From NCBI RefSeq assembly GCF_007741535.1, contig NZ_CP036525.1:5952001-6016000 (forward strand): 64,000 bases of DNA. Reading direction: 5' to 3'. This DNA comes from Rubripirellula lacrimiformis. Lineage in GTDB: Bacteria > Planctomycetota > Planctomycetia > Pirellulales > Pirellulaceae. Below the pieces are notes generated by a model. That model had not been told where the DNA came from. It did no database searches and worked only from the letters and a program-made list of their open reading frames with translations. Positions 1 through 64,000 of the stretch are shown here, one piece after another (position 1 is the stretch's first letter; each line of letters begins with the position of its first letter). A program made the translations under genes and the position numbers.

Positions 1-783
1 ATGTCCGCCGCGCCCTTTCACATCGATATCGACGCTATCGACATTGGCTTGGGAATATCCGGGCAACACGGCCACCTGACCGGCCGCCGTATCACCAGCG
101 ACGTGCAGAGCGACTGCAAAATCGGGTTTCGCAAACCGCGTGAACAGCCCGTCATCGATCATCGCCCTCGCGCCTTCGCCCTTTTCCTCGGCCGGTTGAG
201 CGATCACCATCAATGTGCCTGACCAGTCATCGCGGTGGGTGGCCATGTAGCGAGCCACCGCAACCAAATTGGTCATGTGGATGTCGTGACCGCAAGCGTG
301 CATCACGCCGGTCGATATCCCACCAGGAAGTGAGACCGTCTTGGTCGATGCATAGGGCAGCTGAGTCTGTTCGGTGACGGGCAACCCGTCCATGTCGCAG
401 CGAAGCATCAGCGTCGGACCTTGTCCGTTTCGCAAGATGCCAACCACACCGCCACCACCGGCCGACGGATCCGGCCCGATACCCGTTGTGATTTCAAACC
501 CTTCCTCACGCCACAGCCCGGCAATCAAGGCTGCTGTTTCGGTTTCCTGCCAAGACAGTTCCGGGTTCCGGTGCAACGTCTGGTAGGCCTGCAGAAGCCC
601 CGGCAATTGCTGGTCGATCCAGTCGGCAATGTTGGCGGATGCCAATGTGGCGGGGGTCTGGACCGGCGGCGTTTCAGACGCCCGGTTGTCTGCCAAGTTC
701 GGTTGCTGGGCGATTGCACACGGCAGGGCAGAAACCACCCCGCCAACGGCAACTAGGAATACTGCCGAGAGAGTTTTATGCAT
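1..783 (-). CDS. Secreted M20-family amidohydrolase (IAA-amino acid/hippurate hydrolase-like), 3' end cut by window edge
   Basis: The minus-strand reading begins with an N-terminal signal peptide (MHKTLSAVFLVAVGG, ending near AIAQQ) and is open to the window edge, so only about 261 residues are present. It carries the metal-site signatures of M20 amidohydrolases: MHACGHDIHMTN, whose Cys and His are metal ligands in the family, then AQPAEEKGEGA with the paired acidic residues, and a DSVDIDVKGRGGH segment that opens the dimerisation (lid) domain. Family members hydrolyse N-acyl amino acids in a two-metal site. The signal peptide implies a periplasmic or exported enzyme. The start at 783 is the ATG directly before the signal sequence. 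The C-terminal catalytic part lies outside the window. Confident for family, not for substrate. Confidence 0.88.
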   Translation of the reverse strand, partial: MHKTLSAVFLVAVGGVVSALPCAIAQQPNLADNRASETPPVQTPATLASANIADWIDQQLPGLLQAYQTLHRNPELSWQETETAALIAGLWREEGFEITTGIGPDPSAGGGGVVGILRNGQGPTLMLRCDMDGLPVTEQTQLPYASTKTVSLPGGISTGVMHACGHDIHMTNLVAVARYMATHRDDWSGTLMVIAQPAEEKGEGARAMIDDGLFTRFAKPDFAVALHVAGDTAAGQVAVLPGYSQANVDSVDIDVKGRGGH

Positions 784-801
784 GAAAGGTCAGTGCGAAA
801 T

Positions 802-1749
802 CTAGTTCCGCTGGATCCAGGGATTGCCCTCGGTCGCGTTGACTTCGGACGTGATGAATTGGACGATATCGGGAATCACTTCGCTGACGTCATTGACCAA
901 CGAATGTCCGCTCAGAGCGGTATCGACCATCTTACCCTCGAATCCGGTGACCGTGCCGCCTCCGGCACGCCGCTTGACGCCTTCCACTCGCTTGATGATG
1001 CGTTGGGCTTCACTGCCTTCGGGACTCTCTTTGCCCGCGACAACCATGATCGGCAACTGCAAAATCGTCGGCGACATCAACGCTTGGTCCAACGCGATCG
1101 ACTTGATCTGCTTTTCAGGCGAAATCAGCACCAGACCTTTGACGTCCTGGCCCTGCTTGTTGCTTCCGACGCTGGGAAAACTCCAGTCCCTAGCCGCCCA
1201 GTGAGTCGCCATCACGCAACCTTCGCGAATGCCGACGACGACCAAGGCATTCATGTTCAGGTTGCCCGCATCATTTTCCTCTTTCAAAAATCCCTTCGAT
1301 GTTTCCAAGTCCATCAAGATAATGGACTCGATATCACGCTTGCTCATTTGCGCGACGTTGAAGGTCTTCGTTTTGCCGCGGTAATTGTATTCTTTGCTAC
1401 CGCCGTGACCGCGGTAGTCGGGAACCAGCACCGCACAGCCGGCGTTTTTCAGCGCCATGACCAGCTTCAGATAGGGGCTAGCTTGCCCCTGCCATTCGTG
1501 AACGACCATCACCGTGACCGCTTCCTTGCCCTTGTCCGACGGAAAATAGAAGGCCCGCAGAGTGATACCGTCCTTGGTCTTCAGCGTCACCGGCCGTGGC
1601 TTCAGCTTGGGATCTTCCTTGGCCTTGGGCTTCTGAGCCAGTGCGGCCGACGAAAAGACGAACGCAAAGAGGAACAGCAGCCCCAACAACAGTTGGTGAC
1701 GTCGAGCCTGGATATCGTCCATGGTCCGTATCGCGGCAACCGATCGCAT
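802..1749 (-). CDS. Secreted alpha/beta-hydrolase-fold protein with atypical nucleophile elbow
   Basis: This is a 315-residue protein with a signal-anchor (LLLGLLFLFAFVFSSAALAQ) and an alpha/beta hydrolase layout: an early strand and oxyanion region (VMVVHEWQGQ), a DYRGHGGS segment typical of the family, a nucleophile-elbow position reading VVVGIREGCVMA, an acid-loop region (IMVVAGKESPEG) and a late His in ALSGHSLV. Where active enzymes have G-x-S-x-G this one has I-R-E-G, so the serine is replaced by Glu and it may be a non-hydrolytic or altered member. It lies 18 bases upstream of the M20 hydrolase start on the same strand and may be cotranscribed with it. The ATG at 1749 has AGGGA about 8 bases upstream; a second ATG at 1722 is possible. 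No substrate can be inferred. Confidence 0.75.
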   Translation of the reverse strand: MRSVAAIRTMDDIQARRHQLLLGLLFLFAFVFSSAALAQKPKAKEDPKLKPRPVTLKTKDGITLRAFYFPSDKGKEAVTVMVVHEWQGQASPYLKLVMALKNAGCAVLVPDYRGHGGSKEYNYRGKTKTFNVAQMSKRDIESIILMDLETSKGFLKEENDAGNLNMNALVVVGIREGCVMATHWAARDWSFPSVGSNKQGQDVKGLVLISPEKQIKSIALDQALMSPTILQLPIMVVAGKESPEGSEAQRIIKRVEGVKRRAGGGTVTGFEGKMVDTALSGHSLVNDVSEVIPDIVQFITSEVNATEGNPWIQRN

Positions 1750-2135
1750 GCATATTCCCTATTTGAGACGCCAATTCCCAGCCGTGGCTCAAAGTGCCAG
1801 CTGGTTAAAAATCTGGTCAGGCGCAGTCATCGACTGCTATCAAAAGGTTAGACGCGGAATGATCGCCGGTCAAATAAAGACGCTCAGATGGTCCATTTCT
1901 AAAGCGGATACGACGCGAAACCATTCGGACGTTGGCTTATACTGCTGTCCCTCCAAGTTTTCGGAATCCGATTCTGAAAGTCGGACCTCGGAATATTCTG
2001 CAGGAAAGCAGCATTCCCAGGAATCCGACCACCCCTTGGCCCCCCATTTCGGAAACACCGGCCGTTGCAATCGCGCTGGCCCACCGCTTCCGATCACCCC
2101 AATCCCCCCCACATCACGCTCGCCGCAGGTGCTTT

Positions 2136-5100
2136 GTGCCGACTCTACACGTTCGTTTTTCCATTGCATGGATCGCCACTGCAGGGATCGTTGTGTCCAC
2201 AACGATTCCTGGCTTATCCGGTATCGCCAACGCACAGAACGACCTGACCGACATCCCCGTGCCGGATCCGGTGGCCGAAAAGGCAGCGATGAACGTCCAC
2301 GACGGGGCGGCGGTGAACCTGTTCGCAGCGGACCCGGACATCGCCAAACCGATCCAAATGAATTTCGATTCGACCGGCGGATTGTGGATCGCTAGCAGCG
2401 AGATCTACCCACAAATTCGCCCCGGGGAAGTCGCCAACGACAAAATCATCGTGCTGCGTGACACCGACGGGGATGGAGTTTGCGATTCGCGGAAAGTGTT
2501 CGCCGATGGCCTGCTGATCCCAACCGGCGTGCTGCCCGACGGACCGCATGCCGCCTATATCGTCGATAGCACGCGACTGCTGTACATGCAGGACACCGAT
2601 CATGACGGTCGCGCGGACAAAAGCACGGTCGTGTTGTCCGGGTTCGGCACCGAAGACACGCACCACTTGGTCCACACGCTGCGATTCGGCCCCGACGGTT
2701 GTCTGTATTTCAACCAATCGATTTACATCCACAGCCACATCGACACGCCCGATGGGTCCAGACACCTTGATGGAGGTGGCATTTGGCGATTCCGCCCGTC
2801 CACCAACGAACTCGAAGTCTTCTGTAAAGGGTTCATCAATCCGTGGGGGCACAGCTTTGATTCCGCAGGCGAATCGTTTGTCACCGACGGCGCCTTTTTC
2901 GAAGGGATCAACTACACGTTTCCCGATGCGGTCTTCGCGACGTCCCCCGGCGCCACCCGCTGGCTAAGCGGACTCAACCCGGGCAGCCCCAAACATTGCG
3001 GTCTGGAAATCTTGTCGGGCGACCACATTCCACCGGACTGGTCGGGATCGCTGGTGACCAGCGACTTTCGCTCGCACCGCGTTTGTCGATTCACCCTGAA
3101 ACCATCGGCAAGCGGCTACCTTAGCCGCCAACAACCAGAAATCATCACCACACCACACGTGGCTTTCCGACCGATCGACGCCCGCATGGGCCCCGACGGG
3201 GCCCTGTATGTCGCCGACTGGTACAACCCGATCATCCAACACGGCGAAGTCGACTTTCGCGACGATCGCCGCGACCGAACTCACGGACGAATCTGGCGTG
3301 TCTCGTTCCCCGATCGGCCACTGGACCATTGGCCCGACTTCGCCGCCGCGTCGCTGGAAGAACTGCGCGACATGCTGAGCGATTCGTCGCTGGCGACCGC
3401 TCAATTTGCCCGCCAAGAAATCTGGAAACGGGCCCAGCAAGATCCCGACAACGTACTGGCGGCGGTCCGAACATGGACCGACCTGGACGATTCCAGCAAC
3501 GAACGATCCTGGCTGTACGAAGCTATCCCCGGCGCCACATTCGAAGACATCTGGGGTCAACTCCAAGGCGTCGACGCAAAACAACCCAAGTTCCAACGGA
3601 CCGCGCTGCGAAGCGCTTGGCGAACCCGACTTCGCTGGCCCGCCGGATCCCAACAGCGACAGCAAATCGAATCCTTCGTGCTAGCCCAGGCCGCGTCGCC
3701 GATCGCAGCCAATCGGCTCGAAGCGGTCGTTTCGGCTGGCCAACTGGACAGCGAAACAGCTTTTGCCGCCGTGCTTTCGGCAACCCAACATGACATCGAC
3801 GACCCCCTGGATTTTGCGATCTGGCAATCCCTGCGAGCCATCGATACCCGATTCGCCGATCAACAGTCCGGCCAATCCATTTTGGCATCCATGGACTGGA
3901 CCAACCGTCCCGCCCAATTGGCCTTTGCCGTCTCTGCGATCGCGACCCCCGCGTCGGCTGAAACCGCACTGTCGATGATCGAATCGGGCAATGTCGATCA
4001 GGCTGCGATCGAAGCACTGCTGCCCGCGGTCGCCGCCGCCGGAAACGCTCAGCAGCTTGGACGCGCAGCTCGCACACTGCTGGTCGATCGTGATGTTCGC
4101 ACCATCGCCCCGCTGATGCCGCTGATCGATCGCACCAACACCGATAAAACCGCCCCCGCCGGAATCGGTGAAGTGCTAGCGACGATCGTTTCGGGCCCCG
4201 GTGACCTGACCGACGCCCCAGCCTGGGCGACCGCGGTCGCGACAATGGTAAAGACCTGGAAGATCGGCGAATTGGAATCGACCATTGAATCGGCGATCCC
4301 AACCGCAGCGGACAGCCAACTTCGAAGCCAGCTGATCGAGGCACTCTCGGCGCTAGATTCCCCATCATCGATCCAAGCGGTCAACGAACTGGCAGGATCC
4401 GATGATCCGGCCACCCGGCTTGCAGCGATCCGTTCGATCGCCCAGCGACGACCCGGGGCTGCGATCGGGCACGTGGTTCGCATGCTGGCCACTGGACCAG
4501 CCGCAGAACAGGAAATGACGGCCGATCTGATCGCCCAAATGATCTCGCGAAAAGGCGTCTCCGACGCGTTAGCCGCAGCAATCAACAAGGTCTCGCTAGA
4601 CCCCGACGTGGCTCGCAAATTGTCTCGGCGCGTGCAAAGTGCCGGCGGCAGCGAAGCCCTGATGGCCGCGATCACCGCCTCGGGCAAACTAGAACAGGCC
4701 ACCTGGAAACTGACGCCTGAACTGGTCAGCCGAATCACTGACAAGGTTCGCTCGCATGGATCGGCCGCCAAGGGCGAACAGATTTACCGGCAATCGTCCC
4801 TGCAATGCGTTGCCTGTCACGCCATCGGAACCGCCGGCGGACTGGTCGGGCCCAACCTGATCAGCATCGGTGGCAGTGCGCAGATCGACTACATCATCGA
4901 ATCGCTAATCGATCCGAGCGCGAAACTAAAAGAAGGCTACACCACCCTGTCGCTGCTGAGCGACGAAGGACAACTGATCAACGGAATCGTGATCGGCCGT
5001 GATGAAGACGCGGTGCGAATGCGACTGGCCGACGGCAAAGAAGTGCAGATCGATGCCGATTCGATCGAACTCGAAAAGCCCGGCAAATCGCTGATGCCAG

Positions 5101-5699
5101 CCGGGCTGGTTGACCCGCTGTCGGAATCCGACCTCGTCGATCTGGTCGCATTCCTATCGGCACTCGGACGTTCGGCGGAATTCACCGTGTCGGCCGAACC
5201 CATGGTGCGGTCGTTCGAAACCCTGGTCTACACGCCCGAAGCGAACCGGCGGCTGAATCGGACCAGCACCGATACCGTGGCGGGCGGCGATCCAGCGATG
5301 CAGTGGCGAAGTGTGACGACAACCGTCAACGGCACACTGCCGATGTCGGATCTAGACCAGTTCCAACAACACCGGCAAACACCGCCCACGTCGTTCATCC
5401 GATTCCCCGTCAATCTGCAGGCCGACGGAAATGTGCAAATCGATTTCCCGCGAATCGGCGAGACATCGACTCAGCAGGCAGCTGCGAGCGACGCAGATTC
5501 CCCGAAGGAGGGCGAATTTCCGAACGAAACCGGGCCGCCCGAAGGGATCGAAGCCTGGGTGGATGGACGCCCCACGCCAACTTGGAACCTGAAATCGCTG
5601 GCCCTGGCCGCTGGCGATCATGTGATCGTGCTGTCGATCGACCTATCCAAGCACCCAGGCCCGCTGGCGATCCGCATGAATGGCGACGCCGCCCCCTAG
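2136..5699 (+). CDS. PVC-type membrane-bound dehydrogenase with HEAT-like repeats and cytochrome c domain
   Basis: This is a large exported protein of about 1190 residues. The N-terminal domain is a beta-propeller of the Pirellula/Verrucomicrobium dehydrogenase type, with DTDGDGVCDSRKVFADGL, DARMGPDGALYVADWYNP and RDRTHGRIWRV as typical blocks. A long helical repeat region (HEAT-like, Ala/Leu-rich) follows. The protein ends with a heme-binding domain with QCVACHAIG (CxxCH) and a downstream LIDPSAKLKEGY block characteristic of the planctomycete c-type domain. It probably oxidises a sugar or alcohol in the periplasm and passes electrons to its heme c. The frame is open from an ATG at 1932, but that stretch is unlike protein; the GTG at 2136 starts a good signal peptide ending at GIANAQ, so it was preferred. 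Substrate unknown. Confidence 0.85.
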   Translation: MPTLHVRFSIAWIATAGIVVSTTIPGLSGIANAQNDLTDIPVPDPVAEKAAMNVHDGAAVNLFAADPDIAKPIQMNFDSTGGLWIASSEIYPQIRPGEVANDKIIVLRDTDGDGVCDSRKVFADGLLIPTGVLPDGPHAAYIVDSTRLLYMQDTDHDGRADKSTVVLSGFGTEDTHHLVHTLRFGPDGCLYFNQSIYIHSHIDTPDGSRHLDGGGIWRFRPSTNELEVFCKGFINPWGHSFDSAGESFVTDGAFFEGINYTFPDAVFATSPGATRWLSGLNPGSPKHCGLEILSGDHIPPDWSGSLVTSDFRSHRVCRFTLKPSASGYLSRQQPEIITTPHVAFRPIDARMGPDGALYVADWYNPIIQHGEVDFRDDRRDRTHGRIWRVSFPDRPLDHWPDFAAASLEELRDMLSDSSLATAQFARQEIWKRAQQDPDNVLAAVRTWTDLDDSSNERSWLYEAIPGATFEDIWGQLQGVDAKQPKFQRTALRSAWRTRLRWPAGSQQRQQIESFVLAQAASPIAANRLEAVVSAGQLDSETAFAAVLSATQHDIDDPLDFAIWQSLRAIDTRFADQQSGQSILASMDWTNRPAQLAFAVSAIATPASAETALSMIESGNVDQAAIEALLPAVAAAGNAQQLGRAARTLLVDRDVRTIAPLMPLIDRTNTDKTAPAGIGEVLATIVSGPGDLTDAPAWATAVATMVKTWKIGELESTIESAIPTAADSQLRSQLIEALSALDSPSSIQAVNELAGSDDPATRLAAIRSIAQRRPGAAIGHVVRMLATGPAAEQEMTADLIAQMISRKGVSDALAAAINKVSLDPDVARKLSRRVQSAGGSEALMAAITASGKLEQATWKLTPELVSRITDKVRSHGSAAKGEQIYRQSSLQCVACHAIGTAGGLVGPNLISIGGSAQIDYIIESLIDPSAKLKEGYTTLSLLSDEGQLINGIVIGRDEDAVRMRLADGKEVQIDADSIELEKPGKSLMPAGLVDPLSESDLVDLVAFLSALGRSAEFTVSAEPMVRSFETLVYTPEANRRLNRTSTDTVAGGDPAMQWRSVTTTVNGTLPMSDLDQFQQHRQTPPTSFIRFPVNLQADGNVQIDFPRIGETSTQQAAASDADSPKEGEFPNETGPPEGIEAWVDGRPTPTWNLKSLALAAGDHVIVLSIDLSKHPGPLAIRMNGDAAP

Positions 5700-5873
5700 C
5701 GGCAAATCGCTGGCCTGTCGCCTGACCGGAATCCGCCGATGGAAACACCGGCGTGTTTCGGCGCCCCGATACGCGCGTTGCTCTCCAGCGTTTACAATCC
5801 GCCGCTCGCATCCAATTCTGGGCCGATCACTGCGTCGGCCGGCAACCGCCCTTCACACCCATCCCTGGTCCGC

Positions 5874-6278
5874 ATGTCCACTCGCCGCCGCGCCCGCGAG
5901 ATCGTTTTGCAATTGCTTTACGAAGCCGACATCAACGGGACCCGAGATGTCGATTCGGCCCGACGGTTCATCCGTTCTCGCCTGCAAGGCCGAAAAGCAC
6001 TCACCGACTTCGCCACCCAACTGCTCGAAGGCACTCTGCAGCATCGCGATGCCATCGACGAACAATTGGGCCAATTGGCGACCAACTGGACGCTACCGCG
6101 AATGCCCGTGGTCGACCGCAACGTGCTGCGACTAGGCGGCTACGAAATCCTGTTCGGTGACACCCCCGGTCGCGTCGCCGTCAATGAATCCATCGTTCTG
6201 GCTAAACGATACGGCGACACCAACAGCCCCCGATTCGTCAATGGCATCCTCGACCGCATGATGAAGAACAAAGCCTGA
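5874..6278 (+). CDS. nusB: Transcription antitermination factor NusB
   Basis: A 134-residue all-helical protein of normal NusB length. It opens with the RNA-binding Arg-rich segment [19 protein letters not shown] and ends with the conserved block [26 protein letters not shown]. NusB with NusE (S10) binds boxA RNA and supports antitermination in rRNA operons. The frame is open from 5739, but the ATG at 5874 gives the family start. It follows the cytochrome gene by 174 bases on the same strand; no partner such as ribH is next to it here, although ribH-nusB pairs are common elsewhere. Confidence 0.93.
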
Positions 6279-7184
6279 CCCAACCGGGGGGCGTTCGTTT
6301 TTCGCAGCGACAGTCGCCAAGACTTTCGGCCGATGAATGTGATGCCACCGAATGTCTTGGCGACTCTCGCTACTCTGTGGCGACTCCGCTACGTTTGTCG
6401 CCCCGCTACGAAATGCCTCACCGCGCTCGGCATCCCGGCGAACCATCCGCCATCAGGACACGTCGTTTGCCCAAGTTTCTGCCAGGTGTCCAGCCTGCGA
6501 TCCTTGCCGCCACGATTTTTTCCTTGCCTGTCACGGACGGCGTGACGGAGCATTAATCACCGCCGCAGAACGCGAGCGACTGGGACCTTCGCTGCCCAGC
6601 ATTTCCCCCCGCCCCATCCCAATCCAAACGGCGGATTGAGCGATCGGCATGGGCCAGACACCGTCAGCAGGCGGCGGTCGAAACAGCGCGAAGAGCGGCT
6701 GCAAGAAGACATTTTTCCACCCGCGCCGAACAGGCAACCAAGCCCGTCCTGGGTCTCCAATTGGACAACGGACACGCGCTTCTTCGCGAACTGAATCGCT
6801 CGCTACGAGGGCTGACCCTGGAACCCCAACAAGCAAGAATCCCCCGAACGACCAACCACGAAAGGCGTCACAAAGCCCCCCCCCCGAACGGAATCCGACA
6901 AGAAGAGCCGCGTGAATTTTGATGGGCCGACTTGCGATTTCAAACCACCGATTGACCGGCACCTTGGCGATCACCGTCACGTCGCCAACGGACCTGTGCT
7001 GGCGACACAGGATGAAAACGGCACCCCCGCGGCACCCCCAAAGATGCCTCCTAAAATCGCCAGGTTTGCGAACCATTTGGCGACCGATGATCAGACGACC
7101 TCTGGCGAGGACCGCCGAGATCCATGGGCTGCTTACGCCCGCGAACCTCGGCCCGATGGCGACCTGCCAATCGGATTTCAGTGC
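6279..7184. other. Gene-poor intergenic stretch (about 0.9 kb)
   Basis: Several open frames cross this stretch on both strands, including a 181-codon minus-strand frame at 6531-7076, but none has recognisable domain sequence, a plausible start or family-like composition. At 6310-6328 the phrase GTCGCCAAGACTTTCGG resembles the core of the tandem units at 21.5-22.6 kb (GTCGTCAAGACTTTCGATG), which suggests a degenerate single copy of that element. Otherwise nothing supportable is seen. Confidence 0.5.
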
Positions 7185-7790
7185 TCAGGAATTTTCTGAT
7201 GGCTGGTCGCTGGCGGGCTTTTTACGCGGCCCTTGCGGCCCTGGCCTACGGCCTCTTCGGCGCCCTTGCTGCACGGGCACAAACCGGCTTTCGATCCGCT
7301 GCAGCAGCTTGCTGATGCACAACTTGTTGATACTGAGATTCAGATCGTTGGATTCTTCGGTCAACGCATCGTGAAGGCTCTTGGGAAGCCGGATCGTGAT
7401 CATCCGCTCCGGCTCGCTGGAGTCTCCCTTGCTGACATCTTGGCTTCGCAGTGCCGCGACCATTTCCTGCAACTCGGCGTACTGTGGCCCCTTCTGGAAA
7501 TCGGCGTATTCGGCGGCATCCGGGAACGACTGATGAACCACCCCATCCTTCCCCAGGATCTCGCGATAGAAGACGACCCAATTGCCCGTCTTGGCGAACG
7601 CTTGCTCGGCGATATCCATGACCGCTCGGCCGCGCTGCTCGGCCGGCAGTCCGGGCCGAGGCTGATGCAGGTCCAAGCGGGAAACCGGCATCGCCCGATC
7701 CCCACTGGTCGATCCAGTCGCTGGATTGGGCGAGCCCGGCTTTGCATCGCTGGCGTAACGGAGTGGAGTGGAATGTTCGGTTGAGGCCAT
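7185..7790 (-). CDS. Ribbon-helix-helix (Arc/HicB-like) domain protein
   Basis: A 201-residue protein. Residues about 130-170 read ERMITIRLPKSLHDALTEES then a helical LNLSINKLCISKLL segment: a short beta strand and two helices as in Arc/MetJ and HicB ribbon-helix-helix DNA-binding domains. The N-terminal part (EQAFAKTGNWVVFYREILG, then FPDAAEYADFQKGPQYAELQ) is a separate conserved-looking domain of unknown role. The C-terminus is very basic (GRRRGRRPGPQGPRKKP) and may contact nucleic acid. It is likely a transcriptional regulator or an antitoxin-like DNA-binding protein, but no toxin-like gene is adjacent. The start is the ATG at 7790. Confidence 0.72.
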   Translation of the reverse strand: MASTEHSTPLRYASDAKPGSPNPATGSTSGDRAMPVSRLDLHQPRPGLPAEQRGRAVMDIAEQAFAKTGNWVVFYREILGKDGVVHQSFPDAAEYADFQKGPQYAELQEMVAALRSQDVSKGDSSEPERMITIRLPKSLHDALTEESNDLNLSINKLCISKLLQRIESRFVPVQQGRRRGRRPGPQGPRKKPASDQPSENS

Positions 7791-8212
7791 CTGGTGACTG
7801 TCCTTTGCTCTTCACGAGCACGCGTCGGGGGTGATAGGCCAATGCTTGCAACACGTCAAACAGCGAGTCGCAAACCCAACGCCAACAACCACTTAACCGC
7901 GATGCCAAAAACACAGGCAAGACCACCCCCTCCGATGGCAACCGAGGCCGTGCCTATTTTTCGCGCACGCCAAGAAGTGCGACTACCAGGTGTCCACTTC
8001 AGCAATTGCTGGCAAAAAGAAAATTCCAGACCGGGGCGCCGCCGACTTGGCAGCGGCAAGGATCGCGTTTGGCGAGCGGGCCGGACGGACCGAAACCGAC
8101 CGGAGAACAGGGGCCGGGCAACATCGCGGCGACGCTGCTGGAAGACACCATCACGGGCCATGCAAGCAGCCCCCACAAGGGCCGCCGCGAGCGAGTCTCC
8201 GCGCGGCGAAGA
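7791..8212. other. Intergenic stretch without recognisable gene
   Basis: About 420 bases between the ribbon-helix-helix gene start and the stop of the desulfurase-like gene. Small open frames on both strands have no family-like sequence. No terminator hairpin with a T-run or clear promoter was seen. Confidence 0.45.
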
Positions 8213-9334
8213 CTAGGCCGCAGATGCTGCGTCGGAGGCATCGGCAAGCAGCTCGATCGCCCGGTCCACTTGATCGCGACTGGAGGTCCAACCGAGCGAC
8301 AATCGGATCGTTCGCCCGACCTGGGCCCCCGACATCCCGATCGCCCGCAGAGCACGGGTCGTCTCGTCGGGCGGCGTGTCCGACTGGGCAGTCGCGATGG
8401 CCAACTGGCGGGCCGCTCGCTGGATCCGCTTTGCGTCCCCAGGCATCTCGATGGCGATCGTGTTGGGCAGCCGCGGAGAATCAAGACAGAGGATCCGAGC
8501 CCGATCGCCAAGGGAAGACAGAAGCCCATAGGCAAAGTGATCACGAAGATCCCCAATGCTGGCGGCAACGTCGCCGGCACAACGGCCCGCCAGCGATGCG
8601 GCGGCGCCCAGACCGATGCATCCCGGGATGTTCTCCGCCCCCGGCCGCAGGCCCATCTCCCGGGGCTCGCCGAAGCTGATCGGCCGCAGACTCAGCCCCC
8701 GCCGAACGTACAACGCACCACTTCCCTTGGGCCCATAGAACTTATGCGCGCTGACCGAAACGGTATCGGCACGCAGCTCCGTCACATCCACGGGCATCTT
8801 CCCAAATGCCTGCGTCGCGTCGCAGTGAAGCGACACCCCCCGACTGTGGCAGATGTCGGCGATTTCGCGAACCGGCTGGATCGTGCCAAGCACCGGATTG
8901 GCCAGCTGCACACACGCCAAACGGGTCGTGCTTCGGATCGCCCGCCCGAGCGACTCGGGGTCCACCAAGCCATTGGAATCACAGGGGACCGATTCCACTT
9001 CCCAGCCCAATTCGGCCAGATGAGCAGTAGCCCCCAGGACCGAATCGTGCTCCAGCGTGCTGACCAGCACATGCCCTCGCTCGGACCGATCGACACCGCC
9101 CAGGATCCCAAGGTTATTCGCCTCGGTCCCCCCGCCGGTAAAGACGACCTCGAACGGCTCACATCCGGCCAAGATCGCCACCCCTTCGCGAGCATTCTCG
9201 AGCGCCTCGGCGACCGCCTGGGCATGCGGATGCTCTTGACCGGGCAGCATGAAGTGGGTCAGCCAATACGGCTTCATCGCCTCGACGACCGACGGCGCCA
9301 TCGGAGTGGTTCGGTTGAAGTCGAGGTAGATCAC
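8213..9334 (-). CDS. Cysteine desulfurase (IscS/NifS)-like PLP protein lacking the catalytic Cys
   Basis: A class-V aminotransferase-fold protein of 374 residues. It begins IYLDFNRTTPMAPSVVEAM, has the PLP-site pattern VVFTGGGTEANNLGILG, CDATQAFGKMPVDV and the Schiff-base Lys at about residue 198 (SVSAHKFYGPKGSGALYVRR), and ends RALRAIGMSGAQVGRTIRLSLG, all IscS/NifS-like. The mobile loop that carries the catalytic Cys in IscS (SSGSACTS) reads AIATAQSDTPPDE here, with no Cys and a shortening, so sulfur transfer by the normal persulfide route looks impossible. The start is GTG at 9334, where the family N-terminus begins; upstream in-frame sequence is unlike protein. The window carries a complete sufU-sufS pair elsewhere, so this copy may have another PLP reaction. 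Confidence 0.82.
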   Translation of the reverse strand: MIYLDFNRTTPMAPSVVEAMKPYWLTHFMLPGQEHPHAQAVAEALENAREGVAILAGCEPFEVVFTGGGTEANNLGILGGVDRSERGHVLVSTLEHDSVLGATAHLAELGWEVESVPCDSNGLVDPESLGRAIRSTTRLACVQLANPVLGTIQPVREIADICHSRGVSLHCDATQAFGKMPVDVTELRADTVSVSAHKFYGPKGSGALYVRRGLSLRPISFGEPREMGLRPGAENIPGCIGLGAAASLAGRCAGDVAASIGDLRDHFAYGLLSSLGDRARILCLDSPRLPNTIAIEMPGDAKRIQRAARQLAIATAQSDTPPDETTRALRAIGMSGAQVGRTIRLSLGWTSSRDQVDRAIELLADASDAASAA

Positions 9335-9978
9335 AGGCGAATAAGGGAGTGAGAGAACCGAACAGACCAACAGCGGCGAGACAACGTCATCCGGCGGACA
9401 AAGGCCGGCCAACCGCTCGATGCAGACCATCGCCAAGCCGCCGACATTCCCGCATGCCAAGCAGACCCACCCATCATCCGGGGGGGGTGCCGGCGAAATG
9501 GGTCGACGCCAGACCTTCCGGTTGCCAGACCAACGGGCTTGCCGACCGACCGTTGGCGACCGACCGTTGGCGGCGGGCCAAAGGTGGATCGATGGTGCGC
9601 GTCGACAGACGCAGGCCAGCACAGGATAGTTCGCCGGGCGGCGAAACAAAGCAACTGAACAAACACGACGGAACCGGGGGAATCAACCGCCTGAACCACA
9701 ACGGCGACGGTGATCGCCGGAAGTAAAATGAGAAAAAGCCAGCTGGCCGAATGCAGATCGATGGAAGACTTTTGCTAAAAACGGCTTCCAAAGCGAGTAA
9801 AATGCGTTTCTATAGCGGTTTCTGCGGGGCGGCGACGCGTTATGGAAATATCTAGGGAACGTTTGCATCCCAGCCCTAGATTTGCGATAATGTGACTTAT
9901 ACCGCAAGCTTCCAGGTGATAGGTGCCACCTTATCATCCGCATCTGCCCTTTTCTCTCTCTCCATCCGGAGCCCCCTC
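9335..9978. other. Divergent intergenic region before the DUF1559 gene
   Basis: About 640 bases between two divergently transcribed genes, so promoters for both should lie here. It holds a short direct duplication (GACCGACCGTTGGC twice near 9547-9573). The part nearest the DUF1559 gene turns AT-rich (9720-9960), with TTGCGATAATGTG near 9882-9894 as a possible -10-like stretch. No confident promoter call can be made. Confidence 0.4.
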
Positions 9979-11235
9979 ATGAAGCGAACAAAACTCGGTT
10001 TTACCCTGGTCGAATTGTTGGTGGTGATCACCATCATCGGCATTCTGATGGGGCTCCTAATTCCCGCGGTCAACTCGGCCCGCGAGACGGCTCGCCGCAA
10101 CCAGTGCGCGACCAACATGAAGAACCTGGCTCTGGCTGGCGTTCAATACGAAAACACGAAAGGCTCCATGCCTGGTTGGGTGACGAAGTTCGGCTTCTTC
10201 GCTGGCGGCGTTGACCCATCCGACCTGGGTAACTTCGGTGGCTCGGTTCCAGCTCACGTCAAGGTCGGTGGCTTCGGTGTCACGATCCTGCCTTGGTTGG
10301 ACGCTCAACCAACCTACGAACACTGGACGCAAGACCGTTACCCGATCGTCAACGACGGCTCGGGTGACCTGGACGCCACAACCGGCTCATCGGGCGACGG
10401 CTTCCACGAACTGGCCGCACCTAACCTGGCCATCTTCCAGTGCCCCAGCAACCCAGTCAGCTCAGGCAGCCACGCCAAGAACAGCTACGTGTCCAACAAC
10501 GGCATGTCGCACCTGCGAACCGACATCGGAAGCCGCGGAGCCACTGGCCACGACAGCAGCACACCAGGAACTCCGGTCGCCACCTACGATGGCTCGCAAA
10601 CCAAGGCCAATGGTGTGTTCACTGCCAAGTACCTAGGGGTCTCAACCTCAGGATCAATGATGGGCACCGGCCCCAGCATCGGCCTAGACGACATGAAAGA
10701 TGGCCAGGGCTTCACCATCCTGTTTTCTGAAAATGTCCAAGCACTTCCTTGGCACCGACCAGGCTTCGTCGCTCAAGGATCCCCCGCAGCGACGGCACTT
10801 GCACCGGTTTCTGGCACTGAAGACGTACTAACTTCACCAGCACTACTTTACTCGCGGTTCACCAACGGAATGGTGTGGCACTACGAAGATCCTCGCGCCA
10901 GCGATTTGAACGGTCTTCCTACGCCGCCGACCAGCCCATCGGGCGCCTCGGTCACTGACGTTCCTCGCCAGCACCGAATCAATGGCGGTGGCACGACGGT
11001 CCAAGACGATGTCTTCAACTTGCAAATGACAGACAACACTTTCGACGCCCCGAGCTTGGCGAGACCATCCTCCGCGCACATCGACGGCGTCAATGCAGCG
11101 TTCGCCGACGGTGCCACTCGCTTTATCAGCGATTCCGTCGACTATCGCGTCCAACAAGCAGTGATGACCCCTCGCGGTAAGAGCAGCAATGTTCCGTGGC
11201 AAGAATTTGTACTGACCGACGAACTTGGACAGTAG
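9979..11235 (+). CDS. DUF1559 prepilin-like secreted protein
   Basis: A 418-residue protein that starts with a type IV prepilin leader and hydrophobic helix: MKRTKLGFTLVELLVVITII, where cleavage and N-methylation follow the Gly before Phe. This is the standard start of the DUF1559 (SBP_bac_10-like) family that is greatly expanded in planctomycetes. The body is beta-rich with family blocks (RRNQCATNMKNLALA, a CPSNP segment and a C-terminal HIDGVNAAFADGATRFIS block). It is probably exported and assembled by a type II/IV-pilus-like machine. The ATG at 9979 is directly before the leader; the frame is open from 9892. A strong terminator follows 36 bases after the stop. Confidence 0.92.
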   Translation: MKRTKLGFTLVELLVVITIIGILMGLLIPAVNSARETARRNQCATNMKNLALAGVQYENTKGSMPGWVTKFGFFAGGVDPSDLGNFGGSVPAHVKVGGFGVTILPWLDAQPTYEHWTQDRYPIVNDGSGDLDATTGSSGDGFHELAAPNLAIFQCPSNPVSSGSHAKNSYVSNNGMSHLRTDIGSRGATGHDSSTPGTPVATYDGSQTKANGVFTAKYLGVSTSGSMMGTGPSIGLDDMKDGQGFTILFSENVQALPWHRPGFVAQGSPAATALAPVSGTEDVLTSPALLYSRFTNGMVWHYEDPRASDLNGLPTPPTSPSGASVTDVPRQHRINGGGTTVQDDVFNLQMTDNTFDAPSLARPSSAHIDGVNAAFADGATRFISDSVDYRVQQAVMTPRGKSSNVPWQEFVLTDELGQ

Positions 11236-11271
11236 CAACGACGGACAGTCGTAAGCGTTTCATCTCTACGA

Positions 11272-11304
11272 AAGAGTGCTTCCCCTGGGGAGGCACTCTT
11301 TTTT
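11272..11304 (+). terminator. Rho-independent terminator after the DUF1559 gene
   Basis: Perfect 8-bp stem AAGAGTGC / GCACTCTT around a loop of about 13 bases, followed directly by TTTT (six T in a row counting the stem end). It lies 37 bases downstream of the stop codon, the expected place for the end of the DUF1559 transcript. Confidence 0.85.
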
Positions 11305-11521
11305 CATGCCCAAGCACCCCATCCGACAGACGCAGCATTCAACTCCCGGCACGCCACTCCACGTCTGCAACTGCAATCCAGAGCCTCGAAGGGCGTACAA
11401 ATTCACGGTTCACCAAAAGTAGTTTCAATTTTCCTCCATAAAGGCTTGCCCCCCGACTTGAGGTAACCATACTAGGACTAGAAATGTTTTTGCGTCTTAC
11501 AACGATTTTAAGAGTTGCGCG

Positions 11522-12319
11522 ATGTACCGAATGAACGCGGTTTGTGGATTGATCCTTGCACTGCTAACGACTTGTGGCGAACGTGCAGAATCTGCCGTCA
11601 TTACCTTCGGCATCTTCGGAGGCGATAGCCCGTCTACCGTTTCGGCCTTGGTTGGAAGCAACCCCGACGTAGTTTCATCTGTTCTTACTGACCTAACGGC
11701 CACTAGCCTTGCTGGCGTGGACGTAGTCTGGGCTTTCAATAACGATAATTTTGGACAGCTCGATGGCTTGATGGACAACAGTACTGCCATCAGTAGCTTC
11801 GTGATGAACGGCGGAGGGCTGATTTACCACGACCGTAGAGTAACTGGTGCCGGCGCAGTTGGCGCCAACAGAGTCTTGCCGGGCGACGGATTTTCCACGA
11901 CCAGAGATCCCGACTCACTTGCAGCAGAGGACATCAATATTGCACCGGGCGCAAGCGGGCCCGCAGTCGATATGCTCACCAACGCTTCGCTCGACAACGG
12001 AAACGAGTCCAGTCACGGGTATGCGACTCTGGCCTCGCTTCCGTCAGGATCAACACCGTTTTTGACCCGTGCAGACGACACCCATATCGTTGATTTCCAA
12101 TATGCCTTTGGCGACGGATTCGTGTATTACTCGACGATACCGCTTGACGCCAAGTTTAGCTCTGGCGCCGCCCCCTTCGACACCCTCTACGCATCGAACG
12201 TCGTCAACTTCTCCGTCCAAGCAGTTGCGGTTCCCGAACCATCATCGATGGCTCTGGCGCTTTGCGGTTCGGTCGGCTTTGTGATGGCGGTTCGCCGTCG
12301 TCGAAAGACGGCAGCTTAA
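11522..12319 (+). CDS. PEP-CTERM sorted exported protein
   Basis: A 265-residue protein with an N-terminal signal peptide (MYRMNAVCGLILALLTTCG, cleavage near AESA) and a C-terminal sorting signal: VPEPSSMALALCGSVG, a hydrophobic helix and a basic end (RRRRKTAA). This tripartite tail is the PEP-CTERM signal recognised by exosortase. The middle (ITFGIFGGDSPSTVSALV, VVWAFNNDNFGQLDGLM) looks like a compact alpha/beta or beta-rich domain with no recognised catalytic motif. Likely outer surface or extracellular matrix protein. It follows the DUF1559 terminator and probably has its own promoter. Confidence 0.85.
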   Translation: MYRMNAVCGLILALLTTCGERAESAVITFGIFGGDSPSTVSALVGSNPDVVSSVLTDLTATSLAGVDVVWAFNNDNFGQLDGLMDNSTAISSFVMNGGGLIYHDRRVTGAGAVGANRVLPGDGFSTTRDPDSLAAEDINIAPGASGPAVDMLTNASLDNGNESSHGYATLASLPSGSTPFLTRADDTHIVDFQYAFGDGFVYYSTIPLDAKFSSGAAPFDTLYASNVVNFSVQAVAVPEPSSMALALCGSVGFVMAVRRRRKTAA

Positions 12320-12903
12320 AACGTTCCTTGATAACTTAGTGTTGCGATCGCGATGCCCTAAATCGCTTTCGCACACTCTTCTTCGGCAGTCCAGCCAAAG
12401 CGTGGACGCCCGCGGACACGAGCGTTTGCCTCGGTCCGCCCTCTTGGTCGCGTGAGACGCCCGATAGCACCGGCGACGACTCCTGCTGAACACCAACGGC
12501 ACCACCACCGGTAGTGGGATTGCTCCGAAAACCAAAACGCGATTCGCCAGAATTCCCTTCTCTGCCGTCCATCCCCACCGACTTCTGGCAAAGTCCAAGA
12601 CATCGACCGCTCACCCTGCGCCCCATCTTTTCCGGTCGCATCGATTTTGCGACATCAACCCGGACGGTCGTCCAGCCTATGCGGATGATGCGGGCGCCTT
12701 GGCAAAGTCCGGTGACTTTATCGGCTTGGTAGTTCAGGAAAGCGGTACCGGCGGGCGATATCTACTCTTGCACCGATCGGATGTTGGTGCGACCGAGCGA
12801 CTGCCCTTCCTCCCTCCCGGGGATCTCCAGTGCTTGGGCCCAACAGCATGGCACGGACTGCCCTCCCGCTCTACCGCTTTGCACCAACATCCAAGCACTC
12901 CCT
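12320..12903. other. Intergenic region before the SpoIIE-like gene
   Basis: About 580 bases. Minus-strand open frames at 12242-12641 overlap the PEP-CTERM gene and look like shadows. The plus frame is open from 12781 into the next gene but reads as unlikely protein before 12904. One copy of the dispersed 14-bp motif lies at 12543-12556. Confidence 0.4.
12543..12556 (-). repeat. Dispersed 14-bp intergenic motif, copy 1
   Basis: TTCGCCAGAATTCC, the reverse complement of GGAATTCTGGCGAA, which occurs identically at 47260-47273 and 55662-55675, each time between genes. It contains an EcoRI-type palindrome core. Function unknown. Confidence 0.6.
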
Positions 12904-14535
12904 GTGAACAAGACGCTCCCCAACTATTTAAAAGTCCACCGCGGACCTGACCAACAGAACGCCCCCTCCCTCGACGCACCCTCCCATGCCGGTCCCCCCG
13001 CCGACAGCGTCGAGCAGTTCTGGAATGACTTTACCTGCACCACCGGATGGCGGCTCGACCGACGAGCAAGACGCCGCAGCAAAACGGTGCAGGTCCTGCC
13101 AACGGTCAGCGATATTGATCTGGGGAGCGTCTTGGAAAACACCAGCGGCAGCACGCTGGATGCGATCATCGATCCAGCTCAGCCCTACCCTGCATCACCA
13201 CACGGACCGACTCATGCACCGGAGTCACCAGCGACACACAGTCGCCATGAACTGAGCAAGAAATCAGCGACACGGTTGGCCGAAGCTGCCGACCGGCTGA
13301 CCACCGAACTGACCGAAGCACGCGATACCCTCCGTCATCAATCGATGGAACTGGCCGCTCGAGCGTCGCTGATGGCCGGTGCGGACGAAACCACTCCGCT
13401 TGCCGATCGCATTGAATCGCTGCTTGGCGACGCGGCGGCAGCCTGCCACTGCGATGCCGCAGTGCTGTACCTGTTGGATGACAACACCGAGTTTTTAGAA
13501 GGAAGAGCCGCGTTTGGAATCAGCAGCCAAACCTTGGCCAAGCCCCCGCGGCATTTGCGTGGCAGTCGCGGTGACCTCGAAGCCATGGTCCGCGACGTCG
13601 TCACGATCGACGACTTTGCCGCTGGATCCATCGATACCTGGAACCCACCGGAAACTTTCGCCGCGGGGATCTGCGTTGTCATCAAATCGGTCGGCGTCCC
13701 CATCGGGACTCTTTGGCTGTTCGCGAACAAGACCACCGAATTCGGCAAATCAGAAACGGCTGCCGCTCGACTGGTCGCAAGCGCCATCTCGTTGGAACTA
13801 TCGTCCGCATCCCAGCGGCGCGACACCCACACCGAAAAGCAAGAAACATCGACGGTCCATGAAGTCGCCACATGGCAACAAGAATCGCTGCCCGTAGGAT
13901 CCAACCTTGCCGAGCACTGGCGCGTCGATGGCATGATCGATTCGCCCCAAGAATGGGCAACGGGATGGCACGCTTGGGACGTACTGCCCGACGGCACGCT
14001 GATGCTGGCGATTGCCGAAGCGGTCGAGCGATCGATCGTCGGCGCCATGCATGCAGCGGTCGCCCGATCAGCCCTTTCGTCACACACCGGATACCGACAC
14101 ACACCTGCCCAGATCCTAGGGCGAGTCAGTGATACGCTGTGGCAAACCAGTACCGGCGAACAACTGGTGTCGATGCTGTATGCACGAATCGATCCGGAAA
14201 CTGGCGAAGGCGAAGTTGCATCTGCGGGCAACATCACTGCGATGGTCGGAAACAAATACGGATACCGGCCATTGGTCGACGGACGTGGCGAACCACTCAA
14301 CAGCCACATCGATGCCCGTCCCACCATGCGAACGTTCCGACTGCTGGCCGGCGAAACCATGCTGGCGTACACCCAAGGCATGAACACCGAACAACTGACG
14401 CAGCGATGCCTGGGCACGCACCTACGCCGCTCGATGCGAGCAGGTGAACGCAACCCACTCGCAGCGATTCGGCGTGAACTGGCCAGCGCTCCACTGACGA
14501 CGGAACGCGGCGCAGTTTCGCTGCTAAGGATCTAG
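12904..14535 (+). CDS. GAF plus SpoIIE-type PP2C-fold protein with degenerate active site
   Basis: About 543 residues. After a Pro/Ser-rich N-terminus (FWNDFTCTTGW is the first conserved-looking block) there is a coiled segment (ATRLAEAADRLTTELTEARD), a GAF-like sensor domain (CDAAVLYLLDDNTEF, GICVVIKSVGVPIGTLWLF) and a C-terminal SpoIIE/RsbU phosphatase-fold domain. In that domain the metal-binding motifs are altered: the GGD-type motif reads ATGWHAWDVL, the D-x-x-G-x-G motif reads AIAEAVERSI, GH reads AGNITAM, and the last YTDG motif reads GETMLAYTQGMNTE. It therefore probably acts as a pseudophosphatase or a regulatory scaffold. The GTG at 12904 was chosen because the sequence from the ATG at 12781 is unlike protein; neither has a clear ribosome site. 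Confidence 0.72.
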   Translation: MNKTLPNYLKVHRGPDQQNAPSLDAPSHAGPPADSVEQFWNDFTCTTGWRLDRRARRRSKTVQVLPTVSDIDLGSVLENTSGSTLDAIIDPAQPYPASPHGPTHAPESPATHSRHELSKKSATRLAEAADRLTTELTEARDTLRHQSMELAARASLMAGADETTPLADRIESLLGDAAAACHCDAAVLYLLDDNTEFLEGRAAFGISSQTLAKPPRHLRGSRGDLEAMVRDVVTIDDFAAGSIDTWNPPETFAAGICVVIKSVGVPIGTLWLFANKTTEFGKSETAAARLVASAISLELSSASQRRDTHTEKQETSTVHEVATWQQESLPVGSNLAEHWRVDGMIDSPQEWATGWHAWDVLPDGTLMLAIAEAVERSIVGAMHAAVARSALSSHTGYRHTPAQILGRVSDTLWQTSTGEQLVSMLYARIDPETGEGEVASAGNITAMVGNKYGYRPLVDGRGEPLNSHIDARPTMRTFRLLAGETMLAYTQGMNTEQLTQRCLGTHLRRSMRAGERNPLAAIRRELASAPLTTERGAVSLLRI

Positions 14536-14542
14536 CAAAGTC

Positions 14543-15958
14543 GAACCCAACGCAAAATCGTTTAACCGCGTGGGCAACGCCCCGCGCGTCCACCCCCTAA
14601 AACGAACGCCCCGATGGGCACGCGGCGAAACAACAGCGGACGATGCGGATGGCGCGGACAGTCAACCCCAACCCGAAATCGTTTAACCGCGTGGGCAACG
14701 CCCCGCGCGTCCACCCCCTGAAACCGCACGCCCCCCTGGGCACGCGGTGAAACGAAAGTGGACGATGCGGATGGCGCGGACAGTCAACCCCAACGCGAAA
14801 TCGTTTAACCGCGTGGGCAACGCCCCGCGCGTCCACACCCTAAACCGCCCCCCCCTGGGCACGCGGCAAACAACAGTGGACGAGGCGGATGGCGCGGACA
14901 CCCGAACACAACACGAAATCGTTTAACCGCGTGGGCAACGCCCCGCGCGTCCACCCTCTGAAACGCACGCCCCCCTGGGCACGCGGCGAAACAACAGTGG
15001 ACGAGGCGGATGGCGCGGACAGTCAACCCCAACACGAAATCGTTTAACCGCGTGGGCAACGCCCCGCGCGTCCACTCCCTAAAACGCACGCCCCCCTGGG
15101 CACGCGGCAAACAACAGTGGACGAGGCGGATGGCGCGGACAGTCAACCCCAACACGAAATCGTTTAACCGCGTGGCCAACGCCCCGCGCGTCCACTCCCT
15201 AAAACGCACGCCCCCCTGGGCACGCGGCGAAACAACAGTAGACGAGGCGGATATCGCGGACAGTCAACCCCAACGCGAAATCGTTTAACCGCGTGGGCAA
15301 CGCCCCGCGCGTCCACCCCCTAAAACGAACGCCCCCCTGGGCACGCGGCGAAACATCAGCGGACGATGCGGATGTCGCGGACAGTCGCCCCCAACACGAA
15401 ATCGTTTAACCGCGTGGGCAACGCCCCGCGCGTCCACCCCCTGAAACGCACGCCCCCCTGGGCACGCGGCGAAACAACAGTGGACGAGGCGGATGGCGCG
15501 GACAGTCAACCCCAACACGAAATCGTTTAACCGCGTGGGCAACGCCCCGCGCGTCCACCCCCTGAAACCGCACGCCCCCCTGGGCACGCGGCGAAACAAC
15601 AGTGGACGATGCGGATGGCGCGGCCCCCCGAACACAACACGAAATCGTTTAACCGCGTGGGCAACGCCCCGCGCGTCCACACCCTAAAACGCACGCCCCC
15701 CCTGGGCACGCGGCGAAACAACAGTGGACGAGGCGGATGGCGCGGACACCCGACCCCAACACGAAATCGTTTAACCGCGTGGGCAACGCCCCGCGCGTCC
15801 ACTCCCTAAAACGCACGCCCGATGGGCACGCGGCGAAACAACAGTGGACGAGGCGGATGGCGCGGACAGTCAACCCCAACACGAAATCGTTTAACCGCGT
15901 GGGCAACGCCCCGCGCGTCCACCCCCTGAAACTCGCCCTGATTGGCACGCGGCTAAAC
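14543..15958. repeat. Tandem array of 12 units of about 121 bp
   Basis: The core AAATCGTTTAACCGCGTGG recurs at 14555, 14676, 14798, 14916, 15037, 15157, 15278, 15399, 15520, 15642, 15764 and 15884, giving spacings of 118-122 bp and near-identical units. Each unit has inner inverted segments (CCGCGTGGGC with GGGCACGCGG; GTCCAC with GTGGAC). Open frames run across it on both strands, but unit lengths are not multiples of three, so the reading frame changes from unit to unit and a coding repeat is unlikely. The array starts directly after the SpoIIE-like gene's stop. Unlike CRISPR there are no unique spacers. Confidence 0.95.
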
Positions 15959-16029
15959 CGCGGCAAGGTTACCGTCCCTCTCACGACGGACCATCAGCAA
16001 AAGACCACGCCCCTGGAAACCGCTTGGCT

Positions 16030-16539
16030 TCACCGCTGCGCCGATAGCTTCCTCACCACCCAATCCACCGTGACAGCTAGACACATCACGGCAAATGTTC
16101 CGCCGATTTGAAAGAGCGGTGTGAAAATCAGGTTCAGGCCCCCCTGCGCATCGTCGGAAACCGCATCGAAGGCATCGATCCCCAACCAGACGCATCCGAC
16201 CAGAGTAAGTGCGATCAGAAACAACGCGATCCAGGTTGTCAGCGTCCGACAGCCGAGCCAAAGGATCAGATACGGCGCGGCAATCAGGCCGAAGATGGTG
16301 ATCGCAAACCCCGAGACACCACGCGTCATCCAGAATGCCCAGCACACGAACGCTACCGCACACAGCAACGACGACCGCCCCAGAATTTTGCCTGCACGCT
16401 TCGCAGCGCGTGAACCTGCCGGCACATCAGCGGCAGCGTTCTGCGGTTCCACCTCACTGGGTGGCAGGTAAGGTGATTGCTGATTCAAGGGGATCCAATC
16501 TAGTCCAGGGCGATTCCAGCCGACGACGACCGCAGCCAC
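16030..16539 (-). CDS. Small multi-spanning membrane protein, unknown function
   Basis: A 169-residue protein with about 4 hydrophobic helices (SSLLCAVAFVCWAFWM; AITIFGLIAAPYLILWLGC; TWIALFLIALTLVGCVWLG; IGGTFAVMCLAVTVDWVV) after a polar N-terminus with PYLPPSE. No catalytic motif or family is recognised. It lies 20 bases downstream of the decayed cyclase-like gene on the same strand. The start is uncertain: the first ATG was kept, but a shorter start before PLNQQSPYL would match the usual planctomycete N-terminus of short membrane proteins (NPYxxP type). Confidence 0.55.
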   Translation of the reverse strand: MAAVVVGWNRPGLDWIPLNQQSPYLPPSEVEPQNAAADVPAGSRAAKRAGKILGRSSLLCAVAFVCWAFWMTRGVSGFAITIFGLIAAPYLILWLGCRTLTTWIALFLIALTLVGCVWLGIDAFDAVSDDAQGGLNLIFTPLFQIGGTFAVMCLAVTVDWVVRKLSAQR

Positions 16540-16559
16540 CGAGTCGCGCTTGCGGACGG

Positions 16560-17307
16560 CTAATCAAGCTGAGGCAAGGACTGAAGAAGAGCGGACGTCG
16601 CCCATGCGGTTGCGGCCACTGATATGAATTGATTCTTGCCGTGCGGGTCACCATTGTCAAAGAATGGTTGCACCGGCGTGGCGTGACTTTCAAACTTCCA
16701 CGATCCGTCGGGGTACTGAGTCCGCAACAGAAAGTCACCGCCGCGGATGATCGCCGGATGATCGGGCGCCGTCCCAGTGCGGCACAGCATGAAGATTGTT
16801 TGCCCGGTGGACAGGGCATCACTGGGGCGTTGGGATGTTTCGGACCACCCACCATCGCTCTGTTGCGCCGCCAAAATATCCTCGCGAACGCTTCGCTTGA
16901 TTTCGTCATCTCCACCAAGGTGATGCAACCCCCATAGTCGCCAAAGACGATCCTGCTGACTGACCAGCAAAGCGGTGGCCAGCCATTCGTCGGCTGCCTT
17001 GCGAGCGACCGCGACACGGGGCCGTTGCTGCGGAGACGCGTACCGATCGATCCCCATCAACGCCAGGACCGTATCGGCCACCAACGAAGCCTGCATCGGC
17101 GGACGCCAACATAAGAAGCGTGTGGTGATGACACGAAAAACAGTCTTCGTTGGAATGCCAGTTGTCCGCAGCAATTTGCACGCGTCGTAAGCCGCGATGT
17201 ACCGCAGTTCGCATATCCACAATCGCGACCTGATCCTCCGTGCTCGATTGAGCAGCGGCGAATGGTGCGATGCTGAAAAAGGTCAGGACGAAGAAGAACG
17301 ATTTCAT
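16560..17307 (-). pseudogene. Decayed terpenoid-cyclase-fold protein with CxxCH motif (frameshift and probable internal deletion)
   Basis: Two overlapping minus-strand frames share one gene. The first, from the ATG at 17307, gives a signal peptide (MKSFFFVLTFFSIAPFAAAQ) and then LRRVQIAADNW and DCFSCHHHTLLMLAS, a heme-type CxxCH. Its continuation becomes nonsense. The second frame continues with VADTVLALMGID, a helix-repeat region and the QQSDGGWSETSQRPSDALST and YPDGSWKFESH repeats typical of squalene-cyclase-type alpha/alpha barrels. The switch lies near 17075-17105. Relatives I know have a further stretch of roughly 100 residues between the CxxCH and this second half, so an internal deletion that also shifts frame is likely. 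A sequencing error could explain only the frameshift. Confidence 0.72.
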
Positions 17308-17363
17308 AAGGATCGGAGTCCGTTTCGGAAAAACCGGCAAGCAAGGCTTCGAGGCTAACCGGG

Positions 17364-17795
17364 TCATTCACCCTTGTTGGCCTCGAAATAGGCGGCTCGA
17401 CTGAGTGCGATCTTGTTCGCCGACAGCGCCGTCCAACCATTGTGAGCACACGGATGCCCCCAGACAATCGCCACCCAAACCTGTACGACAGGCGTCAGCA
17501 CCGGAAACAATCCTAGGATCCAAAGATGGCGGTAGATCCGGGATGGATCATTCGCCATCCAGAAATACTCGAACGCAAAGATCGAGCAATAGACGAGCAC
17601 CAAAGGAACCATGGCAATGCGAGGCGGTCGAAGAATCAGCCTTGCATCACAGTTCGCACACTTCTTCCATGGGTTTGCCATTCGCAGTCGTGACTGATCG
17701 ACATCGCAGATAGGACAAGCACTGCGTGACCGAGATCCGGGGATATCGGAATCAGCGATGCGAGTCGTTGCGGGCGGCGAGTACGGGTTGTGCAC
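17364..17795 (-). CDS. Small membrane protein with zinc-ribbon-like CxxC pair
   Basis: A 143-residue protein. The N-terminal part (MHNPYSPPATTR) is a common planctomycete membrane-protein start. Two CxxC knuckles follow (CPICDVDQ and CANCDARL, 20 residues apart), as in zinc ribbons, then two hydrophobic helices (IAMVPLVLVYCSIFAFEYF; LWILGLFPVLTPVVQVWVAI). Function unknown. It is the first gene of a minus-strand run with the decayed cyclase-like gene and another small membrane protein. Confidence 0.6.
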   Translation of the reverse strand: MHNPYSPPATTRIADSDIPGSRSRSACPICDVDQSRLRMANPWKKCANCDARLILRPPRIAMVPLVLVYCSIFAFEYFWMANDPSRIYRHLWILGLFPVLTPVVQVWVAIVWGHPCAHNGWTALSANKIALSRAAYFEANKGE

Positions 17796-18959
17796 GGTAA
17801 ATGTTGGATGAACGAGAGCAACGGCCCAGCGGTGACAAGTAAGGTTGTCAACAAGCGATCAATCAGTGTCGCGATTAAAGTCGTCTCGCCCCGCCGCGTA
17901 GCGGTTTGCGGGGGAGAGAGTTAGAGAGAGAGAGGTGGAAGAAAGAAACGACACTGATTGATCGCTCGTTGCTTGGTTGACCGCCGGACCATTGCGAGTC
18001 CAGGCGATGACCAGGAAATAGTGGTGATGTCCCAAACCATGGTCGTCGACGATCGTGTCGTCGCCATGTCCTCATTGTCACCGATAGGAATCGGCTAAGC
18101 AACACTTTGGATCCGATCGATTTCGTGTGCCGATCGATGGATCCGAGTATAACAATGGGGAACCACGGAAATATAGAAGGAAGCTGAAGCCCCGTTCCCT
18201 GACTGCGGCGGTCGAGTCAGCAGTCGCAGGTCACCGATGACTTTGACCAAACACGATCCGTGATTTCCCCCGCTACAAAGGACCTGTCCGCCAATCGGAT
18301 GTTTCCGTGAGCTGACAGAGTCGGGAAACGCCGCAAACAAATCGCCAGCAACCCGCTCCGGTGCATTCCCGCGTTGCCACGGCATTTGTTCGCTGCAAAA
18401 ATAGACCACCGCCCAAGCCAGGCAACTGCATCGGGGGGGCAGGCAACAGGCGTCTGCGATCCGTCCATCAATCGGCGCCGTTTTCTCACGATGCGCATTC
18501 GATCGAGGACTCGCGTTTCAGCAGCCCCCCCTCTCCGAGAGTGACCGATACCGGAGGGATCGAACCTACGCTTCACTCGCACACTGCTAGAAAGCTGACG
18601 AGGAGATGGGGGGGCAGCCAACCTCTCTACGTCGGCCGATTCGTTTAACGCAATTCATCAACTGGCAGGACAGCTAACACAACCGGCGCTCGATGCTGTT
18701 GGAAAGAGGAGGAAAAGTTTGCATTCCTTTGATTCGGTCCGTCTCGTGATGGAAAGCTGACCTAGCTTTCAGGTTAGCTTCTCAACTTTCTTCATCGATC
18801 TCCAGCCCCACAGTCGGTCACCGAAGCAGACGAGCGGGGCTTCATCTCGGGATCACAGATTGCCGAGCCTACGAAACATTGGACTGCCAGCCGGCCTTCG
18901 GTGTTTCCGGCCGACAAGAAAATCCACCACGTCACCTCTATTCTTCGAGAGCATGCAAA
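17796..18959. other. Long non-coding stretch (about 1.2 kb)
   Basis: Only short frames without family-like sequence are found. It holds a 17-bp perfect inverted repeat (17855-17965), a GA-rich tract (GAGAGAGAGAGG near 17923), a near-palindrome around 18111-18144 (GATCCGATCGA then CGATCGATGGATC) and a small hairpin at 18750-18768 (GAAAGCT / AGCTTTC). A T-loop-like phrase at about 18555 does not extend to a tRNA. Promoters for divergent genes on either side are expected but none could be called. Confidence 0.5.
17855..17965. repeat. Inverted repeat element, 17-bp arms
   Basis: GCGATCAATCAGTGTCG at 17855-17871 is matched by its exact reverse complement at 17949-17965. The 77 bases between include a GC-rich inner hairpin (CCCCGC with GCGGGG around GTAGCGG) and a GA-repeat. 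The flanking bases GTCAAC are also mirrored. The layout resembles a small non-autonomous element or a cruciform-forming RNA/DNA structure. Confidence 0.7.
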
Positions 18960-19568
18960 ATGCCTATCACGTGTACCGCTCGGCTGCTGGTCATCGCTGC
19001 GATGGCACTGGGAATGTCCTGTTGCCAAGCGAGCGAGGACAAGGTTTGGAAGATCGAAGAGGACTGGGAAATGGTGATCCTTCAACCGGATCCACAAAGC
19101 AATTCTCCGCAGGTTTCTTTCACGACGTCACCCAGCACCGAAGTCGATGACGTCTACTTCCAGCTTCAGATGAATCACTCTGATTCTGCCGGAGGAGGGA
19201 TTCACGTCGCGGCCGTGCTGGATGACAAGATCGTTGATGAATCTCAAAGCGATATCCGTTCGGCTCTGTCGATCGACGGTGACCATGTCAGCTGGACCAC
19301 GGTCATGGCGGTGATTGACGATCGAATTTGCTTCGCGGTGAAAGATGGCTATGGCCAGGACTGGGGAAACTTCGGTGGCCCCGAGTACGTGGTGCGAATG
19401 CAACGACGTGACATTCTTGATCTGTCGAAGTACCGCCCGATCAACAGCCTGGATTCCGTGGACATCAACTTTGGTGCCAATCGCATTTCATCCTCCAAAA
19501 TGCTGAAAGTGCGTCTTTATTACACCAGCGGAAACGTCGTCGAATTGCTGGTCGCAGAGACTCCATGA
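18960..19568 (+). CDS. Secreted protein of unknown function upstream of tadG/tadE-like genes
   Basis: About 202 residues with a signal peptide (MPITCTARLLVIAAMALGMS then CCQAS, which could be a lipobox-like site). The mature part is acidic and beta-rich (KVWKIEEDWEMVILQPDP; QVSFTTSP; YFQLQMNHSD; YVVRMQRRDILDLS). No known domain is recognised. The stop is 17 bases before the start of the next gene, so it is probably in one transcription unit with the TadG- and TadE-like genes and may be an accessory of that surface or secretion system. The ATG at 18960 directly precedes the signal peptide. Confidence 0.7.
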   Translation: MPITCTARLLVIAAMALGMSCCQASEDKVWKIEEDWEMVILQPDPQSNSPQVSFTTSPSTEVDDVYFQLQMNHSDSAGGGIHVAAVLDDKIVDESQSDIRSALSIDGDHVSWTTVMAVIDDRICFAVKDGYGQDWGNFGGPEYVVRMQRRDILDLSKYRPINSLDSVDINFGANRISSSKMLKVRLYYTSGNVVELLVAETP

Positions 19569-19585
19569 TCCATTGACCATCCGCT

Positions 19586-20812
19586 ATGACCGCATTTCAA
19601 CTCATTCAAGGTGCCACCGTGTTTCGCAATCAACCATCTCTTCAAGTCTCGCTTTCAGGCGAACGCAATCCAGTGTCATGCACTGGCTTGCGTAGCCGTC
19701 ACCGTTTGGGCAATGCTCGCCGTGGGGCGGCGGCGGTGTTCGGAATGGTGCTGACAGTCGGACTAGTGATCTTGGCCGCCGTCACCATTGACTTTGGTCA
19801 AATCCATGTGGCAGACACTGAACTACGGCGGTCTGCCGACTCTGCCGCGATGGCCGGATGTTGGGAGCTGTTCGATCAGCAGGTTGCTGGCAACGACACT
19901 CAAGACGTCGCATGGGAAGTGCACTCGTCCGCCGACGAGTACGCTTTTGCCAATACGATCAACAGCGAATCGCCCTCCCTTGACTATTCGGATGTCGAAT
20001 TGGGCAGGTATTCGGCCAACGAAGGCTGGGACACGTCGGACCCGAACGCTTACAACGCCGTCCGGGTGACTTTGCGACGGCAATCTGGAACCAATGGCGA
20101 GGTCCCATTGTTCTTCGGTTCGTTAACCGGACGAAGTACCCAATCGCTTCACACCACCGCGACCGCCGCAATGATGTACGAAGTATCTGGATTTCACGAA
20201 CCGTCGTCCTATAGCGAAAACATCGACCTTCTTCCGTTCGCGCTGGACTTGCCCAGCTGGCTTGCTGTGCTGGCAGGGGAAACTGACGATGAATTCTCCT
20301 ATCAAAATGGAACGATTTCATCCACTTCGGACGGCCTCTTTGAAACGAATCTGTATCCCAAAGGTACAGGAGCACCAGGGAACCGCGGCACCGTCGACAT
20401 TGGTGGCAGCAACAACAGCACCAACGATATCGCCCGGCAAATCCTTCATGGCATTTCCAAACAAGACTTCATCGACTTAGGCAGACCTCTGGCGTTCGAT
20501 GAAAATGGCGAACTAGGCCTCAACGGCGACACCGGCATCAGTGCGGGAGTGAAAGACGAGCTTGCTTCGATCATTGGCAAGACACGCATCATTCCTATCT
20601 ACACTCAGGTGCAAGGCAATGGCAACAACGCCATGTTCACGATCGTTCGGTTCGAGGGAGTCCGCATTCTTGAGGTCAAACTGACCGGAAAGAAAACCGA
20701 CAAGCGGGTCATCATCCAGCCAGCCAAAGTGATCGCTCGCCACGCGAAGGTGGATTTGACCGGAAACAACGTCAGCAGCTATGCGGTGACACCCGTCATG
20801 CTAGTGGAATAA
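19586..20812 (+). CDS. TadG-like (Flp pilus assembly/TadE-G family) membrane-anchored protein
   Basis: A 408-residue protein. Its N-terminal segment GNARRGAAAVFGMVLTVGLV and the following LAAVTIDFGQIHVADTELRRSADSAAMAG match the TadE/TadG pilin-like anchor with a long exported C-terminal body. The anchor helix has the pseudopilin-like G-A-A-x-x-F pattern seen in 'putative Flp pilus-assembly' domains. The body has no von Willebrand MIDAS motif that I can see. It sits between an upstream secreted protein and a TadE-like gene. The ATG at 19586 was used; a GTG at 19620 is an alternative. Confidence 0.78.
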   Translation: MTAFQLIQGATVFRNQPSLQVSLSGERNPVSCTGLRSRHRLGNARRGAAAVFGMVLTVGLVILAAVTIDFGQIHVADTELRRSADSAAMAGCWELFDQQVAGNDTQDVAWEVHSSADEYAFANTINSESPSLDYSDVELGRYSANEGWDTSDPNAYNAVRVTLRRQSGTNGEVPLFFGSLTGRSTQSLHTTATAAMMYEVSGFHEPSSYSENIDLLPFALDLPSWLAVLAGETDDEFSYQNGTISSTSDGLFETNLYPKGTGAPGNRGTVDIGGSNNSTNDIARQILHGISKQDFIDLGRPLAFDENGELGLNGDTGISAGVKDELASIIGKTRIIPIYTQVQGNGNNAMFTIVRFEGVRILEVKLTGKKTDKRVIIQPAKVIARHAKVDLTGNNVSSYAVTPVMLVE

Positions 20813-20844
20813 CCTTCGCCATCCATCGATCAGAGAATCAGACA

Positions 20845-21270
20845 ATGCAACCAAAAAGCAACAGCGCGAAGAAGGCCGTTTCACGGTTGGGAACTGCAGC
20901 TGTAGAGTTTGCGATCATCGCTCCGTTGATGATTACGTTCACCTTCGGCTTGGTCGAACTTGGACGCATCACGTTGGTCAAGCAAACCGCGACACATGCG
21001 ACTCGTGAAGGGGCCCGGATCGCGATTCGTCCAGATGCGAATGCCGATCAGGTCATCGAACGTGTCGAAGAAGAACTTAGCTTGATGGGAATCGAGGGAG
21101 CTATCATCGAAACCGAACCCTCACTGATCGAGGAAGCCGAAATGGGGTCGACGGTCAAAGTGCGAGTCCGTTTGGCCATCTCTTCGATCAGTTGGGTCTC
21201 GAACTACTTTGATTTCGGCGACTCCGAGCTCATTGCCGAATCATCGATGCGCAGAGAAAGCACCAATTGA
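20845..21270 (+). CDS. TadE-like pseudopilin
   Basis: A 141-residue protein with the TadE signature at the N-terminus: RLGTAAVEFAIIAPLMITFT then FGLVELGRITLVKQTATHATREGAR. In the family the Gly-x-x-x-V-E-F block is the prepilin processing and assembly site, and the conserved Glu supports pilin assembly. The rest is a short beta-rich domain. It follows the TadG-like gene by 32 bases. No tadA/B/C or prepilin peptidase lies in the window, so its secretion engine must be elsewhere. Confidence 0.85.
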   Translation: MQPKSNSAKKAVSRLGTAAVEFAIIAPLMITFTFGLVELGRITLVKQTATHATREGARIAIRPDANADQVIERVEEELSLMGIEGAIIETEPSLIEEAEMGSTVKVRVRLAISSISWVSNYFDFGDSELIAESSMRRESTN

Positions 21271-21520
21271 CGCACGAACGTCCGTCGGTGGTGTCAATTT
21301 GCGTCTGGGAAAGAAAAGGTACGCGGACTCTATTCTGTATCTGGTCTCGAGTTTGCAGGCTTGAATGACTGGCTTAACGCTCCGGTTTCATCGATCGGAG
21401 CAGAGTCCGAAGCCAGTCACGGAAAGATCGAAGAAGACTTCCGGCTGCTCGGAAACGGATCGGCGCATCGATCTCTTGGCAAGCCAGACGATCGCCCCTG
21501 AATTGGAGTCCAGGAACCTT

Positions 21521-22650
21521 CGTCCTTTGGCATCCTTCTTCGTAGCGGAAGTCGTCAAGACTTTCGATGACCCCACACCAATCGGCAAGTTCACCGATTA
21601 AGTGAGCCGCGACGCGTAAGCGGCCGGGAATCCCCCGTGCCCATCCCCATACCCATACCCATACCCGTGGCCTCACGGCCAGCGGCTCACCAATGCCGTT
21701 GGACGTTCGCCCCAATCACAAACCGTCGACGCGTTCCGCTACGATCATCCTTTGGCATCCTTCTCCGTAGCGGAAGTCGTCAAGACTTTCGATGGTCCCA
21801 CATCAATCAGCCGAACCAATCGGCGAGTTCGCCGATTAAGTGATCCGCGACGCGTAAGCGGCCGGGAATCCCCCCGTGCCCATACCCATCCCCGTCCCGC
21901 TGCCCGTGGCCTCACGGCCAGCGGCTCACCAATTCCGTTGGGCATGCGTCCCAATCACAGACCGTCGTCGCGTTCCGCAACGTTCCTCCTTTGGCATCCC
22001 TTTTCGTAGCGGAAGTCGTCAAGACTTTCGATGGTCCCACATCAATCAGCCGAACCAATCGGCGAGTTCGCCGATTAAGTGATCCGCGACGCGTAAGCGG
22101 CCGGGAATCCCCCCGTGCCCATACCTGTGCCAATCCCCATGCCCGTGGCCTCACGGCCAGCGCTCACCATTCCCGTTGGACGTTCGCCCCAATCCCAGAC
22201 CGTCGTCGCGTTCCGCAACGTTCCTCCTTTGGCATCCCTTTTCGTAGCGGAAGTCGTCAAGACTTTCGATGATCCCACACCAATCGGCGAGTTCGCCGAC
22301 TGAGTGAGCCGCGACGCGTAAGCGGCCGGGAATCCCCCGTGCCCATCCCCATCCCCGTCCCGCTGCCCGTGGCCTCACGGCCAGCGGCTCACCAATTCCG
22401 TTGGACGTTCGCCCCAATCCCAGACCGTCGACGCGTTCCGCTAAGTTCGTCCTATGGTGTCCTTCTTGGTAGCGGAAGTCGTCAAGACTTTCGATGACCC
22501 CACACCTATCGGCAAGTTCACCGATTAAGTGAGCCGCGACGCGTAAGCGGCCAGGAATCCCCCATCCCCATACCCATCCCATGCCCGTGGCCTCACGGCC
22601 AGCGGCTCACCAATGCGGTTGGGCGTTCGACTCAATCAACCGGCCGTCGC
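21521..22650. repeat. Tandem array of 5 units of about 225-239 bp with nested hexamer repeats
   Basis: The phrase AGCGGAAGTCGTCAAGACTT recurs at 21544, 21769, 22008, 22246 and 22471 (spacings 225, 239, 238, 225). Each unit also holds CGCGACGCGTAAGCGGCC, CCGTGGCCTCACGGCCAGCG and CGTTCGCCCCAATC. Inside each unit a run of CCCATA/CCCATC/CCCGTC hexamers varies in number, which helps explain the length differences. The CGTGGCCTCACGGCCAGCGG part is palindromic (GTGGCC TCAC GGCCA). Open frames across it are shadows. The 210 bases between the TadE-like gene and the array hold nothing recognisable. Confidence 0.93.
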
Positions 22651-22739
22651 CGTCTGGCGAACCCTACATCGGGCTTAGGAACCCGTTCACCTTCATTGGT
22701 TCCCAGTGCCATGTCTTAGACGGACCACAAGGGATTGCC

Positions 22740-22819
22740 CGTTTTTGAGTCCTGGAACCTTTTCTTGATCCGTTTTTGAGTCCTGGAACCTTTTCTTGAT
22801 CTGGAACCTTTTCTTGATC
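22740..22819. repeat. Direct repeats of a 31-bp unit next to tRNA-Ala
   Basis: CGTTTTTGAGTCCTGGAACC plus TTTTCTTGATC occurs at 22740-22770 and 22771-22801, then a partial third copy (TGGAACCTTTTCTTGATC) at 22802-22819. The core GAGTCCTGGAACCTTT differs by one base from the arm of the inverted repeat after the DUF58 gene (GAGTCCTGGCACCTTT, 50327-50342), so the two sites belong to one dispersed family. Confidence 0.85.
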
Positions 22820-22875
22820 ATCGATAGCACGAAAAAAGCCTGCGATCCGGTTTGGACAACAGGCTTCTTGGCGAG

Positions 22876-22948
22876 TGGAGCTGAAGAGATTTGAACTCTC
22901 GACCTCTGCATTGCGAACGCAGCGCTCTCCCAACTGAGCTACAACCCC
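22876..22948 (-). tRNA. tRNA-Ala (anticodon CGC)
   Basis: The minus strand folds as a standard cloverleaf: acceptor GGGGTTG pairing with CAGCTCC, including the G3:U70 pair that defines alanine tRNAs; D arm from GCTCAGTTGGGAGAGC; anticodon stem CTGCG/TGCAG with loop TTCGCAA (anticodon CGC, codon GCG); T arm GAGAG-TTCAAAT-CTCTT. The discriminator base is A. The genomic 3' CCA is absent (ACTCGCC follows), so CCA is added after transcription. Confidence 0.95.
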
Positions 22949-23032
22949 GAATTGAACCGCTTCATTTTATCGGGGCTTGGGCTGGATGCCAAATCTTGGC
23001 TTGGGAAAAACGACAAAATTCTTGTCGAACTC

Positions 23033-23512
23033 TTACGCTTCGTTGGCGTCGGTTGCTTGCTTGGCGATTCGTTCGACAGGTTGAACGAATGGGTTGTCCT
23101 GGACGGCACCGATTTTGTTGTCGGTGGCTTGCAGAGCTCGCAGCGCCTTGGACGTACTGTGGTGGATGTATGGGTTGCAGGCTGGTGCGGGACCCAACGT
23201 CGGTACCAATGGCTCTACGAACGGTGTGCGTGCTCGGCTTTCGTAGCCAGGCCCCGCTTGCACCATCGGTGGCGCCGCAAAGGGACTCAGACCATACGGA
23301 CGTGCGTGACGGGCGCCGTAGTACACCGGTGGGTTGGTCGCGAAGTACGGTGGTGTCCGAATCGACGTCGAGTAGCGAGCGCCGAAGGGCTGGTAAAATC
23401 CGTACGGAGCGAACCCGAAGCCGGAGTCGCCGAATCCCTGAGCTGACGCGTCGGGGGAACCTACGACGGCAGCGGCAAGAAGCGAACATGCCGCGATGAG
23501 GAACCGTTTCAT
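23033..23512 (-). CDS. Secreted Pro/Gly/Tyr-rich protein, unknown function
   Basis: A 159-residue protein with a clear signal peptide (MKRFLIAACSLLAAAVVGSP, cleavage near ASAQ). The mature part is rich in Gly, Pro, Phe and Tyr (FGDSGFGFAPYGFYQPFGAR; TPPYFATNPPVYYGARH) and the C-terminus (KALRALQATDNKIG, NPFVQPVERIAKQAT) is helical. The composition suggests a structural or surface protein. No family recognised. The ATG at 23512 starts the signal peptide; the frame is open to 23638. It lies 84 bases downstream of the tRNA 3' side and may share no transcript with it. Confidence 0.7.
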   Translation of the reverse strand: MKRFLIAACSLLAAAVVGSPDASAQGFGDSGFGFAPYGFYQPFGARYSTSIRTPPYFATNPPVYYGARHARPYGLSPFAAPPMVQAGPGYESRARTPFVEPLVPTLGPAPACNPYIHHSTSKALRALQATDNKIGAVQDNPFVQPVERIAKQATDANEA

Positions 23513-23758
23513 CGATAGACCTTTGCAAACCAAGATGCGAATATTGAAAACGACGTTGGCCTGGATGGAAGCTGCCCTGGACGAAGGGCTAAGCCGCACC
23601 CAAACTTGAGATCGCCAGCGTCCCCACGCGACTGACATTCCTCTCCACGCTAATTCGTTCCTACAACCGTTTCAACCGTTACCATCAGAGAATTCGGTGT
23701 TTCCGTCACGACACTCCCCCGTCCGCTCGCTCGCCCCCCGATTGTTTCACCGACTTGA

Positions 23759-24922
23759 ATGACTGATTTGCATATCCTGTGCTTGATCCACTCGCTTGAT
23801 GGCGGTGGCGCGGAACGCGTGATGGCCGGATTGGCGTCGCGGCTGGTCGGCCGCGGACACAAGGTCACTTTGGTGACGATGGACGATGGTCAGTCGGATC
23901 GGCATGCGGTTGACGAAGCAGTCCAACGACGCTTTCTGGACGTGATGGCGGTCAGCGGCGGCCCGGTATCGGCAATCATGAATCTACGCCGACGCGTGCT
24001 GGCGATCCGAACTGCGATCGCCGACGCAAAGCCGGATGTGGTGCTGTCGTTCTGTGACCGCACGAATGTGTTGGCCGTGATGGCAACCCAAGGAATGCTG
24101 CCCGGTCGACATGGCACGGGGAACGTTCCCGTCGTGATCAGCGAACGCAGTGACCCGTCGCAGCAGTGTTTGGGAACAGCCTACGAATGGCTGCGACGAC
24201 AGACGTACCGGCGTGCCGACCGCATCATCGCACAGACACAGGCGTCGGCGGATTTCCTGCAGTCCCTGTTGCCTCGGCCCCGTGAACCGCATCCCGCAAA
24301 ATCCGTTGACGTGATTCCGTCGGCCGTCGACATCCCCGTGGTCTATTCGGATCGCTCGGTGGCGTCGTCGTCCGAGCGGATCATATCGATCGGACGCTTG
24401 GAGCGTGAGAAAGGGTTCGACCGACTATTGGAAGCGATGGGCGAAATTGCCGTTCGCCATCCAGGTTGGCAGTTGACGATTTTGGGCGAAGGATCTCAGC
24501 GGTCGGCACTAACGGCGCAGGCGCGGTCGCTGGGGATCGAAACCCGACTATCGATGCCGGGCTGGGTTTCCCCGGTATGGTCTCCGCTATCCGAGGCAGC
24601 GATCTATGTGATGCCCAGCCGGTACGAAGGATTTCCGTCGGCGTTGATGGAAGCGATGGCGGCGGGTGTCCCCAGCGTCGCAGTGGATTGCCCCAGCGGT
24701 CCTGAAGCGATCGTCGATTCGCAGCAGAACGGATTGCTGGTCACCAACGACGTCGCCGGCATCGTCGGTGGGATCGAGCAGATGATCACCGATCCCGAGC
24801 GGCGTGAGTCCATGGGACAGGCAGGGCGCGATGTGCTGCAGACATTCGGCTGGGACCGGATGGTGGATCAATATCTGCGAATTTTGCTGGACGCGGTTTG
24901 TGGCCGCGGAGTAAGAAGGTGA
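23759..24922 (+). CDS. Glycosyltransferase family 4 (GT-B) protein
   Basis: A 387-residue protein with the GT4 layout: N-terminal Rossmann domain with the acceptor-side motif IHSLDGGGAERVMAGLA, a linker, and the nucleotide-sugar domain with ISIGRLEREKGFDRLLEAM, LTILGEGSQRSAL, and the E-x7-E motif region SRYEGFPSALMEAMAAGVP followed by GPEAIVDSQQNGLLV. It probably transfers a sugar in the synthesis of a polysaccharide, lipid or glycoprotein. The last codons (CGRGVRR and the TGA) run into the palindromic repeat that follows, so the native C-terminus may have been replaced. No other polysaccharide genes are adjacent. Confidence 0.92.
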   Translation: MTDLHILCLIHSLDGGGAERVMAGLASRLVGRGHKVTLVTMDDGQSDRHAVDEAVQRRFLDVMAVSGGPVSAIMNLRRRVLAIRTAIADAKPDVVLSFCDRTNVLAVMATQGMLPGRHGTGNVPVVISERSDPSQQCLGTAYEWLRRQTYRRADRIIAQTQASADFLQSLLPRPREPHPAKSVDVIPSAVDIPVVYSDRSVASSSERIISIGRLEREKGFDRLLEAMGEIAVRHPGWQLTILGEGSQRSALTAQARSLGIETRLSMPGWVSPVWSPLSEAAIYVMPSRYEGFPSALMEAMAAGVPSVAVDCPSGPEAIVDSQQNGLLVTNDVAGIVGGIEQMITDPERRESMGQAGRDVLQTFGWDRMVDQYLRILLDAVCGRGVRR

Positions 24923-25535
24923 GGCCGATTGCAAATTGCAAAATGAACATTGCAAATTGGATATTGGATATTGGCCTGAGAGCGACGTGGTGGCCGATTG
25001 CTAGAAGCCAGCTGCTTGGGCTTCGACTGATTGCCGGACTCTGCTTGTCTTCGCTAAGCGTCCTGTCGATTTGCAATTTGAAATGTTCATTTTGCAATTT
25101 GCAATCTTCGTGCTGCTCCCCCCTCACCCCAGCCCTCTCCCCCACACAGAATGCGAGCTCCACTCGTATTCTGTGCGGGGGAGAGGGGGCAAAAAGTCTG
25201 GTCGCCGGAAGGTGAGGTGATTGCAAATTGCAAATTGCAAAATGAACATTGCAAATTGGATATTGGATGCTGGCCTGAGAGCGACGTGGTGGCCGATTGC
25301 TAGAAGCCAGCTGCTTGGGTTTCGGCTGATTGCCGGACTCTGCTTGTCTTCGCTAGGTGTCCTGTAATTTTGCAATTTGAAATGTTCATTTTGCAATTTG
25401 CAATCTTCGTGCTGCTCCCCCCTCACCCCAGCCCTCTCCCCCACACAGAATGCGAGCTCCACTCGCATTCTGTGCGGGGGAGAGGGGGCACAAAGTGTGG
25501 TCGCCGGAAGGTGAGGTGATTGCAAATTGCAAATT
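24919..25535. repeat. Tandemly duplicated MITE-like palindromic element (two full units and a fragment)
   Basis: Units begin at GTGAGG, 24919 and 25212, about 293 and 299 bp, with a third fragment from 25511. Each unit has an inverted repeat of about 25 bp (GATTGCAAATTGCAAAATGA at the left, its reverse complement near 25082-25107 in unit 1), a 130-bp inner segment, then a long GC hairpin at 25133-25187 and 25432-25486 (CCCTCTCCCCC / GGGGGAGAGGG with an inner GAATGCGAG/CTCGTATTC arm; the second unit's arm is perfect). No transposase is encoded, so it looks like a non-autonomous element. The fragment reaches to 15 bases from the rsmH stop. Confidence 0.88.
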
Positions 25536-25550
25536 CCGGTGCTGGATCGG

Positions 25551-26519
25551 TTAGCTTTGGTTGGGGTCTGCGATTCGCCTTGCCACTCGCAACTTTGCGC
25601 TTCGGGCTCGGGGGTTGGCGTGGACTTCGGCGTCCGCTGGGCGGATGGGCTTCTTTGTCAGAATCTCCCATCGGTCGTCATCGCGGAAGGCATTCTTGAC
25701 GATCCGGTCTTCCAACGAATGGAAACTGATCACGACCAACCGACCACCGGGTGCGATCCAATCCGGAGCTGCTTTGATGGTTCGTTCCATGATGCCCAGT
25801 TCATCATTGACGACGATCCGCAGCGCTTGAAACGTTCGGGTCGCCGGGTGGATGTCATGATTTTTGGGACGCGGCACGCAGCGCCGGCAGACTTCGACCA
25901 GATCGTTGACCGTCCGCACCGGTTCTTCACGCCGCCGCCGGGCAATGATCTCGCGAGCGATTCGGCGGCTGCACCTTTCTTCGCCGTACTGGTAGATGGC
26001 ATTGGCGATCTCTTCTTCGCGTTTCCACGCCAGCCAATCGGATGCGGGGGTGCCGAATTCGGGGTCGAACCGAAGGTCCAGGGGCGCATCGACAGCGAAG
26101 CTGAACCCGCGAGTGGTGTCGGCCAACTGGTCGCTGGATAGCCCCACGTCCAGCAGCACCGCATCCGCCGCCGACAGCCCCATCGCCTGGAGAGCTTTGG
26201 GGATCTTTTCATAGCTGCCCAGGAACACATTCAACCTGGGATCATGCTGTTCACTTTCGACTCGCTGGCTGACCAGCGGGTCGCGGTCGAGACCGATCAA
26301 ATGGCCTTCGCCCGGTGGCAATGTATCCAGCAGCAACCGCGAATGGCCGCCACCGCCGTAGGTGCCGTCCACGATCACGCGCGGGCTGTCTTCGCCCATC
26401 CAGTGGACGACTTCGTCCGGCATGACGGGGACGTGAACCGTTTCGGATGACGGGCCGGGAGATGCACCGGAGGATTCCGGCGACGAATCATCGGTCGGCG
26501 GTGATGGGTCAGCTGGCAC
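25551..26519 (-). CDS. rsmH: 16S rRNA (cytosine-1402 N4) methyltransferase RsmH (MraW)
   Basis: A 322-residue protein with the SAM-binding and catalytic blocks of the family: VIVDGTYGGGGHSRLLL, IGLDRDP, VLLDVGLSSDQLADTTRGFS, APLDLRFDP, ATRTFQALRIVVNDEL and GGRLVVISFHSLEDRIVKN. It methylates C1402 in the ribosomal P site. It usually opens the division/cell-wall cluster, but here it follows a sugar isomerase-like gene with an 11-base overlap, which fits the scattered dcw genes of planctomycetes. The N-terminal extension (PSPPTDDSSPESSGASPGPS) is Pro/Ser-rich. The start is GTG at 26519. Confidence 0.95.
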   Translation of the reverse strand: MPADPSPPTDDSSPESSGASPGPSSETVHVPVMPDEVVHWMGEDSPRVIVDGTYGGGGHSRLLLDTLPPGEGHLIGLDRDPLVSQRVESEQHDPRLNVFLGSYEKIPKALQAMGLSAADAVLLDVGLSSDQLADTTRGFSFAVDAPLDLRFDPEFGTPASDWLAWKREEEIANAIYQYGEERCSRRIAREIIARRRREEPVRTVNDLVEVCRRCVPRPKNHDIHPATRTFQALRIVVNDELGIMERTIKAAPDWIAPGGRLVVISFHSLEDRIVKNAFRDDDRWEILTKKPIRPADAEVHANPRARSAKLRVARRIADPNQS

Positions 26520-27495
26520 TCGACAAGCTCTTGCTACAGTGAAGCGATTCTTCCATGTGGTCGCTGACTTCGCGCAGTCGTTCCAAGTCTCCGCCAGCGA
26601 CTTCGGCTGCCAGCCATCCGGTAAACCCGATGTCTTGCAGAGCGGTTTCGACCGACGCCCAGTCGATGTCGCCTTCGGTGATCTTGGTGAATCCCCCCGT
26701 TTCGCGAGAGAATCCCTTGATGTCTAGCTTCTTGATGCGTGGGCCAAGGGTGCGGATCCATGCGGCCGGATCACCGTATTTCCAGTGGTTCCCGATGTCG
26801 AACTGGACACCCATCCAGGGCGATTCGAAGGCATCGATGAACTTGGCTAGCGCGTCGGCGGTTTGGTTGTCGGGGCCATCGTGTTCGTACAGGAAATCGT
26901 TCCAGACGTTTTCGATCAGGATCGATACACCGTGCTTTTCGGCCACAGGCAACGCTTCTTGAATCGATGCGAACGCTCGTTCGTAGACTTCCGCATCCGA
27001 TCCATCGCGACCGTGTGCGGGAACCAACAGCATTGTGTCAGCGCCGACAGCGGCAGTTTCCTGGATGCCCTGCTTTAGCTTTTCCAGCGCCGACGCACGG
27101 ACGTCTGGGTCGGGATCGCTGTGGCGAATGTTCCAGTGATAGCTGCCGACCGTACCGTCGATGATCAGCCCCGATGACTTGGCGGCCGCTTTGGCCTCGT
27201 CGACGTCGATCCCAGGAACGCTCAGCTCCACGCCTTCGAAGCCCGCTTGTTTGGCGATCGCAAACTTTTCGGCCAGAGGCATATTGCCTTTGATCATTCC
27301 GACTTTCAGCGTCTTGCGTAGCCAGGGGGTGCCGGGCTGGTCAGCCATCACGATCGATCGCCCTAGCGCCACGGCGCAGGTGCCGCAGGCAAGCGTTTGG
27401 ACAAACGATCGTCGGTTGACGGTGTGCGGGAGAACCTGATGTCGATCAGCAGGCTGCTGGCTGGCAACGGTCGATTCAGGAGTGGACTTGAGCAT
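26509..27495 (-). CDS. Tat-exported sugar phosphate isomerase/epimerase-like TIM-barrel protein
   Basis: A 328-residue protein. It has a twin-arginine signal (NRRSFVQTLACGTCAVALG) and a xylose-isomerase-like TIM barrel with metal-ligand segments: FEGVELSVPGID, LLVPAHGRDGSDAEV, VSILIENVWNDFL, GVQFDIGNHWKYGD and WLAAEVAGGDLERL. Such proteins isomerise or epimerise sugars or keto-sugars using a divalent metal; the Tat signal means it folds in the cytoplasm and is exported, as is common in planctomycetes. The ATG at 27495 was used; the frame extends to a TTG at 27540. It overlaps rsmH by 11 bases. Confidence 0.88.
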   Translation of the reverse strand: MLKSTPESTVASQQPADRHQVLPHTVNRRSFVQTLACGTCAVALGRSIVMADQPGTPWLRKTLKVGMIKGNMPLAEKFAIAKQAGFEGVELSVPGIDVDEAKAAAKSSGLIIDGTVGSYHWNIRHSDPDPDVRASALEKLKQGIQETAAVGADTMLLVPAHGRDGSDAEVYERAFASIQEALPVAEKHGVSILIENVWNDFLYEHDGPDNQTADALAKFIDAFESPWMGVQFDIGNHWKYGDPAAWIRTLGPRIKKLDIKGFSRETGGFTKITEGDIDWASVETALQDIGFTGWLAAEVAGGDLERLREVSDHMEESLHCSKSLSSAS

Positions 27496-27691
27496 CAAAA
27501 ACAGCCCTTGGATGGGGGGACTCTGCGATCCGAATAACAATGGATGGTAGGATTATAACCCAACCGCGACGGTTTGAATGTCGCATCCAAACTGCGATCG
27601 CAGAAATTGGTCCTACGAACCGGCAGGCGGGGGAGATGGTCACCGCAACAGGGGAACCGGCGTGCACTGCGCCGGTGGGCGCCGGCCTGGG

Positions 27692-29932
27692 CTACGACGT
27701 GGTCGCCAACCGGGTGGAGGGGTCCAGAATTTCAGCATCCGACTCGTAATTTTCGATCCCGGATTCGTCCACGCATGGCCGTAGGGTTGCGAAGTACAAC
27801 ATGCACGTGATCGCGATGCCGATGCTGCAAACGATCCACATCGGTTGGTAAGCAGGCCCGCTTTCGGTCGACGTGATGAACAGTGACGCCCCCTGCCAGG
27901 AACCGTTGGCGATTCGTTCCAACGAAACCGACAATGCATTGTTGGTAAAGTGGATCAAGATGCCTGGGATCACACTGCCAGTTCGCAGTGCGATGAACCC
28001 CAGCAGCAGCCCCATGATCGTGGCGGCAATCGACTGCTGAAGGACTCCGTGCGAGATCCCGAACATCAGCGCGGAGATGACGACTGCACGGACGTAGCGA
28101 CGTTCACGCACCAGACCACCAAAGATGAATCCGCGGAACGCAATTTCTTCGCAGATCGCGGGCACCAGTGCCATCAGACAGATGATCGCCAACCACGGTG
28201 CTGCGGAGATTTGATCGGTGAATGGTTTCATCGCCGCGATGGCTTGTTCGCTGATCGGATAGGTGTAACTGATCCACTCGGCAAGCATCACATACATCGG
28301 GTGCATCGTGACACCCAACAGGACTGCCAGCGGCAATGTCGTCCAATGCGGCATCCGAACGCGTAGACTTTTTCGCAACGATGTTGTCATCATCGTCGCC
28401 ATCAACAAAGCCGGAAACAGGATCATGCCGATTTGAGGCATCAGGATCAGTTTGGCAAAGCCTTCGATGGACGTTGGCATCTCGGTAACGGCAAGCTTGC
28501 CAAAGAACAACGCCACCAAAATGATCGCTCCGCAGGCGAACGCCTGGGAGGGAGTGGCCGCGGTTTGGCGATCACGCCACAGGTGACGTACCCAACCGCG
28601 CAGTTCCCATTGGTCGCTGCCACCAAACAAAACGGCTTCGTCTTCGAACTGTTTACGAACCCAGTTGACGGACAACCACAGACATCCCGCGGTGACACCA
28701 GCAACCATCGGTAGGTGCCAGATCGCGTGCATGTATTGTCCTTCGACCAACGCCCGCACCAACAAGAACATTCCGGTGACGGGGATCAGACTAGTTCCGG
28801 CCGACAACACGGTGCCAGGCAACATGGGCAACATCACCAACGGCAACGTCACCATCATCAGCGGCATCAGATAATACTGGCCTTCTTTGCTACTGCGTGC
28901 CATCGCTGCCACGGCAAGTGCCAGAGCGCTGAACAGAGCTGATAGCGGAACCAGAGCGACCAACAGCCACAGCATGGGCACGATAGGCGGAGCGCCGATC
29001 GTGCTGCCCGTGACGCCCATTTGATGGAACACAAACGAACTGGTGAACAGCATACTGGCGGAATTCAAAATCGCCGTCAGCATACTGAAAGTGGTCACCG
29101 CGCCGAGTTTCCCCCAGACGATCTCGCTGCGCAGGGCAGGGCTGCATAACAAGGTCTCCAGGGTGCCACGTTCTTTCTCGCCGGCAACCAAGTCGATGGC
29201 CGGATAAAACGCGCCCGTCATCGCCCATACCAGCATGATGAACGGCAACAGTTTGCTCCACAACGCCGTTTCTCGCGTGCGTTCTGGGGCGATGTCGATG
29301 TCGGTCAACTCGAACGGCGACAGCATCTGGGTATCGATCCCCGATTCGGTCAATCGTTGACGGACCCACCCGCTTTGCCACTTGGACAAGATTCGTGTCA
29401 TCCGGTCGCGTGCGACCATGGATTGATCCGAAGCGACGTTGTACAGCAGCCGAATCGATGCAGATTCGTCGTTTCCACGCAGCGCGGGGTCGGCGAATGC
29501 GGGAGGGATCACCAACACCACATCGAAGGCGCCATCGCGGACCCACTGAGTGGTCTTTTCATCGATGTCGCGAGTGATCGCCGCCTCTTTCCAGTGATAC
29601 GTGATCAGTTTCAGGTTGTCGTTCTGGTCGGTCAGGCCTTCCGAAAACGTGGTTCCGGATTCCGGCGCCAACAGCGGCGGGACCTGTTCCAGATGGTCGA
29701 TGCCGACGATGCAGACGGAAGTTTCGTGTTGCTGAGTGAACTGGGCGATCTGCAGCAGCAGCGTGCCGACCAATGGATACAACAGGATCGGCAGGATGGC
29801 GATCGTGAACAGCGTGCGCCGGTCACGCAGTTGATCTCGCATCTCGCGAACATAGATCAGCCACACGGCGGACAGTCGAGGTTGGCCAGCTTTGCGAGCG
29901 GCGCGTCGTTTTGCTTCGGAACTTAGACTCAC
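27692..29932 (-). CDS. ABC-2 permease fused to CPBP (CAAX) intramembrane protease
   Basis: A two-part membrane protein of about 746 residues. The N-terminal half is a NatB-like ABC-2 permease: [20 protein letters not shown] then [10 protein letters not shown], a large periplasmic loop, and the ABC-2 block [20 protein letters not shown]. The C-terminal part is a CPBP/Abi protease domain with motif [13 protein letters not shown] (EExxxR), [10 protein letters not shown] (FxxxH) and HFTNN (third metal-binding His). Two further hydrophobic stretches link them. It probably exports a peptide, lipid or ion with the ATPase encoded upstream. The GTG at 29932 overlaps the ATPase stop as GTGA; the ATG at 29968 is an alternative start. 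Confidence 0.87.
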
Positions 29933-30711
29933 TTGGCTGTCCCTCCTGGAATCAAGGCTTCGCCCCATTCGGTTTCTTCATGGCGACTTAGCAGTCCAAA
30001 GAACAGTTCTTCGAAGTCGTTTTGTTCGTGTCGTGATCGCAGTTCGGCAAGCGTGCCCGAGTCCAAAATTCGGCCGCGATGCATGATCGCGATTCGATCA
30101 CACAGTCGTTCCACTTCGCTCATGATGTGTGTTGAAAAGATCAGGCACTTTCCCGATTCACGCAGCGCTCGCACGACACTTAACAGGTTCCGAGCGACAA
30201 GCACGTCCAGTCCCAACGTGGCTTCGTCAAAGATCAAAACGGGGGGATCATGGACCATCGCACGAGCGATCGAAACCTTCTGTTTCATTCCGGTCGACAT
30301 CTTCGACCCGGGCACGTCGCGGAATTCGTTCATGCGAAGTTGTTCGAACAGCGTTTCTAGCCGGTCTCGCAATTCGGATTTTCGCATGCCATGCAGACGG
30401 CCAAAGTATTCGACCATTTCCCAGGCGGTCATGCGGTCGTAGATCGCGGTGTTGTTGCTGACAAAGCCGATGTTTCGGCGTACTTCGGCGGCGTCGCGGA
30501 CAACATCGTACCCGCCGACACAAGCGATTCCGGAGGTCGGCGTCAGGACCGTCGACAGAATCCGCATCACCGTTGTCTTGCCCGCTCCGTTGGGCCCCAG
30601 CAACCCAAAGATTTCGCCGGGCTGAACCGTAAACGAAACGCGATCCACTGCAACAAACGTCCCCCGGCTCATGTCATCGTACGTCTTCGTCAGATGTTGA
30701 ACTTGGATCAC
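29929..30711 (-). CDS. ABC transporter ATP-binding protein (NatA-like)
   Basis: A 260-residue nucleotide-binding domain: Walker [16 protein letters not shown]-loop [14 protein letters not shown], signature [17 protein letters not shown], Walker [13 protein letters not shown] (Ala replaces the usual Pro of DEPTSGLD) and H-loop [13 protein letters not shown]. The Ala-Thr D-loop variant is within the ABC-2 group and not inactivating. Start is GTG at 30711. It is translationally coupled to the permease-protease fusion, so the two form one exporter. Confidence 0.93.
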
Positions 30712-31195
30712 GAATTGTCCCCCGGATGCGCTGGGCGGCGCATGGTGTTTTCGATTTGGCGATTAACGGTGCGAGCGCGCACTAGCACCGTTGCTATGGG
30801 TGAGATTAGCCTCTGCCACCGTGATGAGAACCGTTTGATTGGCAAGGCGATGCCAAATCAGCAGCCGATCCCCCGTTTAACCGTCACCACCGGTTCGCTT
30901 GGAATGGATAAACCGATTCGGACGGTTATCGGATCGGGCGCGGACACGAGAGGCGAAGTCGGATTCGCATCCGCCTGACTCCGCTCTCTTCCCCCGCGTT
31001 GGCCCCGAGTTCAGCTAGGGTCCAATGGGGTAGATAGGGCGAGCACGAGGGCAGGCCCAGCTCTGACTCCCCTCTCCCCCGCGTCGGACGCGAGTTCTAC
31101 TCGGGTCCAACGTGGGGGAGAGGGGCGGGGGGTGAGGGGGCACAGCACCAGCCCCGACAAATCCGCTGCGCCAGCTCACTCCCCCATCCAGCTCA
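30712..31195. other. Intergenic region with long GC hairpin
   Basis: About 480 bases between two minus-strand genes. No gene is supported. It contains a partial hairpin element at about 30981-31030 (CTCTTCCCCCGCGTTGG, then GGGTCCAATGGGG) and the full hairpin at 31069-31125. Their arrangement looks like two decayed copies of the same element. Confidence 0.55.
31069..31125. repeat. 57-nt hairpin of the GC-rich palindromic family
   Basis: CCCCTCTCCCCC pairs with GGGGGAGAGGGG (12 bp) and continues inward with GCGTCGGAC / GTCCAACGT and GCGAG / CTCGG around the loop TTCTA, giving about 23 paired positions. The outer arm matches the hairpins in the 24.9-25.5 kb units (CCCTCTCCCCC), while the inner arm differs. 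Confidence 0.8.
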
Positions 31196-32341
31196 CTACA
31201 CCATCGGCTCGGGCGACTTGTCGGTCTTTTTGCCGCCGCGTCCTTTGACGAAACGGTAACCAAAATCCGTCAAAACCAACGCTCGCAACGACAACAGGAT
31301 CGAAACCAGCACGATGCCGGTCCACAACTTGTTGTATCGCGTCAGGTTGTAGACGCCTCCTTCGCCGATCGGTGGCATCTGCTGGGGTGCCAGCGGCAGG
31401 CCGTACTTGGTGGCCATCCGGTCGATCTCGACTTCGTGGATCACGGGGATCCCCTTGGACATGAACCGTGTCATGACCGAGTCGATCTGCAGCACGTCGC
31501 GTGTGGCCGATAGGTTTAGCCCCGGTTTGTAGGCGCGTTTGCCCATGCTGCGTCCCACCGAAATCGTACCGCCGCCGACGTTGATGTAGGCGGCATAGTC
31601 GCGTCCGCCGGACTGCTTGCGATAGATCTGCATCCGTTCGTCAATGGCTTCGACAAAGTCTGTCGATTGAAGCAGCGACAGGTTGTTGCGTTTAATCGCC
31701 TTCTTGACCATGTCTTTCGCTTCGGTGGTCATCCCTAGTCCGATATCTTCGTAGCCACCGATCGAACAAGCGACGGATCGGAACGGCAACAGGCCTTCTT
31801 CGGAAAGCAGGCTTTCCATGTCGACCCACATGAAGTCCGGGTTGTTGGCACCCCATTGGCTAGAACCTGCGCTGGCGATGATGATCGGCTGCGCACCCAC
31901 GGCTTTTAGCGCCGCACAAACATTCACGTTCATGCCAGGGAATGAACCGGAATACCCAACCGCAACCAAGTCACCCTGTTTGACGCCGGCATCGATCAGT
32001 TGTTCGACAACGACTGCTGCAAAGTTCGGATTGACGGCCGTCTGTTTTGCGCTCAACCGTCCGGTCAGCGTCGTCACAGGACTCATCAATTGTCCGATCA
32101 TCCCCGAACCGGCCGGATCGACCGACGATTCGGCCAGTTGGGACATGTGCATTTTTTCGGCCTTGATCGCGCGCATCATCTCCGATGCATACGTGGCCGC
32201 TTCCATCTTGGTATCCAAGTCGGTTTGCGGTGCGCTGGTCCGGAACCGTTCTACCGATGCAAGCCCCAATAACGAGAACCCGGCCATCAACCAAATGACG
32301 GTCTGCGAGACCTGGCGGGGACGCCAATACAGTCGCTTCAT
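31196..32341 (-). CDS. pgsW: Poly-gamma-glutamate system protein PgsW-like
   Basis: A 381-residue protein with an N-terminal membrane helix (VIWLMAGFSLLGLASVERF), an external domain (VAVGYSGSFPGMNVNVC, IIIASAGSSQWGANNPDFMW, YINVGGGTISVGRSM) and a C-terminal helix (LWTGIVLVSILLSLRALVL). This matches the PgsW type of protein that stands in place of PgsA/CapA in planctomycete, verrucomicrobial and Leptospira-like pgs loci. Its start overlaps the stop of pgsC by 4 bases, so it is in one operon with pgsC and pgsB. Confidence 0.8.
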   Translation of the reverse strand: MKRLYWRPRQVSQTVIWLMAGFSLLGLASVERFRTSAPQTDLDTKMEAATYASEMMRAIKAEKMHMSQLAESSVDPAGSGMIGQLMSPVTTLTGRLSAKQTAVNPNFAAVVVEQLIDAGVKQGDLVAVGYSGSFPGMNVNVCAALKAVGAQPIIIASAGSSQWGANNPDFMWVDMESLLSEEGLLPFRSVACSIGGYEDIGLGMTTEAKDMVKKAIKRNNLSLLQSTDFVEAIDERMQIYRKQSGGRDYAAYINVGGGTISVGRSMGKRAYKPGLNLSATRDVLQIDSVMTRFMSKGIPVIHEVEIDRMATKYGLPLAPQQMPPIGEGGVYNLTRYNKLWTGIVLVSILLSLRALVLTDFGYRFVKGRGGKKTDKSPEPMV

Positions 32342-32820
32342 AGTACCAACTCCAATCCCATCAGGATCAGAACCAATCGCACTACGGTCGACGCGGTCAA
32401 CAAAATGCCCAGCGTTTCGATCATGCCTTGGCGGTCAATCCAAATGGCGATCAGGCCTGGGATGATGTACCCGATGACTTCATAGTCAACGGAATCTTCT
32501 AGCAGGCTTAGGTCGGACGGGTCGATGGGAGCCGATTGGAACAGACTGAATCCTTCCAGGAAGACACCCACCAAAAACCCAATCAACACCATCAACACCG
32601 TCCGCCGCTTTCCGTAGATCGCGATCATGTTGGACAGGGTGTACACGATGTAATAAGTGATCATCGCCGCTGCAAAAGTGACGATCACGTTCACAGGTTT
32701 GTCGAGTGACAATGCGATATAGCCGGGAACGACCATCCCGCCGGCTGCCAAGCCGAACAGTTCGGAAAACAGCAGGCTGACCGCCAAGCCGATTCCGATG
32801 GCAACGGTAAGAGTATCCAT
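32338..32820 (-). CDS. pgsC: Poly-gamma-glutamate biosynthesis protein PgsC (CapC)
   Basis: A 160-residue integral membrane protein with the family order of helices: AIGIGLAVSLLFSELFGLAA, GGMVVPGYIAL, a cluster of hydrophobic helices, then DYEVIGYIIPGLIAIWIDRQ with the conserved GYIIPGLIA and WIDRQG segments, and a last helix. PgsC forms the membrane part of the amide ligase with PgsB. It lies 75 bases downstream of pgsB and is coupled to pgsW. Confidence 0.92.
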   Translation of the reverse strand: MDTLTVAIGIGLAVSLLFSELFGLAAGGMVVPGYIALSLDKPVNVIVTFAAAMITYYIVYTLSNMIAIYGKRRTVLMVLIGFLVGVFLEGFSLFQSAPIDPSDLSLLEDSVDYEVIGYIIPGLIAIWIDRQGMIETLGILLTASTVVRLVLILMGLELVL

Positions 32821-32895
32821 GGTGAGTTTGCTTTGATTGAAAATGTTGTGTGGTTTTGAAATCGTCGTTGTTCGCCGCAGGGCTTCTTGCGTGAC

Positions 32896-34095
32896 TCAGA
32901 AGGCCTTTTCTCCCACGTGGCTGCGGTTGCGGAAGTAGCGGACGATTTCCAGACCGATGCCGCCGATGTTCATCATTCCCATGACCATGGACGATCGTCC
33001 GCCCAACTCGACCGCTTTTTCAAAGATCTCTTGTGGCGAATCGTCTTCGGCCATCACCAATTTGCGAGGATCCAATCCTGCCGCGGTCGCGTACTTGGCA
33101 AAGATGTAGGTACCCGAGCCGATCAGGATGTAGTGGTCGGCCGGTCGCCACTGGGCACAGACTTCGGCCAATTGCTTGGAACGATCGGGACGGTCGAATC
33201 GACAGTTGAAGATGATGATCCGTTTACGAATCTGTTCGTACCGGTCACAGGCCATGTCCCAAATGCGTTCGGTCGATTCTGGGTCGTTGGCGGCAAATCC
33301 ATTGACGAACACGATCTCGCGTCCAAAGAAATCGATCTCGGCGACGGTCATGATGCCCGGGTCGGGGGTAGCAGCCCACATCCCCTGCAGCGCCTTGGAC
33401 CGTTCGACATTCAGGTCCTTCAGCAGTCGCAGGGCAAGGGCCACGTTTTCGGCATGTTCGATGAACGAAAACTGGGACAGTTCCAGTGGCGTGATCGCGT
33501 TGACCTCGTCTTCGGTCACGGCGATCAGTTCCGTTTGGCGTTCATCACACACGTGGCGGAACGTTTCGAGGTGACGGCGTTCGGCGGTGTACAGTTTGCC
33601 GTTCTTGGGAACCATCCCCAACAGCGCCAGCGCGACGTCGTGTTCGGTGGGCCCCATCACATCCAAGTGGTCCGCTCGGGCGTTGGTGATCACGGCATGG
33701 GTGGCATGCACCAGCCGAAATTCGCACAGCCATTGCAGGTACGGCACCAGCGCCATGCATTCCATCACCAAGGCTTCGCTTTCCGCTTCGGCGGCAGCGC
33801 GGACGATGCGGATTTGTTCGATCACGTTGGCGCGAGCCGGACGGAAAACCGGATACTCTGACCCATCGGGCAGAATCATCCGTGCCAATGTGCCGGTTGT
33901 TTTTGCGCAGGTACGTACTCCACCGCTGCGCAAACCGGCGGCGATCAGTCGGGTGACCGACGATTTGCCGCGGGTACCGTTGACGTGAATACGAAGCGGA
34001 ATGGTGTGCAAGCGACGCTGGTGAACCAGCGACTCGAGCGCCCCAAGACCGATCAGGGTACCGGTGGTACCTAGAAGGGCGAGTGATCCATCCAT
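32896..34095 (-). CDS. pgsB: Poly-gamma-glutamate synthase PgsB (CapB)
   Basis: A Mur-ligase-like amide ligase of about 399 residues. The P-loop region is IPLRIHVNGTRGKSSVTRLI followed by GGVRTCAKTTGTLARMILPDG, and then the family blocks VVMECMALVPYLQWLCE-like EALVMECMALVPYLQWLCE, ITNARADHLDVMGPT, FVNGFAANDPEST and IFNCRFDRPDRSKQL. It joins glutamates through gamma-amide bonds using ATP. The frame is open to 34233, but the family start (short N-terminal helix, then the P-loop) matches the ATG at 34095. Transcribed with pgsC and pgsW. Confidence 0.92.
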   Translation of the reverse strand: MDGSLALLGTTGTLIGLGALESLVHQRRLHTIPLRIHVNGTRGKSSVTRLIAAGLRSGGVRTCAKTTGTLARMILPDGSEYPVFRPARANVIEQIRIVRAAAEAESEALVMECMALVPYLQWLCEFRLVHATHAVITNARADHLDVMGPTEHDVALALLGMVPKNGKLYTAERRHLETFRHVCDERQTELIAVTEDEVNAITPLELSQFSFIEHAENVALALRLLKDLNVERSKALQGMWAATPDPGIMTVAEIDFFGREIVFVNGFAANDPESTERIWDMACDRYEQIRKRIIIFNCRFDRPDRSKQLAEVCAQWRPADHYILIGSGTYIFAKYATAAGLDPRKLVMAEDDSPQEIFEKAVELGGRSSMVMGMMNIGGIGLEIVRYFRNRSHVGEKAF

Positions 34096-34676
34096 CAGGT
34101 GTTTGTTACTTACCTTCGCGAGCCGCGAATAATCAACGTGGGGAAGCCGCCACGTTCGGGCGCCGATCAGATACCGGCCAGACAAACGTTTAGAAAAGAG
34201 TTTCGAAGAGGGCGGAATTATTGCGTTGTCCATCGGCTGGTAAAGCGGTCAAATCGCAGTTTTTCAGACTTCCTTGGGTAACGTCGCCGATCGGGATCAG
34301 AATGGCATTTTCGAGGTGCTTAACGGAGGAAACGACGCCAACACCGCGGGTTTGCTGTTGCCCGCAGTCCAGCCATGCCGCCGATGGTGCCCGCATCGCC
34401 CCGTCGTCTCGGACCACCGATCCTCCTCAAATTCTCGTCGCTTTCTCAAAACAGCTCGGCCACGCGACCGTCGCGGAGCGCCCCATCGGCGGCAAAAAAC
34501 CCGTGGTTCACGGTGTTTCACCGCTGTTTCAGCCCGTCGTGGGCGGCAAAAAAACCAGACTTGGCCCGGTTTCACGATTTTCGTTAAACTTCTGACGCTT
34601 CGCAGCCGAACCGACTTGGCCGCGTCGACCACGCTCACAAGATGTGAGACCGTCATGACCAGCAGGGAGGGATCCA
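34096..34676. other. Divergent intergenic region between pgsB and the SbcD-like gene
   Basis: About 580 bases. No gene is supported. It holds two copies of a short direct repeat, GGCGGCAAAAAA-C with GGTTCAC/GGTTTCAC nearby, at 34488-34520 and 34540-34572. The plus strand ends with a strong ribosome site (GGGAGGG at 34665-34671) 5 bases before the SbcD-like ATG. If the longer pgsB frame were real the first 138 bases would be coding. Confidence 0.5.
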
Positions 34677-35921
34677 ATGCCGGGCGAGTCATTCCGCTTC
34701 ATTCACGCAGCCGACTTTCATCTCGAGACACCCCTAGGTGACCTCGACTCTCTGCCGCCGCACCTACGCGAATTGATGGCCGAGGCGCCGCGGAAGGCTG
34801 CTGCTGCCGTTTTCGAAGCCGCACTGGTCGACAACATCGACTTCCTGGTGCTGTCGGGTGACCTGCTGGCGCCCCAGGCGGCGGGACCGCATGGGATGGC
34901 CCTGTTGTTGGACTATTTCGACAAGCTTCACGCCAAAAAGAAGCCTGTCTTCTGGACCGCCGGGATCGCCGACGATCCTGCCAAATGGCCTGACGCGGTG
35001 CCGTTGCCACCCAATGTCACTCTGTTCCCCAAGAACCGTGCCGTTTCCATCCCGGTCGAACGGGCCGGGCGAACGATCTGTAACGTGATCGGCCGCAGCA
35101 CCGATGGTCGCAGCGTGTTGCACGTGCCTAGCTATCGCACCGATCCAACCGACGAATACACCGTTGCGGTTGGGTATGGTTCGGCTGATGCCAACGCTCT
35201 GGCCGAAGGACGTTTCGATTACTGGGCGCTCGGCGGTGATCACAACCGCGAGGAGATCGACGGCGGAGCCGAAGGGGCTGCGATCTATTGTGGATCCCCC
35301 CAGGGTCGGTCGCTGGAAGAATCCGGTGCCCACGGATACAGCGTCGTTGACGTCGATGCCGACCGAACCACTCGGGTGCATTCGATCGAAACCGATGTAT
35401 TCCGGTACTGCCGTGTCAAACTGAACGCGGCCGACATCAATGCGGTGGGTGGGATTCGCAATGTGATGGGCGAACGGATCGTCCGGTTGCATCACGAACA
35501 CGGTGGCCGCAATCTGTTGATCGGATGGGACATCTCGGTCAGCAACGATGACTCGCTATTGTCGATCGGCGATAGCGATGAACTGTTGTCTTGGGTCCGC
35601 CGCGAATACGGCCACGGTTCACCATCGGCGTGGACCTGCCAATTGAAGGTGCGACCGCCACGCAATTATCCGAAATCATGGACTGACGAAGACACCATCC
35701 TGGGTGACTTTTTGCGAGCCGCCGACAAGCATCGCAAACTGGACGGTCGCGATTTGAATCTGGCGCCGTTCACCGAAGAAACATCGGCCATCACATCGAC
35801 GACCGCGACCCTGCTAGCGGAAGTCTCCTCATCGGCCCGCGCCGACTTGCTCGACGAAGCCACACTGCTGGGCGTCGAACTGCTCCGCGGCGGCAAGCCA
35901 AACTTGGTGCAAAAAACATGA
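34677..35921 (+). CDS. SbcD/YhaO-like phosphoesterase, with altered catalytic motifs
   Basis: A 414-residue Mre11/SbcD-type calcineurin-fold protein. It starts MPGESFRFIHAADFHLETPL (motif I, DxH) and has VLSGDLLAP (motif II, GD). The later motifs depart from the family: the GNHD/E position reads FWTAGIADDP and the GHxH position reads ALGGDHNRE. Loss of the GNH motif suggests that the nuclease is inactive or greatly changed. The C-terminal part (SSSARADLLDEATLLGVELL) is helical. It has a strong ribosome site (GGGAGGG) and its stop overlaps the start of the next gene as ATGA. The neighbour is the SbcC/YhaN-like ATPase, as in yhaO-yhaN pairs. Confidence 0.85.
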   Translation: MPGESFRFIHAADFHLETPLGDLDSLPPHLRELMAEAPRKAAAAVFEAALVDNIDFLVLSGDLLAPQAAGPHGMALLLDYFDKLHAKKKPVFWTAGIADDPAKWPDAVPLPPNVTLFPKNRAVSIPVERAGRTICNVIGRSTDGRSVLHVPSYRTDPTDEYTVAVGYGSADANALAEGRFDYWALGGDHNREEIDGGAEGAAIYCGSPQGRSLEESGAHGYSVVDVDADRTTRVHSIETDVFRYCRVKLNAADINAVGGIRNVMGERIVRLHHEHGGRNLLIGWDISVSNDDSLLSIGDSDELLSWVRREYGHGSPSAWTCQLKVRPPRNYPKSWTDEDTILGDFLRAADKHRKLDGRDLNLAPFTEETSAITSTTATLLAEVSSSARADLLDEATLLGVELLRGGKPNLVQKT

Positions 35922-38900
35922 GAATCAAAGACATCCAAATCGATGGCTTCGGCGTCTGGACCGGACTATCAGTCGACTCGCTGCCCGAAGGCATGACGTT
36001 GTTCTACGGTCCCAACGAGGCCGGCAAAACGACGCTGATGCAATTCGTGCGCGCGATGCTGTACGGATTCACGCCCGAACGGCGCGAGAAATACTTGCCC
36101 CCGGTTCATGGTGGCACACCGGGCGGTGCGATCCGCGTGACCGGACCAGGCGGCGGCTACCAAATTCGACGACACAGCCAATTGACCGATACGGGAGTCA
36201 CCGGCCAGTTGACGGTCACCGGCCAGGATGGACTGAGCCAGGGGCAACACCGGCTAGCGAGTCTATTGGGCCAGATCGATGAACCGATCTTTACCAACGT
36301 GTTCGCGATCGGGATGCGTGAACTGCAAGAACTTAGCACGCTAGACGACACGTCGGCGGCAGACGAACTTTACAAACTGTCCAGCGGTCTGGACCGCGTT
36401 TCGTTGGTCGACGTGCTGCGATCGCTGCGCGGTGGACGCAAAGCGTTGGTCGGAAAACCATCGGCGGAAGACGAAAACGAAGCGTCGAAGTTGTCGGCCC
36501 TAGTGACCAAACGAGAGAAACTGCGCGACGAAGTCACTCAGTTGACGCGTGGCGGACGCCGTTGGAGCGAATTGGCGTCCCAACGTCGCAGCCAGCAGCA
36601 AGAAATCGAACAGTTGACCGAACGGATGGGCGCGTGGGAACGCGAAAGCCGCAGCGTCGAAATGGCCACCAGCGTCCATGAAGTGTGGCGCAAACGTGAC
36701 GAGATCGCCCGACAGATCGCCCAACGCGAATCCGACATCTCGTTGCCCGACGAGGCACCGGGCCAGTTGATCCAGATCGATGCGATCATGGAAGAACGCA
36801 AACAGAAACTGGAAGAAATCAAAGTCAAGCGTCGTGGTATCCGCGACAAGGCCGAACAGTTGCCCGTCAGCCGCCGGATGCTGGACCTGCAAGGACGGAT
36901 CGAAGCGGCATCGGAACAGGCCACTTGGGTCGAAGCGCTCGAAGAACAGATTGCGCGTCTGGATGACCAGATCGACAAGGCCAAGAAACAACTGGAATCG
37001 GACGCCGATCGTTTAGGTTTGGACGAAGAGGACCAATCGGCGCTGTTGCGCGGCGATTCGTCAGCGCTGCCCGATCTGTCGAAACAAACACTCAGTGCGC
37101 TTTCTGAACCGGCCAAACAGGTCAAGGAACAAGCCTTCGCGCTGAAACAATCGCGCAGCGAAGGTGCCGAGCACAAGGCGCGTGCAGACAAACTGAACGA
37201 TTCGCTTAAAGAGATGCTGGAACGGGCCCGGGCCAGCAACCTGCAACAAGCGATTCGCAGCCAGACCGAGATGGTGACGACGCTGAAGCACCGAATTCAA
37301 GTCGGCGAACACTTGGAGAAACTGAAGCGTCATTATCGCGAACTGGAACGCGAAACCGTCGATTTGACGACAGACGAAGTGTTGCCGGTGGATCGCTTTA
37401 TCCTGCTGGCGATGCCGTTCTTCATGGGCGGCATTGCGGTGATCTATGGGTTTGCAAACTTCTTCACCATCGAATGGCTTGTCGCTAGGCCGGATCCGAC
37501 ATGGGGCATGCTTTGCATGTTATTCGGATTCGTGTCGTTGTTGGCATTCTACTGGGGCCTGGAAAACGGCAAACGTTCGACTTCGCTGGAACGGGAAGAC
37601 TGCGAACGTCAGATCGATACACTGCGACGTCAAATCCGCGAGATCGAAGGCGAACGAACCAGCATCGATTCGACTCTGCCGACCAGCAATGAATCATTGG
37701 AACTGCGTCTGCGTGAATCCGAGCAATTGCTAGCCGACCTGGAATCGTCGCTGCCGACCTATCACAACCACCAAGCGGCGATGGAGTCCTACAAGGCGTC
37801 ACGCAATCGTGCCACCAAGGCGGCCGAGGGATTGAAAGCGGCACGCCGCAATTGGTCAGAAACTCTGGAACGTCTGGGTCTTAGCGAATCGTTGTCCGCA
37901 TCGAGTGTTCGAAAGCTAAGCGAAGGCTACGAAACGCTGCAGTCGAGCCGCCGTCGTCTGGACGAATTATTGACGGAAAAAGAACAACGTCGCCGCGAAC
38001 GACAATCGATCGCCAAACGCATCGAAACGTTGTACCTAGAAGCGTTGCAGGTCAACGAAGAGGCCGCTCGCGGCGCCGCAGACCAGGAAGAAATGTCCGA
38101 GGAAACCGTGGCTGCACGGTTCAAGCCTCGCAGCAGCCCACTGGACCAACTGAACCATCTGCACGAAGAATTGGCTCGCCAACAGCACTGGATCAAACGC
38201 CGTCGGGAACTGAAGGAACAAGACGTTCAACTGAAACGCCAACAGAGTTCTCATCATCGTTCTTTGGAACGGGCCGATGGACAACGTCGCGCCCTGTGGG
38301 CGAAGTGCGGTGTGGCGACTCCCGAACAGTTCTATGAAATGGTCGACAGCAAGGCGACGCTAGCAGAGAGCCGCAAAGAACTGGCCGAGTTGGAAAAGAC
38401 GATCAAGTCGATGATCGGCAACCACGTCCTGTACGAGGATGTCGAGCAAGAGCTAGATGGTGCGACGGCGGCCGATCTGGAACGGCGCTGGGATTCGTTG
38501 ACCACACGCATGACCGAGACCGAAGAACGCATTGGCCACCTGCGAACATCCTTGGGCGAATTGGCCCAAGAAATGAAACACTTGGGGGATGACAATCGTT
38601 TGTCCGTCGCTCAGCTAGAACTTGGCTGCATCGAAAGGCGCATCGAAGCGTTTGCGCACAAATGGCAGACATTGGGCATGGCCAGTTGCTTGCTGGAGGA
38701 TGTCTGTGGCACTTTCGAACGCGAACGACAGCCCGAGACATTGCGGGAAGCGTCGACGTTCCTAAGCCAGTTGACCAACGGAAAGTACAACCGGATCTGG
38801 ACTCCGCTGGGCACCAACCAGCTGAAGATCGACGACACGGACGAAAAGTCGTTGCCGTTGGAAGTGCTTAGCCGAGGTACTCGCGAGGCAGTCTTCATCG

Positions 38901-39688
38901 CACTTCGATTGTCTTTAGCGGCCGCCTACGCACGCCGCGGCGTCATGTTGCCGTTGGTGCTAGATGACGTGCTAGTCAACTTTGACCGCGATCGCGCGAT
39001 CCATGCGGCACAAACGTTGAAAACGTTCGCCGAACTGGGACACCAAGTGATGATGTTCACTTGTCATGAACACATCGTCGATATCTTCCATGCCATCGAT
39101 GTCGAAGTGCGGTTGATGCCGACACAAGGCACACCGGGACGAGCAACTGTATTGTTGCCCGAAGTGATCGAAGAAGAAGAGTACGAAGAGGAAGTCGAAT
39201 ACGAAGAGGAAGACGAGTTCGAAGAAGAGGTGATGGAAGCCGAACCGGAACCAGAGCCCGAGCCCGAACCGGAGCCAGAACCGGTGCCCGTTGCCGTGGT
39301 GGCCCCACAGCCTGCGCCCCAGCCGAAACCTGAACTGCCGCCGGAACCAAAGACGAAGATCGTCTACGTCGAAAAGCCCGCACCCAAGCCGAAACCCAAG
39401 CCCAAGAAGAAAGCGGTCGAATACGTCGAACGTGTCGAACCGATGTACGTCGAGCCACAGCGAATGCTAGAACCCGAGTACATCGAAGAGGAATACGTCC
39501 AGCGCGAACCTGCGATCGGATGGGCCTGGTTCGAACGCGAACCGAATCGTCGGATCAACGAAGCCGAGGACGCCCTGGCCGCGATCGCTCGCGAAGAGTG
39601 GCTCGATGGTCCAGACCACGACGGCCCCGAAGAAATCTGGGACCGTGATGGTCAATGGTGGCAGGGCGATAAAGCCAGCCAATCCTGA
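35918..39688 (+). CDS. SbcC/YhaN-like SMC-type ATPase with inner membrane helices and acidic/proline tail
   Basis: A 1256-residue protein. The N-terminal ABC half-domain has Walker A FYGPNEAGKTTLMQF near residue 30. Long coiled coils follow (rich in Glu, Gln, Arg, Lys). In their middle are two strong hydrophobic stretches (FILLAMPFFMGGIAVIYGFA and MLCMLFGFVSLLAFYWG, about residues 490-548), as in the membrane-spanning YhaN group. The C-terminal half has signature LSRGTREAVFIALRLSLA and Walker B LPLVLDDVLVNFD near residue 1011. After about residue 1085 a tail of about 170 residues is highly acidic and proline-rich (EPEPEPEPEPEPEP, PKPKPKPKKK). It probably acts in DNA repair or chromosome handling at the membrane with the preceding protein. 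Confidence 0.88.
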   Translation: MRIKDIQIDGFGVWTGLSVDSLPEGMTLFYGPNEAGKTTLMQFVRAMLYGFTPERREKYLPPVHGGTPGGAIRVTGPGGGYQIRRHSQLTDTGVTGQLTVTGQDGLSQGQHRLASLLGQIDEPIFTNVFAIGMRELQELSTLDDTSAADELYKLSSGLDRVSLVDVLRSLRGGRKALVGKPSAEDENEASKLSALVTKREKLRDEVTQLTRGGRRWSELASQRRSQQQEIEQLTERMGAWERESRSVEMATSVHEVWRKRDEIARQIAQRESDISLPDEAPGQLIQIDAIMEERKQKLEEIKVKRRGIRDKAEQLPVSRRMLDLQGRIEAASEQATWVEALEEQIARLDDQIDKAKKQLESDADRLGLDEEDQSALLRGDSSALPDLSKQTLSALSEPAKQVKEQAFALKQSRSEGAEHKARADKLNDSLKEMLERARASNLQQAIRSQTEMVTTLKHRIQVGEHLEKLKRHYRELERETVDLTTDEVLPVDRFILLAMPFFMGGIAVIYGFANFFTIEWLVARPDPTWGMLCMLFGFVSLLAFYWGLENGKRSTSLEREDCERQIDTLRRQIREIEGERTSIDSTLPTSNESLELRLRESEQLLADLESSLPTYHNHQAAMESYKASRNRATKAAEGLKAARRNWSETLERLGLSESLSASSVRKLSEGYETLQSSRRRLDELLTEKEQRRRERQSIAKRIETLYLEALQVNEEAARGAADQEEMSEETVAARFKPRSSPLDQLNHLHEELARQQHWIKRRRELKEQDVQLKRQQSSHHRSLERADGQRRALWAKCGVATPEQFYEMVDSKATLAESRKELAELEKTIKSMIGNHVLYEDVEQELDGATAADLERRWDSLTTRMTETEERIGHLRTSLGELAQEMKHLGDDNRLSVAQLELGCIERRIEAFAHKWQTLGMASCLLEDVCGTFERERQPETLREASTFLSQLTNGKYNRIWTPLGTNQLKIDDTDEKSLPLEVLSRGTREAVFIALRLSLAAAYARRGVMLPLVLDDVLVNFDRDRAIHAAQTLKTFAELGHQVMMFTCHEHIVDIFHAIDVEVRLMPTQGTPGRATVLLPEVIEEEEYEEEVEYEEEDEFEEEVMEAEPEPEPEPEPEPEPVPVAVVAPQPAPQPKPELPPEPKTKIVYVEKPAPKPKPKPKKKAVEYVERVEPMYVEPQRMLEPEYIEEEYVQREPAIGWAWFEREPNRRINEAEDALAAIAREEWLDGPDHDGPEEIWDRDGQWWQGDKASQS

Positions 39689-40501
39689 TCAAATCACGTA
39701 AGCCCAGATCACCCACCAATGGCTAGCGGCAGCGGCCATCACGAACAGGTGCCATCCGGCGTGCAAGTATCGGACGCGGTGATCGTTGATCAACAACGCC
39801 ACACCCATCGTGTACAGCACGCCACCGATCACCATCCACGTGACCAGCACGGCGGGGACCCGACCGACCAGCGGCAACGCGGGCAACCAACCCAGCAAAA
39901 GGTACGACACCGTGCCGATCGAATTGACACGGTGCTTGACGCCCACCTTCAAGAAGAATCCAGTGGCCGCCGCGATCCAGATCGCAGCCAATAGCCACAT
40001 CCGGATGCCATCGCTGGCGTACTGATAGACGATCGGCGTGTAGGTTCCCGAGATCATCGTGTAGATGAACGCTTGGTCCCACGAACGCATCGTGTTGAGC
40101 AGCGGTTGGCGGCGGACGATGTGCGACAGCGTTGAACACAAAAAGGTGCCAACGACCGACGCGGTGTACGCCGCGCACGCAATCATCATGCCCACGTCGA
40201 CGTCGGCTGCGGCTCGGATCAGGAACACGCCTGCGACCAGACTGACGATGGTCGCAATGCCATGCGTCAGCGCGTTGGCCCATTCTTGATCAGGCTGAGT
40301 CGGCGGCGGAGGAGCCGGTTGGCCGCGTTTGCCGGACGATTCCAATCGCTGGGGATCCAATCCGGAATCACCCTGGGAACCACGCCCTGCCGGATCACCT
40401 TGGTCGCTGCCCGAGTGACTGGGCTTGGCGTTTGCCCCGACCGATGCCGGTGAAGTGTCGGATTCGTTCACGGTTTCAACCAACCTTGGCTGTTCATCCA
40501 T
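39689..40501 (-). CDS. PAQR/hemolysin III family membrane protein
   Basis: About 270 residues with 7 hydrophobic helices after a long polar N-terminus (Ser/Pro/Gly rich). The PAQR metal-site motifs are present: STLSHIVRR (SxxxH), SWDQAFIYTMISGTYTP with the conserved Asp, and LHAGWHLFVMAAAASHWW (HxxxH). In the family these residues bind zinc, and activity is ceramidase-like or hemolysin-III-like with an uncertain physiological role. The start is ATG at 40501; a GTG lies 9 bases upstream. Its stop abuts the ATPase gene stop (convergent). The N-terminus overlaps the end of the upstream esterase gene by about 34 bases. Confidence 0.9.
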   Translation of the reverse strand: MDEQPRLVETVNESDTSPASVGANAKPSHSGSDQGDPAGRGSQGDSGLDPQRLESSGKRGQPAPPPPTQPDQEWANALTHGIATIVSLVAGVFLIRAAADVDVGMMIACAAYTASVVGTFLCSTLSHIVRRQPLLNTMRSWDQAFIYTMISGTYTPIVYQYASDGIRMWLLAAIWIAAATGFFLKVGVKHRVNSIGTVSYLLLGWLPALPLVGRVPAVLVTWMVIGGVLYTMGVALLINDHRVRYLHAGWHLFVMAAAASHWWVIWAYVI

Positions 40502-41367
40502 TGATGGCACAGTTCAAACCAAGCGTCGGTTGGCGCCCCTGCAACGCGGCTACCGAAACCATGGCCACCGCTGGCGAACACGTGCAGCGATCCAGGGATC
40601 TGGTGCTTTTTCAGTTCGGAATACATCGTCACGCTGCTCATCGCATTGATGCGATCGTCGCTCGCATGGGCAAAGAACATCGGTGGCGACTGGGGAGTCA
40701 CTTCAAGCGTGTCGATCAACTGGCCCGGGTTGTCGTCTTTGACCAACCATGCTGGGTAAACCAGAACGGCGTAGTCGGGCGTGAACTTGGTGTCTTCGGC
40801 GCCGTCGATTGCGTCATAGTGTCGTTTTTTGGCCAGGGCCGCATGAGCCGACGCGTTGCCACCGGCTGAAAACCCCAGCACGCCGACGCGCGATGCTTGG
40901 ACGCCGTCGATCGCTCCGGATCGAACCAGCCCGATCGAACGCTGGACGTCCTGCACGGGAGCCAACCAATTGGTTTCAGCTTGTCGTGTCGGCACTCGGT
41001 ACTTCAACACCAACGCGGTGACGCCGATCTTGCTGAAACGTTCGGCGATCTCGGTTCCTTCTAGATCCCAAGCCAAAATCGAATAGCCGCCACCCGGGCA
41101 GATCACGACGGCGGTTCCGCTGTCGATTCCCACCGGACGGTAGACGTGCAACTGTGGCGTCGCCACATTGCCCAATCGAATCACTCGCTCGCCAGCGACC
41201 TGGCGACCGTCTTCGCCGGAGGTATCGGCTTCCGGTTCGGTAGGGGCATCCCAGGCGGGCGGATCCGACGGCCAGATAGAAATGACAGCATCCGCCGCTG
41301 GGGCATCAGCGAAGCAGGCCGTCGACATCAGCAATGTGGCGATCGAGAAAGTCAGCAAAGATTTCAT
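40468..41367 (-). CDS. Exported esterase/acyl hydrolase (alpha/beta hydrolase, BD-FAE/acetyl xylan esterase-like)
   Basis: About 299 residues with a signal peptide (MKSLLTFSIATLLMSTACFA). The blocks are VICPGGGYSILAWDLEG (oxyanion HGGG-like PGGGY), ALVLKYRVPTRQ, VGVLGFSAGGNASAHAAL (nucleophile Ser in G-x-S-x-G), FAHASDDRINAMSSV (acid residue) and HVFASGGHGFGSR (catalytic His). All triad elements look intact. It probably deacetylates or de-esterifies a polysaccharide or a plant- or alga-derived ester; exported. The ATG at 41367 starts the signal peptide; the frame reaches 41439. Confidence 0.9.
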   Translation of the reverse strand: MKSLLTFSIATLLMSTACFADAPAADAVISIWPSDPPAWDAPTEPEADTSGEDGRQVAGERVIRLGNVATPQLHVYRPVGIDSGTAVVICPGGGYSILAWDLEGTEIAERFSKIGVTALVLKYRVPTRQAETNWLAPVQDVQRSIGLVRSGAIDGVQASRVGVLGFSAGGNASAHAALAKKRHYDAIDGAEDTKFTPDYAVLVYPAWLVKDDNPGQLIDTLEVTPQSPPMFFAHASDDRINAMSSVTMYSELKKHQIPGSLHVFASGGHGFGSRVAGAPTDAWFELCHQWMNSQGWLKP

Positions 41368-41740
41368 TTTCAGGAGACTCTTTTGACGGGGAGCGGCGGG
41401 AAGGGCACCCGGATGCTGTGAAAGCAGCCCCGACGTCAATGCAGACGATTGCGGGGCGACGGATGCGACTAGACAGTGTCATTGCCAGAGAAGTTTTCTA
41501 CCAGACTGGGCAGAAGGTTGCCGAGGTGTGCCCCCGTTTCCGCCCAAATCAGCATGACGGACGGCCATCGCCCATCATCCGCTGATGTGCGAAACCCATC
41601 GTTCCACGGCCTGGAATCGCCAAAGGAGCTGGAACCGCCAAAGCAATCCGACACGCCATCGTGGAATGGGTATAACAGGATGATCGTGACCAGTCCGAAT
41701 GATTCGACGACTTTCGGAGCAGAGGGGGAGGGACAGACCG
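41368..41740. other. Intergenic region before an unknown gene
   Basis: About 370 bases, divergent promoters expected. No gene or terminator recognised. The plus strand has a purine-rich ribosome site (AGAGGGGGAGGGACAG at 41721-41736) just before the next ATG. A short palindromic duplication (GGAATCGCCAAAGGAGCTGG then GGAACCGCCAAAG) lies near 41621-41645. Confidence 0.4.
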
Positions 41741-43147
41741 ATGCGGGCGACAGCCGCAGACCAGGCGACGGACGATGCCGACGCAGTAGCAGCATTTTGG
41801 CACCGGATGAACCAGATCAACGGTGTCGATCGAGTCGATGCGGCAGCCGATCTGCAGGTCCGCCCACCCGTGGTCGGGCTGGCCAGCAGTCGACTCGGCC
41901 ACGATGTTTTTCGGCACCGGCGAATGTGTCGATTCTTATGCCGCAGCGTGCTGGACTGCCGCGACCTGGACGGGACTTTATTGATCGCCCGCGGATCGGC
42001 TGTCGAACCTTGGGCCCGCCGTGCTGCGGATCTGTTTGGCGTGCGACATTTGGTCGTGTCAGTCGATTCAGGGGACCTGGATTCGGATATCCGACTCACC
42101 GCTGGTGACGACCAGATCCTGTCCCGCGACGAAATCTTGATCCAGTCGGCTGATCGATTGGATGTGGTTCACGTTCGTCGCGGCGGAAAGATTCACCAAT
42201 TGCTTTGCGATCGGCTGGATCAACATCGCGACGCTTCCACGCGAGTTGCCATCGACGCAGCCGGTGACCGGTCGGTGGTGGAATTGATGGACCGGGGAGC
42301 GATCGGTTGGTACTTGGCCGATCCCCATCCCGGTGCGAACACGACCAAGGTAGGGAAAGCGACGACGAGTCATTCGTCGCCGCAGCGGAAACCGCCCCAG
42401 CCAAACCGACCGGCCGGGGAGGCGTCGACATCGAATGGTGTGGAAACACGCGCTGCGCTGACACACACCGATGGGGCACACACCGATGGGGCACACACCG
42501 ATGGGGCACACACCGATGGGGCACACACCGATTGGACGCGGATCGATGGGCATTGGCTGGTGCACTGCACGCGTGCATGCCAGGGCCCCTGGCCTGGCGA
42601 AACGATGGACCAATACCGCGATGCAATGCTGTTGGATGGGCCAGCGGCTACTCGCCGCGCACCGGCCGATGCACTGGAGCGGATCATCCGAACGCGGCGA
42701 TTGGTGGCTTCGGCGATTGCAACGGCAAAGTCTGATCCCGTGGTGTGTTTTTCGGCTCTGCCGCTGGCCGGTTTGCTGGCCCGTCGCTGTTTCCGCCCCC
42801 ATCTGGGACGCTGGGACTACGAGCCGTTCGGAATCGCGATACGCCGTTGGGCATTGCAGTCGTTGGGCGCCGAACCCGTCATCTACGGTCAACCTGCTGA
42901 ACGTCGCACGCTGCCCGCCGACCAACGGTATCGATTTCATCCCGTTGGCAAAACATTTGATTGGCCGGCCGAGCGAGAATGGAGAGTTCGGGGCAGCGTC
43001 GACCTAACGGCCTTGGATACCGCAGACGTCCGAGTCTTTGCCGTCGCCCCGCCCCCCCCAACACTCGGGACAGGCACTGGAGATTCACACCGGTTCACCA
43101 GGTGTCCGTGGGAAATCACGTGGTTGGAACCGCCGGGAAACTCGTGA
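41741..43147 (+). CDS. Protein of unknown function with in-frame HTDGA repeat
   Basis: A 468-residue protein not recognised as a known family. The N-terminal half has an alpha/beta look (RRPPVVGLASSRLGHDVFRH-like RPPVVGLASSRLGHDVFRH; LDGTLLIARGSAVEPWARR; ILIQSADRLDVVHVRRGGK). The middle holds 4 full copies and a partial of HTDGA from a 15-bp DNA repeat (42464-42535). The C-terminal half (VVCFSALPLAGLLARRCFRP; RWDYEPFGIAIRRWALQ; YRFHPVGKTFDW) has many Arg and Trp and looks like a folded domain. The ATG at 41741 has a purine-rich ribosome site; the frame extends to 41699. Not coupled to its neighbours. Confidence 0.65.
   Translation: MRATAADQATDDADAVAAFWHRMNQINGVDRVDAAADLQVRPPVVGLASSRLGHDVFRHRRMCRFLCRSVLDCRDLDGTLLIARGSAVEPWARRAADLFGVRHLVVSVDSGDLDSDIRLTAGDDQILSRDEILIQSADRLDVVHVRRGGKIHQLLCDRLDQHRDASTRVAIDAAGDRSVVELMDRGAIGWYLADPHPGANTTKVGKATTSHSSPQRKPPQPNRPAGEASTSNGVETRAALTHTDGAHTDGAHTDGAHTDGAHTDWTRIDGHWLVHCTRACQGPWPGETMDQYRDAMLLDGPAATRRAPADALERIIRTRRLVASAIATAKSDPVVCFSALPLAGLLARRCFRPHLGRWDYEPFGIAIRRWALQSLGAEPVIYGQPAERRTLPADQRYRFHPVGKTFDWPAEREWRVRGSVDLTALDTADVRVFAVAPPPPTLGTGTGDSHRFTRCPWEITWLEPPGNS
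42464..42535 (+). repeat. 15-bp tandem repeat inside a coding gene
   Basis: CACACCGATGGGGCA is repeated at 42464, 42479, 42494 and 42509, with a fifth partial copy at 42524. It codes for HTDGA repeats and, being a multiple of three, keeps the frame in any copy number. Confidence 0.95.
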
Positions 43148-43316
43148 TCGGTGGACCGTCGTCGATGATCTGAAATTCGTTGTTGCGGTCCGTCGCCAAC
43201 GCGATGGCGGATCGAATTTTTTCCGATCTAGCAGCTGACCAGATTTAGTTGGTAGACCGTGGGACGGATGGAGTTGCCATCGCCATTTCCCCCCCCACTT
43301 CGCCAGCTCGAGTTTC

Positions 43317-43928
43317 ATGAAATCGCACCAACTGTTGGCCGGCGCATTGGCTATTGGGATCGCAGCCGGATCAACCGGATGTGCGACCGTGGTCAGCGAA
43401 CGACGTTACCCGGTGACGATCGATAACCCGCCTGCGCCCACCTATTTTTCGATCTACAACCGAAAGAACGAAGTGGTCCATCAAGGTGTGACGCCACAAC
43501 AGGTGACGTTGGACGCCAAGGCTTTCCCGTTCTGGCCTGCGAAGTACACCGTCGTGTTGTCCGGAACCGATTCGACCAGCCAGCGCCAGGAATTGAAGGC
43601 GACGTTGGATCCTTGGTTCGCTGGCAACATTTTGATTGGCGGGGGCGCGGGGGCTGTGGTTGACGGAGCCACCGGGGCCATGTTCCGGTTGCCCCCACGA
43701 GTCGCGGGCAACGTGGCTCCCCAATACGCCGTCGTGGAACCCAACATGGGATCGATGTTGGCCACCAGCGAAATGACCAAGCCGGATCAGATCGGAAAAC
43801 CGGGCTCCGCTGTGTCGAGCCTCGCCAACCGGTCGGCTGCCGATATTCTGCCCGTTTCAGCTTCGATGGCGGCCCCCGGAAAGTCATCGGTGCAACCGAT
43901 CCCGATCGACCAGCCAATCCGACGCTAA
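43317..43928 (+). CDS. Lipoprotein with PEGA-like domain, unknown function
   Basis: A 203-residue protein. The signal peptide and lipobox are clear: MKSHQLLAGALAIGIAAGST ending GSTGCATVV, where Cys is the lipidation site. The beta-rich part (YPVTIDNPPAPTYFSIYNRK, VVHQGVTPQQVTLDA, YTVVLSGTDS) resembles a PEGA-type domain with a following glycine-rich segment (LIGGGAGAVVDGATGA). The C-terminus is polar. Likely anchored in the outer or inner membrane facing the periplasm. No partner gene is apparent. The ATG at 43317 is 2 bases before the signal Lys. Confidence 0.75.
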   Translation: MKSHQLLAGALAIGIAAGSTGCATVVSERRYPVTIDNPPAPTYFSIYNRKNEVVHQGVTPQQVTLDAKAFPFWPAKYTVVLSGTDSTSQRQELKATLDPWFAGNILIGGGAGAVVDGATGAMFRLPPRVAGNVAPQYAVVEPNMGSMLATSEMTKPDQIGKPGSAVSSLANRSAADILPVSASMAAPGKSSVQPIPIDQPIRR

Positions 43929-44194
43929 CGGCCTGCTGATTCAGGAAACCGAGCATTTTCGATTCAGGGGAGGGCGAACCGCACTGCGACGTTGGGGACA
44001 GGACTTTTGCCCGCTTGGCCCGCCTGGCCGGCGGCAGCAACTTCGGTTGGGGGCTGCCTATTTTTGACAACAAACGTAGACTAAAACCTGAACGCCCGCG
44101 TTTTGCGGGAAAACAGTGGCCGATGCAAGCCGGATTGGCTTGGCATGGCGGCGTCACTGAACTGAGCTCGATTCACCCGACGATTTCGATACCG

Positions 44195-44635
44195 ATGTCC
44201 GAACAAGATATTTACGAAGAACACGTGCTGGACCACTACGAGGACCCTTATCACCGAGGGGCCTATGAGGCTGCCACGCACGCTCACGAGGCCGACAACC
44301 CGCTATGCGGCGACATCGTCCATATCGATTTAAAACTGTCCAAGGACGGCAAAATCGAAGAGGCCTGGTTCGACGGTTCGGGGTGTGTGATCAGCCAGGC
44401 TTCGGCATCCATGTTGATCGAAAAGATCGAAGGGAAAACACTGGACGAGGTCAATGAGTTTTCGGCCGCCGACATGCTGGAATTGTTTGGTCCCAAGCTG
44501 ACCCCCAATCGCCAGAAGTGTTGTTTGTTGTCATGGCGAGTTTTGCAAAGCGCCGTGCACGCACCGGTCGCAGCGGACGAATCGGATGACGATGGTCCGC
44601 GATTCAATGGCCCCAGTCTTAGCGAAGAATCATGA
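44195..44635 (+). CDS. sufU: Fe-S cluster scaffold / sulfur acceptor SufU (IscU-like)
   Basis: A 146-residue protein with the conserved start DIYEEHVLDHYEDPYHRG and three family cysteines: NPLCGD (Cys38), GSGCVISQAS (Cys64) and RQKCCLLSW (Cys109 or Cys110), which together with an Asp hold zinc or the nascent cluster. The distance from Cys64 to the last Cys is about 45, close to IscU and shorter than in Bacillus SufU. The frame extends upstream to 44015, but the ATG at 44195 gives the family N-terminus. It overlaps sufS as ATGA, so the two are cotranslated. Confidence 0.9.
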   Translation: MSEQDIYEEHVLDHYEDPYHRGAYEAATHAHEADNPLCGDIVHIDLKLSKDGKIEEAWFDGSGCVISQASASMLIEKIEGKTLDEVNEFSAADMLELFGPKLTPNRQKCCLLSWRVLQSAVHAPVAADESDDDGPRFNGPSLSEES

Positions 44636-45921
44636 ACACAGTGACATCGGATGCCATCAGCGACTTGGATGTGAGTCGCTATCGAGCCGACTTTCCGATC
44701 CTGGATCGGACAGCGGCCAGTGGTGCGAAGCTCGCATTCTTGGACAACGCCGCCAGCACACAGCGTCCCAATTCGGTCGTGGACGCGATGAGCGATTGTT
44801 ATCGCCGATACTACGCCAACGTTCATCGCGGCATTCACACGCTAAGCGAAGAATCGACGCATGCGTACGAACAGTCCCGAAAATCGGTCGCCAAGTTCAT
44901 CGCCGCCCCCAGCGATCGGCAAGTCATCTTTGCGGGCGGTGCGACGGCAGCCATCAACACGGTCGCGCGGACTTGGGGCGACGCCAACTTGGGTCCCGAC
45001 GATGTCATCCTGCTGACCATCGCTGAACACCATGCCAACATTGTCCCGTGGCATCAGTTGGCCGCCCGCACCGGATGCCGCGTCGAGTTCTTGCCGATCG
45101 ACGACCAGTTCACCATCGCGGATGATGTCGTGGTGGAAGCGCTGGACCGATTGAAACCAAAATTGTTTGCGTTCACCGCAGCCAGCAACACGTTGGGCAC
45201 GGTGTTCCCGGTCAAACGTTGGACCGCGTTGGCTCATGATCATGGCGCCACGGTGTTGGTGGATGCTGCCCAAGCAGCGCCGCATGCAGTGGTCGATGTT
45301 CAGGACTGGGATATCGATTTCCTAGCGTTCAGTGGTCACAAGGTTTGTGGACCAACTGGCATCGGAGTCCTGTATGGCAAGGAACCGATCTTGGACGCCA
45401 TGCCTCCGTTCATGGGCGGCGGCGGGATGATCCATAAAGTCACAACGGGCGGGTTCAGTTGCGCCGAACTGCCGGAGAAATTCGAAGCCGGTACTCCACC
45501 GATCGTCGAAGCCATCGGCTTGGCCGCCGCGGTGGAATACCTCGCCGACATCGGGCTCGATCGCATCGCTGCTCACGAACATCGTTTGTGCCAGCACGCT
45601 GATGATGGACTTCGCCAAATCGATGGTGTGGACGTGGTTGGACCAACGCCCGATCACAAAGGCGGCATCGTCAGCTTCCACGTCGACGGTGTTCATGCCC
45701 ATGACGTGTCTCAGCAATTGGACACGCGAGGCATCGCAGTCCGGGCCGGACACCATTGCACGATGCCACTGCATCATCACTTGAAATTATCAGCCACGAC
45801 TCGTGCAAGTTTTTACTTTTACAACACGGTCGAAGAAGCCGACCGGTTGATCGAAGCGGTGCGAGAAGTACGCCAGAAGTTCGCACCATCCGGACGAAAA
45901 CGCCGTCGACGCAGCGAGTGA
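44632..45921 (+). CDS. sufS: Cysteine desulfurase SufS
   Basis: A 429-residue class-V PLP enzyme: YRADFPILDRTAASGAKLAF then LDNAASTQRP, NVHRGIHTLSEEST, GGATAAINTVART, EHHANIVPWHQLA, DAAQAAPHAVVDV, the Schiff-base Lys at about residue 237 (FSGHKVCGPTGIGVLYG) and the catalytic Cys at about residue 376 in RAGHHCTMPLHHHL. It converts cysteine to alanine and delivers sulfur to SufU. The C-terminus is basic (SGRKRRRRSE). No sufBCD or iscR is next to it in the window. The overlap with sufU is 4 bases. Confidence 0.95.
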   Translation: MNTVTSDAISDLDVSRYRADFPILDRTAASGAKLAFLDNAASTQRPNSVVDAMSDCYRRYYANVHRGIHTLSEESTHAYEQSRKSVAKFIAAPSDRQVIFAGGATAAINTVARTWGDANLGPDDVILLTIAEHHANIVPWHQLAARTGCRVEFLPIDDQFTIADDVVVEALDRLKPKLFAFTAASNTLGTVFPVKRWTALAHDHGATVLVDAAQAAPHAVVDVQDWDIDFLAFSGHKVCGPTGIGVLYGKEPILDAMPPFMGGGGMIHKVTTGGFSCAELPEKFEAGTPPIVEAIGLAAAVEYLADIGLDRIAAHEHRLCQHADDGLRQIDGVDVVGPTPDHKGGIVSFHVDGVHAHDVSQQLDTRGIAVRAGHHCTMPLHHHLKLSATTRASFYFYNTVEEADRLIEAVREVRQKFAPSGRKRRRRSE

Positions 45922-46254
45922 CCCCGATGGGGCGGGATCGGCATCCAGAGATCGAACGTAGGTTCGAATCATATCGTCGACGCGCAGATCCGAATTGGCG
46001 CCATCGGAACCCGCCTGGCGAATCTCGCCAAAATTTTCGGCCTTCCCCCCCTATGCCGTCGGATTCTGCGCCGCGCTGCTGATTGACACGGAATACCCGT
46101 TGGACTCGCGAGCCACTGGCGATGATGCCACGGTATTGGGGGGGGGAATTCCCGGCCGCTCACGCGATCACGGCTCACTCAATCGACAGACCGTCGCAGA
46201 CAATCGCGGTGGGTGAAGCTGAATTCGTTGCTGCGACGAGACAGGCGCCTGACA
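45922..46254. other. Intergenic region between convergent sufS and aldo/keto reductase genes
   Basis: About 330 bases, no gene recognised. A T-loop-like phrase (GGTTCGAATC near 45961) does not extend to a tRNA. A nine-G run lies at about 46138-46146. No terminator hairpin with a T-run was seen. Confidence 0.45.
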
Positions 46255-47169
46255 TCAGGCCGGGTTCACGAGACGATTCAGCTGGTCGACGATCTCGGGT
46301 GACAATCGCTTGGCTGCAGCGAGTTCGCGTACTTGGTCCGGCCGTCGGCCACCGGCAAGCACCGACGTCACGCCGGGCTGGGAAGCGGCCCAGCCGATCG
46401 ACAGTTGGGCGATGGTGCATCCATTCGATTCGGCGATGGGCTGCATCGCGTCGATGACGTCGTGGGCGTGGCGACGACGTTCGCCTTGAAAGATTTCGTA
46501 ACCGCTACGACTATCGCCCTCGGCGAACACATGATCGCGAGAGATCTTGCCGGCCAGCAGTCCCTTCATCAGTGCCCAGAACACATGGACTTCGCTACCC
46601 AACTCTGCAGCAGTCGGAATCAGTTCGTTCAAGGAATCCGATTGCAGCAAATTCAACGGGCATTGAACCGCACTGCACGCCGCGGAACTGGCGAACGTTC
46701 TCAGTTGCTGGACATCAACGTTGCAAATCCCGGTGCGTTTCGCGAGCCCACGTTGGACCAGGTTGTCCATCGCTTCGGCCGATGACTCCAGCGGGACCGC
46801 GGGATCAGGCGAATGCAACATCAACACATCGAATTGTTCGATGCCGATCCGCCGCAACGATGTCTCGGCGTCGGCAGCTAAAGTTTCCGGGCGGCCATCG
46901 ACGACGCGTTGGCGGTCACTGGACCAACGCTGGCCCACTTTTCCGGTTACCGTGAACCGATCGCGATCGGCACGAATGAAGCGTCCCAGCAGTCGATCAC
47001 TTTCGCCATCGAATCCGTAGCTCAGCGCGGTATCGAAAGCGGTGATCCCGGATTCGATCGCGGCGGCCATCGTGTCATCGGCATCTTGGGCCGTGACGCC
47101 CATCGTCGTGATGCCGGCCAGCGGCCAAAGTCCAAAGGTAACGATCGATTCGGATGCGGTCGGTGGCAT
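46255..47169 (-). CDS. Aldo/keto reductase
   Basis: A 304-residue TIM-barrel oxidoreductase. Catalytic tetrad elements appear in order: ITAFDTALSYGFDGESDRLL (Asp and Tyr), DRFTVTGKVGQRW (Lys) and FDVLMLHSPDP (His). The C-terminal nucleotide-site block is TIAQLSIGWAASQPGVTSVL then AGGRRPDQVRELAAAK. It uses NADPH to reduce a carbonyl compound; no specificity can be assigned. The start is the ATG at 47169. The 14-bp motif copy at 47260 lies upstream. Confidence 0.92.
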   Translation of the reverse strand: MPPTASESIVTFGLWPLAGITTMGVTAQDADDTMAAAIESGITAFDTALSYGFDGESDRLLGRFIRADRDRFTVTGKVGQRWSSDRQRVVDGRPETLAADAETSLRRIGIEQFDVLMLHSPDPAVPLESSAEAMDNLVQRGLAKRTGICNVDVQQLRTFASSAACSAVQCPLNLLQSDSLNELIPTAAELGSEVHVFWALMKGLLAGKISRDHVFAEGDSRSGYEIFQGERRRHAHDVIDAMQPIAESNGCTIAQLSIGWAASQPGVTSVLAGGRRPDQVRELAAAKRLSPEIVDQLNRLVNPA

Positions 47170-47259
47170 GGGGGGTTGTTCGTGACGGGGAGCAGCGGGG
47201 TGGGGGGGACATTCGTCGTGGGATTCGCCTGAACTCCCGACTCACAGCTCAGCCGCAAC

Positions 47260-47273
47260 GGAATTCTGGCGAA
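47260..47273 (+). repeat. Dispersed 14-bp intergenic motif, copy 2
   Basis: GGAATTCTGGCGAA, identical to copies at 55662-55675 and (inverted) 12543-12556. Here it lies between the aldo/keto reductase start and the response regulator stop. Confidence 0.6.
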
Positions 47274-47293
47274 CCCCACTACGCCAGTGCTGC

Positions 47294-47680
47294 CTAGCTA
47301 GGCCGCCAACCGTAGACATCCGCCAGCGCTCCGCACACCACGTCGCTAAGCTGTTTCAGACGGACAGGCTTGTCCAGGACACGGTAGGCTCGCATCGCTG
47401 CCGCTTCCCGCCGGATATCGTCGTCCAGATCGGCGCTCATCAACACGCAAGGCAACGATTGGCCAGCACTATGCAGATGCCTTAGAACGTCCAGTCCGGA
47501 CATTCGTGGCATATGGAAATCGATCAGACAGACGTGGACTTCGTGGCTGCCCAGCACATCCAGGGCCTCTTGTCCGTCAGTCGCCTCAGTCACACGAAAC
47601 CCCCGCCGAACCAAGCCTTCGCAAAGAACTTGACGGAACGCCGCATCGTCGTCGGTTATCAGCAGATTGGGAATCAACAT
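47294..47680 (-). CDS. Receiver-only response regulator (CheY-like)
   Basis: A 128-residue single REC domain: acidic pocket LLITDDDAAF, phosphorylation Asp in VCLIDFHMPRMSGLDVLRH, the Thr/Ser position in LPCVLMSADLDD and the conserved Lys in YRVLDKPVRLKQL. There is no output domain, so it acts through protein contacts or in a phosphorelay. No histidine kinase is adjacent. The ATG at 47680 gives MLIPNLLITDDDA; a GTG lies 9 bases upstream. Confidence 0.93.
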   Translation of the reverse strand: MLIPNLLITDDDAAFRQVLCEGLVRRGFRVTEATDGQEALDVLGSHEVHVCLIDFHMPRMSGLDVLRHLHSAGQSLPCVLMSADLDDDIRREAAAMRAYRVLDKPVRLKQLSDVVCGALADVYGWRPS

Positions 47681-47791
47681 GACCTTCACACGGCATGAGT
47701 CGGAACTGCCACCGCGGCAGGCTCGGGCAGACTATCATCATAATTGCAATTGTAATGCCGAATTAGCACTCCCACACGATCTTGGGTCCGA

Positions 47792-48793
47792 ATGACACCG
47801 CCGGCAACGCCTCCGAAGACCGAAAAAAACGCTCAAATCGATTCGCCGGCCGCTGTGAGCGAGCTGGCCAAGCGAATCATCGGCAATGTCGAATTGGCAA
47901 TCGTCGGCAAAAGAAAGCAACTGGTACTGTCACTGGTGACATGGCTGTCAGGCGGGCATGTGCTGCTCGAAGACGTTCCGGGGGTCGCCAAGACAATGCT
48001 AGCTCGGGCCCTGGCACGCAGTGTTGGCTGCCAATTCAAACGGGTCCAGTGCACCCCCGACCTGCTGCCCACGGACGTCACCGGAACGTCAATTTTCAAC
48101 CAGAAAACCAGCGAATTCGAGTTCCGGCCGGGGCCTGTGTTCACTCAGATCCTATTGGCCGACGAGATCAACCGAGCCACTCCGCGTACTCAGGCGTCGC
48201 TGTTGGAAGCGATGGCGGAAACTCGCGTTACCGTCGACGGCACCACCCACACGTTGGCCCCACCCTTCATCGTGATTGCCACCCAGAATCCGGTCGATCA
48301 CGAGGGGACTTTCCCGTTGCCAGAGGCCCAGTTGGACCGCTTCATGATGCGTTTCAGTCTGGGGTATCCGTCGATGAAGGAAGAACTGCGGATGCTGGAA
48401 TTATTGCAGTTCGGCCATCCCGTCGATCGTCTGAAACCGGTCGCGACCGCGGACGAGATCGTGGCCGCGTCGGAGGCCGTCCGCAAGGTCCACGTGGACC
48501 CGCGAGTTCGGCAGTACCTATTGCAGATCGTCAGCGAGACCCGGACGCACGAAGACCTGGCCTTGGGCGGCAGCCCACGGGCAACAATCGCACTGTTCCG
48601 ATGTGCCCAAGCGATGGCCGCGATCCAAGGACGCAGTTACGTCCTGCCCGACGATGTCAAACGTATCATTGCACCGGTCTTGAATCACCGACTGATCGTG
48701 CGTCCGGAAAGTCGTCTGCGGAAAGTCACGACCGAAAAGATTCTGGACGAAATTGTCAGCGAGATTGCTGTCCCCACCATCGAAACCGGCTAA
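47792..48793 (+). CDS. MoxR-type AAA+ ATPase
   Basis: A 333-residue MoxR family protein: Walker A-like GGHVLLEDVPGVAKTMLARA (GVAKT in place of GxGKT, as is usual in MoxR), Walker B ILLADEINRATPRTQASLLE, sensor 1 FIVIATQNPVDHEGTFPLPE, and the arginine/sensor 2 part LALGGSPRATIALFRCAQA. MoxR proteins act as chaperones that insert or activate metal centres or vWA partners. The DUF58 gene follows by 24 bases, the typical MoxR-DUF58 pair. Confidence 0.94.
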   Translation: MTPPATPPKTEKNAQIDSPAAVSELAKRIIGNVELAIVGKRKQLVLSLVTWLSGGHVLLEDVPGVAKTMLARALARSVGCQFKRVQCTPDLLPTDVTGTSIFNQKTSEFEFRPGPVFTQILLADEINRATPRTQASLLEAMAETRVTVDGTTHTLAPPFIVIATQNPVDHEGTFPLPEAQLDRFMMRFSLGYPSMKEELRMLELLQFGHPVDRLKPVATADEIVAASEAVRKVHVDPRVRQYLLQIVSETRTHEDLALGGSPRATIALFRCAQAMAAIQGRSYVLPDDVKRIIAPVLNHRLIVRPESRLRKVTTEKILDEIVSEIAVPTIETG

Positions 48794-48817
48794 GCCCCTC
48801 GTCGAACGTCGGCCACC

Positions 48818-50263
48818 ATGCCCCCACTAGAAACGCATCAAACGAACGACTCCGGTTTGCTGGACGGCTTTGATGAAATCGACCAGCAACTGCTGTCGCG
48901 AGTTCACCGGAGTGTCGAACAACGCGTTGCATCGGATTCGTCCGGGTCGCCCCGGTTCGCAGTCATCGCTGGAATTGCCGCTGTCCTGTTGATGGGCATG
49001 TTGTTCGGCGCATCGCTGTGGGTGCTGGTCGCGATCGCCGCTGGATTGCTGGTTGCCGCCAATTATTTCCTGGCCAAGACCTGGGCGACCGCGACGGTTG
49101 CCACAAGATCCGGCGCCGACGACGAAGTCAAAATTGGGTCGCACATCCAGGTTCAACTGAACTTTCACAATCGTAGCCGGATCCCGGTGCTGTGGTTATT
49201 GGCCGAGGATCTATTGCCACGTTGGACGACTCAGTCGGCACACCCAACACTGGCGGTCGAAGGCGAACGGATCGCCGTGATGATGCTATGGCCAAACGAA
49301 AACCGTACGATGGAGTACCAGATTCATTGTCATCGCCGCGGCTATTTCCAAGTCGGGCCGACGGTGTTGGAAACCGGCGACATGATGGGACTGTATCGGC
49401 GTTATCGTGTCGGCACGGATCCACAATACGTGACCGTGTTGCCAGAAGTTGTGCCGCTGACGACCTACGAAATCGGTTCACGGCGACCGATCGGCGAAAT
49501 CCGTATGCGTGAAAGCGTGATGGATGACCCGACACGCCTGCGTGGCATCCGCCAATGGCAGATCGGCGACCCAATGCGAAGCGTTCACTGGGCCGCGACG
49601 GCGCGGACGGGGGTGCTGCACAGCAAGATCTACGAGCCATCGTCCATCATCGGTGCCACCTTGGTCCTAGATCTGCACGAAACGACGACACCGACCAAAC
49701 ATGAACCGTTCCGCAGCGATTTGGCCGTGACAGCGGCCGCGTCCATTGCCGCAGCTCTGCACGAGGCCGGAGAACCATTCGCACTGGCCACCAACGGACG
49801 TGACGCGTCAGACCGGATTCGCCAAGAAGGTTGGGACGGGGATCACCGGGTACGCGGTGCGGCCGCTGCCGCAGCAGCGATGAAGGAAAAAAACGACCGA
49901 CTGCGGCCAGTGATCATCCCGACGGGACGCGGCCCCGTGCAGTTTCAAGAAATCCATCGAACGTTGGCCCGACTGGAACGGACCGGTGGTCTGACCTTGG
50001 CCGAACTGTTGATCGAATGTGAATCACAGATTGCCGCCGACACCACACTGTTGGTGATCGTGCAAATTGCGACGCCGGAAACCATCGCGGCGCTGGTGTC
50101 GTTGGCCCGCCGCGGTCGTGCGGTCGCCGTCATCATCAACACACACGACATCAATGACTACAGCGCATCGGCTGGCCCCCTCATCGCCAGCCGCATCCCC
50201 ACCTTCCATCTGGCCGACCAAGAAAGCGTCGCCAACATCTGCCGCCAAACCCTAGCCCGCTAA
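48818..50263 (+). CDS. DUF58 domain membrane protein, MoxR partner
   Basis: A 481-residue protein with two adjacent N-terminal membrane helices (VIAGIAAVLLMGMLFGASL and WVLVAIAAGLLVAANYFLA), a beta-rich domain and the DUF58 core TRLRGIRQWQIGDPMRSVHW followed by ATARTGVLHSKIYEPSS and a vWA-like part (GATLVLDLHETTTPTKHEPF). In the family the DUF58 part is a MIDAS-like metal-binding fold. It is thought to be a substrate or partner of the MoxR ATPase upstream. The usual third partner (transglutaminase) is not next to it; an inverted repeat and tyrS follow. Confidence 0.93.
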   Translation: MPPLETHQTNDSGLLDGFDEIDQQLLSRVHRSVEQRVASDSSGSPRFAVIAGIAAVLLMGMLFGASLWVLVAIAAGLLVAANYFLAKTWATATVATRSGADDEVKIGSHIQVQLNFHNRSRIPVLWLLAEDLLPRWTTQSAHPTLAVEGERIAVMMLWPNENRTMEYQIHCHRRGYFQVGPTVLETGDMMGLYRRYRVGTDPQYVTVLPEVVPLTTYEIGSRRPIGEIRMRESVMDDPTRLRGIRQWQIGDPMRSVHWAATARTGVLHSKIYEPSSIIGATLVLDLHETTTPTKHEPFRSDLAVTAAASIAAALHEAGEPFALATNGRDASDRIRQEGWDGDHRVRGAAAAAAAMKEKNDRLRPVIIPTGRGPVQFQEIHRTLARLERTGGLTLAELLIECESQIAADTTLLVIVQIATPETIAALVSLARRGRAVAVIINTHDINDYSASAGPLIASRIPTFHLADQESVANICRQTLAR

Positions 50264-50342
50264 AAAAGGTGTCAGGACTCTTTTCCAAGCTCCCCGGACG
50301 CAAAATGTCTCACGTGACGCGAAAAAGAGTCCTGGCACCTTT
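50264..50342. repeat. Inverted repeat of the GAGTCCTGG family between convergent genes
   Basis: AAAGGTGTCAGGACTCTTTT at 50265-50284 pairs with the right arm at 50321-50342 (AAAGAGTCCTGGCACCTTT and flanking bases), 21 of 22 positions complementary, with 36 bases between. It starts one base after the DUF58 stop and lies between convergent genes, so it could serve as a two-way terminator. The right arm shares a core with the direct repeats next to tRNA-Ala. Confidence 0.85.
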
Positions 50343-50393
50343 ATCTGCACGGCACCTTTCTGCACACGAAAAGAGACCTGCCCTTTTTTTTGA

Positions 50394-51677
50394 TCAAGAG
50401 AACTTTAGCAGGCTGTATTTGCGTTTGCCTCGGCGCAATACCATCACGGTTTCGCTGGCTAGGTCTGCTGTGGTCAGTCGTTGTTTTTCGTCGGTGGCGC
50501 GGACGTTGTTGAGGTATACGCCGCCTTCTTTGATCGCTCGGCGTGCTTCGCCGCCACTGGATACCAATCCCGATGCCTGCAGCGCTTCGACGATCCAGTA
50601 TCCTTCGCCGTCCAACTTGGATCGTTCGACTTCTTGGCTGGGGACGTCGGCGAAGATGGCGCCCAACGTGGCATCCGTCGCGGTACCGATCTCGCCACCA
50701 AAGAGGATCTCTGACGCTCGTTCGGCAGTCGCCAGACCTTCGTCGCCGTGCAGGAGCTGAGTCATCCACTGGGCCAACCGCACTTGAGCTTGACGTTTGC
50801 CAGGGTCGTTCGCGGTTGCTTCGGTCAGTGCGTCGTGTTCATCCTTCTCGATTTCCGTCAGGTAGGCGATGCATCGCATCACATCGGCGTCGTCGACGGT
50901 TTTCCAGTACTGGTAGAACTCGTAAGGACTGGTTCGATTCGGGTCCAACCAAACGGCACCCTTTTCGGTCTTGCCCATCTTCTTGCCATCGCTGGTCGTC
51001 AACAGCGGCGCCGTCACGCCAAACAACTGTTTGCCGATCATGCGGCGGCCCAGATCGATACCGGCGGTGATGTTGCCCCATTGGTCACTGCCACCGGCTT
51101 GGATCAAACAGCCATGAGTTTTCGACAAGTGAACGAAATCGTAGGCTTGCAGCAGCATGTAGCTGAATTCGGTGTAGCTAAGCCCAGCTTCGCTATCCAA
51201 TCGCGAGCGCACCGATTCTTTCCCCATCATCGCACCGACGGGGAAGTTCTTGCCAACGTCGCGAAGGAATTCCAAGTACGAGTATCCCTTCATCCAATCA
51301 AAGTTGTTCAACAGCATCGCACCGTCGCTGCCGTCGAAGTCCAGCAACATGCGCATTTGCGCCGCCACGCCATCGACGTTCTCTTGCAATTTCTCGGCTG
51401 ACAAAAGATTCCGTTCTTCGCTTTTGCCACTGGGGTCACCGATCATCCCGGTCGCACCGCCGACCAGCGCGATCGGTCGGTGTCCGGCTTTTTGGAATCG
51501 ACGCAGCATCATCAACTGCATCAGCCCGCCAACATGCAGACTGGATGCCGTCGGGTCGAAGCCGATGTACAGCGTTTGTGGTCCGGACGCCAACAGCTTC
51601 GCGAGCCCGACCTCGTCCGTGCATTGATGAATCAGGCCACGCCATCGGAGGTCGTCTAGAAGGTTTGTGTTCGGCAT
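50394..51677 (-). CDS. tyrS: Tyrosyl-tRNA synthetase
   Basis: A 427-residue class Ic synthetase: TLYIGFDPTASSLHVGGLMQ (HIGH motif as HVGG), TGMIGDPSGKSEERNLL, LQAYDFVHL, IQAGGSDQWGNITAGIDL, the KMSKS loop DGKKMGKTEKGAVWLD, and a C-terminal S4-like RNA-binding domain (SSGGEARRAIKEGGVYLNN). It charges tRNA-Tyr. The start is the ATG at 51677. It lies 58 bases downstream of ispD on the same strand. Confidence 0.96.
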   Translation of the reverse strand: MPNTNLLDDLRWRGLIHQCTDEVGLAKLLASGPQTLYIGFDPTASSLHVGGLMQLMMLRRFQKAGHRPIALVGGATGMIGDPSGKSEERNLLSAEKLQENVDGVAAQMRMLLDFDGSDGAMLLNNFDWMKGYSYLEFLRDVGKNFPVGAMMGKESVRSRLDSEAGLSYTEFSYMLLQAYDFVHLSKTHGCLIQAGGSDQWGNITAGIDLGRRMIGKQLFGVTAPLLTTSDGKKMGKTEKGAVWLDPNRTSPYEFYQYWKTVDDADVMRCIAYLTEIEKDEHDALTEATANDPGKRQAQVRLAQWMTQLLHGDEGLATAERASEILFGGEIGTATDATLGAIFADVPSQEVERSKLDGEGYWIVEALQASGLVSSGGEARRAIKEGGVYLNNVRATDEKQRLTTADLASETVMVLRRGKRKYSLLKFS

Positions 51678-51735
51678 CGTTGTTTCAATGAAATGATGGA
51701 AATGTATCGGTTGGCGTGCGATCGAGCGGTTCGGA

Positions 51736-52500
51736 CTAGGTCCGTTCGGACGGATCGTTGTCGGCCGTTATTTTGGTCCGTCCGGCCAAGATTGCTTCTG
51801 CGACCAGCAAGTCTTCGGGATAGGTAATTTTCAGGTTATCGGATCGCCCGGGAACGATTGCCACGGCGTGCCCAATCCGCTCGACCAATTCGGCATCGTC
51901 GGTGGCAGGTCGACCATTGTGCTTTTGATAGGCCTGTTTCAACAACCCGGTGGAGAAGACCTGCGGGGTCAGGGCAACATAAAGGTCACGTCGATCGACC
52001 GTTTGGGTTCGCGCCGTGGCCTCGTTTTCTCCCACCGCCCGCTTGATCGTACCGGGCACCGGCATGCCCAGGATCGCTGCACCGGTTTGTGCAGCCACAT
52101 CAAAAACCGCCGTTAAATCGCTGTCCGTCACTAGCGGACGGGCGGCGTCGTGCACCGCGATCCAGCGTACTTGGGGGTCATCGACAAGCACCATCATTCC
52201 GGCTCGCACACTGTCCGACCGCTCATCGCCACCACCGACCAATTCGATTCCCAATTCCGCCACGAGGCCGGCGAACTGGTTCTGGAAGACGACACGATCG
52301 GCCGCCGAGACCGGCATGACGATGCGTCCAACCAGCGTCTGAGCACGCAGCGCGGCCGCGGATCGGTACCATAGCGGTTTGCCAGCCAACATCGCAAACA
52401 GCTTGTTTTGGGCACTGCCAAATCGCTGTCCGCTGCCGGCCGCTGGCATCACGACGGCGATCGCCCCGATCGTGGGCGGCTGATGAGAAGGATCGTGCAC
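51736..52500 (-). CDS. ispD: 2-C-methyl-D-erythritol 4-phosphate cytidylyltransferase IspD
   Basis: A 254-residue nucleotidyltransferase of the MEP isoprenoid pathway: VVMPAAGSGQRFGSAQNKLF (CTP-binding loop), ERSDSVRAGM, WIAVHDAARPLV, GMPVPGTIKRA, YVALTPQVFSTGLLKQAYQK, ATDDAELVER and ITYPEDLLVAEAIL. The GTG at 52500 has GAGG about 8 bases upstream; the frame extends to a TTG at 52533. Upstream of tyrS in the same direction and possibly cotranscribed. Confidence 0.93.
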   Translation of the reverse strand: MHDPSHQPPTIGAIAVVMPAAGSGQRFGSAQNKLFAMLAGKPLWYRSAAALRAQTLVGRIVMPVSAADRVVFQNQFAGLVAELGIELVGGGDERSDSVRAGMMVLVDDPQVRWIAVHDAARPLVTDSDLTAVFDVAAQTGAAILGMPVPGTIKRAVGENEATARTQTVDRRDLYVALTPQVFSTGLLKQAYQKHNGRPATDDAELVERIGHAVAIVPGRSDNLKITYPEDLLVAEAILAGRTKITADNDPSERT

Positions 52501-52690
52501 AACAACCTCAAAGGCAAAGGTAGCGAGGGGCAAAGAATCGAAACCGATCCGCCGGGAACCACGGGCGCGGTGAAAATCGATTGGGTTAGCAACGCACGAT
52601 CAGCAAGTGTCGGGACTGCCATAGTGGGATTCGCCAGATACTTCCCGTGCGTTGCTTAGCGTGAAGAATGGTCCGGCGAGCATGGTTTGT

Positions 52691-55456
52691 CTATTCCTCG
52701 ATGTCCTCGTACTCACTTTCGTCTTCGTACTCTTCTTCCTGTTCCTCGACCTCATCATCTTCTTCGTCGTCCGCCAGCTCGTCGTCCGTTTCCAATCCCT
52801 GAAGCGCCTGCCACTGCGGCATCGTCATCACGACCTCTCGCGCTTTGCTGCCGTTGTAATCGCCCACAATGCCGTCTTCGGCCATGAAGTCGATCAGTTT
52901 CGCCGCGCGACCGTAACCAATCCCCAAGCAGCGTTGCAGCAGCGAACAGGACCCACGTCCTTCGCGAATGACCACCTCGATCGCACTGTCATAAAGCTCG
53001 TCGCGTTTCTTGATCGCTTCCATCGACGTGCCTTCGCCGGCTTCGCCTTCGGTTTCAATCTTCAGATTCATCAGTTCGCCGACGAAGTTCTGTTCGCTTT
53101 GGCTACAGTGTGCACAGACCGCGTCAATCTCGTCGTCCGATAGGTAGGTGCCTTGTCCGCGAATCAACGTGCTGGTGCCTGGCCATAGGAACAGCATGTC
53201 CCCGTTGCCCAACAGCTTGTCGGCACCGTTTTCGTCCAACACGACTCGGCTGTCCGTCTTGGATGCCACTTGAAAACTCAAGCGTGCCGGCAGGTTACTT
53301 TTGATCAAACCGGTGATGACGTCGACGGTAGGTTTCTGGGTCGCCAGGATCAGGTGGATCCCGACCGCACGACTCTTTTGTGCAAGCCGGATGATATGGG
53401 TTTCCACGTCCTTGCCCGCGGTCATCATCAAGTCCGCCATCTCGTCAGCCACGATGACGATGAAGGGCAGCTTGTCAGGCACGTCGGTCGGTTCATCCGC
53501 CTCGTCGATCTCCAAACGCCGCAGAATCTCTTCGCGGCCCAGATCGTTGAAACTATTGATGTGACGCACGCCCACCTTGGCTAGCAGCGAATACCGCTCC
53601 TCCATCTTCTCGACAGCCCATGCCAAGATCGCCTCGGCCTTCTTCATGTCCGTGATCACCGGGTGCATCAAGTGTGGCAGTCGGCCATAGCCGGACAGTT
53701 CGACCATCTTGGGGTCGATCATCAACATCCGAACTTCGTCGGGACGGCAGCACATCAGGATGGACGAGATGATCGTATTCAAACATACCGATTTCCCCGT
53801 ACCGGTTCGGCCGGCGATCAACAGGTGAGGCATCTTGGCTAGATCGACCACCATCGGGTTCCCCGAAACGTCCTTGCCCAAGAAGACAGGGATGTTCATT
53901 TTGGCACTGCGGGTGTCCGATTCCTCGATCACGTCACGCAGCATCACGACCTGGCGAGTTTCGTTGGGGACTTCGATGCCGACGGTGTTTTTGCCAGGGA
54001 TCGGCGCAACGATCCGAACACTGGGAACTCGCAATGCGATCGCCAAGTCGTCGGCCAAGCCAGTGATTTTGCTGAGTCGCAAACCGGCTTCCAATTCGAT
54101 CTCGTACTGCGCGATCACCGGACCGGTTTCGATCTCGACGACTCGGATGTTGAAATTGAAATCGCGGAAGGTTTCCTCCAGGATTTGTGCTTTGCGACGG
54201 ACCTCCTGCAATTGGTCTTCGTAACACACGTCGTCGCTTTGCTGCAACAATTCCAGCGGCGGCAGCGTGTAGTCATCCAGCCCCGACGGCGCGGACTCTT
54301 TGACATTGTTTAAAAATTCAGCCCGCGGATCTTTCTTGTCCTTCTGCTTGGGCGCACGCACCTTCGGATCACTCTTGGGAGCCGCGATTTCGTGAGCTCC
54401 GTCCTGACGCACCGTAACGGTTTCGTCCTCCAACTGGATCTCGCGAGTTGGCGACTGCGCGACAGGTTCCTCTTCTTCGTCCTCCCAATCACCGTCATCA
54501 TATTCATCGGTTTCAGCTTCGCTGTCCGAGGCCGGAACTAGCGCCGCGGCGGCATCGGCAGCGGCTTGCCCAATCTTTTTAGCGCGATTGAACTTGATCT
54601 TCGGCCCGTCTTGGCTGGCGGCGTCGGCCGGGGCTGGCTTGTCCGGATCGATCACATCCACCGAATCACTGGTCGCAGCAGGTTCAACGGCTTCGTTTTC
54701 GGTATCCAACGTGATCGGTTCTTCCACATCGGTAAATGGTTTCCGCAGCCGTTTGCCGGGCAACACATCGACGGCTCGCCGCATCGACCGACGCGACAGG
54801 AAGGCGCTTTTGGCAACAATCTTTTGACCGGCATATAGCAGCGCATAATCGGTCGTCAGCAGCAGTCCCACCGCGATCAACGTCAACGTCAAAATCCAAC
54901 CACCGGCGGGCGCAAAGTGCTGCAGCAACCATGTCGAAGTCATCGCGCCGAGGTATCCACCGGCGCCGACCACGGGCATGCCTTCGATGGCGGCATGCGA
55001 AAGCGATGCTGCGGTCGCCGTTGCCAGAACCGTGATGGTCCCGCCCAACGAACGCAGCACGGGCGCATTGAGCCGTCCGCGAATCAACAATGCTGTCGCC
55101 ACCCCCCCACAGCCGGCGATCACCAAGGCCGTCGCCAGCCCGATCGCATCGAACAGCAGGGACGACAACAACGCCCCCCAATAGCCACAGGCGTTCGTGA
55201 TCGCGTCGTTGGGTGGATAGACAACCAGGTCGGGCGAATAGAACTCGCTGACCGGCCAGATCGGCGTGTCGACGGGATCTGCGGCGCTGCGAGTAACGAC
55301 GGACACGACCATGATCAGGGTCAACGCCACCAATGCGATAGCGGCGATATCCCGAACTAGGTTCGGTTCGCGTTCGAATCCATCCTCGGACGATTCAGCA
55401 GGAATGGCCGACATCGCAACTTGACTCGGTTTTGGGGACTGGGCGGTTGAACCCAT
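52691..55456 (-). CDS. ftsK: DNA translocase FtsK/SpoIIIE
   Basis: A 921-residue protein. N-terminal region with 4-5 membrane helices (IAAIALVALTLIMVVSVVTR; GALLSSLLFDAIGLATALVI; GGWILTLTLIAVGLLLTTD), an acidic/Pro linker of about 150 residues, then the motor: Walker A LLIAGRTGTGKSVCLN near residue 550, Walker B FIVIVADEMADLMM, GIHLILATQKPTVDVITG, and the winged-helix gamma domain (GRGSCSLLQRCLGIGYGRAA then KLIDFMAEDGIVGDYNGSK). It pumps the chromosome terminus region at division. The last residues (EEYEDESEYEDIEE) form an acidic tail beyond the usual end. Start is the ATG at 55456. Planctomycetes lack FtsZ but keep FtsK. Confidence 0.95.
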   Translation of the reverse strand: MGSTAQSPKPSQVAMSAIPAESSEDGFEREPNLVRDIAAIALVALTLIMVVSVVTRSAADPVDTPIWPVSEFYSPDLVVYPPNDAITNACGYWGALLSSLLFDAIGLATALVIAGCGGVATALLIRGRLNAPVLRSLGGTITVLATATAASLSHAAIEGMPVVGAGGYLGAMTSTWLLQHFAPAGGWILTLTLIAVGLLLTTDYALLYAGQKIVAKSAFLSRRSMRRAVDVLPGKRLRKPFTDVEEPITLDTENEAVEPAATSDSVDVIDPDKPAPADAASQDGPKIKFNRAKKIGQAAADAAAALVPASDSEAETDEYDDGDWEDEEEEPVAQSPTREIQLEDETVTVRQDGAHEIAAPKSDPKVRAPKQKDKKDPRAEFLNNVKESAPSGLDDYTLPPLELLQQSDDVCYEDQLQEVRRKAQILEETFRDFNFNIRVVEIETGPVIAQYEIELEAGLRLSKITGLADDLAIALRVPSVRIVAPIPGKNTVGIEVPNETRQVVMLRDVIEESDTRSAKMNIPVFLGKDVSGNPMVVDLAKMPHLLIAGRTGTGKSVCLNTIISSILMCCRPDEVRMLMIDPKMVELSGYGRLPHLMHPVITDMKKAEAILAWAVEKMEERYSLLAKVGVRHINSFNDLGREEILRRLEIDEADEPTDVPDKLPFIVIVADEMADLMMTAGKDVETHIIRLAQKSRAVGIHLILATQKPTVDVITGLIKSNLPARLSFQVASKTDSRVVLDENGADKLLGNGDMLFLWPGTSTLIRGQGTYLSDDEIDAVCAHCSQSEQNFVGELMNLKIETEGEAGEGTSMEAIKKRDELYDSAIEVVIREGRGSCSLLQRCLGIGYGRAAKLIDFMAEDGIVGDYNGSKAREVVMTMPQWQALQGLETDDELADDEEDDEVEEQEEEYEDESEYEDIEE

Positions 55457-55661
55457 CGATCACACAAACGATGCGTACAACGCGCACACACGGCGTATCG
55501 ATTCATTCGGCACAATCCGGCCCCGCAGGCAAGTCGACCCCCATTTGCCCGCATAATCGGAACTGTTTACCAGGGTCAACGCGACAAACGCCCGCGATTC
55601 CACTCAAAAGCCACCGCAGCGGGATTCGCGAGAATTCCATTTTTTCGTCAGCGAGACCGAG

Positions 55662-55675
55662 GGAATTCTGGCGAA
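55662..55675 (+). repeat. Dispersed 14-bp intergenic motif, copy 3
   Basis: GGAATTCTGGCGAA, identical to copies at 47260-47273 and (inverted) 12543-12556. Here it lies between the ftsK start and the end of the large VCBS lipoprotein gene. A related degenerate form (GGGATTCGCGAGAATTCC) is 37 bases away. Confidence 0.6.
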
Positions 55676-55713
55676 GTCCACTCCCGATTAGATGGCGAGA
55701 GCCATGACGGTAT

Positions 55714-58700
55714 CTATTGAACGGCGAAGGTGTGGGCGTCCCCTTGGATGACCACTAGATCGGCGTTGGGGGAGATCGCGGAGTGAGTTTGCTTGGTCCC
55801 ATCAGGCCATTGAACATCGATCGAGCATTCCAGGCCGGCGGGCACCGCGAATCGTAGACCGCGTTGATTGCTGCATAGGTAACCGTCACCTGACGTCTGC
55901 GTTGCAACCATGGATGCCGCAGCGTTTTGGTCGATGAAAGATACCGTAACCGTCGCACCAATGGCATCACGCTGACAACCACGACCGACCAATTGAATTT
56001 TCAGGCACTCTCGCTGTGATGGACACTGGTTCTTCAGCAGCGCCACCGGTTCGGTCTGATGAGTCACGACCAAATCCATTCGACCATCTCGGTCAGCGTC
56101 GATCGTCCACAGCGCGCGACCGACATGCTGGCCTTGCAGATAGTCGCCTGCGATTGAATCGGCAATCGAGACGTAGGCGTTGTCGGACCCACGCCGAAAA
56201 ATCTGCATCGGTTGTTCGTACTGAACTCGTTCGTCGCCACGCGAAAAGACATCGACATGTCCATTGGTCACAACCAGTTCTGGCGTTCCATCTAAATCCA
56301 AGTCGACCGCTTCGGTTCCGAATCCAACCACCGGCATCGTGACACCGACCAGTCCTAATGGCGAGGTTTGATCTTGCCACATGCCCGGCGATCGCTGGTC
56401 ATGAAACGTGTTGTACTCTTTGTCGAAATTGGTCACGTACAGATCCATATCGCCATCGGAGTCCAGGTCCGACGTTGCAATCCCCATCGACCCCAGCGCC
56501 AGTGAACGACCATCGGTGCCGACGCCGCGGATCATGGCCGATTCCATCATCGCGGGCTGTCCGCCATCGCCGCCGCGTTGGTCCCATGTCCAAAAATGAT
56601 TGTTGGTCATGTCATTGGCCACGAATACACTGACGCCGGTGCCAGATGCCGGCGATCCAGATGCCGGCGATCCAGATGCCGGCGATCCCGATGCCAGCGA
56701 CCCGGCGACGATCCCCAGGCCGCGTCCCGGCACCGCGGGGTGCATCGACCAGTCGTCAGTGCGGTCGACTAGGGTGCCCTGTGGTTTGCCCTGCAGGATC
56801 CAATCGCGGTGGGCGGCAAACTTGACGGGCGTGCATGACCGAACCGAATCCGTCCCCGCCAAGGGGCAGCCATCGGTGGTCGGTTCCAAACCGGCACAGT
56901 AGTTGACGACGACGGCATCGGACAATCCATCGCCGTCCACATCGGCAATGGCGGCGCTGGTCGACCAAGTGATCATCGCATCGGCATCCAAACGGATCCC
57001 CCAAGCCTGCGATTGATCCGCGAAGGTTCCATCGCCATTGTTGATCAGTAGCGTGTTGGGGCCGTAGTTCAGCAACAGCAGATCGGGGAAACCGTCTTCG
57101 TTGATGTCGCCGACGGCAACCCCTTGGCCGAATCCGCGATCGCCGGTGGCCGACGCCGAGGTTACCGAGGCAAACTGTCCGTCAAGATTCCTAAGCAGTT
57201 CGTTCGCGGCCGAATCGAAACTAGGCGGCTTTCCACCGGCCGCCATCAAATACAAATCGGGCCAACCGTCCAGGTCAAAGTCGATCGTGCCGCCGCCACA
57301 GCCCAACGTTTGGTACAGCATGATGCCGGGTTGATCCAACTGGTCGCTGGTTCGGCCAAAGAACTGGACACCCGCTGCGTCGGCTAGATTTTCCAGTCGC
57401 CAAGCTTGCAGCATCGGATCCGTCCCGGGTTCGGGCTCCGTCGGTGATGGATCGAGCGATCGAGAACCGGGTTGCCCCGAATCCGCCTTCGGTGGCGTTT
57501 GGGCCAACCGACTCTTGTTCATCCCACCGCCTGACTTAGCAATCGACGGCAGCGAGAACCGCGTCAGATCCAACTGCAGTTCCGGGTTGGCATCGACGGT
57601 TTGCCAAGGCGTTTGCCGATCCAATTGCTGGATGATTTTTGTGCGAGTAGATTCCAATGGAACGGCGTCGTTTTCGGGCAACGACATCGCGACTGACGCC
57701 CAGGCCTCCGCTTCCCAGGGACGACCAAGTTCCAGCAGAACGTTGACGATGTCTAGAACGATCTCGCGAGAAATCTTTCCGGTTCGTTCGAAGCGGTTTT
57801 TCAACTGATTGAATTTGCTAAGCCGCGTCGACCGAGCCTGAACCTGATCGATCAAATCGGGATCCAATTTGGTGATCGGGGCACCGTCGGACGTGCGAAG
57901 TTCGGCCAACATGGTGCCAAGTTTCGACCAAGCCTCTAAAACGTCAGGATCCAATCCGGTGGCTTCCCAATAGCATCTTGCCGCTTCTTCCCATTGGCCC
58001 CGCGACCGCGCCCAATCGCCAATCGCGATCCAGTAACCAGGGTAGGCTTCGCTGCCCGATGGCACCTGTTCGGCCCAGCGTTTCAGTTCATCGGGAAGGT
58101 CCGACGCTGCAAGGCATCGTCCCAGCAGGACTTGGGCCGGCAAATAGTCCGGGTGCGTCTCGATGATCTGTCGCAGCAGATCACGGGATGTTGCGTAGTC
58201 GCCTTCGTCAAACTTCACCTTGGCGGTGCCCAACAACGGACGCCGGTCGCCTTCGTTTCGATCAGTCATCTTGGTCAGGACATCGGGGTCCATGCTGCGC
58301 CGTTCGGTATTGCTAAGTGTGGTCAGCAACTCCATGTCAAACTGACGCGCACGCACCAGCACGCGACCATGTTCGGCTCCTCGTACCCGATCTTCGGTGC
58401 CCATGACCAAGTCGAACAGCAGCCGGCGAGTCTTGACCTGTTCGGGATGTTGTTCGATCGCGATTTCCAACAAGTCCATCGCTTCGTACAGACGCCCGAC
58501 ACCAATCAACGCCACCGTCGCTTGTTCGATTCGGTCGGGGCGGACGTACGATTCGACCTGACAGGCACGGGCCAGCAAGTCAGCGGTTTCGTTCGTTTTT
58601 TCGAGCTTGTAGGCCAGTTGGGCTACCGATGCGATCACGTCGGGATCATCCCCATGAATCTCTAGCACCTGCGGCGCCCATTCCCACGCTTGTTGGGTCA

Positions 58701-59052
58701 GCCCGCGTTTGGTCAGCGAGACCATTTTGCGCAGCGGCCGCTCGGGAACTTGGGGCACCGAACCGGAGGGATCCGGCGACCCGCCGCAACCGACGACCAA
58801 CCCACACACCATCAACAAACAGCAAGCTGCAGCAACGATCCGTCCGGCGGCCACCGCGATGGACGGGGAAACGGTGGTCGGGCAACCCGGGATCGGTACG
58901 TCAATCGTTGGGGCGTCAATCGTTGGGGCGTCAATCACTGGGTCGCCAATCACTGGGTCGCCGTCCATGGGGTCGCCGTCCATGGGGTCGATGATCGTTG
59001 GGTCGATAGCGGGACCAGAATGGTGGGATGGCGATGCGGGGACAGTGATCAC
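55714..59052 (-). CDS. Large lipoprotein with TPR-like and VCBS/FG-GAP repeats and ASPIC/UnbV domain
   Basis: About 1112 residues. A repeat-rich N-terminus precedes a lipobox helix (AAACCLLMVCGLVVGCGGSP). The middle is helical with TPR-like repeats (LAYKLEKTNETADLLARACQ; DYLPAQVLLGRCLAASDLPD; YWIAIGDWARSRGQWEEAAR). Then calcium-type VCBS repeats follow (DFDLDGWPDLYLM, DINEDGFPDLLLL, DVDGDGLSDAVVV, DLDSDGDMDLYVT, DLDLDGTPELVVT) and the end is an ASPIC/UnbV domain (GRGCQRDAIGATVTV, SGDGYLCSNQRGLRF, VQWPDGTKQT). Likely a surface beta-propeller protein. GTG at 59052 was kept; ATGs at 58983 and 58968 are alternatives. It is divergent from a VCBS cytochrome lipoprotein gene, a pairing that suggests one system. 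Confidence 0.85.
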   Translation of the reverse strand: MITVPASPSHHSGPAIDPTIIDPMDGDPMDGDPVIGDPVIDAPTIDAPTIDVPIPGCPTTVSPSIAVAAGRIVAAACCLLMVCGLVVGCGGSPDPSGSVPQVPERPLRKMVSLTKRGLTQQAWEWAPQVLEIHGDDPDVIASVAQLAYKLEKTNETADLLARACQVESYVRPDRIEQATVALIGVGRLYEAMDLLEIAIEQHPEQVKTRRLLFDLVMGTEDRVRGAEHGRVLVRARQFDMELLTTLSNTERRSMDPDVLTKMTDRNEGDRRPLLGTAKVKFDEGDYATSRDLLRQIIETHPDYLPAQVLLGRCLAASDLPDELKRWAEQVPSGSEAYPGYWIAIGDWARSRGQWEEAARCYWEATGLDPDVLEAWSKLGTMLAELRTSDGAPITKLDPDLIDQVQARSTRLSKFNQLKNRFERTGKISREIVLDIVNVLLELGRPWEAEAWASVAMSLPENDAVPLESTRTKIIQQLDRQTPWQTVDANPELQLDLTRFSLPSIAKSGGGMNKSRLAQTPPKADSGQPGSRSLDPSPTEPEPGTDPMLQAWRLENLADAAGVQFFGRTSDQLDQPGIMLYQTLGCGGGTIDFDLDGWPDLYLMAAGGKPPSFDSAANELLRNLDGQFASVTSASATGDRGFGQGVAVGDINEDGFPDLLLLNYGPNTLLINNGDGTFADQSQAWGIRLDADAMITWSTSAAIADVDGDGLSDAVVVNYCAGLEPTTDGCPLAGTDSVRSCTPVKFAAHRDWILQGKPQGTLVDRTDDWSMHPAVPGRGLGIVAGSLASGSPASGSPASGSPASGTGVSVFVANDMTNNHFWTWDQRGGDGGQPAMMESAMIRGVGTDGRSLALGSMGIATSDLDSDGDMDLYVTNFDKEYNTFHDQRSPGMWQDQTSPLGLVGVTMPVVGFGTEAVDLDLDGTPELVVTNGHVDVFSRGDERVQYEQPMQIFRRGSDNAYVSIADSIAGDYLQGQHVGRALWTIDADRDGRMDLVVTHQTEPVALLKNQCPSQRECLKIQLVGRGCQRDAIGATVTVSFIDQNAAASMVATQTSGDGYLCSNQRGLRFAVPAGLECSIDVQWPDGTKQTHSAISPNADLVVIQGDAHTFAVQ
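56645..56704 (-). repeat. 15-bp tandem repeat coding for SPASG
   Basis: GATGCCGGCGATCCA repeats four times, the last copies slightly changed, inside the VCBS lipoprotein gene. On the coding strand it gives LASGSPASGSPASGSPASG, a loop insertion that stays in frame. Confidence 0.9.
58896..59005 (-). repeat. 15-bp related repeats in the N-terminus of the VCBS lipoprotein
   Basis: Runs of GTCAATCGTTGGGGC, CACTGGGTCGCCAAT and CCATGGGGTCGCCGT alternate, each 15 bp and each usually doubled. They code for IDPMDGDPMDGDPVIGDPVI then DAPTIDAPTID, ahead of the lipobox, so the mature protein is not affected if the lipobox is used. Confidence 0.85.
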
Positions 59053-59219
59053 GATCGGGTTGGTTCCGTTTCAGTTGTCAGACGTTTCGATTTTTGATGC
59101 TAACGCCAAGTGGCCGAATTGCGACCAACATCGCTAGACTGCAAGTCTACCTGATTGAGTTCACTTTTTTCGAACTCGGCATTTTCAATGTTACACGCAC
59201 CTCTGCTGAACCAAACGAT

Positions 59220-60815
59220 ATGCTGACTCGTCGGATTTTCGCCGGTTTCATCGCCTTGACCACATTGACGCTGGTGGGGTGCAAACCGTCCTCATCGCCT
59301 TCGTCGGCCCCAGCAACATCGCCTGATCCGACAGACGTTCAGGACGATCGAGAAATTCCGGACGGTGCCAGCGATTTGAAACCGGATGTGTTTCTGCGCA
59401 AGATGCAGCCGATCGTTCAGAAATTCTGCTCGGATTGCCACGTCATGCCGCGGCCATCCAGTTCGCCAAAACACGAATGGCCCGCCGAGGTGGACCAGGG
59501 GTTCATGCTGTACGTGACATCCGGCCGCAATGATCTGCGAGTGCCTGATCGCGATGATGTGTTGAAGTATTTTCAGCTGCAGGCTCCTGAGGAGCTGGAC
59601 ATTTTGGGGCCGACGCTTGGACATCCCCCAACCGACCTGAAATTGTCGCGCGAAGAGATTCGATTCGACGAGGAATGGACACCGGCGGTTACCAATCTGC
59701 GTTGGTTGGATATCGGAATCGGTGATCAGCCAGCGATGGTCTACTGCGACATTAGCACCGGGGCGGTGAAGGCGCATTGGCTAGGCGGAACCCGGGCGGG
59801 GACGACCGAGCGTTTGGCGACCCTGCTGCAACCGGTTCACGTCGAAGCGGGCGACTTGGACGCCGACGGACATTTGGATTTGATCGTATCGGACATCGGC
59901 GAATTCAATGCCGACGACAGTGATTTGGGACGCGTGGTTTGGTTACGCCGCCAAGCGAATTCAGAAAAGTTCACATCGATCGTTTTGGCCGATGGGCTAA
60001 GCCGCGTATCGGACGCTCGCCCCGGCGACTTTGATGGTGACGGCGACTTGGATGTGTTGGTGGCGGTGTTCGGTTGGCGGAACAGCGGCCGAATCGTGAT
60101 GCTAGAAAACATGGGTACCGACGACAGCGGCCAGCTTCCCACCTTCGAACTACGTGCGATCGATGAACGACACGGGCCTGTGCATGTTCCCCCCATCGAT
60201 TTGAACGGTGATGGGCACTTGGACTTTGTCGCGCTGATCAGCCAGGATCACGAATGCGTCGAGGCGTTCATCAACCGAGGCGATGGCAGTCTGCAGTTTG
60301 ATCGCCAGGTGATCTACCGCGCCCCTGATCCCGCCTACGGATCCAGCGGGATCGAACTGGTGGACATGGACGGCGATGGCGACCTGGATGTTTTGTATTC
60401 CAACGGCGATTCGTTTGACCGCGGATTGAAACCCTATCACAGCATCCAGTGGCTCGAAAACACGGGCGGGTATCCCTACCAACATCATCACATCGGAAAG
60501 ATGCCAGGCGTATTGTCGGCGCGGGCCGGTGATTTCGATGGCGACGGCGACATGGACGTCGTGGCCGGTTCGTTGTGGGCCAATCCGCTGATTCAACAGG
60601 CCCAAAACCTGGACACCACATCGATCGTGATGTTGACGCAGACCGCGCCCGGTGTGTTCCACCCATCCAAGGTCGAAGGCGGCATCCACTATCACCTATC
60701 GATCGAAACCGGTGACTTCGATGGCGATGGCAAGCAAGAATTTGCGGCTGGCAACTTCATCCGCAATTTAAAAGTGGACGCGCCGGAAGTCGTGGTTTGG
60801 TGGAACCGAGAGTGA
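59220..60815 (+). CDS. Cytochrome c-type lipoprotein with VCBS/FG-GAP repeats
   Basis: A 531-residue protein. Lipoprotein signal: MLTRRIFAGFIALTTLTLVG followed by the lipidated Cys (LVGCKPS). A heme-binding CxxCH follows (QKFCSDCHVMPRPSS), then VCBS-type repeats: DLDADGHLDLIVSD, DFDGDGDLDVLVA, DLNGDGHLDFVAL, DMDGDGDLDVLYSN, DFDGDGDMDVVAG, DFDGDGKQEFAAG. This joins a small c-type cytochrome to a calcium-binding propeller in one lipoprotein. It is divergently paired with the TPR/VCBS/UnbV lipoprotein; both starts are about 170 bases apart. It may pass electrons at the outer side of a membrane. The frame opens at 59094; the ATG at 59220 starts the signal. Confidence 0.85.
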   Translation: MLTRRIFAGFIALTTLTLVGCKPSSSPSSAPATSPDPTDVQDDREIPDGASDLKPDVFLRKMQPIVQKFCSDCHVMPRPSSSPKHEWPAEVDQGFMLYVTSGRNDLRVPDRDDVLKYFQLQAPEELDILGPTLGHPPTDLKLSREEIRFDEEWTPAVTNLRWLDIGIGDQPAMVYCDISTGAVKAHWLGGTRAGTTERLATLLQPVHVEAGDLDADGHLDLIVSDIGEFNADDSDLGRVVWLRRQANSEKFTSIVLADGLSRVSDARPGDFDGDGDLDVLVAVFGWRNSGRIVMLENMGTDDSGQLPTFELRAIDERHGPVHVPPIDLNGDGHLDFVALISQDHECVEAFINRGDGSLQFDRQVIYRAPDPAYGSSGIELVDMDGDGDLDVLYSNGDSFDRGLKPYHSIQWLENTGGYPYQHHHIGKMPGVLSARAGDFDGDGDMDVVAGSLWANPLIQQAQNLDTTSIVMLTQTAPGVFHPSKVEGGIHYHLSIETGDFDGDGKQEFAAGNFIRNLKVDAPEVVVWWNRE

Positions 60816-60892
60816 TCCACTCGGCAAGTCAAGCCAAACACACCTGGCTACCTGCTTCACACCGTGCAGCGTCGATTGAAAATTCTCGGTAG

Positions 60893-62755
60893 CTACCGTG
60901 TCCCGAAGGTCGCGAAGGCGGCTTTCAGACTGGTTTCACCGGCGACGGCCTGATCGATTGCGGCTTGTCGAAGCAATCGAGTGCCTTGACCAACGGCGGC
61001 TCTGCGAATGGCCGCGGGGTTGGCTCGTGTGCGAATCAGTTCGGCGATCTTTGGCGATACTCGGATCACTTCGAAAACGGGGAACTTGCCGCGGTACCCC
61101 GATTGTCGGCACTTGCGACATCCAATGTCTCGATACATTGTTTGATTGGGATCGATGCCAAACTTCTTGGCCAGTTCGGCAGAGATCGGATGCGGATCCT
61201 TGCAGTCCGGACACAATCGCCGAACCATCCGCTGGCTGACGATCGCGGCAAGATTGCGAGCGATGTTGGCGGGGCGGACGTTCAATTCGGCGAGTCGCCC
61301 GAGGCATCCGACGGAATTTGCTTCGCGCAGTGCCGACAACACCAATCGGCCGCTGGACGACGCACGCATGCAATCGGCTGCGGTTTGATCGCAGTCCAGT
61401 TCGCCGACCAGGATCACATCGGGGTCCTGACGAAGCACACCACGCAGTGCCATGCTGTAGGTCAGACCTTGGTCGGGCCGAATGCGAATTTGGTTGACGC
61501 CCGGCAGGGGCAAGTCAATGTTTTCTTCGACCGTGCAAAGATTGGTGCGATGATCGTTGCGGTAGTCCAAGCATGCTGCCAACGTCACGCTTTTACCGCT
61601 GCCGGTCGGTCCGGAAACCAACACCAATCCTTTTTCGGCCGAAAGCGTCTTGGCCAAGATTCGCCGATCCAGTTCACGCATCCCGAGCGACAGCAGGTCG
61701 CTGGGCAACGAATCATGATCGGTCAGGTGCAGAACGGTTTTGCGTCCACCGTGGGTCGGGCAGGTGTGAACGCGAACGTCCACTTGTCTTTTCCCGCGGC
61801 AAAGCTGGAACGCACCTTCCTGTGGCATATCGATATCAGCGACTTCGATTTGGCTTCGCGATACCAAATGGGTGACCATCGACTCGGACCATTCCGGTGA
61901 CGGCGGTGCAAATTCATCCAGGGCACCATCCAAGCGAACACGGACGCGATGTCCTTGGACGGCAGGTTCGATGTGGACATCACTGGCACCAAAGCCCAGC
62001 ACGTGATCGATCAATTCGCTTAGGTACCGTGCGGCCGGTGGTTGCAGTGCACCGCACGAACCATGTTCGACGGCCTCGCTGAACCATCGCCCGGCTGGCG
62101 GCGGTGCGGATATTTTCGGTGGGGTCGCTTGGGTCAACGATTGGTTGCCGTACATCACTGCCAACAGTTTTCGCATCACCGACAATGTTGTAAAGAACGG
62201 TCGCATCTGCCGCCCAGTGATCAACCGAATTTCGTCGGCTAGCAGCAGCGAATCCGGCGAAAAGACAGCCACTTCGATCGTCTGCCCGTCGTCCGACAAG
62301 GGCGCCACCAAGTGTTGGCAACACAGTTCGGCTGGCAGAACCTTGCACAGCGACACATCAATCGGGGGCGGACAATCCGATGGTGGATCGAACAGCGGCA
62401 GCAGATAGTGGTTGGCGTAGGCTTCGGCAATGAACCGTTCGTCGGCCAGTCCGTTTTCGATCGCCAGTTGTTCAAAAGGAACGTCGTTCTGGTCGGCGGT
62501 TTCGTACAGTCGTCCCAGCCGATCGGGATCCATTTGGTTCAGTGTGTGGATCAGCCGAACGATCAATGGATCACTGACCGAAGAATCAGTTTTGTGTGAA
62601 TCACTGCTGCGTGAATCAATGGCGGGCGGCTCGTGGACGGGTGGACCATCGATCCGCGGCTTACTGATACGTGATGGGTGGTTGGGTGGTTGATGGACGG
62701 GTGGTTGATGGATGGGTGGGCCGTCAACAGGTATCGCGAATGCTTCGGTGATCAT
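60893..62755 (-). CDS. Type II secretion/type IV pilus ATPase (GspE/PilB-like) with altered Asp and His boxes
   Basis: A 620-residue protein. The N-terminal His/Pro repeat (IHQPPVHQPPNHP) comes before a GspE N-terminal domain (IENGLADERFIAEAYANHYL). The ATPase part has FGASDVHIEPAVQGHRVRVR, DMPQEGAFQLCRGKRQVDVR, Walker A VSGPTGSGKSVTLAAC, Walker B ILVGELDCDQTAADCM and zinc pairs LCPDCKDPHP and GCRKCRQSGYRG. In standard GspE the region after Walker B is GEIRDLETA and the His box is STLHTN; here they are GELDCDQTA and SALREAN, so the coupling residues are changed. It is cotranslated with the pseudopilin-like gene upstream (ATGA overlap). Confidence 0.87.
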   Translation of the reverse strand: MITEAFAIPVDGPPIHQPPVHQPPNHPSRISKPRIDGPPVHEPPAIDSRSSDSHKTDSSVSDPLIVRLIHTLNQMDPDRLGRLYETADQNDVPFEQLAIENGLADERFIAEAYANHYLLPLFDPPSDCPPPIDVSLCKVLPAELCCQHLVAPLSDDGQTIEVAVFSPDSLLLADEIRLITGRQMRPFFTTLSVMRKLLAVMYGNQSLTQATPPKISAPPPAGRWFSEAVEHGSCGALQPPAARYLSELIDHVLGFGASDVHIEPAVQGHRVRVRLDGALDEFAPPSPEWSESMVTHLVSRSQIEVADIDMPQEGAFQLCRGKRQVDVRVHTCPTHGGRKTVLHLTDHDSLPSDLLSLGMRELDRRILAKTLSAEKGLVLVSGPTGSGKSVTLAACLDYRNDHRTNLCTVEENIDLPLPGVNQIRIRPDQGLTYSMALRGVLRQDPDVILVGELDCDQTAADCMRASSSGRLVLSALREANSVGCLGRLAELNVRPANIARNLAAIVSQRMVRRLCPDCKDPHPISAELAKKFGIDPNQTMYRDIGCRKCRQSGYRGKFPVFEVIRVSPKIAELIRTRANPAAIRRAAVGQGTRLLRQAAIDQAVAGETSLKAAFATFGTR

Positions 62756-63231
62756 TCTTGGCCTCGATGGTGATCGTCACAGCAGTCGGCAAGGCAATAG
62801 CGGGCTTCTTCGACATCGCCTCGCAACCGTGGCTGAATCATGTTGGCGGCTAGTTCGCTGTTGGCCTGATCCATGCCGTCTTGATTGAATACGACGTCGT
62901 AGGCCCCCACCCCAAAGGTTGAACCGACGCGAGTCAGGGTCAATGACCACTGGTCGTAAGCCGATTTCCGGATCGATCCGCTGGAAAAATACGGCGGCAG
63001 CAATCGAGCGAGGTCCAGGTCGTCCAGCGTTTGGGAAAATTCGCCATACTGGTCGTAGTGACGTTGTTGGGCGGATTGAACATCGCACAGAAAGTCGTAC
63101 GCGGCGTTCACCTTGGCCGTTTCGGCCGACCGAAGGTAGATCGGCACGCCGACCACCGCGCCGGTTCCGATCATCAGAACGACGGCGAATGCAGCCAAGG
63201 CAGGGCGAATGTGTTTTCGTGCTAAGAACAT
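62752..63231 (-). CDS. Type II secretion pseudopilin-like protein
   Basis: About 160 residues. A short basic N-terminus (MFLARKHIRP) leads into one hydrophobic helix (ALAAFAVVLMIGTGAVVGVP) and then the GspG-like segment VNAAYDFLCDVQSAQQRHYD with a following QYGEFSQTLDDL and a C-terminal block (RKSAYDQWSLTLTRVG). The usual prepilin Gly-Phe cleavage motif is absent. It overlaps the GspE-like ATPase by 4 bases, so they likely act in one secretion or pilus system. The ATG at 63231 was chosen before the helix; the frame extends to 63333. Confidence 0.7.
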   Translation of the reverse strand: MFLARKHIRPALAAFAVVLMIGTGAVVGVPIYLRSAETAKVNAAYDFLCDVQSAQQRHYDQYGEFSQTLDDLDLARLLPPYFSSGSIRKSAYDQWSLTLTRVGSTFGVGAYDVVFNQDGMDQANSELAANMIQPRLRGDVEEARYCLADCCDDHHRGQE

Positions 63232-63692
63232 CGGTGGCAAAAGCGTCAGTGGTGAGCGGTAAGCTGGGGCTTCATCGATCCGCCGGGCGAGGGCTCGGAC
63301 AGCCGCGGCACGCTTGCGAACGATGACTCGCAAACCCGTTGACGAGGTTCACGACATCAACGATTAGGCCACTGGCTAGGCACACGATGGCAGCCAAGTG
63401 CCGAAATGCCCGCGACACCCCAATCCGGTGGGAAAACGGTTCTGGTCGTAACAGTTGTCGCGATGGGGCATGCGACGGGGGCCGCATAGGGTTCTGGACA
63501 GACGCGGCGATTCGGATCAAGTTGCCCCCGGCGATCCCGCCCAACCCATCCTGCGATTCACCACAAACATGGGCTGGCCCGGCGTGATATCCCGATGGAT
63601 CTGGCCCCCTGCGCGCCTTGCCCGACAGGTTACGGATTCCAATACTGACTCGTCCCGCCCCGCCGCCCCCCCGCTTTCCCAAACGCTGGCCG
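63232..63692. other. Divergent intergenic region before the TOPRIM gene
   Basis: About 460 bases between the pseudopilin-like start and the TOPRIM start. No family-like frame. A C-rich run (CCGCCCCGCCGCCCCCCCGC near 63655-63675) lies just upstream of the TOPRIM ATG. Confidence 0.4.
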
Positions 63693-64000
63693 ATGACCAT
63701 GTTTCGAACTGTTCCGGCCAAACTGCACGACTGCCACCAGCACGGTGCGGGTTCGGGCGCCGAACTTTTTGTGGTCGAAGGCGATTCGGCATCCAAGGCG
63801 GTTGTTCGAGCTCGCAATCCTGTCACGCAAGCGGTGCTGCCGATGCAAGGCAAGCCGATGAACGCGTACAAAGCCGGTAAGTCAGCGGTCAAGCGAAACG
63901 AACTGTACCGTGCGTTGGTCGATTCGATCGGCTTGGGCTGGGATGCCGAACAGGACCTGCCATCGATACGTTACGATCGTGTGGTCATGTTGTTCGATCC
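63693..64000 (+). CDS. Orphan TOPRIM protein related to GyrB/ParE (3' end cut by window edge)
   Basis: The plus frame from ATG 63693 (a second ATG is at 63699) runs to the edge, 102 codons. It reads GAGSGAELFVVEGDSASKAV, the TOPRIM start with the catalytic Glu and a GyrB/ParE-like VEGDSA, then AVLPMQGKPMNAYKAGKSAV, in the place of the gyrase PLRGKILNVEKA, and YDRVVMLFDP, the start of the DxD metal motif. No GHKL ATPase or transducer domain lies before it, so it is a stand-alone TOPRIM protein, not a whole gyrase subunit. It could pair with a separate subunit or be a nuclease-like homologue. Confidence 0.82.
   Translation, partial: MTMFRTVPAKLHDCHQHGAGSGAELFVVEGDSASKAVVRARNPVTQAVLPMQGKPMNAYKAGKSAVKRNELYRALVDSIGLGWDAEQDLPSIRYDRVVMLFD

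Follow-up and report, generated by a model that had tools for sequence, protein, structure and literature searches.

What kind of element is the tandem array that lies between two convergent genes of Rubripirellula lacrimiformis, and how did it come to be repeated twelve times? We examined it in a 64,000-nucleotide stretch of the chromosome, hereafter the window (contig NZ_CP036525.1, positions 5,952,001 to 6,016,000). The array, at 14558–15958 of the window, consists of 12 units of 118–122 bp that are ~92% alike. It is very probably a tandemly amplified REPIN, a non-autonomous element with a GTTTAAC head; the RAYT encoded in the same genome, an HUH/Y1 single-strand transposase, is its likely mobiliser. 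We infer its mobility and the mechanism of its amplification.

Anatomy of the repeat unit

TRF reported the array at 14539–15932 with a period of 121, 11.5 copies, 92% matches and a score of 2327, the highest among the 22 TRF rows of the window. Twelve exact copies of the head TCGTTTAACCGCGTG are spaced 118–122 bp apart, and each opens one of the units in Table 1. The sequence-only reading had described a twelve-copy array of ~121 bp and was right in this. It had also called the units nearly identical, which is a little overstated, as units 1–11 show a mean of 9.7 differences over 123 columns. Its remark that the period is not a multiple of three holds for this array; over the family, 15 of 39 loci have a median period that is a multiple of three, about as expected by chance. 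Comparing units within the array gave mean differences of 9.6–10.3 at lags of 1–5 units; the values were 7.2 and 8.3 for lags 6 and 7, rose to 13.7 and 11.0 for lags 8 and 9, and stood at 6.0 for lag 10 (one pair), a signal too weak for the claim of a higher-order repeat.

Table 1. Features of the array, its flanking genes and the candidate transposase gene (window positions unless marked as chromosomal)
Feature	Position	Strand	Basis
Whole array of 12 REPIN units	14539–15958	+	TRF and head positions
Unit 1	14558–14678	+	head position
Unit 2	14679–14800	+	head position
Unit 3	14801–14918	+	head position
Unit 4	14919–15039	+	head position
Unit 5	15040–15159	+	head position
Unit 6	15160–15280	+	head position
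Unit 7	15281–15401	+	head position
Unit 8	15402–15522	+	head position
Unit 9	15523–15644	+	head position
Unit 10	15645–15766	+	head position
Unit 11	15767–15886	+	head position
Unit 12, stops at end of core	15887–15958	+	head position and unit alignment
5′ head TCGTTTAAC of left REP, unit 4	14919–14927	+	sequence; GTTTA[AG]C also beside RAYT genes
Left REP hairpin, unit 4 (CGCG, bulged T, GGGC, loop AAC, GCCC, CGCG)	14928–14947	+	pairing and covariation, 40 arrays
Right REP, unit 4, inverted, worn	14963–14993	-	sequence
Array-private spacer, unit 4	14994–15037	+	spacer comparison
5′ flanking gene, SpoIIE-type phosphatase domain (PF07228), outside the element	12904–14535	+	Pfam and gene prediction
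3′ flanking predicted gene, convergent, without Pfam match, outside the element	16030–16539	-	gene prediction
RAYT gene, 204 aa, inside an array	chromosome 5222195–5222806		elements on both sides

Each unit contains a core of ~80 bp, in which two inverted REP hairpins form a REPIN with a GTTTAAC head, and a spacer of ~44 bp. The core consensus reads about TCGTTTAACCGCGTGGGCAWCGCCCCGYGCG, a variable middle and ACGCGCGGCCCGVTGGGCACGCGGTTAAACGA, corresponding to two REPs in inverted orientation. An alignment of representatives from 40 arrays confirmed this pair, and the internal inverted segments noticed in the sequence-only reading are real. In the window array the right REP is worn: its head is GTTTCGC, not GTTTAAC, and one stem base is missing, in unit 11 as well.

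When each of 40 loci was represented by one element, a model of two local bulged-T hairpins had 98.6% of cells paired, and neither this percentage nor the score was reached in any of 500 shuffles. Three pairs changed on both sides (reached by 2/500 shuffles), in seven such cells (0/500), and the number of pair types was not unusual (181/500). A single long dyad also paired in 95.2% of cells, but 483 of 500 shuffles paired as well and there was no excess of covariation. Covariation between arrays thus supports two small bulged-T hairpins over one long dyad as the likely structure, and the conserved, covarying structure suggested beforehand was found for the hairpins over the family. The unit of the window array showed no clear folding advantage over shuffles (z −1.1 and −0.9), in contrast to units from two other arrays (z −4.1 and −4.8).

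The family therefore consists of short hairpin-forming palindromes, as REPs and REPINs do, the worn right REP of the window array notwithstanding. It lacks the 5′ GT[AG]G tag of the GTAG superfamily, the head in the 40-array consensus being TCGTTTAAC. Nor does it fit the CGTC superfamily: CGTC stands behind the left hairpin in many rows, not all, and is absent behind the right one, and a RAYT is present, though CGTC REPs are defined without a transposase. A CRISPR array was rejected, as the spacers recur within the array and are not unique.

Spread over the chromosome and growth in place

A BLAST search with one unit (14903–15023, also the query for the genus) gave 355 matches in the genome, a single contig of 8.54 Mb. 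Scanning 140 stretches (2.45 Mb in total) with a profile of the core revealed 415 elements in 56 loci, or 45 after merging by coordinates, which rejoined loci split by ten insertion sequence (IS) copies or by the RAYT. On an even grid of 20-kb tiles, 100 in all, we counted 22 loci and 191 elements, giving an estimate of ~94 loci (bootstrap 56–132) and 816 elements (414–1303) per genome. More than one element, up to a maximum of 21, was present in 42 of the 45 loci, and all 42 had a single element orientation. Median periods ranged from 75 to 151 bp in the 39 loci with three or more elements.

Many extragenic copies are typical of REPs and REPINs, and none of the 415 elements in the 2.45 Mb lay inside a predicted gene of score >30; five low-scoring frames (12–18) from a simple gene finder overlap arrays. 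The window array sits between convergent genes, in agreement with the earlier observation that the genes at its ends are on opposite strands. Among 42 loci (three of the 45, at block edges, were left out), 22 lay between convergent, 18 between co-directional and 2 between divergent genes (p ~1e-6; background gaps 261/1388, or 19%, convergent and 17% divergent), as called by our own simple dicodon gene finder. REPs are described in the relevant text of PMC3733652 as lying mostly downstream of genes, between unidirectional or convergent ones; because the same bias is thus reported for REPs generally, convergent placement points to tolerance at gene ends, not to a role for the flanking gene pair. 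Orientation was suggestively biased between replichores (Fisher p 0.055; 42 of 45 loci, three weak ones left out). Such a bias is expected for a single-strand transposase.

Locus positions fit a uniform spread along the chromosome (KS p 0.69), which argues against the single replication or nucleoid site that had been considered. The idea of a special link to the SpoIIE-like gene found no support either, given the ~94 estimated places of the family. The stop codon of this gene is 20 bp from the first core, and the gene also has a GAF match below its cut-off. TRF found no such array behind its closest ortholog, in G003; this site was rejected as an exact empty site because the downstream gene differs. 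In a related species, G021 (L208, 2827–3301), the ortholog is directly followed by another kind of tandem array (120 bp x 3.9, 96% matches), whose inverted segments begin with GTGG. Broadly similar but unrelated arrays have thus apparently arisen twice behind orthologous SpoIIE genes.

Cores and spacers behave differently. Core identity was 91.3% within arrays and 78.8% between them; spacer identity was 82.0% within arrays, 44.3% between them and 42.5% in shuffles. The core comparison left out 60 of the 415 elements (<70 model positions), and the nearest-neighbour count a further four that were alone in their array; of the 351 cores counted, 327 had their nearest core within their own array (12 expected). 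Cores are shared and spacers are private, and therefore cores spread between sites, followed by local copying of the core with its neighbouring DNA. The pattern fits seeding followed by local amplification, and it bears out the earlier suggestion of amplification or homogenisation within the array. Of 35 arrays, 19 have a left flank similar to their own spacer and 12 have a right flank similar to it; for the array in the window, the value on the left (0.06) falls close to the 5% line, and the right side shows no resemblance to the spacer.

Two steps could account for these arrays. The RAYT would read the GTTTAAC head and bulged hairpin in single-stranded DNA and seed REPINs, which would survive mostly behind genes. 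One REPIN with flanking host DNA was then duplicated head to tail repeatedly and locally, whether through slippage, through unequal recombination or through repeated cleavage by the RAYT, and the copies were homogenised within each array. The first step is our inference; the second is supported by the sequence. The outcome would be satellite-like DNA that needs no function for the neighbouring genes.

Other repeats were present. The window contains a second, unrelated tandem array (21815–22637, 225 bp x 3.6) with inverted arms GTGAGCCGC / GCGGCTCAC, of which GTGAGCCGC has 45 matches in the 2.45 Mb sampled; this is perhaps another REP-like family. A 299-bp direct duplication with 96% matches lies at 24928–25535. 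Three kinds of IS, two with DUF772 and one with Tn5-type domains, occur inside REPIN arrays, which hold 10 of the 11 full copies in the 2.45 Mb (chromosomal loci 876195, 1673366, 2676583, 4423000, 5580229, 5582375, 5584084, 5601948, 7376497 and 7699886). The eleventh, 1301 bases long from 4298773, sits shortly ahead of a worn array starting at 4300291. At 1673366, the Tn5-like IS (one copy with both ends visible) is flanked on both sides by left-hairpin GGCGTTGCCC.

A candidate transposase and its flanking tag

The genome contains five Y1_Tnp matches. One of them, the RAYT gene of Table 1, lies inside a REPIN array, as expected of a cognate RAYT; the remaining four are not flanked by the GTTTAAC repeat. 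Its best NCBIfam model is the REP-associated tyrosine transposase, at 46.1 bits against a cut-off of 80, and it reaches 21.6 bits in Pfam against a cut-off of 23, so that it falls below both curated cut-offs. A database search returned 1529 relatives, and many of the 120 listed are named RayT. The protein contains the HUH motif QHVH and the tyrosine motif YVIENP, and H102, H104 and Y172 are invariant in 38 homologs. Its predicted model (pLDDT 81) resembles IS200-type transposases and matches 4er8, the TnpAREP-REP complex (E 4.3e-4, TM 0.48/0.58, rank 4 behind ISDra2 transposase chains), which suggests a TnpAREP fold. A sequence search of solved structures gave no significant match (transposase 2f4f at E 0.75), and PHROGs gave none. 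In 16 aligned proteins of the clade, whose signature is [EQNC]H[VT]H with W[TNAG] and YV..NP, the conserved W is followed by T, N, A or G.

In the genus, BLAST matches to the unit were present in 3 of 22 genomes (355 in R. lacrimiformis, 77 in G002 and 1 in G003); the other 19 had none. The core was detected in 28 of 149 family genomes (covariance model, E <= 1e-4) and a RAYT relative in 31 of 149 (E <= 1e-3). In the phylum sample, 13 of 392 genomes, R. lacrimiformis included, had a RAYT relative (E <= 1e-10). Neorhodopirellula pilleata, an environmental laboratory strain, also carries one. Regularly spaced copies, some at exactly 100 bp, were found among the matches listed for the single-contig genomes G027 and G092, and regularly spaced repeats also surround RAYT genes in G092 and G115. 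REPINs are present in G002 and G027, the latter with arrays, without a match to the R. lacrimiformis RAYT, and G122 is likewise missing from the 31 family genomes in which a RAYT match was detected; therefore, the REPIN–RAYT link is not strict within genomes. In such genomes the mobiliser may have been lost, be too distant, or be missing from the draft (G002 has 310 contigs).

The flanks of RAYT relatives were searched for shared words (300 bp on each side) with no motif set in advance, though CGTTTAA had been noticed beside relatives beforehand. In the family set, the commonest 7-mer shared by both flanks was GTTTAAC, at 17 of 20 loci including that of R. lacrimiformis. In the phylum set (21 loci from 12 genomes, five from one) it was GTTTAGC, at 7 of 21 loci; among 6-mers, CGCCGC (11/21) led over TTTAGC (10). 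In a third, named set, comprising the best 80 of 247 loci, nearly all from planctomycetes, 6 loci with <150 bp of flank were left out, and GTTTAGC (33) and GTTTAAC (27) led among the 74 usable loci; at least 9 of the 80 named loci stand on contigs already represented among the family relatives, so that the sets overlap. TTTA[AG]C stood on both sides at 17/20 family, 11/21 phylum and 60/74 named loci. GTTTA[AG]C was found within 300 bp on both sides at 59 of the 74 named loci, on one side at 3 and on neither at 12, against 0 of 56 for both sides of a far control. The density of TTTA[AG]C was 5.9 per kb near the genes and 0.31 per kb far from them. The 30 bases from each head (n = 233) folded at a mean of −9.5 kcal/mol versus −8.1 when shuffled, and better than shuffled in 156 of 233.

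Exceptions were observed. Among 20 RAYT loci inspected for CGTTTAA, this word stood on neither side at L242, L243, L244 and L246 and on one side at L245. L247 (G115) has a broken RAYT relative with internal stops among GTTTAAC repeats, several at 80-bp spacing. Four RAYT relatives without two-sided TTTA[AG]C (L298, L300, L333 and L338) share GTTTCGCGA or GTAGCGGC/GTAGCGGTC in their flanks, possibly variants of the tag.

Divergence of the RAYT tracks that of the 20 bases following the head (Mantel r 0.76, 0/5000 permutations; the 15 of 20 family loci with a head and an intact relative), a correlation that fell to 0.71 and 0.61 without outliers and that shared descent alone could raise. A RAYT in G092 that is 72% identical has a stem nearly as in R. 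lacrimiformis, and relatives of at most 56% identity have other stems.

In Pseudomonas fluorescens SBW25 (PMC3116915), REPINs likewise consist of two inverted REPs and a spacer, are intergenic and RAYT-associated, and show compensatory changes; 16 ordered REPIN clusters repeat with flanking sequence, and there are regular tandem arrays of single REPs of up to 12 sequences. However, most SBW25 REPINs are single, the largest ordered cluster has four, and the head is of the GT[AG]G kind. The E. coli TnpAREP/RAYT (PMC8266576) has the HUH motif, the catalytic Tyr, the 4er8 fold, a conserved head and a stem bulge, but its tag is GTAG and it differs in the Y motif. TnpAY1 classes (PMC6006769) are also single-strand transposases with flanking hairpins. 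Class 2.2 has E after the conserved W, in contrast to T, N, A or G here. Class 3 occurs in Planctomycetes and shares W[TA], but has the foot CnGA and YV[VI][AENY]EQ. None of the 11 signature rows given for these classes shows the combination found here, and the published tags there are GT[AG]G, with class 2.6 atypical and CnGA in the rare class 3. The GTAG and CGTC superfamilies (PMC3733652) are likewise tagged palindromes that form dimers and clusters reiterated in tandem with flanking DNA; the tag differs from those described in the text, and CGTC repeats are said to be transposase-free. The same source credits R. baltica with a plethora of tyrosine transposase genes flanked by repeats. Bacterial satellite families such as those of Leptospira interrogans (PMC6749651) are also non-coding tandem arrays, with one family at many sites, but here the unit holds a hairpin element and the genome a candidate mobiliser.

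GTTTA was absent from the RAYT papers listed in a search of the open-licence PMC literature; in two planctomycete papers (PMC11588811 and PMC5394234), the letters 'rayt' are just part of an author or company name. Compared with this literature, the kind of element, a REPIN array with a RAYT, is known, small tandem clusters being already present in SBW25. What looks new is its satellite-like scale and the presence of one tag across the phylum.

Alternative explanations and biological meaning

Could the RAYT itself have built the arrays? The head and flanking cleavage sites would make a REPIN a preferred target, and excised single-strand circles would re-enter beside their source in the same orientation, host flank included. 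The single orientation in all multi-element loci, the spacers that resemble host flank in part of the arrays and the regular repeats around RAYT genes in G092 and G115 agree with this, as does the cleavage by E. coli TnpAREP at CT dinucleotides beside the REP (PMC8266576). Yet arrays occur in G027, where no match to this RAYT was detected, the arrays do not end at a single fixed position (left alike in 19/35, right in 12/35), and slippage or unequal exchange accounts for the same data; we consider such building unlikely. Quite improbable, in our judgment, is a selected regulatory or structural array, whose hairpins would terminate or insulate transcription of convergent genes, or serve as sites for a nucleoid protein. 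The hairpins are conserved and 22 of 42 loci are convergent against 2 divergent, but REPs generally lie so according to the passage of PMC3733652 used above and need no special function. TTTT is absent from the window array, and there were 2 terminator-like sites versus 5.0 in shuffles, so the insulator once proposed finds no backing in its terminator form. The uniform chromosomal spread and the absence of the unit from 19 of 22 genus genomes also speak against regulation.

Covarying hairpins would equally be expected of structured non-coding RNAs made in series, but a single-strand DNA substrate predicts them just as well, the spacers are private, and no promoter-like site at the array rose above shuffles. 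Rfam matched the window at one place only, a tRNA at 22876, which tells against the known structured RNA that had been envisaged, and such a series is highly unlikely. Long repeats can be misassembled, yet no evidence of this was found: the genome is a single 8.54-Mb contig, many loci, with up to 21 elements, have private spacers and periods of their own, and regularly spaced copies recur in single-contig G027 and G092. The assembly artefact named earlier as a refutation is the least probable explanation, with next to no weight. A tandemly amplified REPIN with its RAYT as likely mobiliser remains our preferred reading, with movement, tag reading and the mode of array growth as its putative parts.

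Tentatively, and with more doubt than confidence, we propose that Planctomycetota hold a distinct RAYT class with a GTTTA[AG]C guide tag in place of GT[AG]G, together with a matching third REP superfamily, and that this RAYT class or its hairpins turn REPINs into satellite-like arrays at ~100 sites per genome. If true, this would be transposase-linked bacterial satellite DNA.

REP tags are thought to guide RAYT cleavage. In the GTTTA[AG]C clade the tag appears to be held while the stems drift with the protein, which would offer a natural test case for the way a RAYT reads tag and stem. The arrays may represent satellite-like bacterial DNA with a plain origin in a mobile hairpin. With arrays in two genera (and private spacers in the one examined), it becomes possible to ask whether the transposase or ordinary recombination is their builder.
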